The translations under genes were made by a program, and so were the position numbers. From the NCBI GenBank assembly GCA_900100325.1, contig LT629697.1:2911423-2975422 (forward strand): DNA of 64,000 bases. Reading direction: 5' to 3'. The DNA is from Frankineae bacterium MT45 (GTDB lineage: Bacteria > Actinomycetota > Actinomycetes > Mycobacteriales > Jatrophihabitantaceae). Shown here piece after piece: positions 1 through 64,000 of this stretch. The notes under the pieces are model-generated. The model saw nothing but the letters and a program-made list of their open reading frames with translations, did no database searches and had not been told where the DNA came from. The number at the start of each line of letters is the position of its first letter. Within the stretch, counting starts at the first letter, position 1.

Positions 1-57
1 TACGGCGGAACCACAGAGATCATGAAAGAGATCATCGGCCGCAGTCTCGGCTTCTGA
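1..57 (+). CDS. C-terminus of an acyl-CoA dehydrogenase (partial)
   Basis: The first 18 codons of the window read YGGTTEIMKEIIGRSLGF and then stop. This is the conserved end of the acyl-CoA dehydrogenase family: the YGGTTEI stretch contributes to the FAD/substrate pocket and the last residues form the terminal helix. The start lies outside the window. It is followed after 60 bases by an acyl-CoA racemase on the same strand, which fits a lipid or branched-chain acyl-CoA catabolic operon. Substrate specificity cannot be judged from this fragment. Confidence 0.75.
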   Translation, partial: YGGTTEIMKEIIGRSLGF

Positions 58-117
58 TCGCTGGGCAGCCAGTCGATCAAGGACACGAGCAACGCGTCAT
101 GACGGACAGGTAGGGCA

Positions 118-1266
118 ATGGGGCCTCTCGACGGTGTACGGATCATCGAACTTCCGGCGATCGGACCGGTTCCCTTCCTCGGCATGATGCTGGCCGATCT
201 CGGTGCGGAGGTGATCCGCGTCGACAAGCTCAGCACCGACGGCGACCCGATGAGCCTGCTGCCCGTCGGCCCACATGGGCCGATGGGCAGGGGCCGTCGG
301 TCGGTCGGCCTCGACCTCCGCAAGCCAGGGGCAAGCGAGGTGGTGCTGCGACTCGTCGAAGGCGCCGACGCGCTCATCGAAGGGTTTCGCCCGGGTGTGA
401 CCGAACGTCTCGGCGTGGGCCCCGCGCAGGCTTTGGCCCGCAATCCCAAGCTCGTCTATGGCCGGATGACGGGCTGGGGGCAGCAGGGACCGCTCGCACC
501 ACGAGCCGGGCACGACATCAACTACCTCGCAGTCTCCGGGTTGCTGCACGGCATCGGCGCCGCCGACGCCCCGCCGGTGCCACCGGCGAACTACCTCGCC
601 GACTTCGGCGGCGGCGCGATGTCGCTCGCCGTCGGGCTGCTGGCCGGCGTGCTCCACGCCCGTAGCAGCGGCGTCGGCCAAGTCATCGACGCCGCCATGA
701 CCGACGGGGCCGCGTACCTCGGCACAATGACCCGGGTATTCATGTCCGGCGGCATGTGGAGCGACCAGCGGGGGGCCAACCTCTTCGACGGCGGTTCGCC
801 GAACTACCGCTGCTACGAGTGCGCCGACGGCAAATATGTCGCCGTCGGCGCGCTGGAGCCTCAGTTCTGGATGGCCCTGCTCGCGACCCTAGGCCTCGAC
901 GCGGCAACCATCGGCTCACCGTGGGACGGACGGGATTGGGAGCGTCTCACGAAGACGCTAGCCGACACGTTCGCGACCAAGACTCGCGACGAATGGGACG
1001 GAATCTTCGCCGAGGTCGACAGTTGCGTTGCACCAGTGCTGACCCTGGCCGAGGCACCGGACTACCCGCACAACGCGGCTCGAAACACCTTCACCACGGT
1101 CGGCACGGCATCGGTCGCCGCACCCGCACCCCGCTTCTCGGCCACCCCGACCACGGCGGCGGAACTTGGCGGCGAGCTCGGTTCCGACACCGTATCCGTG
1201 CTGGAGGACCTTGGTTTCAGCCAGGTCCAGATCAACGAACTTCGCACCGCGGCGGCCATCAACTAG
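118..1266 (+). CDS. mcr: Alpha-methylacyl-CoA racemase (CoA-transferase family III)
   Basis: This 382-aa protein belongs to the CaiB/BaiF family III CoA-transferases, and its details match the racemase branch. Members epimerise 2-methylacyl-CoA esters by proton exchange at C2 so that (S)-acyl-CoA oxidases or dehydrogenases can act in beta-oxidation of methyl-branched lipids. His132 (in AGHDINY), Asp162 (in LADFGGG) and Glu247 (in GALEPQF) sit about 6 residues after the His126/Asp156/Glu241 catalytic residues I recall for the M. tuberculosis enzyme. Length is normal. A GGACAGGTAGGG stretch serves as ribosome-binding site before the ATG. The upstream acyl-CoA dehydrogenase supports a role in acyl-CoA degradation. 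The ATP-independent formyl/carnitine CoA-transferase alternative is less likely given the His/Asp pair. Confidence 0.85.
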   Translation: MGPLDGVRIIELPAIGPVPFLGMMLADLGAEVIRVDKLSTDGDPMSLLPVGPHGPMGRGRRSVGLDLRKPGASEVVLRLVEGADALIEGFRPGVTERLGVGPAQALARNPKLVYGRMTGWGQQGPLAPRAGHDINYLAVSGLLHGIGAADAPPVPPANYLADFGGGAMSLAVGLLAGVLHARSSGVGQVIDAAMTDGAAYLGTMTRVFMSGGMWSDQRGANLFDGGSPNYRCYECADGKYVAVGALEPQFWMALLATLGLDAATIGSPWDGRDWERLTKTLADTFATKTRDEWDGIFAEVDSCVAPVLTLAEAPDYPHNAARNTFTTVGTASVAAPAPRFSATPTTAAELGGELGSDTVSVLEDLGFSQVQINELRTAAAIN

Positions 1267-1273
1267 CAGACCA

Positions 1274-2518
1274 CTAGTTGACCTGCAGACCGGCCGCTCC
1301 CGCGCCCATCGCGTTCACGTAGCCGGTGACGCGGGTCAGCGCACCCTGAAGATCGGCCCGTTGGGCCGGTGTCGTCGCCGGGTCGGCCAGGCCCTGCGCC
1401 ACGTCGATCAGGCGGAAGGCCGGCGCGAACTGCATCCAGGTGACGTCCGCCTGCACTCTGGTCGTCTTCCACACATGCGGCGCCACCTCCGTGAAAGTGA
1501 AGACCGGCATCACGCCCTCACGACTGGCCGGCACCGGGTCGGCGTGGCGCGAGATCTGGTTCCCCATGCTGTAGATGACCCACTTTCCGTGTATCTGCTG
1601 GAAGGGCTCGACGACATGCGGGTGATCACCCAGGATCACGTCAATATCGGGCGAGGCGAGCAGTTGCGCGGCCTCGGACTGCTGCAAGGCCGTTGCGGTA
1701 TGGCTGTACTCGACGCCCCAGTGCATGCTCAGCACGACGATGTCGGCACCGGCCAGCTTTGCTCGGTGGGCCGCGGCCAGAATCGTCGGCACGTCCGTCT
1801 CATTGGCCAGCCACGGCTTGCCGGCCGGGAGTTGCTGGCCGTTGAAGCCGAAGGCGTAGGCCAGTTGGGCGATCTTTACCCCATTGCGGGTCGTGATGAT
1901 CATCGGCTTCGCCGCCTCGGCCGCACTCCTCGCACTGCCGGTGTGGCGCAGTCCGGCGGCGTCCAGTTCGTTCAGGGTGCGGGTGACCCCGGCCTCGCCC
2001 TGGTCGATGCTGTGATTCGAGGCGGTGGTGCAGCTCGAGTATCCAACCGCCTTCAGTGCCGTCAGCACCTGCGGCGGGCTGCTGAAGTCGGGCCAGCCGG
2101 TGAAGGGGCCCTCGGGCGGAGCCAGCGGTGACTCCATCTCGCAGGTGGCCAGGTCGACGCCGCGCGTGATCGCGGAGATCCCCGCGTACATGGGCCCGAA
2201 GTCGTAGCCCCCTGGCTTCCCCGCCGCCGTCGAATCGGCCGCCGCCTGCTCCCAGAGTTGCGGGTGAATCAGCACGTCCCCGGAGCCGAGCACGGTGACG
2301 CTCCGCCCGACCGTCTGCGCTGCTCCCGTTTGCGCAGCGGACGGAACCGCCGACGGGACGGTGGGAGTTGAGGTGGTTGGGCCCGACTGAAGAGTGGAGG
2401 GTGATCGGGTACTGCGCGTCGAGGCCGCGCCGCTCGTGCAGCCAGCGACGAGCGGGCCGAGCGCCAGCAGGCCGAACGCCAGGAGTGCGACGGACCGGCG
2501 CGACCGGGATGGCGCCAT
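1274..2518 (-). CDS. CapA-family lipoprotein (PGA_cap, metallophosphatase fold)
   Basis: A 414-aa secreted lipoprotein. The signal peptide ends in the lipobox VAGC with Cys27 as lipid site, followed by a Ser/Thr/Pro linker to about residue 70. The rest is the bacterial capsule-synthesis CapA domain. Characteristic stretches are GSGDVLIHPQLW, CEMESPL, NHSIDQGEAGV, MHWGVEY and GDHPHVVEP, whose Asp, Asn and His residues line a calcineurin-like metal site. CapA proteins act in poly-gamma-glutamate export or anchoring, but no capBC genes are near, so function here is open; cell-wall amide or polyglutamate turnover is a guess. It lies 10 bases after ddl, probably co-transcribed. The ATG at 2518 was chosen because the signal peptide begins there and upstream codons run into ddl. 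Confidence 0.8.
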   Translation of the reverse strand: MAPSRSRRSVALLAFGLLALGPLVAGCTSGAASTRSTRSPSTLQSGPTTSTPTVPSAVPSAAQTGAAQTVGRSVTVLGSGDVLIHPQLWEQAAADSTAAGKPGGYDFGPMYAGISAITRGVDLATCEMESPLAPPEGPFTGWPDFSSPPQVLTALKAVGYSSCTTASNHSIDQGEAGVTRTLNELDAAGLRHTGSARSAAEAAKPMIITTRNGVKIAQLAYAFGFNGQQLPAGKPWLANETDVPTILAAAHRAKLAGADIVVLSMHWGVEYSHTATALQQSEAAQLLASPDIDVILGDHPHVVEPFQQIHGKWVIYSMGNQISRHADPVPASREGVMPVFTFTEVAPHVWKTTRVQADVTWMQFAPAFRLIDVAQGLADPATTPAQRADLQGALTRVTGYVNAMGAGAAGLQVN

Positions 2519-2528
2519 CAGCACTCGC

Positions 2529-3659
2529 CTAGCCCCGCCGCAGCGCCGAGCTGATGAGCATGTCGACCAACTGCGGGTAGGGCACACCCGAGGCCTCCCA
2601 CATCCGCGGGAACATGGAGATCGGCGTGAAGCCCGGCATCGTATTCACCTCATTCACCACGGGCCCGTCCGGGCCCACGAAGAAGTCGACCCGGGCCAGA
2701 CCGGCGCAGTCCAGGGCGGTGAAGGCCCGGCGCGCGGCATCCTGGACCGCCTCGGTCAGCTCCGGCGACAACTGCGCCGGGACGTCGAACTCGCAGGCGT
2801 CGTCGAGGTACTTGGCGTCGAAGTCGTACCAGTCGTGGCCGCGGACCAGCCGGATCTCGGCCGGAACGCTGGCTATCGGATGCCCGTCGAGACCCTCCAG
2901 GACCCCGCATTCGATCTCGCGCCCGGCGTGAGCGGCTTCGATGAGGACCTTGCTGTCATGGGTGAAGGCGAGCACGACCGCGTCGAGGAGGTCGTCCCAG
3001 CTGGTCACCTTGGTGATGCCGACGCTCGATCCGGCCCGCGCCGGCTTGACGAAGACGGGCAGCCCGAGGGCTCGGATCTCTTCGGTGTTCAGCTCGGAGA
3101 CGCCGGAGAGGTCCCCCGCGTCCGACTCCCCGGCCAGCGGTTCACCGTGCAGTTTGAGATCGCGCCGGCGGACGACCACGTAGCGACCGACCTGCAAACC
3201 CTCCGCCGCGAGGAGTTTCTTGGTGAACTCCTTGTCCATACCGGCGGCGCTGGCGAAGACCCCGGAACCGACGTAGGGGATGCCGGCCATCTCGAAGAGA
3301 CCCTGGATCGTCCCGTCCTCACCGAAGCGTCCATGCAGCACCGGAAAGGCGACGTCGACCGAGTCCAGGATCTTCATCGCCTTGCCCGGCTCGGTCACCA
3401 TCAGACCGGCCACGGTCGGATCACCGGCCAGCGTGACCGAGGCGCCGGATCCGACCTGGGGCAGCGTGCGGCCGCTGATCTGCAGACCCTGCTGATCGGC
3501 CGCGGTGAGGACCCAGCGTCCGTCGGGGTCGATCCCGATGCCGATGACCTCGTAACGCGTCGGATCCAGTGCGGCCAGCACGCTCCCAGCCGATACCACC
3601 GAGATCCCGTGCTCGGTGCTGCGCCCGCCGTAGATCACCGCCACGCGAATTTTTCCCAT
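2529..3659 (-). CDS. ddl: D-alanine--D-alanine ligase
   Basis: A 376-aa cytosolic ATP-grasp enzyme that joins two D-alanines for the peptidoglycan stem peptide. The N-terminal GGRSTEH loop (about residues 10-16) binds the first D-Ala. The ATP-grasp core includes [15 protein letters not shown], where the Lys contacts ATP, and the C-terminal [10 protein letters not shown] holds the Mg-binding Glu and Asn. Length is normal for the larger DdlA type. The ATG at 3659 is preferred over an upstream GTG because [12 protein letters not shown] is the usual beginning and because TACGCT lies exactly 7 nt upstream, as in a leaderless transcript. gpsA is upstream on the same strand, 54 nt away, as in mycobacteria. 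Confidence 0.93.
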
Positions 3660-3666
3660 GGCCGCG

Positions 3667-3672
3667 AGCGTA
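3667..3672 (-). promoter_or_regulatory. Leaderless -10 box of ddl
   Basis: Read on the minus strand, TACGCT stands 7 nt before the ATG of ddl, leaving no room for a ribosome-binding site. It matches the TANNNT-N5-7-start pattern repeated through this window. ddl may therefore be transcribed apart from gpsA. The call rests on spacing and consensus only. Confidence 0.45.
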
Positions 3673-3713
3673 CCGACCGCTGCGCCGGCACCGGCCAACC
3701 GTAGGTTCGTCAG

Positions 3714-4718
3714 CTACATCAGCTCGTTCTTCATGGTGCGGGCCATCATCGCCCGCATCAGCCCGGCCGGGCTCAGGCCGCCGTAGCAGACGGCCTCCAC
3801 GGCCCAGGTAATCGGAACATCGACACCGTGCCGGTCGGCCAGGCTGAGGATCGAACGGCAGGACTTCACCCCTTCGGCCACCTGCCCGTTGGTCGCGGCC
3901 TGCGCCTGCTCCAGGCTCTCGCCGCGTCCGAGCCGCTCACCGAAGGTACGGTTGCGCGACAGCGGTGAGGAGCAGGTGGCGACCAGGTCACCCATCCCGG
4001 CCAGCCCGGAGAACGTCAGCGGATCGGCGCCGAGGGCGGCCCCCAGCCGGGAGGTCTCGGCCAGGCCACGGGTCATCAGCGACCCCTGGGTGTTGTCACC
4101 GAAGCCCATCCCCTGGGCCATCCCACAGGCCAGCGCGATGACGTTCTTCACCGCTCCACCCAGTTCGCAGCCGATCACGTCGACATTGGTGTACGGACGG
4201 AAGTAGGCGTTCGCGCTGGCATTCTGCACGGCCACCGCCCGATCCAGGTCGGTGCAGGCGATCACCGTGGCCGCCGGCTGCTCCCGGGCGATCTCGCCGG
4301 CCAGATTCGGCCCCGAGACGACCGCGATGCGGCTCGGATCGGCGCCGGTGACCTGCTCGATCACCTCACTCATCCGGTTCGAGGTGCCGAGTTCCACACC
4401 CTTCATGAGGCTCACCAGGGTGGAGTTGGGTTCGATCCACTCCGCCCACGCGGCCAGGTTCGCCCGCAGGCTCTGCGACGGGATCGCGATGGCGACGATC
4501 TCGGCCCCGCTCAGCGCCTTGCGGTAGTCGTCACAGGCGCGCAACTGCGACGGCAGGGCCACTCCGGCCAGATAGCGCGCGTTCTCATGCGTCGCGTTGA
4601 TCTCCTCGGCCAGCCTCGGATCGCGGGCCCAGAGCGTGACGTCGCAGCCGGCGTCGACCAGCACCTTCGCGTAGGCCGTGCCCCAGGAACCGGCGCCGAG
4701 AACGGTCGCATTGACCAT
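3714..4718 (-). CDS. gpsA: NAD(P)-dependent glycerol-3-phosphate dehydrogenase
   Basis: A 334-aa cytosolic enzyme that reduces dihydroxyacetone phosphate to sn-glycerol-3-phosphate, the backbone of membrane phospholipids. The Rossmann motif GAGSWGTA is at residues 8-15. [10 protein letters not shown] and the catalytic-lysine stretch [13 protein letters not shown] follow, and the C-terminal half carries the substrate-binding [12 protein letters not shown]. Length is normal. A purine-rich GCGGAGGGG site precedes the ATG. It lies upstream of ddl and capA on the same strand and is divergent from the transglutaminase/ATP-grasp operon. The gpsA-ddl pairing is conserved in actinobacteria. Confidence 0.95.
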
Positions 4719-4883
4719 CAGCGATCCCCTCCGCGGCGACGCCCGGCAGCGGGGCCGGCGAGAGCTGGAACGGCGGCTGGAATGAGGGCTGGGGTGGATC
4801 CGAAGCAGACCCGCGTCGTGTGATGCACGTCATTAGTCTGCCTGACGCTTGGCCGGTGGTTATCAGCGGTAACAAATAGTTCG

Positions 4884-4889
4884 TAGACT
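4884..4889 (+). promoter_or_regulatory. Leaderless -10 box of the transglutaminase/amidoligase operon
   Basis: TAGACT lies 6 nt before the ATG at 4896 with no Shine-Dalgarno sequence in between, so transcription probably begins at or next to the start codon. It supports 4896 as the true start and marks the head of the six-gene run. No convincing -35 box was found. Confidence 0.5.
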
Positions 4890-4895
4890 GCGGCG

Positions 4896-7800
4896 ATGGC
4901 CGTTCATGTCGCCGTGAAACATCGGACTTCGTATCAGTTCGATCGGCCCGTTCACCTCGGTCCGCATGTCATCCGCTTGCGTCCGGCACCGCACAGCCGC
5001 ACGCGGATCGAGAACTATTCACTCACCGTCTCCCCCACGCCGCACTTCCTGAACTGGCAGCAGGACCCCTTCGGAAACCACCTGGCGCGGGTCGTGTTCC
5101 CGGAGCGGGTCACCTCGCTGGAGGTCACCGTCGAACTGGTCGCGGACATGACAGTGATCAATCCCTTCGACTTCTTCGTCGAGGAGTACGCCGAGAAGTT
5201 CCCGTTCAGCTATGAGCCTTCGCTCGCCGCCGACCTCGAGGCCTACCGTCGGCCGGTGGTCGAGCCGTCCGTCGCGCCAGCGCAGGGCGGCCACGCCGCG
5301 GAGCTGGGAACGGAGATCGGGCCGGCGCTGCGGAAGTGGCTAGACGACGCCCCACCGATCGCGGCCGACGGCGTCGGCATCGTGCAGTTCCTCGCCGCCC
5401 TCAACGCCCGGGTCGCGGGTTCGATCGCCTACACCGTGCGGATGGAGCACGGCGTCCAGACCCCGGACGAGACGCTGGAGATCGGGATCGGGTCGTGCCG
5501 GGACAGCGCATGGCTGCTGGTGTCGGCGCTACGCGAGTACGGGTTGGCCGCCCGTTTCGTCTCCGGGTACCTCGTGCAGCTGGCCCCCGACGTTCCCGAC
5601 TCCCCCGACGGCGTCGCCCCACTCACCGAAGACTTCACCGATCTGCATGCCTGGGCCGAGGTGTACCTGCCGGGCGCAGGTTGGGTCGGCATGGACGCGA
5701 CCTCAGGCCTCTTCGCCGGCGAGGGGCACATCCCGCTGTCGGCCACGCCGTCACCGGCCCAGTCGGCCCCCATCACCGGGACCGTCGACCCCTGCCTGAC
5801 GACGATGGAGTTCAGCAACGAGGTGCGGCGCGTCCGGGAGGATCCGCGGGTCACCCGCCCGTACAGCGACCGGCAGTGGGACGACGTCATGACCGTCGGC
5901 GAGGAGGTCGACGCTCGTCTGGCCGCCGACGACGTGCGTCTGACCATGGGCGGTGAACCGACGTTCGTCTCGGTTCGCGACATGGAATCCGAGCAGTGGA
6001 GCACCGCCGCCGACGGGCCGGAGAAGCGATCGCTGGCCACCGAACTGGCGGCGAAGATGAAGCAGCACTACGCACCGGGTGGGGTGCTGCACCACGGCCA
6101 GGGGAAGTGGTACCCGGGCGAGCCGCTGCCGCGCTGGCAGATCGCGATCACCTGGCGCCTCGATGAAGTGCCGCTGTGGCGCGATGAGGCGCTTCTGGAC
6201 GACCCCTGGGGCGAGGGGGTTATTGAAGCGAAGCGGGGTGATTCGATCGCCCGCCGCTTCGCCCTGCTCTGCGCTCGCGGGGTCGGCATCGGTGACGAGT
6301 TCGTGCTGCCGGCTTTCGAGGATCGCCTGCAGCAACTGGCCGACGAGGCGAGACTTCCGGCCGAGGACGCGCCCGAGTTCGACCTCGATCCGGAGGTGAG
6401 CCTGGCCCGGGAGGCCCGCCGGGAGGTCGTGGCCGAACTCGACCGCGAGGTGACCACGCCGACCGCCTACATCCTGCCGCTGCACCGCAATGAGACCGGC
6501 GACGCCTGGGCCACTGCGAACTGGCAGACCCGCCGTGGCCGCCTCGTCCTCATCCCGGGCACGTCGGCGGCCGGTCTGCGGCTGCCGCTGAACTCGATCA
6601 CCTGGGAACCGCCGCCGGCGCGAGCGCTGGACGGGCCACCGCCGACCGACGACCTTCCGGCGCCCGAGGCGGACCTGCCACCGGCGTTCGTCACGCCGGT
6701 CGCCGACGCCCCGACGACCGCGCTGGCCGTAGAGGTCCGGGACGGCCACCTCTTCGTCTTCCTGCCGCCGCTGGACGACTTCGACGGCGCCGTCGAACTG
6801 CTGCGCGTCCTGGAGGACGCGGCCGCGGTCACCGGCGTGCCGATCGTCATCGAGGGGTACGCCCTGCCCGGAGATCCCCGCACCCGCTCGCTGACCGTCA
6901 CCCCGGACCCGGGCGTCATCGAGGTGAACGTGCAGCCGGCGGCCTCGTGGGCGGAACTGGTCGAGATCAACCGGTCGCTGCACGCCGCGGCCCACGAGAT
7001 CGGTCTCGGCACCGAGAAGTTCGCCCTGGATGGGACACACACCGGTACCGGAGGCGGCAGCCACATCACCCTCGGCGGCCCGAGGCCAGCCGACAGCCCG
7101 ATCCTGCGGCGACCGGATCTCCTCATCAGCATGCTGACGTTCTGGCAGCACCACCCGTCACTCTCCTACCTCTTCTCGGGTCGCTTCATCGGCCCGACGA
7201 GCCAGGCGCCGCGGGTCGACGAGGCGCGCCACGACTACCTCTACGAGCTGGAGATCGCCTTCGCCGAGTTGGAGCGGCTGGGGAAGGATGCCCGTCCGTG
7301 GAGCGTCGATCGCGCGCTGCGGCACCTGCTCACCGACCTGACCGGTAACACTCACCGGGCCGAGTTCTGCATCGACAAGCTCTTCAGCCCCGACTCCTCG
7401 CGGGGGCGCCTCGGGCTTCTGGAACTGCGTGGCTTCGAGATGCCGCCCCACGAGCAGATGTCGCTGGTGCAGGCCCTGCTCGTCCGCGCCCTCGTCTCTC
7501 GCTTCTGGCGTGAGCCCTACCGCGGTGACCTGGTCCGCTGGGGCGCCCAGCTGCACGACCGGTTCCTGCTCCCCGCCTTCGTGGCGGCTGACATCGCCGA
7601 AGTCGTAGCCGATCTGAACGCTCATGGCATCGAGTTCGATCTGAACTGGATGACCCCCTTCATCGAGTTCCGCTTCCCGCAGCTCGGCGCGGCTCAGCTC
7701 GGCCCCGTCCATCTGGAACTGCGTGCGGCCATCGAGCCGTGGCACGTGCTGGGCGAGGAGGCCACCGGCAGCGGCACGGCCCGGTATGTCGACTCCTCGA

Positions 7801-8255
7801 TCGAACGGGTGCAGGTCGAGGTCACCGGCGCCACGCCCGGCCGGTTCGAAGTGACCTGCAACGGCGCGGCGCTGCCGCTGGCCCCGCTGGCGCCCACCTC
7901 GGCGTCGGGCGGGACGGGGGCCCTGGTCGCCGGGGTTCGCTTCAAGGCCTGGGCTCCGCCGTCCGGGCTGCACCCGACCATCGGCGTCCACTCCCCGCTG
8001 ATCTTCGAGGTCATCGACCTCTGGACCGGTGACGTCGTCGGCAGCTGCACCTTCCACGTCGTACACCCCGGCGGCCGCTCCTACGATCGCTTCCCGGTCA
8101 ATGCGAATGAGGCCGAGGCGCGCCGCTCGTCGCGATTCGTACTCGGTGGCAGTGTCGGCAGCGAGCGCGACGCCATCGCGGCCCGCGCGGCGAAGATTCA
8201 TCCCGGTGAGATGCTGTACACCATGGATCTGCGCCGGGCCCTGGGAACAGGGTGA
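4896..8255 (+). CDS. Transglutaminase-like / DUF2126 protein
   Basis: This 1119-aa protein opens with a bacterial transglutaminase N-terminal beta domain (about 1-100). A transglutaminase-like core follows at about 170-275 with a complete Cys201 (GSCRDSA), His251 (LHAWAEVY), Asp267 (MDATSG) triad. The large remainder, from about residue 350, is DUF2126/COG4196, beginning near LTMGGEPTFVS. Comparative genomic work on amidoligases (Iyer, Aravind and colleagues) groups this architecture with circularly permuted ATP-grasp, alpha-E and transglutaminase-like proteins as a predicted peptide-synthesis or peptide-tagging system. No substrate is known to me. It starts the operon and overlaps the next gene by 4 nt (GTGA). 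The triad suggests a thiol peptidase or amidase rather than a crosslinker. Confidence 0.85.
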   Translation: MAVHVAVKHRTSYQFDRPVHLGPHVIRLRPAPHSRTRIENYSLTVSPTPHFLNWQQDPFGNHLARVVFPERVTSLEVTVELVADMTVINPFDFFVEEYAEKFPFSYEPSLAADLEAYRRPVVEPSVAPAQGGHAAELGTEIGPALRKWLDDAPPIAADGVGIVQFLAALNARVAGSIAYTVRMEHGVQTPDETLEIGIGSCRDSAWLLVSALREYGLAARFVSGYLVQLAPDVPDSPDGVAPLTEDFTDLHAWAEVYLPGAGWVGMDATSGLFAGEGHIPLSATPSPAQSAPITGTVDPCLTTMEFSNEVRRVREDPRVTRPYSDRQWDDVMTVGEEVDARLAADDVRLTMGGEPTFVSVRDMESEQWSTAADGPEKRSLATELAAKMKQHYAPGGVLHHGQGKWYPGEPLPRWQIAITWRLDEVPLWRDEALLDDPWGEGVIEAKRGDSIARRFALLCARGVGIGDEFVLPAFEDRLQQLADEARLPAEDAPEFDLDPEVSLAREARREVVAELDREVTTPTAYILPLHRNETGDAWATANWQTRRGRLVLIPGTSAAGLRLPLNSITWEPPPARALDGPPPTDDLPAPEADLPPAFVTPVADAPTTALAVEVRDGHLFVFLPPLDDFDGAVELLRVLEDAAAVTGVPIVIEGYALPGDPRTRSLTVTPDPGVIEVNVQPAASWAELVEINRSLHAAAHEIGLGTEKFALDGTHTGTGGGSHITLGGPRPADSPILRRPDLLISMLTFWQHHPSLSYLFSGRFIGPTSQAPRVDEARHDYLYELEIAFAELERLGKDARPWSVDRALRHLLTDLTGNTHRAEFCIDKLFSPDSSRGRLGLLELRGFEMPPHEQMSLVQALLVRALVSRFWREPYRGDLVRWGAQLHDRFLLPAFVAADIAEVVADLNAHGIEFDLNWMTPFIEFRFPQLGAAQLGPVHLELRAAIEPWHVLGEEATGSGTARYVDSSIERVQVEVTGATPGRFEVTCNGAALPLAPLAPTSASGGTGALVAGVRFKAWAPPSGLHPTIGVHSPLIFEVIDLWTGDVVGSCTFHVVHPGGRSYDRFPVNANEAEARRSSRFVLGGSVGSERDAIAARAAKIHPGEMLYTMDLRRALGTG

Positions 8256-10843
8256 GTGGACCCGGAGTCGAACCGGGGTCCGCTCATGCCGTGTCCGCAG
8301 TGACGCTGCCCGCTTCGACTGGGTCGGTGGTCGACGACTACGCCCTGCCCGACGCGCGCTGGGACGAGATGCTCGCCCCCAATCGCAGCGTCCGACCACC
8401 GTGGCGTGAGGTCGGAGCACTGCTGGATGTGCTCGGCCCGCTCGGGCTGCAGGAGCGCAGTGACACCGTCCGGCGCCTGCTGGAGGACGACGGGGTCCGG
8501 TACCGGGCGCATGGTGCGCCGGTTGATCAGGCCTGGTCGCTCGACCCGGTGCCGATGGTCGTGGACGAGGCGCAGTGGGCCGCCCTGGAGCCGGGCGTCG
8601 TTCAGCGTGCTGAACTCCTGGACGCGGTCCTCTCCGATCTCTACGGCGGGCGCCAGCTGATCTCGCGCGGCCTGCTGCCGCCGGAGTTGGTGCTCGGGCA
8701 CAGCGGATTCCTGCGCGAGGTCGATCAGATCCGCCTGCAGGGGGCTCACCAGCTCTTCCTCGCCGCCGCTGATCTGGCCCGCGATGACGAGGGCACCTGG
8801 CGGGTGCTGGCCGATCGCACCCAGGCCCCGTCCGGCGCCGGCTACGCGATGGAGAACCGCCGGGCCATCTCGCGGGCCATGCCCGGGCTGCACCGCGCGA
8901 GCAACATCCGTCGCCTCGGACCGTTCTTCCAGGCGATGCGTCAGTCGCTGCAGCGCCTCTCGCCGACCCAGCACGAGGCCCCCCGCGTGGTGCTGCTGAC
9001 CCCGGGGGCCGGCAGCGAGACGGGCTTCGACCAGGCCTACCTCTCCTCGCTCCTCGGCTTCCCGCTCGTCGAGGGATCGGACCTTGTCTTCCGCGACGGC
9101 CGGGTCTGGCAGCGCTCGGCAACCGGCCGCTCCGAACCGATCGACGTCATCCTGCGCCGGGTCGACAGCTGGTTCTGCGATCCGCTGGAGCTGCGTCCGG
9201 ACTCGCAGTTGGGTGTCCCGGGCCTGGTTGAGGCCAGCCGTCTCGGAGCGGTGGCTGTCGCGAATCCGCTCGGCGCCGGGGTGCTCGAGAACCCCGGCCT
9301 GTACGCGTTCCTGCCGGGGATCTGCGAGGCGCTGCTGGGTGAATCGCTGCGACTCCCGTCGGCCCGCACCTGGTGGTGCGGTGATCCGGCCGGACGGGCC
9401 CATGCGCTCAGCCGTATGGAGTCGCTGGTCTTCAAGCCGATCGCCCGGCTCATTGGCCGGAGCAGCCGGATGGGCTGGCTGCTCTCCAGCGCGGAACGGG
9501 ACGAACTCGCCGCCCGCATCGAGACCGAGCCGCATCGCTGGGTGGCCCAGGAGGCGCTGAACCCCAGTTCGGCCCCGACCGTCACGCCGGCCGGCCTGGA
9601 GCCCCGACCGGTGCTGCTGCGCACCTTCGCTGTCAGTGACGGACCGTCCTTCCGGGTGATGCCGGGCGGGCTCGTCCGCGTCGCCAACTCAACCGACGCC
9701 GAGATGGTCTCCAACCTCGACGGCGCGACCAGCAAGGATTTCTGGGTGGTCTCACCGGGGACGCAGCTGACCGACCTCGCCGTGATTCCCGACCCACTCG
9801 CCCCGGATGCCGTCAGCAACGCCGTCTCGCCCCGAGTCGCGGCCGACCTCTTCTGGCTCGGGCGCTACGCCGAGCGGGCAGAGCAGGCGGCCCGTCTGCT
9901 GCGGGTCACCGAGGACCGCTGGCGGGACGTGCACACCGGCGCCGACCCGGCGCTGACCCGCTGCCTGCGGGTGCTGCTGGAGACGACGACGGCGGTCACC
10001 GCGACCCATCCCGGATTCGTCGGCGACGGGGCGCAGGTCCGCCTCGAACAGCCACGAGACGAACTCCTCTCCCTGCTCGGGGATGACGCGCGTAGTGGCA
10101 CGGTCGCCTACAACGTCCGGCGGCTGCGTGAACTGGCCAGCGAGGTGCGCGATCAGCTCTCCAGCGACACCTGGCTGGTGCTCAGCGGCCTGGATCGCAC
10201 GCTGGCACCGTTTCACGCGGCCAACCGCGGTTGGGCCGCGGCTGACGACATCGCGCCGGCCCTGGCCTCAGTCCTGTCGTCGCTACTCGCGTTCTCCGGC
10301 GTCATCGCCGAGAACATGGTCCGCGACGACGGCTGGACGTACCTCGACCTGGGGCGTCGCCTGGAGCGGGCCATCGGCACAGCGGAGCTGCTCAACGCCA
10401 ATCTCAGCAGCAGCTACGACGTCGGGGCCGAGGCACTGATCCTGGAGTCGACGCTGATCGCCGCCGACAGCCTCATCACGCAGCGACGACGCTTCAGCGC
10501 CAGTGCCGGCGCCGAGACGGTGCTCAGTCTGCTGCTGATCGACCGGGACAACCCGCGCTCGGTGGCGTACCAGCTGGATCAGATCAACAAGGACATCAGC
10601 CGTCTCGGGCCCTCAGCCGAGTCGCTCAAACGCCAGGCGCTGGATATCGCGGCGCGCCTGCATGAGAACGATCCGGCGGCGCTGGCCCTCACCTCGCACG
10701 GCCGCCGCGAGGCTCTGGTGACCCTCCTCGACCCGCTGCGCCACGCGCTGAGCGAGCTCAACACCACGATCGCCGAGAGTCACTTCGTGCCGCCGGTGGC
10801 GATGGTGCCGCTGAACCCGTTCGTGATGATGGGGTCGGTATGA
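8252..10843 (+). CDS. Circularly permuted ATP-grasp / alpha-E fusion protein
   Basis: An 863-aa fusion of two proteins usually encoded separately. Residues about 1-510 are the circularly permuted type-2 ATP-grasp (COG2308), recognisable by RRLLEDDGVRYR, ADRTQAPSGAGYAMENR, GFPLVEGSDLVFRDG and LKPIARL-like stretches. Residues about 525-863 are the all-helical alpha-E domain (COG2307), beginning RVAADLFWLGRYAERAEQAA. ATP-grasp enzymes form amide bonds through an acyl-phosphate, so this is the candidate ligase of the operon, and alpha-E is its usual but unexplained partner. It starts at GTG 8252 inside the last codon of the preceding gene and ends overlapping the following transglutaminase by 4 nt, so the three products are probably made in fixed ratio. 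Confidence 0.87.
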   Translation: MSGPGVEPGSAHAVSAVTLPASTGSVVDDYALPDARWDEMLAPNRSVRPPWREVGALLDVLGPLGLQERSDTVRRLLEDDGVRYRAHGAPVDQAWSLDPVPMVVDEAQWAALEPGVVQRAELLDAVLSDLYGGRQLISRGLLPPELVLGHSGFLREVDQIRLQGAHQLFLAAADLARDDEGTWRVLADRTQAPSGAGYAMENRRAISRAMPGLHRASNIRRLGPFFQAMRQSLQRLSPTQHEAPRVVLLTPGAGSETGFDQAYLSSLLGFPLVEGSDLVFRDGRVWQRSATGRSEPIDVILRRVDSWFCDPLELRPDSQLGVPGLVEASRLGAVAVANPLGAGVLENPGLYAFLPGICEALLGESLRLPSARTWWCGDPAGRAHALSRMESLVFKPIARLIGRSSRMGWLLSSAERDELAARIETEPHRWVAQEALNPSSAPTVTPAGLEPRPVLLRTFAVSDGPSFRVMPGGLVRVANSTDAEMVSNLDGATSKDFWVVSPGTQLTDLAVIPDPLAPDAVSNAVSPRVAADLFWLGRYAERAEQAARLLRVTEDRWRDVHTGADPALTRCLRVLLETTTAVTATHPGFVGDGAQVRLEQPRDELLSLLGDDARSGTVAYNVRRLRELASEVRDQLSSDTWLVLSGLDRTLAPFHAANRGWAAADDIAPALASVLSSLLAFSGVIAENMVRDDGWTYLDLGRRLERAIGTAELLNANLSSSYDVGAEALILESTLIAADSLITQRRRFSASAGAETVLSLLLIDRDNPRSVAYQLDQINKDISRLGPSAESLKRQALDIAARLHENDPAALALTSHGRREALVTLLDPLRHALSELNTTIAESHFVPPVAMVPLNPFVMMGSV

Positions 10844-11706
10844 GGTACAGCCTGACGCACTCGACGACATACACCTACGACGACGAGGTGACCACCAGCT
10901 ACGGACGGGCGCACCTGCTCCCGCGGGATCTGCCGGGGCAGGCCGTCCTCTCGGCGGAACTGAGCGTCACACCGGAACCGGCCGAGACCCGCGAACACCT
11001 CGATTTCTTCGGGAATCGCTCCTCATACTTCGTGGTTCGCCAGGCCCACACCGTGCTGGTCGTGACCTCCCGCTGCCAGCTCGAGATCGACCGGCCGGAG
11101 GTGCACGTCGCTGGGCTGAACTCCGTGACCTGGGAGCAGGCCCGCGACGGATTGGCCGGCAACGACCTCTCCCGTCAGTACCTGCTCGCCTCCCGTCAGA
11201 TCTCGACCGCCGGGGACGTCAGCCGGTACGCCGCAGAGATCTTCACTCCGGGGCGCCCGTTGGGTGAGTCGATCGTCGACCTCACCGCTCGGATCCATCA
11301 CGATTTCAAGTACAAGACGGGCTCGACGACGGTGCGCAGCACGCTGACCGAGGTGCTGGCCAACCGCTCCGGCGTCTGCCAGGACTTCGCCCATCTGGCC
11401 GTCGGCTGCCTGCGATCAGTGGGATTGGCCGCTCGGTACGTCAGCGGCTATCTGGAGACGGCACCGCCGCCAGGGATGCAGCGGCTGCAGGGAGCTGACG
11501 CGTCGCACGCGTGGGCGTCGGTGCTGCTGCCCGGCAGCGGGTGGGTGGACATCGACCCGACCAACAACCAGTTCGTGGACCATCGCTACCTGATTCTCGC
11601 CCACGGCCGTGACTACAGCGACGTCCCGCCGCTGAAGGGCGTCATCATGACCGACGCCAAGAGCTCGACGATGCAGGTTAGCGTTGACGTAGCTCCGCTG
11701 AGCTGA
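10840..11706 (+). CDS. Transglutaminase-like cysteine protease-fold protein
   Basis: A 288-aa protein with an N-terminal transglutaminase beta domain (LTHSTTYTYDDEVTTSYGRA) and a C-terminal core carrying Cys180 (SGVCQDFAH), His223 (SHAWASV) and Asp239 (VDIDPTNN). All three catalytic residues are present. It is the third member of the overlapping triplet with the ATP-grasp/alpha-E and DUF2126 proteins. In this conserved gene neighbourhood it is predicted to cut or trim the amide product of the ligase, but nobody has shown the reaction as far as I know. There is no signal peptide, so it should act in the cytosol. Confidence 0.85.
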   Translation: MRYSLTHSTTYTYDDEVTTSYGRAHLLPRDLPGQAVLSAELSVTPEPAETREHLDFFGNRSSYFVVRQAHTVLVVTSRCQLEIDRPEVHVAGLNSVTWEQARDGLAGNDLSRQYLLASRQISTAGDVSRYAAEIFTPGRPLGESIVDLTARIHHDFKYKTGSTTVRSTLTEVLANRSGVCQDFAHLAVGCLRSVGLAARYVSGYLETAPPPGMQRLQGADASHAWASVLLPGSGWVDIDPTNNQFVDHRYLILAHGRDYSDVPPLKGVIMTDAKSSTMQVSVDVAPLS

Positions 11707-11774
11707 GCCGAACTGAGCCTGAGCCGAGCGCGTGGCCACCCCGGGCCGTAGAGCAAGTGAGGACCGACGAAATC

Positions 11775-12398
11775 ATGAACTGGACCGTTGTGGTCGCGCT
11801 GAGGTCGGTGCGGAGCGCGAAGTCGCGACTGCGCCCCGCGAGCACGTCGGCCCAGGCCCATCAAGACCTGGTGTCGGCGATCCGGGGTGACACGCTGCAG
11901 GCGATCGCCGGAGCAGGCCTGGTCGCCCGGATCTTCGTCGTCAGCGACGAGCCGGGCCACGGGGTGGATCTCGTGCAGAGCGAGCCCGGTCTGAACGCCG
12001 CCTTCGCCGAAGCGGTTGCAACGGTGCGCGAGCAGTCCCACCGGGCTCCCGTCGCGGTGCTGGTCGCCGACCTCGCCGCCCTGCGCGCAAGCGATCTGGA
12101 TGAGGCGCTGCGGCTCGCCGCCGCCACTCCCCGGGGATTCGTGGCCGATCGTGACGGGAGCGGAACGACGATGCTCACCGTCCTGGCCGGCGAGCCCTTC
12201 CGCCCGTCGTTCGGACCGGGTTCGGCGCTCCGGCACGCCGAGTCGATGACCGCGCTGCCGGTCGACGTTCGGCTTCGCTGCGACGTTGACACCCCGGACG
12301 ACCTCGGAGTCGCCGCGGAACTGGGTCTGGGTGAGCGAACCCGCGCGATTCTGGCGGCGCGGGGATTACCACCGTTAACCTCCACGCGGCATGATTGA
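11775..12398 (+). CDS. cofC: Phosphoenolpyruvate/2-phospholactate guanylyltransferase
   Basis: A 207-aa nucleotidyltransferase of coenzyme F420 synthesis (CofC; FbiD in mycobacteria). It activates phosphoenolpyruvate or 2-phospholactate with GTP to give the precursor transferred to Fo by FbiA. The family begins VVVALRSVRSAKSRL, with Lys and Arg in the nucleotide site, and ends with GPGSALRHAE and DVDTPDDLG, the metal-binding Asp motif. The ATG at 11775 was chosen because GTGAGGA lies 11 nt before it; a GTG at 11757 would add six residues. ppk follows after 3 nt. Its position before ppk matches mycobacteria (Rv2983-Rv2984). Confidence 0.85.
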   Translation: MNWTVVVALRSVRSAKSRLRPASTSAQAHQDLVSAIRGDTLQAIAGAGLVARIFVVSDEPGHGVDLVQSEPGLNAAFAEAVATVREQSHRAPVAVLVADLAALRASDLDEALRLAAATPRGFVADRDGSGTTMLTVLAGEPFRPSFGPGSALRHAESMTALPVDVRLRCDVDTPDDLGVAAELGLGERTRAILAARGLPPLTSTRHD

Positions 12399-12401
12399 CC
12401 G

Positions 12402-14567
<2,166 letters not shown>

Positions 14568-14570
14568 CCG

Positions 14571-15488
14571 ATGACCTCGCTCTCCGAGAGTGGGCAGACC
14601 CGCGCCGCCGGAGGTGTGATCTGGCGCCGCGATGCGGGCGGCAAGAAGGGGCGGCACGCCGCAACCGAGCTGGAGGTCGCCGTCATCCACCGGCAGCGTT
14701 ACGACGACTGGTCGTTACCCAAGGGAAAGTTGGAGGACGGCGAGTCACCGCTGGATGCGGCGGTGCGCGAAGTACGGGAAGAGATCGGCGCCCGAGTGGC
14801 GGTCGATCGGCACCTCAAGCAGGTTCGCTACCGCGTCGCGCGGGGCGCGAAGGTGGTCGACTACTGGGGCATGCGGTACCTGGACGGCGACTTCAGCCCG
14901 TCCGACGAGGTGGACCGCCTGGTCTGGCTCACGCCGGCACAGGCTCGCAAGAAGCTGAGCTACGAGCTGGATCAGCACGTGCTGGACACCTTCACCCGGC
15001 GACCCCTACCTGACTCGGTGGTGGTGCTGGTCCGGCACGCGAAGGCCGGCAAGCGAGCGGCCTGGAACGGCCCAGACGAACTCCGCCCGTTAGAGCAGGC
15101 CGGCCGCGCCCAGGCTCGCCGCTTGGCCGCGTTCGGCTCGTGCTTTGCGCCGGATCGCCTCATCAGCGCCGATCGCACACGCTGCGAGCAGACGGTCGTG
15201 CCGCTGGCGAAGGCGACCGGCCTGAGGATCGAGTTGAGCGACGAGTTCACCGACGAGGGCTACTTCGATTCCCCCAAGGAGTCGATGAAGGCCTTGCTGG
15301 AACTGGGAAACAGCGGCACAACCAGCGTCGTCTGCAGCCAGGGCGGAGCAATTCCCGGGCTCCTCGCCGATCTTGCCCTGCGCAATGAGCCGGACTCGCT
15401 GACGACCCGTAAGGGCGCGGCCTGGGTGCTCTGCTTCACCGACGGGCAGATCACCTCGGTGGAGTACTACCCAAAGGCCTCTAGCTAG
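14571..15488 (+). CDS. mutT1: MutT1: NUDIX hydrolase fused to histidine phosphatase
   Basis: A 305-aa two-domain protein. Residues about 8-140 are a NUDIX domain with a full box GKLEDGESPLDAAVREVREE, whose REVREE glutamates bind Mg. Residues about 145-305 are a histidine phosphatase with the RHA variant of the RHG motif (VLVRHAKAGKR). The M. tuberculosis MutT1 of the same architecture hydrolyses 8-oxo-GTP, 8-oxo-dGTP and diadenosine polyphosphates and thereby sanitises the nucleotide pool. GGAGAG at the end of ppk provides the ribosome-binding site. A strong bidirectional hairpin follows, separating it from the convergent hup gene. Confidence 0.92.
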   Translation: MTSLSESGQTRAAGGVIWRRDAGGKKGRHAATELEVAVIHRQRYDDWSLPKGKLEDGESPLDAAVREVREEIGARVAVDRHLKQVRYRVARGAKVVDYWGMRYLDGDFSPSDEVDRLVWLTPAQARKKLSYELDQHVLDTFTRRPLPDSVVVLVRHAKAGKRAAWNGPDELRPLEQAGRAQARRLAAFGSCFAPDRLISADRTRCEQTVVPLAKATGLRIELSDEFTDEGYFDSPKESMKALLELGNSGTTSVVCSQGGAIPGLLADLALRNEPDSLTTRKGAAWVLCFTDGQITSVEYYPKASS

Positions 15489-15495
15489 ACGTCAG

Positions 15496-15526
15496 CGGGG
15501 CCGCATCCGATGTGGATGCGGCCCCG
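15496..15526. terminator. Bidirectional terminator between mutT1 and hup
   Basis: CGGGGCCGCATCC at 15496-15508 is followed by a 5-base loop and its perfect complement at 15514-15526, giving a 13-bp GC-rich stem 8 nt after the mutT1 stop. The hairpin is symmetric and lies between converging genes, so it can serve both. It lacks a long U-tract, which is common for actinobacterial terminators. Confidence 0.8.
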
Positions 15527-15546
15527 TTGAACGTTGTCTGGCCTTG

Positions 15547-16113
15547 TTAGCGCGCGCGCTTCGCCGGCGCCTTCTTGGCGGCAACGGCCTTCTTGGCCGG
15601 GGCCTTCTTGGCCGGAGCGGCCTTCTTCGCAGGCGCGACCTTCTTGACCGGAGCCGCTACCTTCTTGGCGGCAACGGCCTTCTTAGCCGGAGCGGCCTTC
15701 TTGGCCGGCGCTGCCTTCTTCGCGGGCGCCGCCTTCTTCGCGGGGGCGGCCTTCTTCACCGGAGCCGCAGCCTTCTTGGCCGGAGCGGCAACCTTCTTGG
15801 CCGGGGCCTTCGCCGGCGGCTTCGGCAGCTTGCGGGCACCACTGGTGATCGCGCGGAATTCGGCACCGGGGCGGAACCCGGGCACCGCCGTCTTCTTCAC
15901 CTTCACCGCAGCCCCGGTGGCGGGGTTACGGGCGATGCGAGCGGCGCGCTCACGCTTCTCGAAAATGCCGAAGCCCGTCAGGGCAACCTTCTCGCCCTTT
16001 GCGACGTGAAAATACACAGTGTCGATGACTGCATCGAGTGCCGTCGCCGCGCGCTTCTTGTCTCCGTCGAAGCGGTCGGCGAGGACCTCGATGAATTGAG
16101 CCTTGTTTGGCAC
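15547..16113 (-). CDS. hup: HU-family nucleoid protein with Lys/Ala-rich tail
   Basis: A 188-aa DNA-binding protein. The first ~90 residues are a classic HU fold ([13 protein letters not shown] at the start, [21 protein letters not shown] in the DNA-binding arm, with the first motif continuing into the arm). The last ~95 residues are [16 protein letters not shown] repeats, as in HupB/HupS of actinobacteria. There the tail compacts DNA, binds linker-like and can be acetylated or otherwise modified. The GTG at 16113 was chosen because AGGAGGG precedes it by 4 nt and because HU proteins begin V/MNKA; here a Pro is inserted as second residue. The gene follows leuD in the leuCD direction across a 198-nt AT-richer gap that likely holds its own promoter. 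Confidence 0.95.
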
Positions 16114-16311
16114 GTGCCCTCCTGGGACCGGTTCGCTCGGCCACCGTGGCCGACTTACCGCAAACCGTATGACGAGAATGGGCAATCACGAACGAAATTC
16201 GGCGTGTCGTCAGTAAATTTCTACAAATTCTTCAACACCGGACTTTGCCCCGATGACCGGTCGATGCCGCCTGATAGCGCAGAATTCCCTTAACAAATAA
16301 GGCAAAAAGCG

Positions 16312-16902
16312 CTACACAACGGTCGGAAGCCATGGTTTCCGGGCTGATTCGTACTCGGCGATGGAATCGACCTGCCGAAGCGTCAGTCCGATGTCGTCGA
16401 GGCCCTCCAGCAGACGCCAGCGGGTGTAGTCGTCGAGTGCGAAGTCGTGCACCTCGCCATCCCAGCGAACCTGTCGCTCGAGCAGGTCGATCGTCACCTG
16501 GGTGGTTGGGTCGGCCTCGATGTCGTCGAAGAGACGCTGCACGATCTTCTCGGCGAGCTCAACGGTGAGCAGACCGGCCTTCAGCGAGTTCCCACGGAAG
16601 ATGTCGGCGAATCGTGGGGAGATGACCGCCTTGAAACCGTAGTCAGTGAGGGCCCAGACGGCGTGCTCCCGCGAGGAACCGGTGCCGAAGTCGGGCCCAG
16701 CCACCAGAATCGAGGCGCCCTCGTACTGCGGCTGGTTGAGAACGAAGTCCGGCTCGTTCGTGCGCCAGGCGTTGAAGAGGCCGTCTTCGAAACCGGTCCG
16801 GGTCACTCGCTTGAGGTAGACGGCCGGGATGATCTGATCGGTGTCAACGTTGCTGCGTCGCAGCGGAACGGCCCGACCGGTGTGCACAGTGAACTTTTCC
16901 AT
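16312..16902 (-). CDS. leuD: 3-isopropylmalate dehydratase small subunit
   Basis: A 196-aa swivel-domain subunit that pairs with LeuC to isomerise 2- to 3-isopropylmalate in leucine synthesis. [26 protein letters not shown] is shortened here to its hallmark [10 protein letters not shown] (residues 18-27). [13 protein letters not shown] is the substrate-binding loop, and [17 protein letters not shown] follows. AAGGAG is 7 nt before the ATG. leuC ends 11 nt upstream. Expression is expected to follow the leuC promoter and its palindromic operator. Confidence 0.96.
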
Positions 16903-16913
16903 GACGAATCTCC

Positions 16914-18311
16914 TTACAGGTCGGCCGGGCTGGCCAGGTGGCCGGTGATGGCGGTCGCGGCGGCGACCAGGGGTGAGACGAGGTGCGTCCGCCCGCCCTT
17001 GCCCTGGCGACCCTCGAAGTTGCGGTTTGAGGTCGAGGCACTCCGCTCCCCCGGTGCCAGCTGGTCGGGGTTCATGCCGAGACACATGGAGCATCCGGCC
17101 TCACGCCATTCGGCCCCGAAGTCGGTGAAGACGGCGTCCAGGCCCTCCTGCTCGGCCTGCGCCTTGACCCGCATCGAGCCGGGGACGACGAGCATGCGGA
17201 CTCCGTCGGCGATCCGGCGGCCCCGGATGACGTCGACGACGGCTCGTAGATCCTCGATGCGTCCGTTCGTGCAGGAACCGACGAAGACGGTGTCGACCTT
17301 GATCTGCCGCAGCGGTGTGCCGGCGACCAATCCCATGTAGGTGAGGGCATTGGCCGCGGCGACGCGATCGCTCTCCTCCTCGAAGGTCTCCGGGTCGGGA
17401 ACGGCCGATCCGAGCGGTGCACCCTGGCCCGGGTTGGTTCCCCACGTGACGAAGGGCGACAGTTCGGCCGCATCCAGCACGATCTCCGCGTCGAACTCGG
17501 CATCAGCGTCGGTGCGCAGGCTCGTCCAGTACTCCACGGCGGCGTCCCAGTCCTGCTCCGACGGCGCGTGCGGACGACCCTTCAAGTAGGCGAACGTGGT
17601 CTCATCCGGTGCGATCAGCCCGGCGCGGGCTCCCCACTCGATGCTCATGTTGCAGACCGTCATTCGGGCCTCCATGGACATCGCCTCGAAGGTCGCCCCG
17701 CGGTACTCGACGATGTATCCGGCGCCACCACCGGTGCCGGCCTTCGCGATCACCGCGAGAATCACGTCTTTTGCGGTGACTCCGTGCGGCAGCTCGCCGT
17801 TGACGGTGACGGCCATCGTCTTCGGGCGATCCAGCGGCAGCGTCTGGGTGGCCAGCACGTGCTCGACCTGGCTCGTGCCGATGCCGAAGGCCAGCGCGCC
17901 GAAGGCGCCGTGTGTGGAGGTGTGCGAGTCGCCGCAGACGATCGTCATACCGGGCTGGGTGATTCCGAGCTGCGGGCCGATGACGTGCACGATGCCCTGC
18001 TCGACGTTGCCCATCGGGTAGAGGCGGACGCCGAACTCGGCGCAGTTGCGGCGCAGTGTGTCGACCTGCGTGCGGCTGGTCAGGTCAGCGATCGGCTGAT
18101 CGATGTTCTGGGTCGGGACGTTGTGGTCCTCGGTGGCCAGCGTCAAATCGGGACGGTGCACCGGCCGGCCGGCCAGGCGGAGGCCGTCGAAGGCCTGCGG
18201 GCTGGTGACCTCATGCACCAGGTGCATGTCGATGTAGAGGAGATCCGGCTCACCGGCCGCACTGCGAACCACGTGCGAATCCCACAACTTCTCTGCCAAT
18301 GTCTTACCCAC
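16914..18311 (-). CDS. leuC: 3-isopropylmalate dehydratase large subunit
   Basis: A 465-aa aconitase-family catalytic subunit holding a [4Fe-4S] cluster through Cys residues in VGSCTNGR and in [31 protein letters not shown] is another family signature. With LeuD it catalyses the second step of leucine synthesis. The GTG start has GAAGGG 9 nt upstream. The gene is divergent from an IclR regulator whose promoter contains the palindrome TCTCATTATTTGAGA, 100 bp upstream of this start, the arrangement known for LtbR/NdgR control of leuCD in Corynebacterium and Streptomyces. Confidence 0.97.
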
Positions 18312-18404
18312 GGCGAACTACCCTTCGTGACATCTCGTCGACCGACTTGCGAATCTAGGCGGCAGTGAAGGCGAACAAGCCGTCTTCACTTGCCGTGTCA
18401 TCGC

Positions 18405-18434
18405 TTGCAATCTCATTATTTGAGACTCTAGTAT
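18405..18434 (+). promoter_or_regulatory. Promoter of the IclR regulator gene
   Basis: TTGCAA (18405-18410) and TAGTAT (18429-18434) are spaced by 18 nt, and the ATG follows 6 nt after the -10, so the transcript is probably leaderless. The operator-like palindrome fills most of the spacer, which would let a bound repressor exclude RNA polymerase. Confidence 0.6.
18411..18425. promoter_or_regulatory. Putative LtbR/NdgR-type operator at leuC / iclR
   Basis: TCTCATTATTTGAGA is a palindrome with 5-bp arms (TCTCA/TGAGA) and a 5-bp centre. A palindrome with identical arms lies 42 bp upstream of leuB (39753-39767). Its place between the -35 and -10 of the regulator gene suggests autoregulation and, from the other side, control of leuCD. 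Confidence 0.65.
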
Positions 18435-18440
18435 CGTGCT

Positions 18441-19151
18441 ATGAGACAGCATAGCGGCATTGGCGTCATCGACAAAGCGGTCGCCATTCTGGATGCATCG
18501 GCCACCGCCCCACAGTCGCTGGCCGAACTCGTAACCACGACGCAACTGCCCCGGGCCACCGCGCACCGCCTCGCCGTCGCGCTGGAGATCCATGGCCTCC
18601 TCGGACGTGACAACGAAGGGCGATTCGTGCTCGGTTCGCGCGTGGCTGAGCTCGCCGCGGCCCTCCCCGACCCGCTGCTGGCCGCGGCCGCGCCGGTGCT
18701 GGCCTGGGTGCGCGACGAGTGCGGCGAGAGCGCTCAGCTCTACCGCCGCGACGGCCGGGCCCGCATCTGCGTCGCCGCCGCCGAGCGAGCCACCGGGCTG
18801 CGGACGACGGTGCCGGTGGGGTCTCAGCTACCGCTGACGGCCGGATCGGGCGGTCAGGTGCTCTGCGCGTGGCTCGAGGACCCGGCGCTGCTGAAGGAGC
18901 TTCTCAGCCAGGCCGAGTTCACCGAGCGGAATCTCGTCGACGTGCGACGCCGGGGCTGGGCCCAGTCGGTCGCGCAGCGCGAGGCCGGGGTCGCGTCGGT
19001 GTCGGCGCCGGTGCGCGGACCCGATGGCGGGGTCATCGCGGCGCTGTCGATCTCCGGGCCGATTGAGCGCCTCGGGCGCACGCCCGGGCAGCGATTCGCG
19101 CCGATGCTCATCACCGGCGGCCGGCGCATCACCGTCACCCTCGGCGGCTAA
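18441..19151 (+). CDS. ltbR: IclR-family regulator of leucine biosynthesis (LtbR/NdgR-like)
   Basis: A 236-aa IclR-family protein with an N-terminal winged helix-turn-helix (about 8-70; LAELVTTTQLPRATAHRLAV) and a C-terminal effector-binding GAF-like domain. It is divergent from leuCD, the conserved position of LtbR in corynebacteria, NdgR/AreB in streptomycetes and Rv2989 in mycobacteria. In those organisms the protein controls leuCD and leuB. That exactly the leuC/iclR and leuB upstream regions share the palindrome TCTCA-N5-TGAGA here supports the same role. The symbol is by orthology of position; the ligand is unknown from sequence. Confidence 0.85.
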   Translation: MRQHSGIGVIDKAVAILDASATAPQSLAELVTTTQLPRATAHRLAVALEIHGLLGRDNEGRFVLGSRVAELAAALPDPLLAAAAPVLAWVRDECGESAQLYRRDGRARICVAAAERATGLRTTVPVGSQLPLTAGSGGQVLCAWLEDPALLKELLSQAEFTERNLVDVRRRGWAQSVAQREAGVASVSAPVRGPDGGVIAALSISGPIERLGRTPGQRFAPMLITGGRRITVTLGG

Positions 19152-19157
19152 CTCCGA

Positions 19158-20075
19158 TCACCGTAGGGCGACGCGGGTCAGATCGTCGCCGAACGGGGAT
19201 GCCTGCAGTACCGACCGCCCCGGGTGCAGACCGGGGTCGGCCCGGTACTGATCGAACAATGCCTGCTCGGCTTCGAGGTCGCCGCTGTCGGCCGCGAGCA
19301 GCAGAGTCGCGATGCCGTCGGCCCACGTCGCGTCCTCGGCGCCGACCGGATCCACCGGAGCCTGGATCCGGCCCCACCCGTCCCAGAGCAGCAGCTCGTC
19401 ACCGAATCGGTGCGCAACCTCGTTAATGATCTCGTTGAAGAGGAATCGCTCGCCACGCACGACGGGTACGGACGGGTCGACGCCGTAGGTCTCAGCGTCG
19501 ATCTCGCCGCTGCGGTGCAGCGTCCAGGCGCGCGCGGCGGTAGCGAAGCCAGGCCCGTGGGCCGTATCCCATTGCATCTCCATCGGGGTCGACAGTCCCG
19601 CCATCGGGGCATCGATCTCGGGATCGAAGCGCCGCCAACGACCCTCGAGCCACGCCTCGACGATCACGTGATCGTGGTGCCACCCCTCGATGAAGTAGCC
19701 GGCGAATCCGACGCGCGATCGCGCCGGAATGCCGTGCTCGCGCAGGGCAGCCACGCAGAAGAGAGTGTGGTCGCGGCAGCAGCCCTGCACGCGCGATGTT
19801 GCTTCTCGGGGCGCGGCGAGAGGCTGCGGGTGACGGCTCTGGTCCACGGCGAGGATGCGGTCAACCCAACGAGAATTGACGTCATCGCGGGTTGCCGACG
19901 GCAGCAGGTGTCCGGAGGCCCGATAGTGGACGATGACGTTGCGGGCCACCGCTGACAAGCCTTCGGGATCCGCGGGCAATTCGGCCAGAAGTGCCGCGTA
20001 CTGACCCGGATCGGAGTATGCCGTGTGCACCGAATGATCGACTACGGCAGCGACCCGCTCCGTCGAACTGGACAT
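19158..20075 (-). CDS. Transglutaminase-like domain protein
   Basis: A 305-aa cytosolic protein with a transglutaminase-like core: Cys in QGCCRDHTL (about 108-116), His in HHDHVIVEAW (about 143-151) and Asp in RRFDPEID. The remaining sequence is not recognised. It is a third transglutaminase-fold protein in this window but lies apart from the amidoligase operon and converges on the IclR gene. Members of this group are often annotated only by domain; a peptidase or deamidase role is possible but unproven. TAGGGT stands 7 nt before the ATG, suggesting a leaderless transcript and supporting the start. Confidence 0.75.
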   Translation of the reverse strand: MSSSTERVAAVVDHSVHTAYSDPGQYAALLAELPADPEGLSAVARNVIVHYRASGHLLPSATRDDVNSRWVDRILAVDQSRHPQPLAAPREATSRVQGCCRDHTLFCVAALREHGIPARSRVGFAGYFIEGWHHDHVIVEAWLEGRWRRFDPEIDAPMAGLSTPMEMQWDTAHGPGFATAARAWTLHRSGEIDAETYGVDPSVPVVRGERFLFNEIINEVAHRFGDELLLWDGWGRIQAPVDPVGAEDATWADGIATLLLAADSGDLEAEQALFDQYRADPGLHPGRSVLQASPFGDDLTRVALR

Positions 20076-20082
20076 ATCACCG

Positions 20083-20088
20083 ACCCTA
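20083..20088 (-). promoter_or_regulatory. Leaderless -10 box of the transglutaminase-like gene
   Basis: TAGGGT on the minus strand ends 7 nt before the ATG at 20075, with no ribosome-binding site in the gap. Confidence 0.45.
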
Positions 20089-20178
20089 CGTGAAGGGCGT
20101 CGATGTAGCAGCGATCGTCCGATCGGCTCGGCTATCGCTTCTCAGCGAATTCGTTGGCGACGATTTCTACAGTCAGGC

Positions 20179-20934
20179 GTGCCGTTCACGCTCAGCCATC
20201 CGCTCGCCGCGATCGGTCTCAGAGCTACGGGACTGCCGTTGGCCGCGATGGTCGCCGGATCGATGGCCCCTGACCTTCCGTTGTTCCTCCCGGGCTCGAC
20301 GTACTACCCGTTCACCCACGCATTCGCAGGCGTTGTTACGGCTGATCTGTTCGCCAGCGTCGTGATGGTCATCCTGTGGGTCACCCTGCTGCGGGACGCG
20401 CTGGTGGACACCGCGCCGGCCTTCGTCCGGCAGAGGCTACCGGCCACCGCGCCGTACTCGCGGCGGGATTGGCTTCTCGTCCCAGTGGCAGCGATCGTCG
20501 GATCGCTGAGCCACGTCGTCTGGGATGACTTCACCCACCAAGGCCGGTGGGGTGTGCAGCACGTCGGGTGGCTGCAGGAGGCGCACCTCGGAATGCCCGG
20601 CTACGCGTGGGCACAAGATGTCTCATCGGTAGTGGGGCTTGGGCTGAGCGTCGCCTTCGTGGTTGTCGACATCCTCCGGCGGCCCCGCCAACCGCGGACC
20701 GCGCAGGTTCGCAACGCCACCCGACCGGCCCTGATGGCCCTGCTGCTCATCTCGATACTCGCGGCGGCTGCTGGGGCGTTCCTCCGCCTCCCGCGCGGAC
20801 TCCTCGCCGCGGCGATCAACGCCACCATCTTGGGCACGAATGCGCTGGCCGGAGCACTGATCGTCGTAGCGGTCTCTTGGCGCGTCCTCCGCCGAAGGAG
20901 CCCGGACACGATGGCGCGTCAACCAACGTTGTGA
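20179..20934 (+). CDS. DUF4184 family membrane protein
   Basis: A 251-aa integral membrane protein matching DUF4184: it opens MPFTLSHPLAAI, continues AGSMAPDLPLF and contains WDDFTHQGRWG. The conserved His and Asp residues resemble membrane metal-dependent hydrolases of the YdjM/LexA-induced type, but no activity is established. About six hydrophobic segments can be seen. The GTG start is preceded by TACAGT at 5 nt, so it may be leaderless. A small lipoprotein gene follows on the same strand. Confidence 0.8.
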   Translation: MPFTLSHPLAAIGLRATGLPLAAMVAGSMAPDLPLFLPGSTYYPFTHAFAGVVTADLFASVVMVILWVTLLRDALVDTAPAFVRQRLPATAPYSRRDWLLVPVAAIVGSLSHVVWDDFTHQGRWGVQHVGWLQEAHLGMPGYAWAQDVSSVVGLGLSVAFVVVDILRRPRQPRTAQVRNATRPALMALLLISILAAAAGAFLRLPRGLLAAAINATILGTNALAGALIVVAVSWRVLRRRSPDTMARQPTL

Positions 20935-20979
20935 CACAGTCTTGCTTTGCCAGAGACGGTAACTTCCGGGAGGACTCAC

Positions 20980-21480
20980 ATGAGGCGATCGTTGTGGGCG
21001 GGAATCTTCGTGTTCGCTCTTGCCGCCAGCGGTTGCGGTTCCGACCGATCAGCAGCCAACGCGACCTCGGCCTCAGGTTCGACGGCCTCGCCCGCCGTCT
21101 CACTTGACCCGCGTGCCGATGCTGGTCACACCCTGTCCCTATTGATGTCGAACTACGACACCCTGACGAATTCGGTGAGTGTTACAGGGAGTTCTCCGTT
21201 TTCAACATTCCACGCTGCCGCAGTCGCCCGCGCACACGCATGCACGGATCTGCTCCAAGGTCTTAGGGCAGCGGTCTGGCCCGCTGACGTCCAATCGGAT
21301 ATCAAGGCCTATATCGCCTTGGTGTCTCCAGGGTGCGCGACCTCGGCGGCTCAGGCTGCCGCGGCTGACAGAGACGCCTACGATGCGGTGTCCGCCGGGC
21401 GGCCTGGTATCGCGGACGAGATAACGGCGATCAAGCTGAAGCTCGCGCGGGAGTTGGGACTAGTGCCACCCGGGTCATGA
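20980..21480 (+). CDS. Hypothetical lipoprotein
   Basis: A 166-aa secreted protein with an Arg-Arg N-terminus and lipobox AASGC (Cys19), a Ser/Thr/Ala linker, then a helical domain with two Cys residues (in HACTDLL and SPGCATS) that could form a disulfide. I do not recognise the family. GGGAGGA precedes the ATG at 20980, which is better than an upstream ATG at 20947 that would bury the signal peptide. A small hairpin after the stop probably ends transcription. Confidence 0.7.
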   Translation: MRRSLWAGIFVFALAASGCGSDRSAANATSASGSTASPAVSLDPRADAGHTLSLLMSNYDTLTNSVSVTGSSPFSTFHAAAVARAHACTDLLQGLRAAVWPADVQSDIKAYIALVSPGCATSAAQAAAADRDAYDAVSAGRPGIADEITAIKLKLARELGLVPPGS

Positions 21481-21524
21481 GAAGTTCCGCCAAACTGTCT
21501 CGGCCGCCGTAGAACAGGTGGAAT

Positions 21525-21540
21525 CCACGCTCGCGCGTGG
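21525..21540. terminator. Hairpin between convergent lipoprotein and EVE genes
   Basis: CCACGC-TCGC-GCGTGG forms a perfect 6-bp stem with a 4-base loop, 3 nt before the end of the convergent EVE gene. It is a likely terminator shared by both, although short and without a U-tract. Confidence 0.5.
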
Positions 21541-21542
21541 TA

Positions 21543-21947
21543 TCAGGCGTCGGGGACTAGCTTCCAGACGGTGTCAGCGTCGTCAGTCGGGAGCTCGAAG
21601 AAGCCGAACCTGATGCGACTCGTCGGCAGCACGTCACGAACCTGCTCCAGCGTGATCGGCTCGATCTCCCGCAGATCAGCCCGCAGCCGGAAGCCGCCCG
21701 GAATGAGAGCGCTGGGTTCGGGCTCGGCGCCGGTCACGACCCCGACGATGGCGATCGCCTTGAAGGGATCACCGTTGGGGAAGTCGGTCTTCGGGGAGTA
21801 GACGAGGACCCGGTCGCCCGGCTTCATCCGGGCCAACGGGGCGCGTTTGCCGTGGTTGGCCATGATGAATCCCTCGGCCACTCCGCGCCGCGCGTGATCA
21901 CGAGCCGCGACGACTACCCAGGTCCGAACCGCTGACGATGCAGGCAC
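21543..21947 (-). CDS. EVE domain protein (PUA-like fold)
   Basis: A 134-aa protein close to a full EVE domain: TWVVVAARDHARRGVAEGF, NHGKRAPLARMKPGDRVLVY and FGFFELP. EVE domains belong to the PUA superfamily and bind modified bases in nucleic acids; in prokaryotes they occur alone or in modified-DNA restriction systems. No nuclease is adjacent. The GTG start has TAAGCT 7 nt upstream, consistent with a leaderless transcript. The intergenic side carries the divergent ECF41-type promoter. Confidence 0.8.
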   Translation of the reverse strand: MPASSAVRTWVVVAARDHARRGVAEGFIMANHGKRAPLARMKPGDRVLVYSPKTDFPNGDPFKAIAIVGVVTGAEPEPSALIPGGFRLRADLREIEPITLEQVRDVLPTSRIRFGFFELPTDDADTVWKLVPDA

Positions 21948-21991
21948 GAGCCGGAGCTTAGCCCGATGCGAGCCGGGCGCAACATTCTCGA

Positions 21992-22018
21992 TGTCACATT
22001 CGGGCGATCACCGGTGTC
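21992..22018 (+). promoter_or_regulatory. ECF41-type promoter
   Basis: TGTCACA (21992-21998), 16 bases, then TGTC (22015-22018). The reported ECF41 target is TGTCACA-N16-CGTC, so only one base differs. It lies 44 bp before the carboxymuconolactone-decarboxylase gene that is coupled to the ECF41 sigma gene, which indicates autoregulation. Confidence 0.7.
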
Positions 22019-22061
22019 TTCATGTCGACGCCAACCGACAAGTCACCAAGGAGTGAGCCAC

Positions 22062-22649
22062 ATGAGCACCACCCGGATTCCCAAGGCAGAGATCACCGGC
22101 ATCTACGGAGCAGTCGCGAAACGGTTCAGCAAGCGGCTGCTCGGCCGGGTACCGGAGCCACTCGGTGTCTACTGGCACAACCGCGCTGTGCTGAAGGCGA
22201 CGATGGGCATCGGCGCGAAGGCGCAGAAGTGGGACGCCTGCGACCTGAGTCTGAAGTCGTTCGCCCACATGGCCGTCGCCGCACAGATCGGCTGCAGCTG
22301 GTGCCTCGACTTCGGGTACTTCCAGGCCTTCAACGAGCACCTCGACCTGGAGAAGGCCCGGGAAGTGCCCAACTGGCACGCCTCCGAAGCATTTACCTCG
22401 CTGGAGCGCGAGGTGATGGGCTACGCCGAGGCGATGACGCAGACCCCGCCGACGGTCACCGACGAGATGGTGGCCGACCTGCTCCGGCAGCTCGGGCCGG
22501 CCGCCACCGTCGAACTGACAGCCTTCATCGCGCTGGCCAATATGAACGCCCGGGGCAACGTTGCCCTCGGCATCGAGTCGGAGGGGTACGCCGACTCCTG
22601 CGAGCTGCGGCCGCTGGCGACCCGTCCGGCACTACCCTCGGCTTCATGA
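22062..22649 (+). CDS. Carboxymuconolactone decarboxylase-family (AhpD-like) protein
   Basis: A 195-aa AhpD-like protein. The redox motif CSWC sits in IGCSWCLDFG, and MNARGNVALGIESEG is the family C-terminus. AhpD-like proteins are thiol peroxidases or peroxidase reductants. This one is the standard partner gene of ECF41 sigma factors and the most likely sigma target. AAGGAGTGA precedes the ATG at 22062; an upstream ATG at 21966 would overlap the promoter. Its stop overlaps the sigma-factor start by 4 nt (ATGA). Confidence 0.85.
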   Translation: MSTTRIPKAEITGIYGAVAKRFSKRLLGRVPEPLGVYWHNRAVLKATMGIGAKAQKWDACDLSLKSFAHMAVAAQIGCSWCLDFGYFQAFNEHLDLEKAREVPNWHASEAFTSLEREVMGYAEAMTQTPPTVTDEMVADLLRQLGPAATVELTAFIALANMNARGNVALGIESEGYADSCELRPLATRPALPSAS

Positions 22650-23524
22650 CCGACGACCCCTTCGTCGCCCACCGAAGCCTGCTCTTCACCGTCGCCTACG
22701 AGCTACTCGGCTCGGCGGCCGATGCTGAGGACACAGTCCAGGAGACCTGGCTGCGGTGGGACGGCATCGGCGAAGCCGGGCGAGCCGAAGTCGCCGATCC
22801 GCGCGCGTACCTGGTGCGCATCGTGAGCCGACAGGCACTCAACCGGATACGGACGTTGAGTCGCCGCAAGGAGGAGTACATCGGTGAGTGGCTTCCCGAA
22901 CCGCTGCTGACCACGCCTGACGTAGCCGAGGACGTCGAGTTGGCCGAGAGCGTCTCCATCGCCATGCTCACCGTGCTGGAGACGCTGACGCCGACCGAGC
23001 GCGCGGTCTTCGTGCTGCGCGAGGTCTTCGACCTCCCCTTCGACGACATCGCCGCCGCGACCGGCAAATCGGCGGCGGCGGTGCGCCAGATTGCTCATCG
23101 GGCCCGGTCGCATGTTGCTGCGCGTCGGCCGCGAATTGAGGTGGACCGCGTCGAGCAGCGTCAGGCCGTCGAACGCTTCCTGGCCGCCCTTCGCACCGGC
23201 GATCTGCAGGGATTGATGGACACCCTCGCACCCGACGCGGTTCTCATCGCCGACGGCGGGGGCGTCGTAAACGCGGCGCGGGTCCCGATAGTCGGTGCGA
23301 AGAAGATCGTCAACCTGCTCGGTGGCCTCAACCGCGTCGCCCCGGACGCCGTCGTCGAGGCCCTGATCCTGAACGGAGCTCCGGGTGCCCGCGTTCTGCT
23401 GGCGGGTGCCGTCGACACCGTCATCGGCTTCGAATTCCAGGACGAACGGATCAGCCGGATCTACGCCATCCGCAACCCCGAGAAACTCCAACGGATGAAC
23501 AGCCTGACCCCACTGAGCCGCTGA
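22646..23524 (+). CDS. sigJ: ECF41-family sigma factor (SigJ-like)
   Basis: A 292-aa extracytoplasmic-function sigma factor with sigma-2 (about 8-75), sigma-4 (about 105-160) and a SnoaL-like C-terminal extension (about 170-292). It carries the ECF41 signatures WLPEP in the linker (82-86), DGGG (203-206) and an NGAPG variant of NGGPAL (243-247). In this family the extension works as a built-in regulator of the sigma core instead of a separate anti-sigma factor. Coupling to an AhpD-like gene and a TGTCACA promoter upstream fit the family. The inducing signal is unknown. The symbol follows the mycobacterial homologue. Confidence 0.9.
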   Translation: MTDDPFVAHRSLLFTVAYELLGSAADAEDTVQETWLRWDGIGEAGRAEVADPRAYLVRIVSRQALNRIRTLSRRKEEYIGEWLPEPLLTTPDVAEDVELAESVSIAMLTVLETLTPTERAVFVLREVFDLPFDDIAAATGKSAAAVRQIAHRARSHVAARRPRIEVDRVEQRQAVERFLAALRTGDLQGLMDTLAPDAVLIADGGGVVNAARVPIVGAKKIVNLLGGLNRVAPDAVVEALILNGAPGARVLLAGAVDTVIGFEFQDERISRIYAIRNPEKLQRMNSLTPLSR

Positions 23525-23548
23525 CGATCCAGGCGGCGGATCGCAGCA

Positions 23549-23971
23549 TCACTTGACGGTGAGCGTGCCGTGCATCTCGGAGTGGTAGCTGCAGTGGAAC
23601 TTGTAGGTTCCGGCCTTGGCTGGCGCGGTGAGAGTGGCCATCGACGACGCCGGCACGTTGACGTCGAAGGCTCCGCCACTATCTGCGGTCACGGTGTGCG
23701 CTTCGTTGTCCTCGTTGTGGACCATCACCTTCTCACCAGGGGTGATGTCTCCGGTGACTGTGAACCCGAAGTTCTTGATCGTGATCATCGCGGCACTCGC
23801 GGGCATCGTCGAGGCGGTCGAAGAGGCCGACGGTGAAGCGGCGCCGGTGGTCGAAGCCGCTGAGGTAGAACTCGTCGCGGGTGCCGGGCTCGATTGCGTC
23901 GCGCTTGAGCCACATGCAGTGAGAATGCCGGCCATAGCTACAGCGGCGGCGATGTAGGACGTACGTTTCAT
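23549..23971 (-). CDS. Cupredoxin-domain lipoprotein (type 1 copper)
   Basis: A 140-aa exported protein with lipid-attachment Cys20, a Ser/Thr/Ala spacer, and a plastocyanin/amicyanin-like domain from about residue 62. The four type 1 copper ligands are all present: His92 (EAHTVTAD), Cys127, His130 and Met133 in FHCSYHSEM. It should be a small electron-transfer or copper-binding protein on the outer face of the membrane. AGAGGA precedes the ATG. It is the last of four envelope genes in the same direction (sortase substrate, sortase, Met-rich lipoprotein, cupredoxin). Confidence 0.85.
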   Translation of the reverse strand: MKRTSYIAAAVAMAGILTACGSSATQSSPAPATSSTSAASTTGAASPSASSTASTMPASAAMITIKNFGFTVTGDITPGEKVMVHNEDNEAHTVTADSGGAFDVNVPASSMATLTAPAKAGTYKFHCSYHSEMHGTLTVK

Positions 23972-24008
23972 GGTCGTTCCTCTGAGTAAGTGGGGGAAGC
24001 GCCGGCGA

Positions 24009-24644
24009 TCAGGATGAGTCGCCGGTCCAGCAGCCGAGCACGTCGGAGGCGACCTCGTAGGCGAAGTCGCTCCGCTTCTCGCCTTGCGATCCGAACTGGG
24101 CGGGCAGCTTCGTCGCGTCCACCTGGAGCGTGTCGTTGTCCTTGACCAGAGCCAGCCTGCCGTCCGGAGTCGCGAAGGCCGTCGTGGTGAGACCGGCGAC
24201 GCTGTGCGCATCGCTGAGCCGGGTGCGCAGCGTGGCGGCGAATGCCTGAGCTGCGGCCGGGGTCGTCGATTCGGTGACCGAGAGGACGAACGTTCCCATC
24301 GGCAGCCGGTAGGTGCAGGTGTACACGTGGTTGGACCAGGTCGCCGACGGTGCCGCGATGGACTTCAGGGCGAGCACCTGCGCGATGTCGTTGCGGATCT
24401 CTGTCGAGCAGACCTCGCGCGCGGCTTCAGACGGGCCGGTGGCGGCCGCCGGGAGCGGGGTCGGCACGCCCATCGTGGAGCCGTCCGGCATGACCATGCC
24501 CGGCGACATCGACATCCCGGCCGGCGCCCGGGTGCCACCCGCCGGCGCCGGAGTCGCGGCCGGATCAGCCTGGGACGACGCACAACCGGCGAGCAGGATC
24601 GCGCCACCGAGTAGCAGCGCAGCCGCGCGTAGTCGAGGTGTCAT
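24009..24644 (-). CDS. Lipoprotein with Met-rich N-terminal segment
   Basis: A 211-aa lipoprotein (lipobox LAGC, Cys21). Just after the linker is a methionine-rich stretch, GMSMSPGMVMPDGSTMG (Met44, 46, 50, 52, 58), of the kind that binds Cu(I) in periplasmic copper proteins. The rest, with three Cys residues, is not recognised. It lies between a class F sortase and a cupredoxin, which makes copper handling a reasonable inference, but the Met motif is the only direct sign. The ATG at 24644 was chosen for the signal peptide; an earlier start would overlap the sortase gene. Confidence 0.65.
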   Translation of the reverse strand: MTPRLRAAALLLGGAILLAGCASSQADPAATPAPAGGTRAPAGMSMSPGMVMPDGSTMGVPTPLPAAATGPSEAAREVCSTEIRNDIAQVLALKSIAAPSATWSNHVYTCTYRLPMGTFVLSVTESTTPAAAQAFAATLRTRLSDAHSVAGLTTTAFATPDGRLALVKDNDTLQVDATKLPAQFGSQGEKRSDFAYEVASDVLGCWTGDSS

Positions 24645-24679
24645 TTCAGAACTCCAGTTCAGGGTCGGTGGCGCCGGGG

Positions 24680-25405
24680 TCACGAGTGTGTGGACGCGGG
24701 GTGCGATGAGATCAAGGAGGCGTAGACGACGATGTTGTCTTCGTAGCTCTTGACCCGCGGATCGAAATGCCCGCCGCAGGTGATCAGCCGCAGTCCGGCG
24801 TGATCGAGATTTCCGTAGACCTCGTAGGTCGGAAAGTGTGCCTTCGGATACTCGACGACGCGTTCGATCTCGAAGACGGCAACGGTGTGATCGGCCAGAG
24901 TCACAGAGACCTGTTCGCGCTGGCGCAGGTCACCGAGTTTGAAGAAGACGCCCGGTCCGTATTTGGCCGAGTCGATGTGTCCCAGCAGGATCGAGGGGCC
25001 GACCTGCCCCGGTGTTGGCGAGTTCTCATACCAACCGGCGTGCGAATCACGTCCGAGCGGTGGTACCTGCACTGAGCCGTCGGCAGCGAGGCCCAGCTGT
25101 TGCACCGAGGTCGAGACTCCGATCGCCGGGATGTCGAGCCGAATCGGTTCTGATCGGGGAAGGACGGGCCCGGTTGTCATCACTTGCGGCGCTGGCGCTG
25201 AACCCGGAGTCGTCGTCGGGGGCAGTGTGCCCTGCGGCGCGGCACTCGGGAGAACGGCGACTGGGCTAGCCGCCGACGCCGGCGGGGTTGGTGCATGGCG
25301 CTGCGCTCGCCAGGCGACGAGGAGCGTCACGAGGGCCGCCACGAGCAGCACCCCGCCCGCTGCGCTCAAGATGCCTGCGCGTCGGGCGGGGCGGCTGCTG
25401 CTCAT
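24680..25405 (-). CDS. Class F sortase
   Basis: A 241-aa membrane-anchored transpeptidase. A single TM helix lies at about 13-32, a Pro/Ala linker runs to about 80, and the sortase barrel contains His143 (LLGHIDS), Cys210 (LITCGGHFD) and a likely catalytic Arg217. Class F enzymes of actinobacteria attach proteins to the cell wall at LPXTG-like signals. The gene starts 18 nt after a secreted protein whose C-terminus looks like such a signal, so enzyme and substrate probably form a dedicated pair. Confidence 0.85.
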   Translation of the reverse strand: MSSSRPARRAGILSAAGGVLLVAALVTLLVAWRAQRHAPTPPASAASPVAVLPSAAPQGTLPPTTTPGSAPAPQVMTTGPVLPRSEPIRLDIPAIGVSTSVQQLGLAADGSVQVPPLGRDSHAGWYENSPTPGQVGPSILLGHIDSAKYGPGVFFKLGDLRQREQVSVTLADHTVAVFEIERVVEYPKAHFPTYEVYGNLDHAGLRLITCGGHFDPRVKSYEDNIVVYASLISSHPASTHS

Positions 25406-25423
25406 GGCTGCGAATACCTTCGA

Positions 25424-26200
25424 TCAGCTCTGGCGAGCCACGCGGCGACGCAGCGCGAAGGCGGTACCGGCAGCGGCCAGCAGGCCACCGCCGATGAAGA
25501 GAAGGCCCTCGTCCTGAATGCCCGACGTGCTACCGCCACCGGTCTCCGGTGCACCACCGGGAATGGTGGTCATCTGCGACGCCGTCACCACGCCACAGAG
25601 CGCCGGCGAGGTCGCCGCCAGTGGCAGCGACGGAACCAGGTCGCTCTTCTCAGCCTGAGCGGTCGCACTCAGCGTCGCCGGGTCAAGACCGTGAACGACG
25701 ATCACCGCCGTCCCTGCCTTGAGCGAGGAGAGCGTAGCGCTGTCCAGGGTGATGGTTCGGCTGTACGTGTAGCTGCCACCGCTCGGTGCGACGGTCAGCG
25801 TCGTGCCGGCCTTCGGGCTGGTGTCGCCCGAGGTTGAGAGCGTGGTGCCGATTGCACCGTAGGACGGGGCACCCTCAGTGGTACTGATGACGCCGTCCTT
25901 GTTGGTGTCGGCCGCCGTGGTCGGGCACTCCCCCTTGGCGCCGATGTGAATGTGCTGGACGTGCGGGTACGCCGCTCCGCTGAAAGTAGCCGCCAAACCA
26001 GTGACATGCTCGGTGATCGTCGCCGAACTGCCATTGAGCGTCAGCATGAAATCTCCCGAACCGCTGGCGTGATTCAACGCTTTCAGGTTCGCCTGATAGC
26101 TCGTCGAGGTGGCAGCTGACGCCGTGCCCGGCAGGGCAAACCCGGCCGCCGCAATCCCGACCGCAGCCACTGGCACCGCCCATCGCAATGACTTCTTCAT
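25424..26200 (-). CDS. CHRD-like secreted protein with sortase-type C-terminus
   Basis: A 258-aa exported protein. A signal peptide (about 1-29) is followed by a CHRD-like beta domain: YQANLKALNHASGSGD, HVQHIHIGAKGECP and VVHGLDP. An EF-hand-like DTNKDGVIS lies at about 104-112 inside this domain. The end has APETG (217-221), a Gly/Ser spacer, a hydrophobic helix (about 230-250) and RRRVARQS, the layout of a sortase substrate with Ala in place of Leu in LPXTG. AAGGAG precedes the ATG. The adjacent class F sortase is the likely anchoring enzyme. What the CHRD domain binds is unknown. Confidence 0.75.
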   Translation of the reverse strand: MKKSLRWAVPVAAVGIAAAGFALPGTASAATSTSYQANLKALNHASGSGDFMLTLNGSSATITEHVTGLAATFSGAAYPHVQHIHIGAKGECPTTAADTNKDGVISTTEGAPSYGAIGTTLSTSGDTSPKAGTTLTVAPSGGSYTYSRTITLDSATLSSLKAGTAVIVVHGLDPATLSATAQAEKSDLVPSLPLAATSPALCGVVTASQMTTIPGGAPETGGGSTSGIQDEGLLFIGGGLLAAAGTAFALRRRVARQS

Positions 26201-26300
26201 GTGATCTCCTTGTCCGCTCGACCAGGACGATCCCGGCCATCTACCTCGTCATGTGTTCGACGTGGGGTACGCGATCGGTTTCCCTTGCGAGCGATCAGAC

Positions 26301-26717
26301 TCAAGGACGGGTACGGCGACGATTGCGCAGAGCGCCGATAAGTAGTCCGAGGGCGGCCACGGCCGCGACCGCCTCGCCGCCGGCGCTCCAGGATTTCTCG
26401 GCAAACCACAGCGGTTCGTACATGTTCGGCAGTGGCCCAAGTTGACCCACGTCGACGTACCGGTAGAGCACCAACAACAGCAGTCCGCCGCCGGCAACCG
26501 TCAACGCGAGTAAGGCTGTCCAGATGTTGGCCCGCACGATGATGGCGACCGCCGCGATCAGCGCGAGTAGAGCCTCGACGCGAAACAGCGTCTCCTGGCT
26601 CACCAGCGAGGTTCGGTTGAACTGGTACTGCGCGGCCAGGTCGAAGTGGGTATACGCATCAACCACCAGGCCGACAACGACGAAACTGGTCAGGACCCAC
26701 CGTGCAGTCGCATTCAT
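26301..26717 (-). CDS. Hypothetical four-helix membrane protein
   Basis: A 138-aa protein with four hydrophobic segments (about 7-25, 45-62, 68-86 and 112-130) and an Arg-rich cytosolic end. I do not recognise a family with certainty; a conserved NMYEPLWFAEK lies in the third loop. The ATG at 26717 was chosen because the first TM helix begins there. It is upstream of, and in the same direction as, the sortase cluster, with a 100-nt gap that may hold a promoter. Confidence 0.65.
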   Translation of the reverse strand: MNATARWVLTSFVVVGLVVDAYTHFDLAAQYQFNRTSLVSQETLFRVEALLALIAAVAIIVRANIWTALLALTVAGGGLLLLVLYRYVDVGQLGPLPNMYEPLWFAEKSWSAGGEAVAAVAALGLLIGALRNRRRTRP

Positions 26718-26749
26718 GCCCGCTATTCGGGATACGGCAACGCTTCGGT

Positions 26750-29134
26750 TCAGCTGCGGACGTACTCCGCGAGATGCTGCCCGGTGAGCGTCGAGCGATC
26801 GGCGACGATCTCGGCCGGTGTCCCCTCGAAGACGATCTGGCCGCCGTCGTGACCGGCGCCCGGACCGATGTCGATGATCCAATCGGCGTGGGCCATCACC
26901 GCCTGATGGTGCTCGATGACGATCACCGACTTCCCCGACTCGACCAGGCGATCCAGCAGACCGAGGAGGTTCTGCACGTCGGCCAGGTGCAGCCCGGTGG
27001 TCGGCTCGTCCAGGACGTAGATGTCACCCTTCTCGGCCATCTGGGTCGCCAGCTTCAGTCGCTGCCGCTCGCCGCCGGAGAGGGTTGGCAGTGGTTGGCC
27101 GATGCGCAGATATCCGAGTCCGACGTCAGTCAACCGGCTCAGGATCTTGTGCGCGGCCGGTGTACTCGACTCGCCGGGCCCGAAGAACTCCTCTGCCTCC
27201 GCCACGGACATCCCCAGTACTTCACTGATATTTCGGCCGCGCTCGCCACTGCCGAGCTTGTACTCCAGCACGTCGGCTTGAAATCGCTTGCCATCGCATT
27301 CTTCGCAGGTGACGGCGACGCCGGCCAGCAATCCAAGGTCGGTGTAGATGACCCCAGCGCCGTTGCAGTTCGGGCAGGCCCCCTCAGAGTTGGCGCTGAA
27401 GAGCGCGGGCTTCACGCCGTTGGCCTTCGCGAACGCCTTGCGGATCGGGTCGAGCAGGCCGGTGTACGTCGCCGGGTTGCTGCGGCGCGAACCCTTGATG
27501 GCGGTCTGATCCACCGTCACCACACCGTCGAGGCCGCTCACCGATCCGTTGACGAGCGAGCTCTTCCCGGATCCGGCTACACCGGTGAGGACGACCAGCA
27601 CGCCGAGCGGAATATCGACGTCAACATCCCGCAGATTGTGGGTGTTGGCACCCCGCACCGGCAGTGCGCCCTTCGCGCTGCGCACCGACGATTTCAGCGA
27701 CGCCCGATCGTCGAGGTGTCTCCCGGTGACCGTGTCACTGTCTCGCAGTTCCTCGACGCTGCCTTCGAAGACGACTTCACCGCCGGCGGTGCCGGCCCCA
27801 GGGCCGAGATCCACCACGTGGTCGGCGATCGCGATCGCCTCCGGCTTGTGCTCGACCACGAGCACCGTGTTCCCCTTGTCGCGCAGCTGCAGCAGGAGCT
27901 CGTTCATCCGCTGGATGTCGTGCGGATGCAGGCCGATCGTGGGCTCATCGAAGACGTAGGTGACGTCGGTCAGCGAGGATCCGAGCTGGCGGATCATCTT
28001 CACCCGCTGCCCCTCCCCGCCCGAGAGTGTCCCCGACGGGCGATCCAGCGACAGGTACCCCAGGCCGATATCCACGAAAGAATCAAGGTTCTCCCGCAGC
28101 GCCTCCAGTAGCGGCGCCACCGACGGTGCGTCCAATTCGCCCACCCAGGCCGCGAGGTCGGTGATCTGCATGGCGCAGGCGTCGGCGATGCTGATCTGCT
28201 TGATCTTCGACGACCGGGCCTCGGCGCTTAGCCTCGTCCCGTCACACTCGGGGCAGATGGTGAAGGTCACGGCCCGCTCCACGAAGGCGCGGATATGCGG
28301 CTGCATCGCGTCGACGTCCTTGGAGAGCATGGACTTCTGGATGCGCGGGATGAGCCCTTCGTAGGTCAGGTTGATGCTCTCGACCTTGATCTTGGTCGGC
28401 TCCTTGTAGAGCAGATCGTTGAGTTCCCGCTTGGTGAACTTGCTGATCGGCTTCTCGGGATCGAAGAAGCCACTGCCGCGATAGATCCGCCCGTACCAGC
28501 CGTCGACGCTGTAGCCGGGGATGAGGATTGCCCCGTCGCTGACCGACTTCGTCTCGTCGTAGACCTGGGTCAGATCGACGTCGTTGACCGAGCCCCGCCC
28601 GTCGCAGCGCGGGCACATCCCGCCGAGGACGCTGAAGGCGCGCCGCTCCTTCGTGGTTCGCCCGCCCCGCTCGACGGTGACGGCCCCGGCCCCGCTGACC
28701 GACGCGACGTTGAAGGAGAAGGCCTGCGGTGAACCGATATGCGGCTCGCCGAGGCGACTGAAGAGAATGCGGAGCATGGCGTTGGCATCGGTCGCAGTAC
28801 CGACGGTGGAGCGCGGGTCAGCACCCAGCCGCTCCTGGTCGATGATGATCGCGGTCGTCAGCCCTTCGAGAACATCGACCTCGGGTCGGGCTTGACTCGG
28901 CATGAATCCCTGCACAAACGCGCTGTACGTCTCGTTGATGAGGCGCTGGGACTCGGCGGCGATGGTGCCGAAGACCAGTGAACTCTTACCGGATCCGGAG
29001 ACGCCGGTGAAGGCCGTCAGGCGCCGCTTCGGGATCTCCACGCTAACGTGCTTGAGGTTGTTCACCCGCGCCCCGAGAACCCGGATCATGTCGTGCTGAT
29101 CGGCGGCGTGCGGTGTGCCCTTACTCGTAGCCAA
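26750..29134 (-). CDS. Short UvrA-like ABC ATPase
   Basis: A 794-aa protein with two ABC ATPase modules (Walker A GVSGSGKSS and GVAGSGKSS; signatures LSGGEGQR and LSGGERQR) and UvrA zinc-finger pairs (CPRCDGRG/CPECDGTR and CPNCNGAG/CEECDGKR). Housekeeping UvrA is about 950 aa. This one is some 150 residues shorter because the first finger and UvrB-binding insertion are reduced. It therefore belongs to the UvrA2/drug-resistance type, members of which protect producers from DNA-binding drugs, rather than to the core repair complex. The TTG start at 29134 is decided by GGGAGGA 8 nt upstream. No drug biosynthesis genes are nearby. Confidence 0.85.
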   Translation of the reverse strand: MATSKGTPHAADQHDMIRVLGARVNNLKHVSVEIPKRRLTAFTGVSGSGKSSLVFGTIAAESQRLINETYSAFVQGFMPSQARPEVDVLEGLTTAIIIDQERLGADPRSTVGTATDANAMLRILFSRLGEPHIGSPQAFSFNVASVSGAGAVTVERGGRTTKERRAFSVLGGMCPRCDGRGSVNDVDLTQVYDETKSVSDGAILIPGYSVDGWYGRIYRGSGFFDPEKPISKFTKRELNDLLYKEPTKIKVESINLTYEGLIPRIQKSMLSKDVDAMQPHIRAFVERAVTFTICPECDGTRLSAEARSSKIKQISIADACAMQITDLAAWVGELDAPSVAPLLEALRENLDSFVDIGLGYLSLDRPSGTLSGGEGQRVKMIRQLGSSLTDVTYVFDEPTIGLHPHDIQRMNELLLQLRDKGNTVLVVEHKPEAIAIADHVVDLGPGAGTAGGEVVFEGSVEELRDSDTVTGRHLDDRASLKSSVRSAKGALPVRGANTHNLRDVDVDIPLGVLVVLTGVAGSGKSSLVNGSVSGLDGVVTVDQTAIKGSRRSNPATYTGLLDPIRKAFAKANGVKPALFSANSEGACPNCNGAGVIYTDLGLLAGVAVTCEECDGKRFQADVLEYKLGSGERGRNISEVLGMSVAEAEEFFGPGESSTPAAHKILSRLTDVGLGYLRIGQPLPTLSGGERQRLKLATQMAEKGDIYVLDEPTTGLHLADVQNLLGLLDRLVESGKSVIVIEHHQAVMAHADWIIDIGPGAGHDGGQIVFEGTPAEIVADRSTLTGQHLAEYVRS

Positions 29135-29196
29135 GTTCGACTTCCTCCCGTGGTCTGCCTGGCCGCTTGATCGCCGCCCGCCGAATTCGTCTGAGG

Positions 29197-29613
29197 TTAT
29201 GCCACTTCGTTGATGCGGACGAGATTGCCTGCCGGGTCGCGGAAGGAGCAGTCACGTACTCCGTAGGGCTGCTGGGTGGGTTCCTGGACGACCTCGGCGT
29301 CGCTGGCCTGCAGTCGATTGAAGGCGCCGTCGAGATCCTTGGTGGCCAGCGTGATGATCGCGAAGGTTCCCTTGGCCATCATCTCGGCGATGGTGCGCCG
29401 CTCCTCGTCGGTGATTCCCGGATCCATGCCCGGCGGGAAGAGGACGATCGACGTCTCGGGCTGCCCGGGCGGGCCGACGGTGAGCCAGTGGACGCCGCCG
29501 TACTCGACGTCCTTGCGGACCTCGAAGCCAAGGGCGTCACGGTAGAAGGCTAGGGAGGCCTCCGCATCATTGTGCGGGAGGAACGACGACTGAATGTGGA
29601 TGTCCATACCCAT
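29197..29613 (-). CDS. VOC / glyoxalase-family protein
   Basis: A 138-aa vicinal oxygen chelate protein with one domain made of two beta-alpha-beta-beta-beta modules (FYRDALGFEV in the first, GVRDCSFRDPAGNLVRI in the second). Homologues are dioxygenases, isomerases or resistance proteins, so the substrate is open. The start ATG at 29613 overlaps the last base of the AraC gene stop (TGATG), so the two are translationally coupled; ATG 29607 would remove two residues. A regulator-VOC pair of this form is common in actinobacteria. Confidence 0.8.
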   Translation of the reverse strand: MGMDIHIQSSFLPHNDAEASLAFYRDALGFEVRKDVEYGGVHWLTVGPPGQPETSIVLFPPGMDPGITDEERRTIAEMMAKGTFAIITLATKDLDGAFNRLQASDAEVVQEPTQQPYGVRDCSFRDPAGNLVRINEVA

Positions 29614-30074
29614 CAGGCTAGTTGTGACGCACCGGCCGGTGCTTCTTGATTCCTGATCGGTCTGGTTACCTGCTTCACCACACACGGCGGCATCTCGCCG
29701 CTCAACCCGGCGGCCTGGCGCCGGTAGGCGCTTGGGGGCATGCCGACCAACTCGGTGAAGCGGGTACTGAAGGTGCCCAGCGACGAGCAGCCAACGGCGA
29801 AGCAGACCTCGGTGACGGTGAGTTCACCCAGTCGCAGCAACGCCATCGCCCGCTCGATACGCCTCGTCATCAAGTACGAATAGGGCGATTCTCCGTACGC
29901 CTGGCGGAATTCACGACTCAGGTGCCCAGCCGACATGTGCACCCCGCGAGCCAGTGCCTCGACGTCCAGCGGCTGGGCGTACTCGCGGTCCATGCGATCG
30001 CGGACGCGACGGAGCTGGGCCAGATCGCGCAGGTGCTGCTCGGTGGCGTCTCGACTCGTCAACGTCCGCGTCAC
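29613..30074 (-). CDS. AraC-family transcriptional regulator
   Basis: A 153-aa protein that is little more than the double helix-turn-helix DNA-binding domain (about 22-125), with LARGVHMSAGHLSREFRQAY in the first and EVCFAVGCSSLGTFSTRF in the second motif. It lacks an N-terminal sensor domain. Its GTG start overlaps the stop of the aldehyde dehydrogenase gene by 4 nt, and its end couples to the VOC gene, so all three are co-expressed. It probably regulates the VOC gene. Confidence 0.85.
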   Translation of the reverse strand: MTRTLTSRDATEQHLRDLAQLRRVRDRMDREYAQPLDVEALARGVHMSAGHLSREFRQAYGESPYSYLMTRRIERAMALLRLGELTVTEVCFAVGCSSLGTFSTRFTELVGMPPSAYRRQAAGLSGEMPPCVVKQVTRPIRNQEAPAGASQLA

Positions 30075-31513
30075 CAGTTGGTCGAGACGTACTTCGTCTC
30101 GAGGTACTCGTCGATCCCCTCGTAGCCGCCCTCACGCCCGAGGCCCGACTGCTTGAGGCCGCCGAAGGGCGCCGCTGGGTCGGAGACGATCCCCCGGTTC
30201 AGGCCGATCATCCCGACCTCCAGGCGCTCGCTCATCCGCAGGCCACGGGCCAGGTTGGTGGTGTAGATGTAACCGGTGAGCCCCATGTCGGTGTCGTTGG
30301 CCAGGGCCAGTGCGTCCTCGTCGTCCCGGACACTGATGATCGGGGCGACCGGGCCGAAGATCTCGTCCCGGGCCACCGCGCTGTCTCGCGGAACGCCGGT
30401 CAGCACGGTGGCCGGGTAGAAGAATCCTGACCCGTCGACCGGCTCGCCACCGATCACCGCGGTCGCGCCGGAGGCGATCGAGTCCGTCACCTTGGCCGCG
30501 ATTCCACTGACGGCCTTCGCATTCACCATCGGGCCGAGCTGGGTCTGCTCATCCGTCCCGGCACCGACGCGCAGCGCGCCCATCGCGGCGGCCAGCTTGG
30601 TTGCGAATGCCTCGACCACCGACTCCTGGACGAGGAAGCGATTGGCCGCCGTGCAGGCCTGCCCGCCGTTGCGCATCTTGGCCAGCATCGCGCCGGCCAC
30701 CGCCTCGTCGAGGTCGGCGTCGTCGAGCACGATGAACGGATCGTTGCCGCCCAACTCCATCGAGACGTTGACGACCCGCTCGGCGGCCTGGGCCAGCAGC
30801 GTCCGACCGACTCCGGTCGAACCGGTGAAGGAGAGTTTGCGGATGCGGGCGTCGGCCAGCGCCGCAGTGACCAGTTCGCCCGGACGGTCAGTGGTGACGA
30901 CGTTGACCACACCGGCCGGCAGCCCGGCGTCCGTCATCAGCTGAGCCAGCACCAGCGCGGTGAGCGGCGTGTCCTCGGCCGGCTTCAGCACCGCCGTGCA
31001 ACCGGCGGCTAGTGCCGGCGCCAGCTTGCGGGTGGCCATCGCGGCCGGGAAATTCCACGGAGTGAGCAGCAGGGCCACCCCGACCGGCTTGCGGAAGGTG
31101 AGGATACGGTTCGTCCCGGCCGGGGCCATCCGCAGGGCACCGTCGACCCGGACCGCCTCTTCGCTGAACCAGCGGAAGAACTCAGCCGCATAGGCCACTT
31201 CACCGCGGGCGTCGGTCAGCGACTTCCCCATCTCGAGGCTCATCAGGTAGGCCAGATCCTCGCGCCGCTCGATCATCAGCTCGAAGGTGCGTCGCAGGAT
31301 CTCCGACCGCTCGCGGGGCGCGGTCGCGCTCCAATCGGCGAAGGCGGCGTCCGCGGCGTCGACGGCCAGCTGCAGGTCGTCGAGTCCGGCCCGGGCGACA
31401 CTGGTGAGGCGTTCACCAGTGGAGGGATTCAGAACGTCGAAGCTCCCGGCTGAGCCGTCGACGAACTTTCCGTCGATGAACAGGCCGGTGGGGGTAGCCG
31501 CTGGCAGTGTCAC
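30071..31513 (-). CDS. gabD: Succinate-semialdehyde dehydrogenase (aldehyde dehydrogenase family)
   Basis: A 480-aa NAD(P)-dependent aldehyde dehydrogenase. The cofactor motif FTGSTGVGR, the general-base Glu in SMELGGNDPF and the nucleophilic Cys in NGGQACTAANRF are present. LEMGKSLTDARGEVAYAAEF and the overall length fit the succinate-semialdehyde group (GabD), which oxidises the product of GABA transamination to succinate. Substrate is inferred from similarity; no GABA transaminase gene is in the window. The gene is first in an overlapping run with the AraC and VOC genes. Confidence 0.82.
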   Translation of the reverse strand: MTLPAATPTGLFIDGKFVDGSAGSFDVLNPSTGERLTSVARAGLDDLQLAVDAADAAFADWSATAPRERSEILRRTFELMIERREDLAYLMSLEMGKSLTDARGEVAYAAEFFRWFSEEAVRVDGALRMAPAGTNRILTFRKPVGVALLLTPWNFPAAMATRKLAPALAAGCTAVLKPAEDTPLTALVLAQLMTDAGLPAGVVNVVTTDRPGELVTAALADARIRKLSFTGSTGVGRTLLAQAAERVVNVSMELGGNDPFIVLDDADLDEAVAGAMLAKMRNGGQACTAANRFLVQESVVEAFATKLAAAMGALRVGAGTDEQTQLGPMVNAKAVSGIAAKVTDSIASGATAVIGGEPVDGSGFFYPATVLTGVPRDSAVARDEIFGPVAPIISVRDDEDALALANDTDMGLTGYIYTTNLARGLRMSERLEVGMIGLNRGIVSDPAAPFGGLKQSGLGREGGYEGIDEYLETKYVSTNW

Positions 31514-31609
31514 GTGAGCACCTTCTCGAATTGGCCGGCCGGCGGGGATTCAGTGCCGGTTCTCCTCATTCTGCTCCCGCCGCGCGGGAATCGAGAGGGG
31601 CGGGGCGAG

Positions 31610-32362
31610 TCAGCTTCTCTCGCGGGCGACGGCAGTGGCGCTGCGCAGCGAGCCCCGCCATACCGGACCGTGACCGGGGAGCAGAATGTCGGCGTCCAAC
31701 GGAGCGAGAGCGTCCAGTGCGGCCACCGTGGCGGCCTCGTCGTGGTTGAACATCGACAGCAGCAGCTGCGGGCCTTCCACCGCGGAAGTGGCGTGCCCGG
31801 TGACGAGCGTGTCGCCGGTGGCCACCGCGCCGACGGCGGGCAGGAAATAGGCGCAGTGACCGCTGGTGTGTCCGGGCGTGGCGACCGGGACGGGTGCCCC
31901 GGGTAGGTCGAGTGCCTCACCGGGCGCTACGGCGAACGGCTGGGCGACCGGGAGCTGGACATCCCGGGTGGCGCCGGCGGCCATGATCTCTCGGGTCCAC
32001 TTGATCAGTCCCGGACGCCAACTATTGGCGACGATGGCCACCGGCCCGCACTGCTGGAGGTACTCCCGCCGGGCATGGGCAACCTCGTCCGGATGCAGGA
32101 GGATCGGCGTCCCATAGGTACGCGAGAGGCGGGGCAGCGAGCCGATGTGATCGACGTGCGCGTGGGTGACCAGCACGGCGCGGACGCTCTGCGGCTTGAG
32201 ACCGAGCTCGTCCAGGGAGGCGACCAGCGTGCCGTAGTCCTGCGGGTAGCCACCGTCGATGAGGGTGACGTCATCGCCGTCGGTGAGGATGACCCAGTTG
32301 GTGTGCGTGCCGGTGACCAGGTACGTCCCCTCGGCGGCCTGAACGATCCTGTTGCTGAGCAT
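31610..32362 (-). CDS. MBL-fold metallohydrolase
   Basis: A 250-aa metallo-beta-lactamase-fold protein. Metal ligands are THAHVDHIG, the His in GHTSGHCAYF, Asp in GDTLVTG and the final His in GHGPVWRG. This set is typical of a two-metal hydrolase such as the glyoxalase-II or lactonase-like groups. The substrate is not evident. The ATG at 32362 starts the sequence just before the first beta strand; upstream codons in the same frame run through the tRNA genes and are not plausible. Confidence 0.8.
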   Translation of the reverse strand: MLSNRIVQAAEGTYLVTGTHTNWVILTDGDDVTLIDGGYPQDYGTLVASLDELGLKPQSVRAVLVTHAHVDHIGSLPRLSRTYGTPILLHPDEVAHARREYLQQCGPVAIVANSWRPGLIKWTREIMAAGATRDVQLPVAQPFAVAPGEALDLPGAPVPVATPGHTSGHCAYFLPAVGAVATGDTLVTGHATSAVEGPQLLLSMFNHDEAATVAALDALAPLDADILLPGHGPVWRGSLRSATAVARERS

Positions 32363-32420
32363 GCGACCCCATTCGCTTCTCGGACACGACGACGTGGCTG
32401 ACAGACAAGTCCAGAAAGAC

Positions 32421-32458
32421 AAAACTGCACCCTCCAACCGGAGTTGGAGAGTGCAGTT
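32421..32458 (-). terminator. Rho-independent terminator of the tRNA-Gln/tRNA-Glu unit
   Basis: On the minus strand, AACTGCAC then TCTCCAAC, a 4-base loop and the complementary arm GTTGGAGG-GTGCAGTT form a 16-bp stem with one U-G pair. A T-rich tract (TTTTGTCTTT) follows. It starts 6 nt after the 3' end of tRNA-Glu and ends the two-tRNA transcript. Confidence 0.88.
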
Positions 32459-32464
32459 GAGCTG

Positions 32465-32537
32465 TAGCCCCGATGGGATTCGAACCCACGCTACCGCCGT
32501 GAGAGGGCGGCGTCCTGGGCCGCTAGACGACGGGGCC
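32465..32537 (-). tRNA. tRNA-Glu (anticodon CTC)
   Basis: A 73-base tRNA on the minus strand. The acceptor stem is GGCCCCG with CGGGGCT, the discriminator is A, and no CCA is encoded. The D-arm has GTCTAGCGGCC. The anticodon stem CCGCC/GGCGG encloses the loop CTCTCAC, giving CTC. The T-loop is TTCGAAT. It lies 40 nt downstream of tRNA-Gln and shares its terminator; the matching synthetase gltX is 1.6 kb away. Confidence 0.95.
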
Positions 32538-32577
32538 AGGAGTTGAAACAGTATCTTGCGCGCTGAACCAGCTTGCG

Positions 32578-32649
32578 CTGGGGTACCAGGACTCGAACCT
32601 AGACTAAATGAATCAGAATCATTTGGGCTGCCAATTACCCCATACCCCA
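32578..32649 (-). tRNA. tRNA-Gln (anticodon CTG)
   Basis: A 72-base tRNA on the minus strand. The acceptor stem is TGGGGTA with TACCCCA and the discriminator is G. The anticodon stem AATGA/TCATT encloses TTCTGAT, giving CTG. The T-loop is TTCGAGT. No CCA is encoded. A TAGAGT box about 40 nt upstream may be its -10. In organisms with GatCAB it is first charged with glutamate by GltX and then amidated; both enzymes are in this window. Confidence 0.95.
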
Positions 32650-32738
32650 CTACAGCCCGCGCGGGATCACCGCCCGAGCCAACGATGAACTCTACCCGAT
32701 CGATCGCCGGATCGAAAAATCAGACACGCTGATCATTC

Positions 32739-33479
32739 TCAGGATGGCCGTCGGCTCCACCGTCCCATCGCGGGTACTCCGTAGGAACCATCCGCGTTCT
32801 GCGGGTAGTACACGTAACGCAGTTGCGCGTAGGTCAGGGTCGTCGTCTCCAGGATCGACGCGGTGCCGACGCCGAATTCGTGGAAGCCGCAGACCATCGC
32901 CGCACTGAGCTCGATGCGCAGGAAATCCACGTCGCACGCACCCGGAGTGGCTCGTGAGACGGTGACGACCACCCGATCGAAGACCTCACCCGTGATCATC
33001 GCGCCGAAGAGCACCGGCGACGCCGCGCTCGGGGCGGCGACGAGGACGAATTCGCCGCTGCCGTGCGGCACTGTGATCGGAGTGGCGAGGGCCATCGACG
33101 GTGCGATCAACCCCTCACCCCAGGAGTACTGGTGCAGGTCCAAGTCGATGCTCTCCAGGCCTGCGGGCTCACCCCCGTTTGAGCTACCGGCGCCCGACCG
33201 GCGTCCCAGGCCCAGTTCGCACCGCAGTTGCGCATCGAGGGCCAACCCGGGGCGTGGCGTCGACGGCGCGAGATCTTCGGCGGCGTCGATTCCGAGCGCC
33301 TCGATCAGGGCCCGCATGCCGATCATGTTCGAACCCAGGGGCTCCACCGCACAGTGCTGCACGGCGATTGCGGGGGGCGGCTGCGCAGCCTTGCCGTGAC
33401 CTCCGCCGCGCCCTCCGCCGTCACCCGAACCGCCCGTCGAATTGCCCGAACTGCTGCCCGCATTCGTGACGACCGACAT
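32739..33479 (-). CDS. Hcp-like (type VI tube protein family) protein with Gly-rich N-terminus
   Basis: A 246-aa protein. Residues about 10-30 are Gly/Ser-rich and 40-105 are unassigned. The last ~140 residues follow the Hcp pattern: IDLDLHQYSWGEG aligns with the IDVLSWSWG strand, GEVFDRVVVTVSRA and FLRIELSAAMVCGF with the middle strands, and TTTLTYAQLRYVYYPQNADG with the characteristic family ending. Hcp forms the hexameric ring of type VI secretion tubes. No other T6SS or contractile-tail gene is here, so it is either an orphan ring-forming protein or a distant look-alike. GGGAGGA precedes the ATG by 6 nt. It lies beside the tRNA pair. Confidence 0.55.
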   Translation of the reverse strand: MSVVTNAGSSSGNSTGGSGDGGGRGGGHGKAAQPPPAIAVQHCAVEPLGSNMIGMRALIEALGIDAAEDLAPSTPRPGLALDAQLRCELGLGRRSGAGSSNGGEPAGLESIDLDLHQYSWGEGLIAPSMALATPITVPHGSGEFVLVAAPSAASPVLFGAMITGEVFDRVVVTVSRATPGACDVDFLRIELSAAMVCGFHEFGVGTASILETTTLTYAQLRYVYYPQNADGSYGVPAMGRWSRRPS

Positions 33480-33513
33480 CAAATCCTCCCGACTAGCACG
33501 GCCCCGTAATGCA

Positions 33514-33524
33514 CTATGACATAG
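33514..33524. promoter_or_regulatory. Palindrome upstream of the Hcp-like gene
   Basis: CTATGACATAG is a perfect 5-1-5 palindrome 35 bp before the ATG of the Hcp-like gene, within an AT-richer 200-bp gap that holds no gene. It may be an operator; nothing else in the window shares it. Confidence 0.3.
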
Positions 33525-33681
33525 GCCACACATATTTCGAGGGGATACTCGCCAGTACGGTTAAAAGTTGACAGAAACTAGCCGGAATTCATCGGGCAAG
33601 GCTCGCCATAGCGGGCATAAACCGCCAAGCGACGTCGCCGAGAATTCGACTGTTCGCGAAGAATCAGCGCTTCGGGCGATT

Positions 33682-34113
33682 TCAGTGTTTGGGGCCGTAG
33701 ACCATCAAGAAGACGATCGCCGCATAGATAAGCCCGATGATCCCGCCGCTGGCCGCGACCTGACCCCGCAAGGCTGCCGCGGTCTCACCGGCCTGCAACT
33801 GGGTCGCGGCCTTCTCGAGCGCCGGCACCAGCAGGAAGAGTGCGATCGCCGTCGCGACCACCCAGAGCAGGATCGAGGCGATCACCCAGCCGTCGCTGAA
33901 CTTGATGTGCCACTTGTCCTGGACGAGCCCGAATCCCAGCGCCACGACGAGGATCGACGCATAGCCGTAGATACGCACCGTTCTCGCGCTGGCCGCCACC
34001 GCACCGCCGTCCCCGGCCCGCACACCGCGAACTGCGGTGGTGCTGGCCCCGACGAGCGGCCCGACCGCGAAGATGGCCGTCAGGATATGCAGGGCAAGGA
34101 TGAACTTCAGCAT
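33682..34113 (-). CDS. DUF2269-like small membrane protein
   Basis: A 143-aa protein with four hydrophobic segments (about 4-22, 48-64, 72-95 and 118-138). Features such as LHILTAIFAVGPLVG and the His/Asp pattern resemble the DUF2269 family of predicted integral membrane proteins, whose function is unknown. TAGGGT lies 6 nt before the ATG, pointing to a leaderless transcript. It is downstream of gltX in the same direction but has its own promoter. Confidence 0.65.
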   Translation of the reverse strand: MLKFILALHILTAIFAVGPLVGASTTAVRGVRAGDGGAVAASARTVRIYGYASILVVALGFGLVQDKWHIKFSDGWVIASILLWVVATAIALFLLVPALEKAATQLQAGETAAALRGQVAASGGIIGLIYAAIVFLMVYGPKH

Positions 34114-34119
34114 GGCGCA

Positions 34120-34125
34120 ACCCTA
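34120..34125 (-). promoter_or_regulatory. Leaderless -10 box of the DUF2269-like gene
   Basis: TAGGGT on the minus strand ends 6 nt before the ATG at 34113, with no ribosome-binding site between. It lies in the 34-nt gap after gltX. Confidence 0.45.
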
Positions 34126-34147
34126 AACGAGTCGGTCATCTTGCCCG

Positions 34148-35623
34148 TCAAGCGAGTGCCGCCTTAAGACGGGCCAGCGTCTTGGCCTGCCCGAGGAGTT
34201 CCAGCGACTCGAAGAGCGGAGGCGAGATCGTCTTGCCGGTGGCGGCGACCCGAATCGGGGTGAAGGCGAGCCGCGGCTTCAACTCCAGACCGTCGATGAG
34301 GCTCTCCTTGAGGGCCGCCTCGATCGTTGCGGTGCGCCAATCACCAATGTTTTCCAGGCTCTTAACGGCAGCCGAGAGCACCGGCTCCGCCTTCTCCCCG
34401 AGATTCTTCGCCGCCGCCGCCGGATCCACGCTGAACTCGGTGTCGCTGACGAAGAGGAACTCGAGCAGATCGACGGCGTCGCCGAGAGTGGTGATCCGCT
34501 CCTGAATCAGCGGCGCGGCCGCGCTCAACTGGCTAGCCTCGCGCTCAATCCCCTTATCGGCAAGGTAGAAACCCAGCCGGGCGGCGAAGTCGTCGGGGTC
34601 GAGCATCCGCATGTGCGTCGCGTTGATCGACTCGCACTTCTTCAAATCGAAACGGGCCGGATTTGCGTTCACGTCGGTCACGTCAAAGGCTGCGACCATC
34701 TCCGACAGCGAGAAGATGTCGTGATCATCGGCGATCGACCACCCGAGCAGGGCCAGGTAGTTGAGCAGCCCCTCTGGCAAGTAACCGCTCTCCCGGTACA
34801 CGTTGAGGGCCGACTGCGGATCGCGCTTCGATAGCTTCTTGTTCCCCTCACCCATCACATACGGCAGATGCCCGAACTGCGGCACGAAGTCCGTCACGCC
34901 GACGGCGATCAGGGCCCGGTAGAGCGCGATCTGGCGCGGGGTCGAGGAGAGCAGGTCCTCGCCGCGCAGCACATGGGTGATCCGCATGAGCGCGTCGTCG
35001 ACCGGATTCACCAACGTATACAGAGGGTCCCCAGTCGCCCGGACGACGACGAAGTCAGGGACGGTGCCGGCCGCGAAGGTCACCTCACCCCGCACCAGGT
35101 CGTCCCAGCTGAGGTCCTCGTCCGGCATCCGCAGGCGCAGCACCGGCGTACGCCCGGCGGCTCGGTACTCAGCGCGCTGGGCGTCGGTGAGGTCGCGGTC
35201 GTAACCGTCGTAGCCGAGTTTCGGATCACGACCGGCCGCTTTGTGCCGGGCCTCGATCTCCTCGGCACTGGCGAACGACTCGTAGAGGAAGCCGCCGTCC
35301 TTCAGCTTCTCGATGATCTCGGCGTAGATACTGCTGCGTTCGCTCTGCCGGTACGGCCCGTACGGACCACCGACCTCCGGCCCCTCGTCCCAGGTCATCC
35401 CCAGCCATTTCAGGGCATTCAGCAGCGCGTCATAGGACTCCTGCGAATCCCGAGCGGCGTCGGTGTCCTCGATCCGGAAGACGAACGTACCCCCGACGTG
35501 CCGCGCATAGGCCCAGTTGAAGAGGCAGGTGCGGACCAGCCCGACGTGCGGGTTCCCGGTCGGCGACGGGCAGAAGCGGACGCGGATATCACTGCCGGTC
35601 GCGGTGCTGATCGGGGCGCTCAT
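34148..35623 (-). CDS. gltX: Glutamyl-tRNA synthetase
   Basis: A 491-aa class I synthetase. The HIGH-type motif is PHVG in [13 protein letters not shown] (about 20-32) and the KMSKS motif appears as KLSKR (about 270). It charges tRNA-Glu and, since GatCAB genes are present in this window and no GlnRS is seen, probably also tRNA-Gln (non-discriminating type). Length is normal. Its start overlaps the end of the FAH-family gene by 4 nt, the same pair as Rv2992c-Rv2993c. tRNA-Glu and tRNA-Gln genes lie 1.5 kb downstream. Confidence 0.96.
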
Positions 35624-36426
35624 TTCTTGGCCTGCACGGTGTTGGCGAGGGTGCCGATACCTTCGATCTCGATCTCCACCCGATCACCGTCCTTGATCGG
35701 ACCGACGCCGGACGGCGTGCCGGTGAGGATCACGTCACCGGGCAGCAGCGTCATCACCGACGACATGAAGGCGATGAGCGCCGGGATGTCGTGCACCAAC
35801 TGGCTGGTGCGACCATCCTGGCGGAGCTCGCCGTTGACCCGCGCCGTGATCTGGAGGTCAGCCGGATCGAGGACCGTCTCGATCCACGGGCCGATCGGGC
35901 AGAAGGAGTCGTAGCCCTTGGCCCGGGCCCACTGCCCGTCACTCTGCTGCTGATCCCGGGCGGTGACGTCGTTGGCGCAGGTGTAGCCCAGGACATAGCT
36001 CATCGCGTTCTCGCGGGTGATGTCCTTGCCGGGACGCCCGATGACGATCGCGAGTTCGGCCTCGTGATCGACGCGCTGCGAGGTGGCCGGCAGACGGATC
36101 ACGTCCCCGGTGCCGATCACCGACGTCGACGGCTTGAGGAAGATCACCGGGACGGTGGGCGCGGCGTCGCCCCCCATCTCCTTGACGTGATCGAGGTAGT
36201 TCTTGCCGATCGCGACGACCTTGCTCGGCAGGATCGGGGCCAGCAGGCGCACGTCGGCCAGGGCCCAGCGGTCGCCGGTGAAGGCGATCGGGCCGAAGGG
36301 GTGCTCGGTGATGGCGGCGACGGTGAGACGCTCAACCGGCGCGTTGGGCGGTCCCTCCACCGCCCCCCAGGCAACGCCAGAGGCAGCGGACGGGGACCCT
36401 GGATGAACGAAACGGGCTATACGCAC
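35620..36426 (-). CDS. Fumarylacetoacetate hydrolase-family protein
   Basis: A 268-aa protein of the FAH superfamily: [13 protein letters not shown], the metal-binding glutamates in [11 protein letters not shown] and the Asp in NDVTARD are all present. Family members hydrolyse or isomerise acylpyruvates and related diketo acids using Mg or Ca; in actinobacteria this gene (Rv2993c) always sits before gltX and its substrate is undecided, with oxaloacetate or acylpyruvate as candidates. The GTG start is supported by TAGCCT 6 nt upstream and has almost no leader. Confidence 0.88.
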
Positions 36427-36432
36427 ACCTGA

Positions 36433-36451
36433 AGGCTAGTCCAGGCATAAT
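36433..36451. promoter_or_regulatory. Overlapping divergent leaderless promoters
   Basis: TAGCCT on the minus strand (36433-36438) stands 6 nt from the FAH-gene GTG. CATAAT on the plus strand (36446-36451) stands 7 nt from the GTG of the membrane protein gene. The start codons are only 32 bp apart, so each -35 region must lie inside the other gene and the two polymerases should exclude each other. Confidence 0.55.
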
Positions 36452-36458
36452 TAGCGCC

Positions 36459-36917
36459 GTGAGCTCTCAGCTGTCATCCGTGCCCCCGTACAAGCGCCGC
36501 CAGGCCGCGCTCGTCTCCGGAGGCAGCGCGGTCTTCCTCCTGGTCGTCGGACTGACGCCCTGGATCGGTAGCGCGGCCACGAGTGTGCGGCTGCTGGCCG
36601 CGGTTGCCATCCTCGCCGGCCTGCTCTTCGCCCTGATCTGCTGGGGCCTGGTCCGCAGCATCCGTCTCGACGCCGCCGAGGTGGCCTTCGACGCCGTCGT
36701 CAGTGCCGCGGTGGCCGAGGCGGGCGTCGGCTGCGACTGCGGCCACGAGCACAACCCGGACGACCTCACCTTCGCCGACGAGCCGGCACCGGGAACCGAG
36801 CAGATCGGGCACGCGACCGGGGGGAATCACCCACGCGCCCACGGCGCCGCCTGCGGCTCGGTGGAGAACTGCGATCACTCCTGCGCCACCTGCGCGCTGA
36901 GTTCGCTGAAGGCCTGA
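36459..36917 (+). CDS. Two-helix membrane protein with Cys/His-rich tail
   Basis: A 152-aa protein with two hydrophobic helices (about 20-38 and 45-64). Its C-terminal half is unusually rich in metal ligands: CDCGHEH near residue 90 and later HATGGNHPRAHGAACG, with ENCDHSCATCALS at the end. Seven Cys and seven His in about 60 residues suggest a metal-binding or redox domain, probably cytosolic. I recognise no family. The GTG start follows a leaderless CATAAT box; the divergent FAH gene is 32 bp away. Confidence 0.7.
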   Translation: MSSQLSSVPPYKRRQAALVSGGSAVFLLVVGLTPWIGSAATSVRLLAAVAILAGLLFALICWGLVRSIRLDAAEVAFDAVVSAAVAEAGVGCDCGHEHNPDDLTFADEPAPGTEQIGHATGGNHPRAHGAACGSVENCDHSCATCALSSLKA

Positions 36918-36964
36918 GTTACCTCGGGCCTGAGGCTGTTGGGGCGACCCAGGCCTGAGTCTCG

Positions 36965-38572
36965 CTAGCGGGTCTCGTGCAGTAGCCCGTAGCGCACCGC
37001 GTCGTGCAGGGCCAGCCAGGACGCCTCGATCACGTTGCCGTGCACGCCCACCGTCGTCCAGCTGACCGGATTCGCCGCGGTCGCGTTCGGCGTCTGTGAC
37101 GTCTCCACGAGCACTCTGGTTACCGCGTCGGTACCGGCGCGGCCGGCCAGGATTCGCACCTTGTAGTCGCTCAGTTCGAAGTTGCGCAGCTGCGGGTAGA
37201 CGGTCTCCAGCGCCGAGCGGAGCGCCCGGTCGAGCGCGTTCACCGGGCCGTTCCCCTCTTCGGTGGAGATCACCCGGAGGCCGTCGGCGTGCACCTTCAC
37301 CGTCGCCTCGCTGACCAGCGTGCCGTCCTCGCGCCGGTCGATGATGACCCGGTAGGACTCGACTGTGAAGAGCTCGGCCACCGCGTCCTCGCCACCGAGG
37401 GCGTCGCGCAGCAGCAGCTCGAAGGAGGCGTCGGCCGCCTCGTAGGACCAGCCGGCCGCCTCGCGGTCCTTGATCTGGTTCACCACCTCGGAGACCACCT
37501 CCGGCCGGTGCGCGACATCGACGCCGAGCTCGCGGGACTTCAGCTCGATAGAGGCCCGGCCGGCCATCTCGGTGACCAGAATGCGCTGTGAATTGCCGAC
37601 AACCGCGGGATCCAGGTGGTTGTAGAGCTCCGGCTTCACCTTGATCGCCGATGCGTGCAGGCCGGCCTTGTGGGCGAACGAGGAGGTCCCGACGTAGGCC
37701 TGATGGGTATCCGGCGCCAGGTTCGCGATCTCGGCGATGGCGTGCGAGACCCGGCTCATCTCGGCCAGCGCGCCGTCCGGGAGCACGTCGAGCCCCATCT
37801 TGGTGACGAGGCCGCCGATCACCGCGAAGAGGTCGGCATTTCCGGCTCGTTCGCCGTAGCCATTGGCCGTCCCCTGTACGTGCGTCGCCCCGGCGTCGAC
37901 GGCGGCGAAGGTGTTGGCCACCGCGCAGCCGGTGTCGTTCTGAGTGTGGATCCCCAGCCGCAGCGAGGTGCGGGCAGCGACGTCGGCCACGATGTCACGC
38001 ACACCTGCCGGCAGCATCCCGCCGTTGGTGTCGCAGAGGACGCCGACCGAGGCACCGGCGGCCGCGGCCGCCTCCAGCACCGCGACGCCGTAGCCGGAGT
38101 CACGCTTGTAGCCGTCGAAGAAGTGCTCGCAGTCGATGAAGACCCGGCGTTCATGAGCCCGCAGGAAGGCGACCGTGTCGTGCACCATCGCCAGGTTCTC
38201 CTCCGGCGTCGTCCGCAGCGCCAACTCCACGTGCGCGACGTCGGACTTGGCGACGAGCGTGATCACCTGGGCCCGCGAATCGAGCAGGGCCTGCACCTGC
38301 GCGTCGTCCTCGACCGCAACCCCGGCCCGGCGGGTGGCACCGAAGGCGCTGAGCACCGCGTTCTTGAGGATCAGCTCGCCGTCGGCGGCCCGGGCGAAGA
38401 ATTCACTGTCCTTGGGCATCGCGCCCGGCCAGCCGCCCTCGATGAAGCCGACCCCGACCTGGTCCAGCAGGCGCGCCACCGCGAGCTTGTCGGCCACCGA
38501 GTAGCTGATGCCCTCGCGCTGCGCACCGTCTCGCAGCGTCGTGTCGAAGACGTGGAAGGCGTCGGTCTGCAT
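36965..38572 (-). CDS. cimA: (R)-citramalate synthase
   Basis: A 535-aa member of the isopropylmalate/citramalate synthase family, closest in start sequence (FDTTLRDGAQREGIS, about 8-22) to CimA, which condenses pyruvate with acetyl-CoA as the first step of threonine-independent isoleucine synthesis. The TIM barrel has the metal-binding LGIHTQNDTG, and the C-terminal ~130 residues form the LeuA-type allosteric domain. 2-Isopropylmalate synthase is the alternative, but LeuA proteins differ in this opening. The other branched-chain genes around it support the call. A canonical LeuA gene is not in the window. Confidence 0.88.
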   Translation of the reverse strand: MQTDAFHVFDTTLRDGAQREGISYSVADKLAVARLLDQVGVGFIEGGWPGAMPKDSEFFARAADGELILKNAVLSAFGATRRAGVAVEDDAQVQALLDSRAQVITLVAKSDVAHVELALRTTPEENLAMVHDTVAFLRAHERRVFIDCEHFFDGYKRDSGYGVAVLEAAAAAGASVGVLCDTNGGMLPAGVRDIVADVAARTSLRLGIHTQNDTGCAVANTFAAVDAGATHVQGTANGYGERAGNADLFAVIGGLVTKMGLDVLPDGALAEMSRVSHAIAEIANLAPDTHQAYVGTSSFAHKAGLHASAIKVKPELYNHLDPAVVGNSQRILVTEMAGRASIELKSRELGVDVAHRPEVVSEVVNQIKDREAAGWSYEAADASFELLLRDALGGEDAVAELFTVESYRVIIDRREDGTLVSEATVKVHADGLRVISTEEGNGPVNALDRALRSALETVYPQLRNFELSDYKVRILAGRAGTDAVTRVLVETSQTPNATAANPVSWTTVGVHGNVIEASWLALHDAVRYGLLHETR

Positions 38573-38688
38573 GAAGGTCCTCAGTGATCAGGTTGTGCTC
38601 GGGCGACCCTGAATTGTGACACATGCCTCATCGCGCAGGCGAACGCGTCGCAGGGCCAGTGGAGTGCGGGGTGAGCCGGTGCAGGCGC

Positions 38689-39711
38689 TCAGGCGCGGAC
38701 CGCCGCCGCGAGACGAGCGCCGATCTCGCTAGTCGCGCCGGGGTTGGCCGGGTCGCGGCTGATGAGGTCGGCGGCCACCGCGGCCTCGACCCGGGCCGCG
38801 GCCTCGTTCTCGCCGAGGTGCTCGAGCAGCATCGCGACGGAGAGGATCGCGGCGGTCGGGTCGGCCTTGTCCTGCCCGGCGATGTCCGGGGCCGAGCCGT
38901 GCACCGGCTCGAACATGGACGGGTTCGTCCCGGACGGGTCGACGTTCCCCGAGGCGGCGAGGCCGATGCCACCAGCCACGGCCGCGGCGAGGTCGGTGAT
39001 GATGTCGCCGAAGAGGTTGTCCGTGACGATCACGTCGTAACGTCCGGGGTCGGTGACTAGGTAGATGGTGGCCGCATCGACGTGGTTGTAGGCCACCGTC
39101 ACGTCCGGGAACTCTTTGCCGACTGCGGCGACGGTGCGGAACCAGAGATCACCCGCAAATACCAGCACGTTGTTCTTGTGCACCAGGGTGAGGTGCTTGC
39201 GCGGGCGCGAGGCGGCCCGGGCGAAGGCGGCACGGACCACGCGCTCGACGCCGAAGGCGGTGTTGACGCTCACCTCGGTCGCGACCTCGTGCGGCGTGCC
39301 GACCCGCAGCGCCCCACCGTTGCCGGTGTACGGCCCCTCGGTGCCCTCGCGGTACACGACGAAGTCAATCGCCGGCTCCCCGGCCAGCGGCGTGCTGACG
39401 CCCTTGTAAAGCTTGGCCGGGCGCAGGTTGACGTAGTGGTCGAGCGCGAAGCGCAGCTTGAGCAGCAGACCACGCTCCAGCACACCGGACGGGACTGTCG
39501 GGTCACCCACCGCGCCGAGCAGGATCGCGTCGTGCTTGCGCAGCTCCTCCAGCACCGAATCCGGGAGCGTCTCGCCGGTACGGTGCCAGCGCGCCGCGCC
39601 GAGGTCGTACTCGGTCTTCTCTACTCCGGGGAGTACTGCCTCCAGGACGCGAAGCGCCTGAGCCGTGACCTCGATGCCGATACCGTCGCCGGGAATGACC
39701 GCAAGTTTCAT
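38689..39711 (-). CDS. leuB: 3-isopropylmalate dehydrogenase
   Basis: A 340-aa NAD-dependent beta-decarboxylating dehydrogenase, third step of leucine synthesis. It starts [12 protein letters not shown], carries the substrate-binding [16 protein letters not shown], and has the metal-binding Asp in [15 protein letters not shown]. The Met at 39711 was chosen by family; an upstream Met at 39753 would read through the operator. A palindrome TCTCATTTACTGAGA lies 42 bp upstream and has the same arms as the one at leuC, indicating common control by the IclR regulator. Confidence 0.96.
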
Positions 39712-39752
39712 GCCCACAGCGTAGCGAATCGTCCTGCCATTCGGACTTGCCA

Positions 39753-39767
39753 TCTCATTTACTGAGA
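39753..39767. promoter_or_regulatory. Putative LtbR/NdgR-type operator upstream of leuB
   Basis: TCTCATTTACTGAGA has the same palindrome arms (TCTCA/TGAGA, 5-bp spacer) as the site between leuC and iclR, 20 kb away. It starts 42 bp before the leuB ATG. I saw no third copy near the ilv genes by eye. Confidence 0.65.
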
Positions 39768-39788
39768 CGCACGCTGGACGCCGCTGCG

Positions 39789-40568
39789 CTACCCCGGCCG
39801 TCCAACCTTCCGCGCCGGCGTGACGACCCGGCTCCGACCCACGTCGTCGGTGACCGTCACTCCGTTGTAGGCAGTCTCGCCCGAGGGCGCAGGTACGAAG
39901 GCGATGTAGTAGCCGTCGGCCGTCGATGCGCGAATCTCGTCGCCGCGAAGGTCCACAAGCGACACGGTCACCGCGTCACCCGTCGTATGCCCAGCGATCA
40001 CCTGATATCGGGCGCCTGACGTCGACTGCCAGGATTCTCCGATCCCAGCTGTCGGGTCCTGACTCCAGTCGCCGCCGCATTCGGACTGGGGAAAGTACGG
40101 TTTCCCGGAGGGACGAACCCCCGGGTCGTCGAGAAGAATGGCCGCGCAGTGCCGACGCCCGACCGAAGTCCACAATTCGGCTCGCCCACCGTCAGGTGTA
40201 CTGGTGGAGGCCCGCATGGTCGCGGTCGTCCGGTCGATGTTGAACGGCCAGGAATCTCCGCTGCCAAACGCATGATCCGCCTGAGTGCTGAAGATCCCCC
40301 CGGCAGCCGCAACGCTCCCGCCCAGAACGCAGGCGCCCACCGCGCTGGCAACGACCGCCAGTAGACGAGGCCGCCCGAAACTCGACCGCGGCGGCGCCAC
40401 CCGCAGCCCACCAAAAGGTCCCGTCTCCCCCGAGTCTCGCGTCGCCAGGCAACGCTCGCGCAGCTGGGCCAGCTCGTATCGCGTGGGTGCTGGCGTGACG
40501 TTCAGGACAGCGAGTGCTTCATCGAGTTGCGACTCGCTCCACGGCGTCGTCATCGTTCGATCAGTCAT
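39789..40568 (-). CDS. Single-pass membrane protein paired with ECF sigma factor
   Basis: A 259-aa protein: a cytosolic segment of about 68 residues, one TM helix (about 69-92), and an extracytoplasmic beta-rich region. It starts inside the stop of an ECF sigma gene (4-nt ATGA overlap), the normal place of an anti-sigma factor, and has the right topology. However, no zinc anti-sigma motif (HXXXCXXC) is visible, so the anti-sigma role is inferred from position. The external part has two Cys residues (in RRHCAAIL and QSECGGD) that may form a disulfide. Confidence 0.65.
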
Positions 40569-41161
40569 TCGGTTGCTCCCACCATCAGTTCGATATTCAG
40601 TTCAACGGCACGTACCCGCAGTTGCCGCCGCACCCGATGCAGCCGCGACCGGGCTGTTCCGGCCGGTATGCCCAGTGCATCCGCGACCTCCGAAGGACTC
40701 AGGCCGCCCCAGGCGACCAGCAGCAGCACGTCCATGTCCGTCGGGCTGAGCTCCGCGAGCGCTGCCAGGAGCTGTCGCACACTACGACTCGCGTCTAGTT
40801 GGGAGGCGACAGACTGGCTGTGGTCGGTAGTGGTGACGCCTGAGGGGAAATGGCGGTGAAGCGCCCGCAACGAACGCGTCTCGGTCCGCAGGTGATGGCG
40901 AAGTATGTTCGTCGCGACTCCAAAGAGCCACGCCCGCTCGCCACCACGCGCTGCGTCGAAACGCTGGCAATCTTTTAGTACGACCTCGAACGTGTCACTG
41001 ACCAGATCCTCGGCTGCGGCTCGGCCAACCCGCCGCGATAGATAGGCCAGCAACGGTTCTGCGTGCTCATCAAATAGTCGCGCCGCGAATTCGGTCGGGG
41101 GTTCGACCGACGGATCGTGCGTCGGCCGATCCGATGTCGGTAGATGAAGGTCGTTGCTCAC
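40565..41161 (-). CDS. ECF sigma factor
   Basis: A 198-aa sigma-70 family protein with region 2 (about 24-95; ARLFDEHAEPLLAYLSRRV, RAAAEDLVSDTFEVVL, and ATNILRHH) and region 4 (about 135-185; SEVADALGIPAGTARSRLHR). It has no C-terminal extension, unlike the ECF41 factor elsewhere. The membrane protein overlapping its end is the probable regulator. The start is uncertain: GTG 41161 is used, GTG 41173 adds four residues, and neither has a clear ribosome-binding site or -10 at the usual distance. Confidence 0.82.
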   Translation of the reverse strand: MSNDLHLPTSDRPTHDPSVEPPTEFAARLFDEHAEPLLAYLSRRVGRAAAEDLVSDTFEVVLKDCQRFDAARGGERAWLFGVATNILRHHLRTETRSLRALHRHFPSGVTTTDHSQSVASQLDASRSVRQLLAALAELSPTDMDVLLLVAWGGLSPSEVADALGIPAGTARSRLHRVRRQLRVRAVELNIELMVGATE

Positions 41162-41312
41162 TAGATCGTCCACGACTGATATTGCCCGATGCACTCGGCA
41201 GCGTTCACGCGCGCTCCTGCTGTGAATTGGACGGACTGCGACCGTGAAACCTATCAATCCGAGTGAATACCCCGTGCGCACTCCGCCAGCCCTCCCGTAG
41301 CGTGGGCGAACG

Positions 41313-42545
41313 ATGACCGGGCCCGACACCGAATCAGCGACCACGCCTCACAGCGATCGATTCGCTCCCCTCAGCGCCGGACTGGTCACCGCGCTCGTCG
41401 GCTTCACCAGCTCCTTCACCGTGGTGCTGGCCGGGCTGCGGGCCGTCGGCGCCTCCCAGCAGCAGGCCGCCTCCGGACTCCTCGCCCTGAGCCTCACCAT
41501 GGGCATGCTCGGCATCAGCCTGAGTCTGCGACACCGGATCCCGATCAGCATCGCCTGGTCCACGCCGGGTGCTGCCCTCCTCGGAGCCACCGGGAAGCTC
41601 CCCGGCGGTTTCCCGACCGCCGTCGCCGGATTCCTGATCTGCGGCGCCCTCATCCTCATCAGCGGCCTCTTCGCACCACTGCGCCGCCTGGTCGAGGCGG
41701 TCCCTTCAGCGATCGCCAACGCCCTGCTGGCCGGAGTTCTTCTGGAGCTCTGCCTGGCGCCGGTGACGACACTCGTCCACCACCCCGGCCTGACCTGGCC
41801 GATCATCCTCACCTGGGCGCTGCTCTACCGGTTCGCGCGGCGCTGGGCGGTTCCGGCCGCCATGATGGTGGCGATCGGCGCCATCCTGGTCTCGGCCCAT
41901 CAACGGGGAGCGAAGTTCGGATCCTTCTCCCCCACCCTGGCCCTCACCGCGCCGCACTTCGCGCCGGCCGCTGTCACCCTCGGCATCTCGCTCTTCGTGG
42001 TCACGATGGCGTCGCAGAATCTGCCGGGGGTGACCGTGCTGCAGACCTTCGGCTACCAGGCTCCGCTCGCGTCGGTGCTGCGGGCCACCGGCGTCGGGAC
42101 CCTGCTCTGCGCGGCCTTCGGCGGGCAGGCGGTGAATCTCGCGGCCATCAGCGCTGCGCTCTGCGTCGGCCCGGACGGCGGACGCGACCCGCAGCGGCGC
42201 TGGCGGGCAGCGGCCGTGGCCGGCGGCGGGTACGTCGTGCTCGGACTGCTGGCCGGTGTGCTCGCCTCCCTGGTTGTGGTGGCCCCGTCCGGACTGGTCG
42301 AGACGGTAGCTGGACTTGCCCTGCTGGCCACCCTGGCCAACTCACTCAGCGTGGCCATGGCCGAACCATCGACGCGAGAACCCGCGATCCTGACCTTCCT
42401 GGTGACCGCCTCGGGAATCACGGTCGCCAAGATCGGTGCCCCGTTCTGGGGCCTCGTCGCCGGTCTCGCCCTGCTCTTCGTCCTCACGTATAAGAAGGGG
42501 CCGCCCCACCAGACTGGTGAGACGGCCCCTTCCGAGAGCAACTGA
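41313..42545 (+). CDS. benE: BenE-family benzoate/H+ symporter
   Basis: A 410-aa polytopic protein with about 12 hydrophobic segments. The BenE family pattern is clear: GLVTALVGFTSSFTVVLAGLR at the N-terminus starts it (the first 20 residues are most typical), followed by AWSTPGAALL and the motif TMASQNLPGVTVLQTFGY. Known members import benzoate with protons. No benzoate-degrading genes are in the window, so the substrate may differ. TAGCGT lies 9 nt before the ATG. The 3' end of the coding sequence contains a strong hairpin. Confidence 0.88.
   Translation: MTGPDTESATTPHSDRFAPLSAGLVTALVGFTSSFTVVLAGLRAVGASQQQAASGLLALSLTMGMLGISLSLRHRIPISIAWSTPGAALLGATGKLPGGFPTAVAGFLICGALILISGLFAPLRRLVEAVPSAIANALLAGVLLELCLAPVTTLVHHPGLTWPIILTWALLYRFARRWAVPAAMMVAIGAILVSAHQRGAKFGSFSPTLALTAPHFAPAAVTLGISLFVVTMASQNLPGVTVLQTFGYQAPLASVLRATGVGTLLCAAFGGQAVNLAAISAALCVGPDGGRDPQRRWRAAAVAGGGYVVLGLLAGVLASLVVVAPSGLVETVAGLALLATLANSLSVAMAEPSTREPAILTFLVTASGITVAKIGAPFWGLVAGLALLFVLTYKKGPPHQTGETAPSESN
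42494..42532 (+). terminator. Hairpin inside the 3' end of benE
   Basis: GAAGGGGCCG (42494-42503) pairs perfectly with CGGCCCCTTC (42523-42532), and inside this CACCAG-A-CTGGTG makes a second stem. The two are separated by a 3-by-3 bulge. It sits in the last 15 codons of benE, which converges on ilvC, so transcription may end within the gene end. Confidence 0.6.
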
Positions 42546-42607
42546 CTAGCGCTGATCAACGGCGCCTCCGCAGGCTCTAGCGCTGATCAACGGCGCCTCC
42601 GCAGGCT
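42546..42607. repeat. Two 31-bp direct repeats at the ilvC stop codon
   Basis: The 31-base unit beginning CTAGCGCTGATCAACGGCG occurs twice without a gap (42546-42576 and 42577-42607), and its first 9 bases recur at 42608, where they are the last codons and stop of ilvC read in reverse. It looks like a tandem duplication of the region just after ilvC. The unit contains AGCGCT, TGATCA and GGCGCC palindromes and GCCTCCGCAGGC, a small hairpin. Confidence 0.9.
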
Positions 42608-43645
<1,038 letters not shown>

Positions 43646-43735
43646 TTACCTCTCTTGGTTGATGAACTTGCAAATTATGCGCCTACCCGCGGTGGCGACG
43701 GCGATCAGTGCCGGGGCCGGGGGTACGGCGGCTGG

Positions 43736-44260
43736 CTAGGCGGTACGTTCCACCGAGCGCAGTGGTGCCTGGGTCATCGATCTCGGCCCGCGGGCCAGCG
43801 CTACCGTGCCCGACTGAACCATCTCGCGGATGCCGTACGGCTCGAGCATCTGCAGCATGGCGTTGAGCTTGTCCGGCCGCCCGGTCAACTCGACGGTGAG
43901 CGCGTCCGGGCCGACATCGGCGACCTTGGCCTTGAAGAGCTCGACCGTCTCGAGCACGCTCCGGCGCGTCGTGTCATCGGCGCGAACCTTCACCAGCAGC
44001 AACTCTCTGGATACGGCGTTGGCCGGCTCCAGCTCAACGATCTTGAGGACGTTGATCAGCTTGTTGAGCTGCTTGGTGACCTGCTCGACGATGTCACCCT
44101 CGGCGTTGACGACGATCGTGATCCGGCTGACCTCGGGGCGCTCGGTGGGGCCGACCGCCAGGGACTCGATGTTGAAGCCGCGCCTGCTGAACAGACCGGA
44201 TACGCGTACGAGCACACCTGGCTTGTTCTCGACCAGGACGGAGAGCGTGTGCCTACTCAT
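43736..44260 (-). CDS. ilvN: Acetolactate synthase small (regulatory) subunit
   Basis: A 174-aa regulatory subunit. The N-terminal ACT domain (LSVLVENKPGVLVRVSGLF) binds valine for feedback inhibition, and the C-terminal domain contains AKVADVGPDALTVELTG. It raises activity of IlvB and confers sensitivity to branched-chain amino acids. Usually it directly follows ilvB; here a racemase-like gene stands between, overlapping ilvN by 4 nt (ATGA), so all three are translationally coupled. Confidence 0.95.
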   Translation of the reverse strand: MSRHTLSVLVENKPGVLVRVSGLFSRRGFNIESLAVGPTERPEVSRITIVVNAEGDIVEQVTKQLNKLINVLKIVELEPANAVSRELLLVKVRADDTTRRSVLETVELFKAKVADVGPDALTVELTGRPDKLNAMLQMLEPYGIREMVQSGTVALARGPRSMTQAPLRSVERTA

Positions 44261-44967
44261 TGTTGGGCTCCATTGACGATGATGTCTGCCAGTACCTGGC
44301 AGTGCAGTTCGGTGGTGTCGAAGAGCGGGATCGGGGTGTCGCTCTGTTGCAGCAGCAGCGGGATCTCCGTGCAGCCGAGGATGACGCCGGTGGCGCCACG
44401 GTCGGTCAGCCGACCGATCACCTCGAGGTAGCGGGCTCGGGAGTCAGGGGTGATGACTCCCTTCACCAGCTCGTTGTAGATGATCTGGTGCACGAGCTCG
44501 AGATCGTCGGGCTCAGGAACCAGCACCTCCACGCCGAATTTGGCGAACCGGCGGGCGTAGAGATCACTGCGCATGGTGTAGCCGGTCGCCAGCAGGCCGA
44601 CCGTCTGGGTGCCGGTGGCCGCCACCCGCTCCCCGACCACGTCGATCAGGTCGATGAACGGCACTTCCAGTCCGGCGCTGATCTGCTCGGCGACCAGATG
44701 CAGCGTGTTGGTGGCCAGCGCCACCGCGCCGACGCCGCCGGCCTGCAGCGCCAAGGCCGCCCGGTTCAACAGCTGACCCTGAGCGTCCCAGTCGCCCGCG
44801 ACCTGAAGCTCGTGGATCTCGGCGAAGTCGACCGAGTGCAGGGTCACCGGTGCGCTGGCGTAGCCGCCCACCCGCTCGCCGACGAGTTCGTTCAGCCGCC
44901 GGTAGTACTGCTGGCTGGACTGCCAGCTCATACCGGCCAGCAGCCCGACTCGGGTCAGCTCAGACAT
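44257..44967 (-). CDS. Aspartate/glutamate racemase-family protein in the ilv operon
   Basis: A 236-aa protein of the Asp/Glu racemase superfamily. In classical members two Cys residues act as acid and base. Here the first site reads ATNTLH (Ala85, Thr86), while the second is intact: Cys199 in LGCTEIP. This Thr/Cys pair resembles the E. coli YgeA-type enzyme (EcL-DER), for which I recall Thr83 and Cys197 as catalytic residues and L-Asp/L-Glu preference. The ATG overlaps the ilvB stop by one base (TGATG), and the stop overlaps ilvN by 4. That places it firmly inside the acetolactate synthase operon. The substrate may be an amino acid of this pathway, but that is inference. Confidence 0.8.
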   Translation of the reverse strand: MSELTRVGLLAGMSWQSSQQYYRRLNELVGERVGGYASAPVTLHSVDFAEIHELQVAGDWDAQGQLLNRAALALQAGGVGAVALATNTLHLVAEQISAGLEVPFIDLIDVVGERVAATGTQTVGLLATGYTMRSDLYARRFAKFGVEVLVPEPDDLELVHQIIYNELVKGVITPDSRARYLEVIGRLTDRGATGVILGCTEIPLLLQQSDTPIPLFDTTELHCQVLADIIVNGAQQ

Positions 44968-46730
44968 CACTCCTGCCCATCGAAGACCGGTCGGACGTCG
45001 CGGGCGAACTGGATGTCGTCGTTGCTCGACCCGGCGGCGACCATCGGCCAGACCATCGCGTCGGCGCCGACGGTGAAGTCGACGACGACGGGAGAGTCGT
45101 TGATGCTCATGGCCTTCTCGATGGTCGCGTCCACGTCGGCCTTCGTCTCGCAACGCAGCCCGACGCAGCCCAGCGCGTCGGCCAGCTTCACGAAGTCGGG
45201 GATCCGGTGCTTGTGGGTGCCCAGCTCGGTCTGGCTGTAGCGCTCGTCGTAGAAGAGCGTCTGCCACTGCCGCACCATGCCGAGGTTTCCGTTGTTGATC
45301 ACTGCGACCTTGATCGGAATCCCCTCGATGGCGCAGGTGGCCAGCTCCTGGTTGGTCATCTGGAAGCAGCCGTCCCCGTCGATCGACCAGACGGTAGCGT
45401 CCGGACGCCCGACCTTGGCCCCCATCGCCGCCGGCACCGAGTAGCCCATCGTGCCGGCGCCCCCGGAGTTCAGCCAGGTGTAGGGGTTCTCGTAGGAGAT
45501 GAACTGGGCCGCCCACATCTGGTGCTGACCGACGCCCGAGGCGAAGATCGCCTCCGGGCCGGCGATCTTGCCCAGCCGCTCGATGACGTACTGCGGCGCC
45601 AGGGTGCCGTCCGACGGCTCGTCGTAGCCCAGCGGGTAGGTGGTGAGCCAGCTGTCCAGCTGCCGCCACCAACCGGTGAGGTCAGCCTGGTTGCCCGCCT
45701 CGAACTCGGCCCGGACGGCCGGAATGAGCTCCGTGAGCACCTCACGGACGTCACCCACGATCGGCACGTCGGCCACCCGGTTCTTGCCGATCTCGGCCGG
45801 GTCAATGTCGGCGTGGATGATCGCCGCGTGCGGGGCGAAGCTCTCCAGCTTGCCGGTGACCCGGTCGTCGAAGCGGGTACCGAGGGCGATCAGCAGATCG
45901 GCCTTCTGCAGCGCGGTGACGGCCGAGACGCTGCCGTGCATGCCGGGCATTCCCAGGTGCTGCTTGTGGCTGTCCGGGAAGGCGCCGCGGGCCATCAGCG
46001 TGGTGACGACCGGGATGCCGGTGAGTTCAGCCAGTTGGCGCAGTTCAGCGTTGGCCCGGGCCTTGATGACCCCGCCACCGACGTAGAGGACCGGCCGCTG
46101 GGCACCGGCGATCAGCTTCGCCGCCTCGCGGACCTGCTTGCTGTGCGGACGGGTGGTCGGGCGATAGCCCGGGAGGTCGACCGTCGGCGGCCAGTTGAAG
46201 GTCGTCTGGGCCTGCAGGATGTCTTTGGGGAGGTCGACGAGGACCGGGCCCGGGCGGCCGGTGGCGGCCAGGTGGAACGCGGCGGCGATGGCCTCGGGGA
46301 TCTCCTCGGCGCTCTGGACAAGGAAGTTGTGCTTGGTGATAGGCAGGGTGATCCCGGCGATGTCCGCCTCCTGGAAGGCGTCCGTGCCGATCATCGGACG
46401 GGCCACCTGGCCGGTGATCGCGACCATCGGCACCGAATCCATGTAGGCGTCGGCGATCGGAGTGACCAGGTTGGTGGCGCCGGGGCCGGAGGTGGCCATG
46501 CAGACCCCGACCCGTCCGGTGGCCTGGGCGTACCCCTCGGCCGCGTGGCCGCCACCCTGCTCGTGGCGGACCAGAATGTGGCGCAGGCGCGTCGAGTCGT
46601 AGAGCGGGTCATAGGCCGGCAGGATCGCGCCGCCCGGGATCCCGAAAACGACCTCGACGCCCACCTCTTCAAGCGAACGCACCAATGCTTTGGCACCGCT
46701 CATCGTCTCGCCAGTCGTCGTCTCGCTCAT
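44967..46730 (-). CDS. ilvB: Acetolactate synthase large (catalytic) subunit
   Basis: A 587-aa thiamine-diphosphate enzyme, first common step of Val/Leu and parallel step in Ile synthesis. The opening [20 protein letters not shown] with the TPP Glu near [13 protein letters not shown] are present, and the Mg/TPP motif is [14 protein letters not shown]. Length is normal. It is first in an operon with the racemase-like gene and ilvN. Upstream lies a leader peptide with a Leu-Val-Val-Leu run and a terminator, so expression is governed by charging of branched-chain tRNAs. Confidence 0.97.
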
Positions 46731-46813
46731 TGCCGCGCAGCCCTTCTCATGTGCGTGTCACCGCGGGTGAAGTTCCCATAATCATTTCGCAGAACCCAAA
46801 CAAAAATCCCAAC

Positions 46814-46844
46814 AAAAAACCCTCCGTGCCAGGCACGAAGGGTT
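46814..46844 (-). terminator. Attenuator terminator of ilvB
   Basis: On the minus strand AACCCTTCGTGCC, a short loop and GGCACGGAGGGTTT form a 12-bp stem with one U-G pair, followed by six T residues (complement of 46814-46819). It is 84 nt before the ilvB start and 25 nt after the leader-peptide stop. A second stem, AGCGCGTTCGG with CCGACGCGCT (46845-46883), includes the last leader codons and may serve as the alternative structure. Confidence 0.85.
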
Positions 46845-46869
46845 AGCGCGTCGGGTGAGGCCGGGTGGC

Positions 46870-46908
46870 CTACCGAACGCGCTGTGGGAGTACTACAAGC
46901 TTGAACAC
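46870..46908 (-). CDS. ilvL: ilvB leader peptide (VFKLVVLPQRVR)
   Basis: A 12-residue reading frame in front of the attenuator encodes fMet/V-F-K-L-V-V-L-P-Q-R-V-R and then stops. Five of its residues are Leu or Val, with four in a row. This is the form of actinobacterial ilvB leader peptides such as that of C. glutamicum. It starts with GTG 7 nt after TAACCT, thus probably leaderless. Ribosome stalling at the Leu-Val-Val-Leu codons when charged tRNAs are scarce would affect the hairpin that begins with its final codons. The symbol is descriptive. Confidence 0.8.
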   Translation of the reverse strand: MFKLVVLPQRVR

Positions 46909-46915
46909 GCTGATC

Positions 46916-46945
46916 AGGTTACACGGCCCCGCGCCGGATATTCAA
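46916..46945 (-). promoter_or_regulatory. Promoter of the ilvB leader
   Basis: On the minus strand TTGAAT (46940-46945), an 18-nt spacer and TAACCT (46916-46921) form a promoter whose start would fall at the GTG of the leader peptide, 7 nt after the -10. Confidence 0.6.
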
Positions 46946-46974
46946 CCGAGTAGGCCGCCGGATGCAACTTCGAG

Positions 46975-48951
46975 CTATTCCCGGCCGCCTCGAAGCACAC
47001 GAAGCTCGCCCGGTCCCCCGGCGGCCTGCGAGTCGGGGAAGAGCCGGTAGATCTCGCTGGCCACCGCCTCGACGACACCCGGCACCAGCAACTGGGCCGC
47101 GGCCACCGCGCGCCCCGTCCGCGTCGTCACCTGGCGCGGGCGCCGCAGCAGACCCTCGATGACCAACTCGGCGGCCTGTTCGGGGCTGAGTGCCGGCACC
47201 GACCGGTACATCTGCGTCGGCTCGATCATCGGCGTCCGCGCGAGCGGCATGTGCACGGTGGTGAAGGTGACCCCGGCGCCCCGGGTCTCGGCCGCCGCCA
47301 CCCGGGTGAACTGGTCCAGGGCCGCCTTACTGGCCAGATAAGCCGAGAAGCGCGGCGAGACGCTCAGCACCCCCATCGTCGACACGTTGACGACGTGCCC
47401 CATCCGCCGTTCCCGCATCTGCGGCAGCAGCTCGAGGGTGAGGCGGAGCGCGCCGAAGTAGTTCAGCGCCATCGCCCGCTCGAAGTCGTGGAAGCGGTCA
47501 GTCGATGCCTCGATGGAGCGCCGGATCGAGCGGCCGGCATTGTTCACCAGCATCTCGATGCCGTCGTGGTCGGCGAGCATCTCCTTGACGACGGCCTGAA
47601 CCGCATCCGGGTCGGTCAGGTCGCAGGGGTAGCTGAAGGCACTGCCGCCCTGCTCCTTGATCTGCGCCTCGACCTCGGCCAGTTCGTCGGCCCGCCGCGC
47701 TATGAGGAGCACGATGCCACCCCGTTCAGCCACCGCGAGCGCAGTGGCCCGTCCGATCCCCGAGGAGGCTCCGGTGATGACGACCCGGCGGCCGTCCAGC
47801 GGTCCGGCCGGCCCGTGCCGCCGCGCCCGGTAGGGATCGAGATGCGCCCGCCAGTAACTCCAGATGACATCGGCGTACTCATTCAGCTCCGGCGAGCGAA
47901 TTCCCTCGGAGGCCAGCAATTCATGGGTGATCGTCGAGTCGAAGCGCGGGCGCACAGTGAGGACGTCAAGCATCTCCCGCGGAACGTCCATACGCTGCAG
48001 CGCTGCATCCTCGATCATGGCGACACCGGGGACCCGCCGGAGGCGGCGAGCAACTCGACCCAGAGCCCCGGCGGCAACCAAAGGCAGATCCGCTGAAATT
48101 CTCGGAGCATTCGCGCAGTGGGCGAAGACGTTGTACACCTCGGTCGTGCTCTGTGGACGCGGGTGAGTGAGGTGGAAAGCACGCTGATCGAGGTCCGGCA
48201 TGTGCATCAACTTGAGCATTCCGGCGACCACGAAGTCGACCGGAACGATGTTGGTGTAACCCAAGCGAGGCGCCACCACGGGGAGCGAGGGAAGTGCGGC
48301 CAGCCAGGCGATCGTCGGGAAGAGCAGGTACGGGCCGTCGGCCTTGTCGATCTCCCCGGTGGTCGAGTCGCCGATGACCGCCCCCGGCCGGTAGACGCGC
48401 CAGTCGCCGCGGCACTCCTGGCGCACGATGCGTTCGGCCTCGAACTTCGTGCGCTGGTAGGGAATGAGCAGCGGCTGCGCCTCGTCGAACATCTCCTCGG
48501 TGAAGGTTCCCGAGTAGGCACCGGCGACGGCGATGGAGGAGACGTGATGCAGCCGGCAACCACCGAGCTCGTTGGCCAACTCGACCACCTGGCGAGTGCC
48601 ATCGACGTTCACCATCTGGTTGAGTTCGTCGGAGGCGGTGAGGTCATAGATCGCGCCGAGGTGGACGACGTGATCGATCGTGCCTACCAATGATTCTCGG
48701 AGAGAACTCGCGATCCCGAGGTGAGGCAGGGTGAGGTCACCGACGATCACCTGCAGCCGTCCGTCACTCCCCTGCGGCTGTAGCGACCGCAGCAGGGCGT
48801 CAGCCTTGCCCAACGACCCTTCCCGCACCAGCAGGAGGATGCGTCCGGTCTCGGCGCGCTCGAGCAGTGCGGCGATCAGATGACCACCGATGAAGCCGGT
48901 GCCACCAGTGATCAGATAGCTGTTCGAGACCTGTGCCATCGTTCGGCTCAT
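46975..48951 (-). CDS. Bifunctional fatty acyl-CoA reductase-like protein (two SDR domains)
   Basis: About 658 aa in two short-chain-dehydrogenase-fold halves. The N-terminal half has the NAD-binding ITGGTGFIGGHLIAALL and the catalytic YQRTK, in extended-SDR style. The C-terminal half, from about residue 395, has VVITGASSGIGRATALAV and YLASK. This architecture matches actinobacterial acyl reductases such as Rv3391 (AcrA1) that make fatty aldehyde or alcohol from acyl-CoA. The substrate is inferred. The start is uncertain: ATG 48951 is taken, with ATG 48939 and GTG 48978 as alternatives. It lies alone between ilvB and a divergent CAP gene. Confidence 0.8.
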   Translation of the reverse strand: MSRTMAQVSNSYLITGGTGFIGGHLIAALLERAETGRILLLVREGSLGKADALLRSLQPQGSDGRLQVIVGDLTLPHLGIASSLRESLVGTIDHVVHLGAIYDLTASDELNQMVNVDGTRQVVELANELGGCRLHHVSSIAVAGAYSGTFTEEMFDEAQPLLIPYQRTKFEAERIVRQECRGDWRVYRPGAVIGDSTTGEIDKADGPYLLFPTIAWLAALPSLPVVAPRLGYTNIVPVDFVVAGMLKLMHMPDLDQRAFHLTHPRPQSTTEVYNVFAHCANAPRISADLPLVAAGALGRVARRLRRVPGVAMIEDAALQRMDVPREMLDVLTVRPRFDSTITHELLASEGIRSPELNEYADVIWSYWRAHLDPYRARRHGPAGPLDGRRVVITGASSGIGRATALAVAERGGIVLLIARRADELAEVEAQIKEQGGSAFSYPCDLTDPDAVQAVVKEMLADHDGIEMLVNNAGRSIRRSIEASTDRFHDFERAMALNYFGALRLTLELLPQMRERRMGHVVNVSTMGVLSVSPRFSAYLASKAALDQFTRVAAAETRGAGVTFTTVHMPLARTPMIEPTQMYRSVPALSPEQAAELVIEGLLRRPRQVTTRTGRAVAAAQLLVPGVVEAVASEIYRLFPDSQAAGGPGELRVLRGGRE

Positions 48952-49087
48952 CCGTTCCGCGCTGTCTGCGTTTGTCACTGCCGAGTCTTCGTGCAACCAT
49001 ATCGGCAGTAACAACTACCGGCGCAGGGAAGCGCCGAGTGGGCAGGGCACGTACACGGGACCGGACGCCTCGCGTTCGGAAGGTACG

Positions 49088-49122
49088 AGCTTTCGGGGAT
49101 GCCAGGCGACTGGCATCAAGCT
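49088..49122 (+). other. Stem-loop in the leader of the CAP gene
   Basis: GATGCCA-GGCGAC-TGGCATC forms a perfect 7-bp stem at 49098-49117, and the flanking AGCTT and AAGCT can extend it across a small bulge. It ends 31 nt before the start codon. It might be a protein or ligand target or only a mRNA stabiliser; I could not match it to a known riboswitch. Confidence 0.4.
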
Positions 49123-49152
49123 GGGGAAGTAAGCAGTCCCAACTAGTACCGG

Positions 49153-49716
49153 ATGGCCCATATGACACGGAATGTCACTAATCTCTCGCGTCCCCGTTCC
49201 ACCCGTTTGCGTCGCGCTGTCGTCTCCATGCTTCTCATCGGCGCAACCGTTCTCGGCATGAGCGCTTTCACCAACTCTGCTTCCGCGGCAACAGTTCGCC
49301 GCCCGGATATCGCGAACGCGATGCTCGCCTTGATGAACGCCCAGCGCCGGGCCCACCACCTGCCGCCGCTGAAGATGAACGCGAAGCTGATCAACTCCGC
49401 CTACGCCCACGACCGCGCGATGGTGTCGCGCAACACGATGTCCCACCAGGTGCAGAGCGAGGCCAGCTTCGCTCAGCGCATCCAGGCCGCCAGGTACAGC
49501 TTCCGGGCAGCCGGCGAGAACATCGGCTGGACGACCAACGTCAGCAGCAAGGGCGTGCTGGCCCTGCAGAACTACATGTACAACGAAAAGGCGCCGGCCA
49601 ACGGTCACCGCCTCAACATCCTCAGCAGCACCTTCCGCGAGGTCGGTATCGACGTGACCGTCGACCCCCGCACCGGCAAGGTCTGGTTCACCGAGGACTT
49701 CGGACGGGCCCGCTAG
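49153..49716 (+). CDS. Secreted CAP-domain protein
   Basis: A 187-aa exported protein with a long signal peptide (Arg-rich start, hydrophobic 24-42, cleavage near ASA-ATVR) and a CAP (SCP/PR1) domain. Typical parts are ANAMLALMNAQRRAHHLPPL, SYAHDRAMV, the His in TMSHQ, AAGENIGW and NGHRLNILSSTFREVGI. Bacterial CAP proteins are secreted; their molecular role is poorly known, with lipid binding and wall-associated functions proposed. ATG 49162 is an alternative start. A 17-bp hairpin follows the stop. Confidence 0.85.
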   Translation: MAHMTRNVTNLSRPRSTRLRRAVVSMLLIGATVLGMSAFTNSASAATVRRPDIANAMLALMNAQRRAHHLPPLKMNAKLINSAYAHDRAMVSRNTMSHQVQSEASFAQRIQAARYSFRAAGENIGWTTNVSSKGVLALQNYMYNEKAPANGHRLNILSSTFREVGIDVTVDPRTGKVWFTEDFGRAR

Positions 49717-49744
49717 GCCCGCTCCGTTCCTCCACCTGCCGACC

Positions 49745-49792
49745 CTGGTCGGTTCAGCCGCAGACAGCTCCATGCGCGGCTGAACCGACCAG
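49745..49792. terminator. 17-bp terminator hairpin overlapping the ilvD 3' end
   Basis: CTGGTCGGTTCAGCCGC (49745-49761) pairs without mismatch with 49776-49792 around a 14-base loop, and TTT follows on the plus strand. It ends the CAP gene and at the same time encodes the final codons and stop of the convergent ilvD gene. It is the longest perfect stem seen in the window. Confidence 0.85.
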
Positions 49793-51451
49793 TTTGGCGT
49801 ACTTGCCCAACACGCCGTAGTCGAAGCGGGGTGGCAGCGGCTTCCAGTTCGCACGGCGCCGCTCCAACTCGGCGTCGTCGACGAGCAGGTCGAGTGTGCG
49901 GGCCGACATGTCGAGACGGATCAGGTCACCGTCGACGACCAGCGCGATCGGGCCGCCGACTGCCGCCTCCGGTGCCACGTGGCCGATACAGAGGCCGGTC
50001 GTCCCTCCGGAGAAGCGCCCGTCGGTGAGGAGCAGGACGTCCTTCCCCAGCCCGGCGCCCTTGATCGCCCCGGTGACGGCCAGCATCTCCCGCATCCCCG
50101 GGCCACCCTTCGGCCCCTCCCAGCGAATGACGACGACATCGTTGGCCTTCAGCGTCCCGGCCGCGACCGCATCCATCGCGTCCTGTTCGCGTTCGAAGAC
50201 CCGGGCCGGACCCTCCCAGGTGTCGCTGTCGAAGCCCGCGCTCTTCACGACCGCCCCCTCCGGCGCGAAGCTGCCGTGCAGAATCGCCAACCCGCCGGTG
50301 CGGTGGATCGGGTCGCTCATCGCGTGGATGATCTTGCCGTCGGGGTCCGGGGGTGCGATGTCTCGCAGGTTCTCGGCCACCGTCTTCCCGGTCACCGTCA
50401 GCGCGTCGCCGTGCAGTAGCCCGGCGTCCAGGAGCGCCTTCATGACCACCGGCACGCCACCGATCGCGTCGATGTCGGTCATCACGTACTGCCCGAACGG
50501 CTTCACGTCGGCCAGGTGGGGCACCCGGTCACCGATGCGATTGAAGTCGGCCAGTTCGAGTTCGACGTGGGCCTCGCGGGCGATCGCCATCAGATGGAGA
50601 ACGGCGTTGGTCGAACCCCCGAGGGCCATCACCACCGTGATTGCGTTCTCGAAGGCCTCCTTGGTCAGGATCTGACGGGTGGTGACGCCAGCGTCGACGA
50701 GGTGCACCACCGCCTCGCCGCTGCGTTCGGCGTAGGCGTCGCGGCGCGAATCCGGGGCCGGCGGGGAGGCGGAGCCCGGGAGCGAGAGCCCGAGTGCCTC
50801 ACCCGCTGAGGCCATCGTGTTGGCGGTGTACATGCCCCCGCAGGCACCCTCACCCGGGCAGATGGCCCGCTCGATGGCGTCCACCTCTTCGCGGGTGATT
50901 CTCCCGGCCAGGCAGGCGCCGACCGCCTCGAAGGCGTCAATGATGGTGACGTTGCGGCCGTTGTAGCTACCGGGGAGCGTTGATCCGGCGTAGAGGAAGA
51001 CGGCGGCCACGTCGAGCCGGGCCGCGGCCATCATCATTCCGGGGAGCGACTTGTCGCAGCCTGCCAGCAGCACCCCGCCGTCGAGCTGCTCGGCCCGGAA
51101 CACCGTCTCCACAGAGTCGGCGATCACCTCGCGGGAGACGAGGGAGTAGTGCATGCCGTCGTGCCCCATCGAGATGCCGTCGGAGACGGAGATGGTGCCG
51201 AACTCCAGTGGGTAGCCGTCAGCGCCGTGCACGCCGACCTTGGCCCGCTTGGCCAACCGGTCCAGCGACAGGTTGCAGGGAGTGATCTCGTTCCAGGAGG
51301 AGGCGACACCGATCTGAGGCTTGCGCCAGTCGTCGTCGCCCATCCCGACCGCGCGGAGCATCCCGCGGGCTGCGGCCCGTTCGACTCCGTCCGTGACGAT
51401 GCCGCTGTGCGGTTTGCGCGAACTGGGAGCTGATTCCGATGCCGTAGTCAC
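49754..51451 (-). CDS. ilvD: Dihydroxy-acid dehydratase
   Basis: A 565-aa Fe-S dehydratase, the last common step of Val/Leu/Ile precursor synthesis. Three Cys in [15 protein letters not shown] and [12 protein letters not shown] fit the oxygen-tolerant [2Fe-2S] type of mycobacteria and plants rather than the E. coli [4Fe-4S] type, which lacks the first. GTG 51451 was chosen because TAGGCT stands 7 nt upstream (leaderless) and no ribosome-binding site precedes any other start. It is separate from ilvB/N/C but part of the same local pathway group. Confidence 0.95.
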
Positions 51452-51458
51452 AGTCCAC

Positions 51459-51464
51459 AGCCTA
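51459..51464 (-). promoter_or_regulatory. Leaderless -10 box of ilvD
   Basis: TAGGCT on the minus strand ends 7 nt before the GTG at 51451. It decides the start: longer frames upstream have no start signal. Confidence 0.5.
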
Positions 51465-51534
51465 GGCCCGTGGAGGGTCCGTGCAGCTGAACTCACCCGA
51501 CGACATCCGGCGCGCGGCGCCGTAGGTGGGACGG

Positions 51535-51540
51535 TACCGT
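51535..51540 (+). promoter_or_regulatory. Leaderless -10 box of the PH-like protein gene
   Basis: TACCGT ends 7 nt before the ATG at 51548. With the ilvD box, 71 bp away on the other strand, it forms a compact divergent promoter pair. Confidence 0.45.
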
Positions 51541-51547
51541 TGAGCCG

Positions 51548-51955
51548 ATGTCTGCACCCACGCCCGCCAAGTTCGGCCTGTCGAGATCGGCGTACCTCGC
51601 GGTCGCCCTCCTGGCCGGCTGCCTCACCGTGCTGGTCCGCTCGCCAGCGATGCTGATCGTGTATCTCATCCCGATCGCGGCCGCCCTCTACGTGGCCCGC
51701 ACGGCCACGATCGTCGCCTCCGACGGCATCGCCGTGCGCGCCCTCTTCGGCACCCGGATCATGCGCTGGGAGGAGATCCGTGGTCTCAGCGTCACCGGCC
51801 GCAGCGTCTATGCGGTCCTGGCCGACGGTTCGGTCCGCCTCCCCTGTGTGCGACTGGCCGACCTGGCCGCGCTCACCCGGGCCAGCGCCGGGCGCCTGCC
51901 GCAGATGGCCGAGGCCACCCCGAAGTACGCACCCCAGGCGCACCGGCGACGCTAG
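51548..51955 (+). CDS. PH-domain membrane protein (Cfp6-like)
   Basis: A 135-aa protein with two hydrophobic helices (about 14-50) followed by a small bacterial PH-like domain ([19 protein letters not shown], then EEIRGLSV and [11 protein letters not shown]). It resembles the low-molecular-weight antigen Cfp6 (Rv3004), which holds the same place between ilvB and LppZ in M. tuberculosis. Function is unknown. The ATG has a leaderless TACCGT box. The lppZ-like gene follows by about 100 nt. Confidence 0.78.
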
Positions 51956-52051
51956 CGTGATCACGAAGAACGACCCGGCGAGTCAATGAATCTGCCGTGC
52001 AAGCCCGCGTCCGAGGTGCGTGACCGCCCCCGCCGCAGGCAGACTGGACGG

Positions 52052-53266
52052 ATGCGCTCCCGGGGTTGTGTCGTCGTGGCGGCCCTGCTCTCGGCACTCT
52101 GCGTCGCCGCCTGCAGCAGCGCCGACGCCAACCCGCCGGACTGGGTGCCGAAGCCGTCCTTCCAGGGCGACGGCGGGGGCGGCGGCACTGGCTCCTCGGC
52201 GATACCGGGCCTGCCTACGCCCAGCGCGCCATCCGGCAGTCCGGGGAGCAACTCCCCGACCTCCGGCGCCCCGTCCGCCACGCCGGCCGAGGATCCGAAC
52301 GTGCTCGCCAAGGGCCTCGCCTCGCCGATCGGTCTGGCGATGATGCCCGACGGCACAGCCATCGTCGGCGAGCGGGCGACCGGACGGATCCTGCAGGTGC
52401 AGCCGAAGCCGGACCAGCCCGTGACGGTGGTGAAGCGGCTGACCGGCCTGGACGCCTCGGGCGACGGTGGGCTGCTCGACCTGGCCCTGTCGCCGACCTA
52501 CGCCGAAGACCGGCTCATCTACGCCTACATAACGACGGCGACCGACAACCGGGTCGTGGACTTCACCATGGGCGGCACGCCGGCCCCGGTGCTCACCGGG
52601 ATCCCGAAGGGCCAGACCGGCAACACCGGCCGGCTTCTCTTCGGCCTCGACGGCAACCTCTACGTCGGGACGGGCGACGCGGGGCGTCCGAGCCTGGCCG
52701 CCAACCCCAGCAGTCTCGCCGGCAAGGTGCTGCTGGTGAACCCGATTGGGCAGCCGGTGAAGGCGGGGAGTCCAGTCTTCACCACCGGCCACCATGAGGT
52801 CGATGGCCTCTGCCAGAGCAGCACCGGGCCGATCTTCGAGGCCGAGGCGAGCCCGGCAGCCGGGGCCAAGGACGAGATCAATGTCCTCACCGCCGGGGCC
52901 AACTACGGCTGGCCGGCGCCGGCTGCGAAGAGCCTCTCGGCGGCGGCCACGGCACCGGATGGCAAGGGCGGCTTCGGCGGCTGCGCGGTGATCGGTGCCC
53001 AGCTCTACGTGACGTCACGGGACGGTACGGACCTGCTCGGGGCCGGCCTCACCGCGACCGGAACCTCAACCGCGACCTCTACGGTGGGGACGCTGGTCAG
53101 CGAGCAGCTGACCAAGTACGGACGGTTGCGGACCGTCGTGGCCGCCAGCGACGGCGCTCTGTGGCTGACCACCAGCAACCGCGACGGGCAGGGCGCGCCG
53201 ATTCCGGCTGATGACCGGGTTATCCGGATCGTCCCGCAGCTCGGCGGCGCCGACTCACCCGTGTAG
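52052..53266 (+). CDS. lppZ: LppZ-like lipoprotein with glucose/sorbosone dehydrogenase propeller
   Basis: A 404-aa lipoprotein (lipobox VAAC, Cys21), with a Gly/Ser/Pro linker to about residue 85, then a six-bladed beta-propeller of the PQQ-dependent sugar dehydrogenase family: GLASPIGLAMMPDG, GDGGLLDLALSP, GNTGRLLFGLDGNLYVGTGD and NVLTAGANYGWP. It is homologous to M. tuberculosis LppZ, whose substrate is unknown. The conserved catalytic His of true glucose dehydrogenases is not obvious here. CAGACT 6 nt before ATG 52052 supports this start, as does the signal peptide; an earlier ATG at 51986 is not favoured. Confidence 0.83.
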   Translation: MRSRGCVVVAALLSALCVAACSSADANPPDWVPKPSFQGDGGGGGTGSSAIPGLPTPSAPSGSPGSNSPTSGAPSATPAEDPNVLAKGLASPIGLAMMPDGTAIVGERATGRILQVQPKPDQPVTVVKRLTGLDASGDGGLLDLALSPTYAEDRLIYAYITTATDNRVVDFTMGGTPAPVLTGIPKGQTGNTGRLLFGLDGNLYVGTGDAGRPSLAANPSSLAGKVLLVNPIGQPVKAGSPVFTTGHHEVDGLCQSSTGPIFEAEASPAAGAKDEINVLTAGANYGWPAPAAKSLSAAATAPDGKGGFGGCAVIGAQLYVTSRDGTDLLGAGLTATGTSTATSTVGTLVSEQLTKYGRLRTVVAASDGALWLTTSNRDGQGAPIPADDRVIRIVPQLGGADSPV

Positions 53267-53310
53267 CTGGCTTAGCACCCGCGCGCCATCGCAACCGGTC
53301 TAGCAGTTGG

Positions 53311-53781
53311 TCAGGTCCGGTTGACGCTGCGCTGACCGTGATCCGGCGTCCAGGATTCGATAACCAGCTCCTGGCCGTCCGCGGAGAGATGCGTCAGCAC
53401 CACTTCGCTGATGTTGACCCGGAAGTACGAGCCGGGAACCGCGTCCTCGCCGGGCAGCGGGATCGCCTCCAGCGAGCCGGAGAACTTCGCGTCACCCTTC
53501 CAGCGCGGTGCGGTCTTCGCCTCCTCGTCGTTGGTAGCGCCGAGGCTCGGGCTGTGGATCGCGATCCGCGGGTCGTGCTGGACGTCGCGTAGCTTCATCG
53601 ACTCCGGCATCATCCCGAGCGTCACATCGTCGCCGGTGAATTCGATCTCGATGCCGCTAATGCGGGGCGAGCCGTCGCGTCGCAGGGTCGCCATCGTCTT
53701 GTGCTTGTGGGCGTCGAGGAGGGCCCGAGCCTGCGTCGCCATCTCCGGCGCCGCCTGGCTGAACTCCCGCCAGCTGGCCAT
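53311..53781 (-). CDS. Pyridoxamine 5'-phosphate oxidase-family (split-barrel) protein
   Basis: A 156-aa flavin-type split-barrel protein: KTMATLRRDGSPRISGIEI, VTLGMMPESMKLRDVQHDPR and IAIHSP. Such proteins bind FMN or F420, and F420 is made in this organism (cofC present), so an F420-linked oxidoreductase is possible but not shown. Its ATG overlaps the gatB stop by one base (TAATG), making it the last gene of the gatC-gatA-gatB run. Confidence 0.8.
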   Translation of the reverse strand: MASWREFSQAAPEMATQARALLDAHKHKTMATLRRDGSPRISGIEIEFTGDDVTLGMMPESMKLRDVQHDPRIAIHSPSLGATNDEEAKTAPRWKGDAKFSGSLEAIPLPGEDAVPGSYFRVNISEVVLTHLSADGQELVIESWTPDHGQRSVNRT

Positions 53782-55298
53782 TACTCGCTCACACCCAGCC
53801 GTTCGAGCAGGATCGCCTTCACCGTCGCCGCATCGGCCTGACCGCGCGTCGCCTTCATCACCGACCCGACGAGTACCCCGACCGCCGCCACCTTCCCCGA
53901 TCGGACCTTCTCGGCCACGTCCGGGTTGGCCGCGATCGCCTCGTCGGCCGCCGTGGTGAGGGCGCCGGAGTCCGAGACCACCTTCAGGCCACGCTCGGCC
54001 ACCACGGTGTCCACGTCATCGCCGGTCTCCAGCACGGCGTCGATCGCCTGTCGGGCCAGCGCCGCCGACAGCGTTCCGTCGGCGACCAGGGCGATCACGC
54101 GGGCGACCTGAGCCGGGGTGATGGCGAGGTCGGTCGCCGAGATCTCCTTGGCGTTCGCCGTCTGGGCCAGGTAGCCCAGCCACCAGTTGCGTGCCTCACC
54201 GACCGCGGCACCGGCCTCCACGGTCTCACCGACCAGCTCGACCACGCCGGCGTTGCTCATCTGCTGCATGTCCTCGGCACTGACGCCCAGGCTCGACTCG
54301 ATGCGGGCCCGACGCGCCGCCGGAAGTTCGGGCATCTCGGAGCGGATCTTCTCGACCCACTCGGCGGAGGCGGCCACCGGCACCAGATCTGGCTCGGGAA
54401 AGTACCGGTAGTCGGTGGCCTCCTCCTTGCTCCGGCCGGGACGGGTATCGCCGGTCGCCTCGTTGAAGTGCCGTGTCTCCTGGAAGATTCTCGTTCCCTG
54501 GTCCAGCAGGCCGGCCTGGCGGATCATCTCCGAGCGCACCGCCCGCTCGACGCTGCGCAGCGAGTTGACGTTCTTCGTCTCGGTGCGGGTGCCGAGTTCG
54601 GACTGCCCGTTCGGGGCGAGCGAGAGGTTCACGTCGCAGCGCAGTGATCCCTGCTCCATGCGCACGTCGCTGACTCCGAGGGCACGCAGGATGTCACGGA
54701 GTTCGGCCACGTAGGCCTTGGCCACCTCCGGCGCAAGGGCGCCGGCCCCCTCGACGGGCTTGGTGACGATCTCGATCAGCGGGATGCCGGCCCGGTTGTA
54801 GTCGACGAGCGAGTAGTCGGCCCCGTGGATACGCCCGGTGGCCCCACCGACGTGGGTGTTCTTGCCGGTGTCCTCCTCCATGTGGACGCGTTCGATGCCG
54901 ACCCGGTAGGTGCTGCCCTGCACCTCGACGTCGAGATACCCCTCGATGCAGAGCGGTTCGTCGTACTGCGAGGTCTGGAAGTTCTTCGGCATGTCCGGGT
55001 AGAAGTAGTTCTTCCGGGCGAAGCGGCACCACGGCACGATCGTGCAGTTGAGGGCCAGCCCGATCTTCACCGTCGACTCGATGGCGGTGCCGTTCACCGC
55101 CGGCAGGGCTCCGGGGAGACCGAGGCAGACGGCGCAGGTGTGCGTGTTCGGCTCGGCGCCGAACTCGGTCGAGCAGCCGCAGAACATCTTCGAGACCGTG
55201 TTCAGCTCGACGTGCGTCTCCAGCCCGAAGGTCGGGGTGTAGCGGCTCAGGACGTCCTCGTAGGAGAGGTCGGGGGAGGTGCTGAGAGCGTGCGTCAT
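53781..55298 (-). CDS. gatB: Glutamyl/aspartyl-tRNA amidotransferase subunit B
   Basis: A 505-aa kinase/transamidase subunit that phosphorylates the Glu or Asp on misacylated tRNA and amidates it with ammonia from GatA. The start [19 protein letters not shown] and CAVCLGLPG supply Zn-binding Cys residues. [19 protein letters not shown] is the ATP-binding stretch, and the C-terminal YqeY-like tail binds tRNA. The ATG at 55298 overlaps the gatA stop by 4 nt; the much longer upstream frame runs through gatA and is not real. Confidence 0.97.
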
Positions 55299-56803
55299 GC
55301 CGATACTCCGTGTTCGAGCGAGGGGGCCGAGTCGATGACGGTGCCCGCGGCCGCCTCGAAGGCCGCCGCGACGCGGTAGCAGCGATCGTCGGCCAATGCC
55401 GGGGCCATGATCTGCAGGCCGACGGGGAGCGTCGAACCGGTCTCGGTGGAGAGGCCTGAGGGCACAGAGATCGCCGGCAGGCCGGCCAGCGACGCCGGCA
55501 GCGTGCAGAGGTCGTTGAGGTACATCGCGATCGGATCCTGGACGGCGCCGATACCGAAGGCGACCGTCGGCGTGGTCGGCGAGATGAGGACGTCCACATC
55601 GGCGAAGGCCGCGGCGAAGTCGCCCGAGATGAGCGTCCGGACCTTCTGGGCCTGCCCGTAGTACGCGTCGTAGTAACCGCTGGAGAGTGCGTAGGTACCG
55701 AGGATGATGCGCCGCTTCACCTCGGGGCCGAAGCCCTGCTCGCGGGTGAGCGACATGACCTCCTCCAGCGACCGCTCGCCGTCGTCGCCGACCCGCAGCC
55801 CGTAGCGGACCGAGTCGAAGCGAGCCAGGTTCGACGAGCACTCGCTCGGAGCGATCAAGTAGTACGCGGCCAGCGCGTAGTCGAAGTGCGGGCAGCTCAC
55901 CTCGGTGATGGTGGCGCCCAGCGAGCGGAGGGTCTCGATGGCGCTGTGGAAGGAGGCGAGCACCTCGGGCTGGTACCCCTCGCCACCCAGCTCCCGGACG
56001 ACCCCGACGCGCAGCCCCTTGAGGTCGCCCGAGGCACCGGCGCGCGCGGCCTGCACCACGGAGGCCCCAGCCTGCGGGATCGAGGTCGAGTCCATCGGGT
56101 CGTACCCGGCGATCACCTCGTGCAGCAGGGCCGTGTCCAGCACCGTGCGGCCGAAGGGACCGGCCTGGTCGAGGGACGAGGAGAAGGCGATGAGGCCGTA
56201 GCGGGAGACCGCGCCGTAGGTCGGCTTGTGCCCGACGATGCCGGTGACCGCGGCCGGCTGGCGGATCGAGCCGCCGGTGTCGGTTCCGATGGAGAGCGGC
56301 GCCTCATAGGCGGCGACGGCGGCGCTCGACCCACCGGAGGAGCCGCCCGGAATGCGGCTCAGGTCCCACGGGTTGTGCGTCGGGTGGTACGCCGAGTTCT
56401 CGGTGGAGCTCCCCATCGCGAACTCGTCCATGTTCACCTTGCCGAGGATGACGATCCCGGCGTCCTTGATCTTGCTGGTGATGGTGGCGTCGTACGGCGG
56501 CCGCCACCCGTCGAGGATCTTCGACCCGGCGGTGGTCGGCAGCCCCTCGGTGACGACGACGTCCTTCATGGCCAGTGGCACCCCGGCCAGTGGCCCGAGC
56601 TCCTCGCCACCGGCGCGGCGCGCGTCCACGGCGGCCGCGGCGGCCAGCGCTCCGGCGGTGTCTACGTATAGGAAGGCCCGGACGGCCGGATCGACGGCCT
56701 CGATGCGATCGAGGTGGGCCTGAGCTACCTCGACGGCGCTGGCCTGGCCGGAGGCGACGGTCTCGGCGAGCTGGGCCGCGGTGAGATGGGTCAGCTCGGT
56801 CAT
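55295..56803 (-). CDS. gatA: Glutamyl/aspartyl-tRNA amidotransferase subunit A
   Basis: A 502-aa amidase-signature enzyme that releases ammonia from glutamine for GatB. The Ser-cisSer-Lys triad is seen as Lys in [12 protein letters not shown], the two Ser in [12 protein letters not shown] and [12 protein letters not shown]. Length is normal. It overlaps gatC and gatB by 4 nt each, so subunits are made in fixed ratio. Confidence 0.97.
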
Positions 56804-57138
56804 GCTTCCTCGCTCAGGATTCGTGGGACCCGGAACTTCTCGTCCTCGACGGCCGGCGCCCCGGCCAGCACCGCGTCGCGGGGCAGTGACGGCCGGACCT
56901 CGTCGACGCGGAAGACGTTGGTCATCGGCACCGCATGCGAAGTCGGCGCGATATCCGCGGCCGCGACCTCGGCCACCCGGGCCACCGACGCCAACACGGC
57001 GTCCAGCTGCCCGGCAAACACAGCCAGTTCGTCGTCGGTCACAGCCAGCCGAGCAAGCCGGGCCAACTTTGCGACCTCGTCGGTACTTATGCGGGCGCCT
57101 TCGGATTCCGCGCCATCGGTTGAGTTTTGTAGAGCCAC
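56800..57138 (-). CDS. gatC: Glutamyl/aspartyl-tRNA amidotransferase subunit C
   Basis: A 112-aa small subunit that wraps around GatA and Gat[21 protein letters not shown] and the [15 protein letters not shown] stretch are characteristic. The GTG start has TAGACT 8 nt upstream, so the gat operon may begin almost at the start codon. It is divergent from the ACT-protein gene. Confidence 0.92.
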
Positions 57139-57211
57139 AAGGGCACAGTCTAGGCGGAGGCCTCCGCTACCCCTTTACCTGCGTGACATATACGTCCGGG
57201 AGACTCACTGC

Positions 57212-57862
57212 GTGTCATATCTTCTGCGAGTGGTTCTCCCCGATCGCCCCGGTGCGCTCGGGGCGGTCGCCACTGCCCTGGGTTCTGTCGGTGCGGACAT
57301 CCTCAGTGTGGACGTCATCGAGCGCTCCCCCGGGTTCGCGGTGGATGACCTGGTGCTGGACCTGGCGCCGGGCCGGCTAGCCGACTCGCTGATCACTGCG
57401 GCCCGCACGATCGAGGGTGTGCGGGTCGAGTCGATCCGCCCGTACGCCTCCGTCATGGACCCGCATCGGGAACTGGAACTGCTGGATCGGCTCGCGGCCG
57501 GCGGTGAGGACGCGCTGGAGGTCCTGGCCGACGGCGTAGCGCGGATCTTCCGGGCCGGCTGGGTGCTCGTCCTCGACAGCCCTGACGAGAGCGGCAAGTC
57601 GGCCGTGCTCGCCCATAGCGCTGCGGCCCCCGAGATCAGCACACTCGCCGTTCCGTGGTGGCCGGCCCAGCCGGCGCGAGTGCTCGATCTGGACGACGAG
57701 TGGGTGCCCTCGGACTGGACGAACCTCGGCACCGAACTGGCCATCGCCCCGCTCGGCGATCGGGCGCTACTGGTCGGCCGGCCGGGACTGCCGTGGCTTC
57801 CCGGCGAGATCATCCGGCTCAACCACCTGGCCGGGATCGCCAACAGCGTCGCGCCCGTGTAG
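57212..57862 (+). CDS. ACT-domain protein
   Basis: A 216-aa protein. The first ~75 residues form an ACT domain (LRVVLPDRPGALGAVATALG), which usually binds an amino acid. The rest, about 140 residues, is not recognised but is conserved in position with Rv3013 between gatC and ligA. The GTG at 57212 has GGGAG about 9 nt upstream and begins the ACT strand; longer upstream frames run through gatC on the other strand. Confidence 0.83.
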   Translation: MSYLLRVVLPDRPGALGAVATALGSVGADILSVDVIERSPGFAVDDLVLDLAPGRLADSLITAARTIEGVRVESIRPYASVMDPHRELELLDRLAAGGEDALEVLADGVARIFRAGWVLVLDSPDESGKSAVLAHSAAAPEISTLAVPWWPAQPARVLDLDDEWVPSDWTNLGTELAIAPLGDRALLVGRPGLPWLPGEIIRLNHLAGIANSVAPV

Positions 57863-57892
57863 CGGACTCCCGGCCTTACTGGGCGCCGCGCG

Positions 57893-59914
57893 TTACTGGC
57901 AGAGCGACCGGTAGATCAGTCCCGCGTACTGGGCGGCGCCACCCAACGGAAGGTGCAGGCCGTCGCGGTAGAACCAGTTGGCGTGCGAATTAGACAGCGC
58001 GTACCAGTCGGCCAGTACGACGTTCGGGAACTGCGCAGCGACCCGCCGCAGCACCGAATTGTTCGGATCCTGCCAGTTCTTGGGCACCCGGTCGGTGACC
58101 ACGACGACCCGACTGCGATCCGACAGCTGCCCCAGCACCGACGACAGATCGGACGGCGAGACGATGCCGTTGTCACCGGTATGAATCACCACATTCGGTG
58201 CCAGTTTGCCGGCGGCGCGATCCGCCGCGATATCAGCAAAGACGGCCCGTGCCTGCCGCCCCTCGATGGCATGGACGTCGATCAGCGGCATGGCGGCCTT
58301 CAACTGGGCGGACGCCCCGAGCATCACCGAATCCCCGAAGGCGCTGATCGGTGCTCGCGCCGGCGACTGAACGACGGCGGGCTGGGGCGCGGCGGGGGTG
58401 GGAGCGGCCACCTTGGGCACGGGAGTTGCCTGTGCCGTCTTTCCGGCGCCGGAGTTCGCCACGGGTGCGCGCCGCGACCGATCCCCGGGCTCCGGCATCG
58501 CCTCGACGTTCAGGGGGAAGGTCGTCATCCCAGCGACCGTGGGGGCGGCGACCGGGTCGGGTGACGGCGTGAGCACCCGCGCTCCCGGTTGTACTGCGGC
58601 CGGCACGCTCGGCGAGGAGTAGGCCAGCGATGAGCTGAGCGAGCTGAAGGTCAGGAGTCCGACGAAGGCCACCAGCGGGAGAACGCGGCGCCGCAGCGTC
58701 CGCGCGGTCGAGCCGGGCGCGGCGCCGGGGCGATCGGCCAGCAGGCGATCGGAGAGGCGCTTCAGCGCGCCGGCGCGGACCGGAACCTCCACGAAGCGGT
58801 AGCTCGCCTCAGCCAGCAGCAGCGTGACCGCGACCCGGGCCAGGAAGAGCGGCACCGGCGACCACTCGACGTCCACACCCGGACGGGTGACGACGGCGAC
58901 CGGCCAGTGCCAGAGGTAGATCGAGTACGAGCGCTGCCCGATCCAGCGCAGTGGCTTGCGCTCAAGCGCCCAGCCGATCAGGCTGCCGGGGCGAACCACG
59001 GCAGCCACGACGACAATGGCGGCCGCGCTGAAGCCGAGAAAACCGCCGCGATACAGGGCCGGCTGGAACTCATTCACGCCCAGCACGCAGCGGAGCATCA
59101 CCATCAGCCCCACCAGCGCGGCGAGGTCGCTGAGAAACGCCCCGCGTAGGATCTGCCGGCGACGAGCCCCGGGCAGAATCGAGCGGCTGGCGTAGGCGCC
59201 CATCGCCGCGCCCAGCAGCAAGCCCATCGAGTGGGTGTCCGTGCCGAAATAGATGCGCGAGGAGTCGCTGCCGTAGGGGACATCGCCCCGGATCGCCAGC
59301 AGTGTCATCGCGGCCGTCGACGCGAGCCCGAGCCCGAGGGCGGCCAGCGACAGGCGGGTGAGCATCCGGGGCCGGAACACGACGACCGGGCCACGCCGGC
59401 GCAGCAGCGACGGAGCGAGCAGCAGGCAGAGGATGAGCGGCCAGAGCAGGTAGAACTGCTCCTCGATCGCCAGTGACCAGAGGTGCTGCAGCATGGACGG
59501 GCGGCCACTGGCCACGAAGTAGGACTGTTTTCCGTCGATCAGCCACCAGTTGGCCACGAAGAAGACGCCGGAGACGACACTGGCCCGCAAGGTCGCCAGC
59601 TCATCGCGCCAGAAGAGCAGGTCGGCCGCGATCACGACGGCTGACAGCACCAGGACGGCCGGGAGGAGGCGCCTGACCCGTCGGCGATAGAAAGCGGCGA
59701 TGTCCAGACGGCCGGTGTCGTGGATCTGGTTCAGCAGGAGACGGGTGATCAGGTACCCGCTGATGGCGAAGAAGAGGTCGACTCCCAGAAATCCGCCCGG
59801 CAGCAGGGTCGGGTTGAAGTGGTACAGCACGACAGCGATCACAGCGAATGCGCGCAGCCCATCGAGCCCCGGGAGCCAGTTGACTCGGGGCTTGCGGGTG
59901 GGCAGCGTGGACAT
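57893..59914 (-). CDS. OafA/YrhL-type membrane acyltransferase with SGNH domain
   Basis: A 673-aa protein. The first ~370 residues are an acyltransferase-3 membrane domain with about ten helices (YHF and GVDLFFAISGYL near the N-terminus). A Pro/Ala linker follows, then an SGNH hydrolase-like domain with Ser in FGDSVMLG and Asp-His in DGLHLP. This layout is used to O-acetylate or otherwise acylate extracellular polysaccharides. ATG 59914 is chosen by the usual domain start; a TTG at 59953 is possible. Confidence 0.85.
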   Translation of the reverse strand: MSTLPTRKPRVNWLPGLDGLRAFAVIAVVLYHFNPTLLPGGFLGVDLFFAISGYLITRLLLNQIHDTGRLDIAAFYRRRVRRLLPAVLVLSAVVIAADLLFWRDELATLRASVVSGVFFVANWWLIDGKQSYFVASGRPSMLQHLWSLAIEEQFYLLWPLILCLLLAPSLLRRRGPVVVFRPRMLTRLSLAALGLGLASTAAMTLLAIRGDVPYGSDSSRIYFGTDTHSMGLLLGAAMGAYASRSILPGARRRQILRGAFLSDLAALVGLMVMLRCVLGVNEFQPALYRGGFLGFSAAAIVVVAAVVRPGSLIGWALERKPLRWIGQRSYSIYLWHWPVAVVTRPGVDVEWSPVPLFLARVAVTLLLAEASYRFVEVPVRAGALKRLSDRLLADRPGAAPGSTARTLRRRVLPLVAFVGLLTFSSLSSSLAYSSPSVPAAVQPGARVLTPSPDPVAAPTVAGMTTFPLNVEAMPEPGDRSRRAPVANSGAGKTAQATPVPKVAAPTPAAPQPAVVQSPARAPISAFGDSVMLGASAQLKAAMPLIDVHAIEGRQARAVFADIAADRAAGKLAPNVVIHTGDNGIVSPSDLSSVLGQLSDRSRVVVVTDRVPKNWQDPNNSVLRRVAAQFPNVVLADWYALSNSHANWFYRDGLHLPLGGAAQYAGLIYRSLCQ

Positions 59915-60122
59915 TCCTACCGATTCGTCGGGTGCGGACTTCGGACCCGCCAACCCTGACAGCAGACACAGCGGGCCGCTCGTTGGACGCGCCGAGGATG
60001 GCCAAATTCACCACTGATTTCGGCTACTGAGCGGTACTTCTGAACGGCTGGCCAGCACGTGTATCCGTCTCCGTAATGGGCGGCGGCACTGCAGGCGCTG
60101 CGCGGTCAGGGCAGGGCGGGAG

Positions 60123-60581
60123 CTAGACCGTAGCCGCGGTCACAGAGGTACCGCCCAGGTCGGGCTCGGTGATAGCGGTGAGCTGCTCGATGACCGCGAC
60201 CGGGAGGGCCCCGGAGATAACCACCTTGGTGCTTCCCACCGACTCCTGCACTCGGAGCGTGACCGTGTCTGTTCGACGGAACAGGACCAGGAAGATCAAT
60301 CCGATTGGGAGAGTGATCAGGGTCGCGTACCAGGTCACCCACGAACGCCGCACTCGGCGCAGTACCGTCTCGCGGTCGGATCTGGTCATGACCGTGTAGT
60401 GGTAGGGACGCAGTGAGGCGGCGAACGACTCGTTCACCCAGTTCCGCACCTCAGCCGCCGGCTTCGTCGCGTCTAGAACGAGGTCGACGTTTCGGGGAGC
60501 GAGTCGGGCACTCTGCGCGATGCATAGCCATAGCAGGCCGGCTAGGGCCAAGAAGATGAGCACCCTGAGCAGCTGAGACAT
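60123..60581 (-). CDS. Hypothetical two-helix membrane protein
   Basis: A 152-aa protein with hydrophobic helices at about 5-22 and 85-101, separated by a short domain rich in Arg. I do not recognise it. It lies downstream of ligA in the same direction with a 65-nt gap, and a further 140 nt without features separates it from the acyltransferase. Confidence 0.6.
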   Translation of the reverse strand: MSQLLRVLIFLALAGLLWLCIAQSARLAPRNVDLVLDATKPAAEVRNWVNESFAASLRPYHYTVMTRSDRETVLRRVRRSWVTWYATLITLPIGLIFLVLFRRTDTVTLRVQESVGSTKVVISGALPVAVIEQLTAITEPDLGGTSVTAATV

Positions 60582-60646
60582 CCGAACGTTCCCTCCGTAG
60601 TACGCGGGCGGCAGTTAGCTCGCGAAAGCGCGGTCATTCCGGTCAG

Positions 60647-63906
<3,260 letters not shown>

Positions 63907-63948
63907 CGGGACGCTGTCACGGGCGTTACTGACGCGTCCGTCTGCGCC

Positions 63949-64000
63949 TCAATGCTTGTCGGCACGGTGCTGGCCGGCACGGTACTTGACGCCGCGGAGG
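63949..64000 (-). CDS. Possible C-terminus of an upstream gene (partial)
   Basis: Reading the minus strand from the window edge gives ...LRGVKYRAGQHRADKH and a TGA stop. It is open to the edge and basic, so it may be the end of a protein gene upstream of the MetE-like gene. In many actinobacteria mnmA or iscS lies there, but this fragment does not match their ends. It is too short to name. Confidence 0.3.
   Translation of the reverse strand, partial: LRGVKYRAGQHRADKH

Follow-up and report, generated by a model that had tools for sequence, protein, structure and literature searches.

Discussion of Hcp (TssD) is, to our knowledge, normally confined to its role as the tube of type VI secretion. 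Hcp also acts as a chaperone for small effectors, and evolved or extended Hcp proteins carry an extra region, a toxin fusion, beside the Hcp domain. Plasmid-borne orphan hcp/vgrG islands are described in one report on other bacteria (PMC13098142), and a genome survey found monoderm genomes to lack diderm-like secretion loci (PMC4793230).

Here we describe an hcp-like gene in the window, which is the whole stretch of 64,000 nucleotides that was analysed from the chromosome of Frankineae bacterium MT45. The protein belongs to the Hcp family, and its genome lacks the sheath, the type VI component that was searched for. It shares with Hcp/TssD (PF05638; PA0085 Hcp1, PDB 1y12) the fold, the domain length, the SWG and C-terminal PQ-ADG-type motifs and a profile match above the cut-off. 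It differs from Hcp/TssD in its 80-residue N-terminal tail, in the replacement of the GAGK loop, in a score below the NCBIfam cut-off and in the missing sheath. The Tat- or Sec-exported orphan Hcp proteins of actinomycetes (for example L018, L025, L005 and L017) are likewise PF05638 members from genomes without TssC. Such proteins have signal peptides, and some others collagen-like repeats, whereas the protein described here has neither. Compared with the evolved Hcp proteins, the extension here is N-terminal and of low complexity.

The hcp-like gene and its surroundings

The gene reported by the sequence-only reading, which left the strand unstated, is real, and the open reading frame places it on the minus strand (Table 1). 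In the frame read, the plus strand of these positions is interrupted by stop codons. The tRNA pair said to adjoin the gene proved to be tRNA-Glu and tRNA-Gln, and these two were the only RNA elements found around it. The strong ribosome-binding site and the upstream palindrome of the same reading are both present.

Table 1 Features of the hcp-like locus, with positions in the window
Feature	Position	Strand	Remarks
hcp-like gene (P0001)	33479-32739	minus	ORF, 246 codons (246 aa) + stop
Ribosome-binding site GGGAGG	33490-33485	minus	5 nt 5' of ATG; identical in same-genus orthologue
Palindrome CTATGTCATAG within CTATGTCATAGT	33524-33514 within 33513..33524	minus	CTATGTCATAG identical in same-genus orthologue
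Residues 1-19 (MSVVTNAGSSSGNSTGGSG)	33423..33479	minus	identical in orthologue despite five synonymous codon differences
Short amphipathic helix, residues 49-66 (GSNMIGMRALIEALGIDA)	33282..33335	minus	conserved; model (low confidence) and hydrophobic moment
Hcp domain, residues 82-246	32742..33236	minus	beta barrel, one helix (153-163); profile, PDB match and model
Equivalent of the Hcp extended loop, residues 121-142 (GEGLIAPSMALATPITVPHGSG)	33054..33119	minus	near-normal length; alignment and model
tRNA-Gln	32649-32577	minus	same strand as hcp-like gene, downstream
tRNA-Glu	32537-32464	minus	same strand as hcp-like gene, downstream of tRNA-Gln
Terminator-like stem	32458-32423		follows tRNA-Glu
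DUF2269 integral membrane protein gene	33682..34113	minus	143 aa; upstream of hcp-like gene

The gene is flanked by gltX, the DUF2269 gene, the tRNAs and metabolic genes, the closest of which are housekeeping or unrelated genes, and its GC content is within the range of its surroundings. No functional partner was recognised among these neighbours, the DUF2269 gene included, and the neighbours scanned contained no recognisable mobile-element gene. The gene content is GC-rich and resembles that of mycobacteria, in line with an actinomycete; an Rv2993c-like domain recorded in the same scan is one example. The stretch of about 90 bp between the hcp-like gene and tRNA-Gln (32650-32738) is almost identical in the orthologous genome and is probably the promoter region of the tRNAs.

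The upstream stretch GTGGCCTATGTCATAGTGCA is identical in the hcp-like gene and its orthologue. CTATGTCATAGT contains TGTCATAGT (33521-33513), a candidate extended -10 promoter; a scan with the strict sigma-70 consensus reported no promoter at CTATGTCATAGT. The second and only other genomic copy of the 11-mer CTATGTCATAG lies in L166 near 1501-1511 (G000:C1:2488838-2488848), and the two copies share the core GCCTATGTCATAG. The L166 copy is intergenic and precedes a polymerase-like gene, which we take to resemble a LigD-type polymerase, and a divergently read gene for a small membrane protein. The two loci may possibly share a type of promoter. The conserved upstream block, the strong ribosome-binding site and the purifying selection described below suggest that the gene is, as had been claimed, probably actively expressed.

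The only other genome examined from the genus has a fully syntenic orthologue with 70% identity, while the other 22 genomes of the family gave no match by protein or by profile. In most family genomes in which gltX is visible on the locus, gltX lies ~60-250 bp before the tRNA-Gln/tRNA-Glu pair. In this genus the DUF2269 and hcp genes fill that gap, an arrangement that suggests a gain within the genus, the alternative being loss elsewhere. Other members of the family have a DUF2269 homologue with no detectable gltX beside it. One family genome (L155) has ~930 bp between gltX and tRNA-Gln, a gap that may have taken up another gene.

The complete, single-contig genome of 4.23 Mb contains one PF05638 gene. 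Profile searches of this genome found neither the TssC sheath (PF05943; the E. coli control was positive) nor a contractile sheath of the phage type (PF04984). For these three markers, the earlier statement that type VI and contractile-tail genes are otherwise absent holds.

Hcp domain, N-terminal tail and selection

The protein matches Pfam T6SS_HCP (PF05638) with E = 1.7e-7 and 32 bits against a curated cut-off of 23.5, and the orthologue reaches 34.9 bits. The NCBIfam model TIGR03344 (TssD) gives 14.7 bits, below its cut-off of 58.9; the protein is therefore a divergent relative and not an orthodox tube protein. The best sequence match in the PDB by phmmer is Hcp1 of P. aeruginosa (PA0085; E = 6e-5).

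The AlphaFold model was built on an alignment of 29 Hcp relatives, the orthologue not among them. It is ordered from about residue 141 and confident over residues 141-240, where the blocks have pLDDT 82-93 with the last block lower, whereas its N-terminal part and extended loop are modelled poorly. The Foldseek matches shown against the PDB are all Hcp proteins or Hcp fusions, some of them fusion tags, with E down to 2e-10. Their TM-scores, normalised to the target, are mostly 0.6-0.77 with a maximum of 0.77. The rmsd to Hcp structures is large, which we attribute to the loose loop and ends. The protein is a genuine member of the Hcp family. The Hcp likeness first noticed in the letters of the sequence is borne out by the Pfam score, the PA0085 match and Foldseek values of about 1e-10, and the motifs named at that time (YSWG and TYAQLRYVYYPQNADG) are present. 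The sequence-only reading had made its proposal depend on an Hcp profile match and on a predicted Hcp beta barrel with its extended loop: the profile matches, and the barrel is modelled with ordered strands and the helix, the loop being predicted at low confidence.

Alignment with complete Hcp proteins puts the start of the first Hcp strand, LDAQLRCELGL, near residue 82, and strand 1 of the model spans residues 83-90. The N-terminal addition, previously given as 100 residues, is actually ~80 residues long, and the Hcp domain that follows from about residue 82 is of normal length. The loop GEGLIAPSMALATPITVPHGSG no longer has the Gly-rich GAGK signature that is typical of the family. The N-terminal helix is modelled at residues 50-61 with low confidence. 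The extension contains no Pfam domain, and neither a toxin nor an immunity partner was recognised. Near matches to the DNA of the tail elsewhere in the genome gave no convincing case of its reuse. In residues 1-80, and also with a longer start, the hydropathy scan found no hydrophobic segment of the kind seen in Sec or Tat signal peptides, the highest 15-residue hydropathy in residues 1-80 being 1.2.

Comparison with the orthologue gave dN/dS 0.27 and dS 0.77 for the whole gene; neighbouring genes have dN/dS 0.025-0.126 at similar dS. The first 20 residues differ by five synonymous changes and one non-synonymous change (dN/dS 0.057). As these changes are mostly synonymous, it is therefore the protein, and not the DNA, that is conserved there. 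Residues 21-105 form a linker with dN/dS 0.44, fast-changing except for SN(M/L)IGMRAL(I/A)EALGIDA, and the Hcp part (residues 106-246) has dN/dS 0.15. These ratios point to purifying selection that acts most strongly on residues 1-19 and on the Hcp domain and leaves the linker to drift. The conservation of the tail is a single comparison because the full architecture is known from two sequences.

A possible role outside type VI secretion

Our preferred explanation, to which we give an even chance, is that the protein is a divergent, genus-specific and cytosolic Hcp-fold protein that works outside type VI secretion, likely as a hexameric ring with a docking tail. The Hcp domain would self-assemble into the ring as other Hcp proteins do, and the modelled fold makes the formation of a ring or tube plausible. 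The tail of ~80 residues, in which a variable spacer separates an invariant 19-residue Ser/Gly/Thr segment from the short conserved amphipathic helix, would project from the ring and dock it to a partner or cargo. The ring may then shelter or scaffold this partner or cargo, comparable to the chaperone role of Hcp. It is more doubtful, although conceivable, that the cytosolic ring and its conserved docking tail represent a small non-secretion assembly or chaperone that arose by exaptation in a bacterium that has no LPS outer membrane.

The protein could have lost the ability to form rings, because the loop responsible for ring and tube contacts is without its usual Gly-rich sequence and is predicted at low confidence. 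The protein would then keep the Hcp fold as a monomer or bound to a partner, for example as a regulator or stress protein. The inter-subunit contact loop has a different sequence (LIAPSMALATPITVP) that is nonetheless kept within the genus, and the protein as a whole has diverged strongly; both observations are consistent with such a protein. The core strands and the approximate loop length are nevertheless retained, and divergence alone does not predict ring loss, so that we consider a protein without a ring unlikely. An equally improbable proposal is that the protein descends from a Tat-exported orphan actinomycete Hcp, its signal peptide having decayed into the N-terminal helix. The nearest relatives outside the genus are indeed Hcp proteins of the Tat type (L018, 4e-12; L025, 4e-9; L005, 7e-9). 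The helix LGSNMIGMRALIEALGID aligns with LKTGAVGMGALLGAMGMG, the hydrophobic region of the Tat signal, with shuffle p values of 0.002-0.2 for most pairs. This likeness is weak, was chosen after looking and has p = 0.68 for one pair; both segments are rich in Ala, Gly and Leu, and the twin arginine is absent from the hcp-like protein. The tree gives the genus pair no firm place: the two sequences form a separate branch with 2.79 changes per column. The Tat ancestry of the helix is suggestive only. Since it concerns origin, former export can be compatible with the cytosolic ring preferred here. The protein may also leave the cell by a non-classical route, since export seems to be the fate of most Hcp proteins related to it in the class.

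The sequence-only reading had raised the possibility of a domesticated phage tail protein. Phage tail tubes and Hcp share the overall fold, and weak structural matches to viral tube proteins were obtained. These matches have E = 3e-5 or worse, against 1e-10 for bacterial Hcp, and TM-scores are better for Hcp. A tblastn search gave no match in 50,697 phage records and no plasmid relative, the genome has no phage sheath, and no phage gene is among the annotated neighbours. The PHROGs profiles offered only a marginal, unnamed match (E = 0.001). A phage descent of the protein is scarcely credible on this evidence. Cytoplasmic contractile injection systems are described in Streptomyces (PMC12237407) and are thus present in the phylum, which could make the protein the cargo or tube of an unrecognised system elsewhere in the genome. 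The complete chromosome, however, contains neither PF04984 nor PF05943. The tube of the Streptomyces injection system is of the phage-tube family, unlike PF05638, and we regard membership in such a system as very unlikely.

Orphan Hcp proteins of Actinomycetes

Outside the genus, PF05638 was found in 9 of 198 other genomes sampled in the order and in 14 of 394 sampled in the class. None of the 25 Hcp-bearing actinomycete genomes from order and class, MT45 itself included, contains TssC. The suggestion of a system not described for actinobacteria was therefore overstated, as about 4-5% of the sampled actinomycete genomes contain Hcp but no TssC. The open-access literature that was searched yielded no description of such actinomycete Hcp proteins, and GTDB genome contigs yielded no named relative of the full-length protein. 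The hcp-like protein is real and is one of a scattered, little-studied set in the class, and it is not evidence of a new machine.

Unlike the protein described here, most of the others appear to be exported: a crude hydropathy rule together with visible twin-arginine motifs assigns an export signal to about 19 of the 25 Hcp proteins from outside the genus. Among 97 proteins scanned around other actinomycete hcp genes, no conserved neighbour was evident. Apart from the Hcp, collagen-repeat and methyltransferase families, each family matched at most a few of these proteins, and the 25 commonest families included no sheath or other type VI family.

The conserved and probably expressed Hcp of a genome without a sheath, one case of a thin but repeated actinomycete pattern, makes a role of the Hcp ring outside type VI secretion directly testable. 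It is also a warning for annotation, as a gene labelled "type VI secretion tube protein" in one of these genomes should not be taken to imply type VI secretion. If the cytosolic ring is real, it would show, together with the exported orphan proteins, repeated reuse of the Hcp ring among Actinomycetes.

Collagen-like repeats were recorded in six proteins of the neighbourhood scan and are visible inside several Hcp ORFs. Eight proteins from the order and class (L010, L008, L015, L020, L026, L028, L029 and L031), all from genomes without TssC, combine a Sec-like signal, a short conserved cysteine-containing module, collagen-like repeats and a C-terminal Hcp domain. From their sequences they are apparently secreted collagen-Hcp proteins, and L010 bears two Hcp domains in tandem.

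Follow-up and report, generated by a model that had tools for sequence, protein, structure and literature searches.

Do the two copies of one short palindrome at leucine genes in the window (the whole 64-kb stretch of DNA that was analysed) act as operators of a dedicated leucine regulon and, if so, which regulator binds them and which genes belong to it? A pattern scan of the window found exactly two exact copies of TCTCA-N5-TGAGA, at 18411-18425 between leuC and iclR and at 39753-39767 before leuB, as the initial annotation had read them. ilvC, ilvB, leuC, leuD, leuB, the citramalate synthase gene and the IclR-type regulator gene were identified by NCBIfam and Pfam.

A tandem element rather than a bare palindrome

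Given the base composition (67.9% GC), chance would supply the 15-mer about 0.015 times per window and about once per genome. The whole genome (4,228,602 bases, one contig) holds 5 exact copies, against 2 for the reversed pattern: those at leuC/iclR and leuB, one intergenic copy before a gene for an MFS transporter, and two inside long open frames, one DnaJ-like and one response-regulator-like. Because two of the five lie inside genes, the bare 15-mer is too weak on its own to define a regulon; its exact copies include chance ones. Among further genomic sites of the form TCYCA-N5-TGRGA, L036 and L037 were discarded since they lie in open frames, and L038 since, by eye, it has no YGRGA at +21.

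The element had been described as 15 bp long. It is in fact larger, a tandem of two palindromes, O1 and O2, whose centres lie exactly 21 bp apart at iclR, leuB and the MFS gene; the 15-mer is one half of it. We searched for this tandem as the three-box pattern TCYCR-N5-YGRGA-N16-YGRGA. The own genome has just two perfect matches, one at iclR/leuC and one before the MFS gene; a tolerance of one mismatch gives 39 rows over both strands, including leuB, whose site has one mismatch, and 11 for the reversed control. Fifty O1-like sites (up to one mismatch) precede leuB, MFS and methyltransferase genes, where no coding constraint acts on the third box, and 21 of these 50 have YGRGA at exactly +21, while other offsets average 0.22.

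A stricter three-box scan of 61 genomes returned 36 sites, spread over 29 of them; the reversed pattern gave no site. Assigned from their position and the neighbouring frames, the targets were iclR (26), leuB (3), the MFS gene (4), a SAM methyltransferase gene (2) and a sulfate-binding-protein-like gene (1); since the strict pattern was designed after iclR, leuB and MFS had been seen, only the last two are fresh kinds of target. On these comparisons of sequence, the tandem form is a cleaner mark of a genuine conserved operator than the bare 15-mer. A genome scan had been proposed as the way to tell a regulon from random placement; its outcome was equivocal for the bare 15-mer (two leucine copies, two in genes, one at MFS) and favoured a regulon for the tandem form.

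The sites at iclR/leuC and leuB

At the first locus, leuC (16914..18311, minus strand; 3-isopropylmalate dehydratase large subunit, NCBIfam TIGR00170 above cut-off) starts at 18311 and is followed by leuD, within the open frame 16312-17094 (NF002458 above cut-off). Divergent from leuC, iclR (18441..19151, plus strand) encodes a regulator, probably of NdgR/LtbR type, with the Pfam domains HTH_IclR (PF09339) and IclR_C (PF01614), above gathering score. Between the two genes stands O1, the exact match TCTCATTATTTGAGA (18411..18425, plus strand), in a place kept in relatives. O2, TATCGTGCTATGAGA (18432..18446, plus strand), has its centre 21 bp from that of O1 and one mismatch to TCYCR-N5-YGRGA, and its right half overlaps the start region of iclR (ATGAGA). 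The hexamer TAGTAT (18429..18434, plus strand), 6 bp before the ATG and kept in most relatives, is by its position the likely -10 of iclR, in which case the mRNA would be leaderless.

The regulator has a single match in its own genome at E <= 1e-20 and a homologue at that threshold in 60 of 61 genomes, G023 being without a match. Upstream of these genes, TCYCR-N5-YGRGA was found with at most one mismatch at 58 of 59 loci and with two mismatches at the remaining one, in a count that leaves out the partial locus of G013 and takes O2 as the palindrome of G053. A partner palindrome in the +21 register accompanies it at 56 of the 59 relatives' loci; G039 has no such partner, and G027 was not readable further downstream. 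At most loci TAGTAT comes next after the palindrome, and the start codon stands about six bases further on. After the ATG or GTG come GGA in 40, AGA in 7 and GAA in 7 of the 55 loci scanned (1 unread), with a scan pattern that accepts only codons of the form RRM at this second position. In 16 frames of the window, AGA makes up 6 of 540 arginine codons and GGA 74 of 690 glycine codons, so that demands on the DNA, and not on the protein, may dictate the second codon of iclR.

A similar iclR layout was seen in Mycobacterium, Nocardia, Pseudonocardia, Kitasatospora, Nonomuraea and Cellulomonas (40 of 80 named loci read). Proteins with the same operator, for example from Kitasatospora and Mycobacterium, share about 60% identity, measured to the first sequence of the query alignment, and the solved structures nearest in sequence are other IclR proteins, 2o0y being the best. 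Among the same 40 of 80 named loci, the third box goes with the recognition helix: PRAT-type helices (all those that are not ARPTAHR) have TGRGA in 21 of 22 cases and ARPTAHR helices have TGGAC in 14 of 18. This association may reflect covariation or ancestry, since common descent and the coding of the N-terminus are both confounders.

At the second locus, leuB (38689..39711, minus strand; 3-isopropylmalate dehydrogenase, NF002898 above cut-off, start chosen by homology) has its ATG at 39711, and the palindrome ends 41 bp upstream. O1 is again exact, TCTCAGTAAATGAGA on the minus strand (39753..39767). O2, GTCCGAATGGCAGGA (39732..39746, minus strand), centred 21 bp from O1, is degenerate (CAGGA), with one mismatch in the third box; before leuB in the relatives G004, G006, G010, G011 and others this box is perfect. 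TACGCT (39718..39723, minus strand), 6 bp before the ATG, would be the -10, and a TAGGCT-like hexamer takes a like position before the relatives' leuB.

The leuB operator follows gene layout in the window's family: it is present at 7 of 8 loci where leuB stands apart from ilvC and at 1 of 12 where leuB lies directly behind ilvC. Fisher's test gives p = 7.7e-4, a value that is too strong because the relatives are not independent. On this contrast, leuB seems to carry the operator where it is transcribed from a promoter of its own. In a wider set of 41 leuB loci, made up of G011 and of those loci, among 56, where leuB does not directly follow ilvC, 22 have an O1 with at most one mismatch. In the window, leuB stands away from ilvC, and the gene for citramalate synthase (36965..38572, minus strand; TIGR00977 above cut-off) comes after it; the two are possibly co-transcribed, given the same strand and the 116-bp gap. 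Since that gene lies directly downstream on the same strand, the isoleucine branch via citramalate may share the control exerted at the leuB operator.

Probable members and non-members of the regulon

The initial annotation placed the element at leuC/iclR and leuB only; a perfect copy also stands before the MFS transporter gene (C1:4209646-4210842 of the own genome; L005, L071), 1.26 Mb away and about 20 kb from leuA. Its three-box site, a perfect one, lies at 4210862-4210897, between the MFS gene and an isochorismatase-like gene. With the own protein as query, all 12 MFS homologues in 25 genomes have a three-box site at two mismatches or fewer, 9 of them a perfect one; the background for such a site in a stretch of this kind is about 0.02, by hand calculation from window counts. 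The more distant MFS protein of the relative G029, where the gene lies tail to tail with leuB, found the site at 19 of the 27 genes read, out of 29 matches of which the two omitted start inside the protein; one gene misread within this count, that of G009, has a perfect site in the own-protein set. In M. tuberculosis an MFS gene adjoins leuB. The MFS gene of the own genome is likely a member of the regulon beyond leuC/iclR and leuB, conserved in relatives. NCBIfam scores, far below the cut-offs, put its protein loosely with carboxylate transporters and their relatives.

The same tandem operator precedes a SAM methyltransferase gene (protein start YTHGHAE) in several families of the order (L249 1501-2351, L275 685-1536, L305-L317). 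Twelve of 13 such genes were read; 6 of the 12 have the site at one mismatch or fewer and 8 at two or fewer, although two of the site-bearing genes had come to light through the pattern search. No match to the methyltransferase at E <= 1e-50 turned up in the own genome. In one relative, a perfect three-box site (L304 1460-1495) stands before the sulfate-binding-protein-like gene, a target that fits the presence of cys genes among those of NdgR in S. coelicolor. In listings from literature searches, neither an MFS transporter nor a methyltransferase was noticed among the named targets of this regulator. One could speculate that, in addition to leuCD and leuB, the regulator controls an overflow branch of leucine synthesis, in which the MFS protein would be dedicated to exporting an acid of the pathway (isopropylmalate or ketoisocaproate) and, in further families of the order, a SAM methyltransferase would act on such an acid, both under the same tandem operator; we consider this rather doubtful.

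Two other genes of the pathway have no such site. The 269 bp upstream of ilvB contain none (best palindrome 2 mismatches, best three-box match 5); a leader peptide, VFKLVVLPQRVR (46870..46908, minus strand), was read and translated there, and downstream of it we noted by eye a terminator-like GC-rich repeat with a T-run. For leuA, 1.24 Mb away, which the initial annotation had named as the gene to check first, the motif was absent (best three-box match 5 mismatches) and a leader frame, MRALLLLASRGEA, with four Leu codons was found (L039 1210-1251). A search of Rfam matched no leader family before leuA; its only hits within the window are two tRNA genes (minus strand, 32465-32537 and 32578-32649). 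Because both genes have leaders and no site, leuA and ilvB would be under attenuation by leader peptides, separate from the IclR regulon. The earlier view of a leucine regulon distinct from the control of ilvB is supported. The small regulon that it proposed stands in outline, probably as that of the adjoining IclR protein, but lacked at least one likely member.

Proposed mechanism and relation to known regulators

In the model that we propose, the palindrome serves as O1, the stronger site in a tandem operator to which the IclR-type regulator encoded at 18441-19151 binds; we give this model as a whole a probability of about 0.86. The positions, spacing, conservation and genome-wide specificity of the sites are observed; we infer the identity of the binding protein, its arrangement as a dimer of dimers, the sign of control and the effector. 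Two regulator dimers would bind side by side, one at O1 and one at O2, the weaker site, which from centre to centre is shifted by 21 bp, or two helical turns, towards the gene under control. The -10 of iclR comes directly after O1, and its end falls within O2 together with the start codon, so that binding would be expected to switch iclR off (autorepression). At leuB and the MFS gene, O2 covers the -35 region of apparently leaderless promoters, and these genes are therefore most likely repressed when leucine or a signal of the pathway is plentiful. leuA and ilvB would be left to attenuation.

The sign of control is the part on which another reading deserves attention. With the same operator and protein, the regulator might activate leuB and MFS and repress only itself. 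LtbR is named a repressor in the title of its report, and the own O2 would lie at about -35 to -21 (leuB) and -34 to -20 (MFS) if the transcripts are leaderless, where it would block the polymerase; at leuB of several relatives, however, O2 sits about one turn further upstream than here, in an activator-like place, and the S. coelicolor ndgR mutant is described as hardly growing on minimal medium (PMC4340878), a phenotype that favours activation in that species. We regard activation as possible and still unlikely.

That the palindrome is bound by a regulator other than the adjoining IclR protein seems very improbable. Several families use short palindromes, and binding by the IclR protein is here a prediction; yet the site is fixed beside iclR homologues in nearly all relatives read, the geometry of 15 bp and 21 bp is as reported for IclR proteins, and known targets of NdgR are among the genes that it marks. 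A chance origin, for a pattern of 10 bases in a genome of 4.2 Mb, would fit the roughly one exact copy expected and the two found inside genes; both copies in the window, by contrast, stand at promoters of leucine genes, persist in relatives and have the +21 partner box, which makes this explanation practically negligible.

A single sighting of a motif has become a proposed regulon with an explicit, testable operator, one palindrome of which runs into the start codon of the regulator's own gene. At the loci read, the tandem operator is kept across many genera of actinobacteria. The conserved MFS transporter and, in some families, the methyltransferase are likely parts of leucine metabolism, which offers a handle on their function.

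The closest described counterpart is NdgR of S. coelicolor, for which ChIP-seq is reported to give 19 loci, including ndgR-leuC, leuB, ilvB, ilvD, metF and cys genes. The motif there is GTCCA-N5-TGGAC, an imperfect palindrome of 15 bp; NdgR and its orthologues are said there to adjoin leuCD (PMC4340878). The present system shares with NdgR an IclR-type gene divergent from leuC, targets in the leucine pathway and a 15-bp palindrome with a 5-bp centre at both ndgR-leuC and leuB. It differs in the outer bases of the half-sites (TCTCA-N5-TGAGA here), and O1 at leuC/iclR agrees with the published consensus KTYCRSMWYSYGRRM at 11 of 15 positions by hand count. Also unlike S. coelicolor, ilvB here is without a site, an MFS gene has one and a tandem partner stands at 21 bp; we take the targeting of ilvB to be a trait of S. 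coelicolor and not one that defines the family. The predicted attenuation at leuA and ilvB would control the pathway alongside the IclR regulon of this genome, by an RNA mechanism and with no palindrome.

LtbR of C. glutamicum is likewise an IclR-type leucine regulator; going by the title of Brune et al. 2007, it is reportedly a repressor of tryptophan genes as well as of leucine genes. For IclR-family sites in general, a tandem arrangement at 18-22 nt is described as frequent and three-box sites as also occurring, PcaU being among the examples, and NdgR/LtbR appears in Table 1 of the same source with a single 15-bp motif (PMC8222616). The operator described here, a palindrome with a further half-site at a spacing of 21 bp, within that range, is like these tandem and three-box operators. 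It looks like a real, conserved operator whose regulated set is slightly larger than first thought, and its regulator looks like an orthologue of NdgR/LtbR, so that the kind of system would be one already known.
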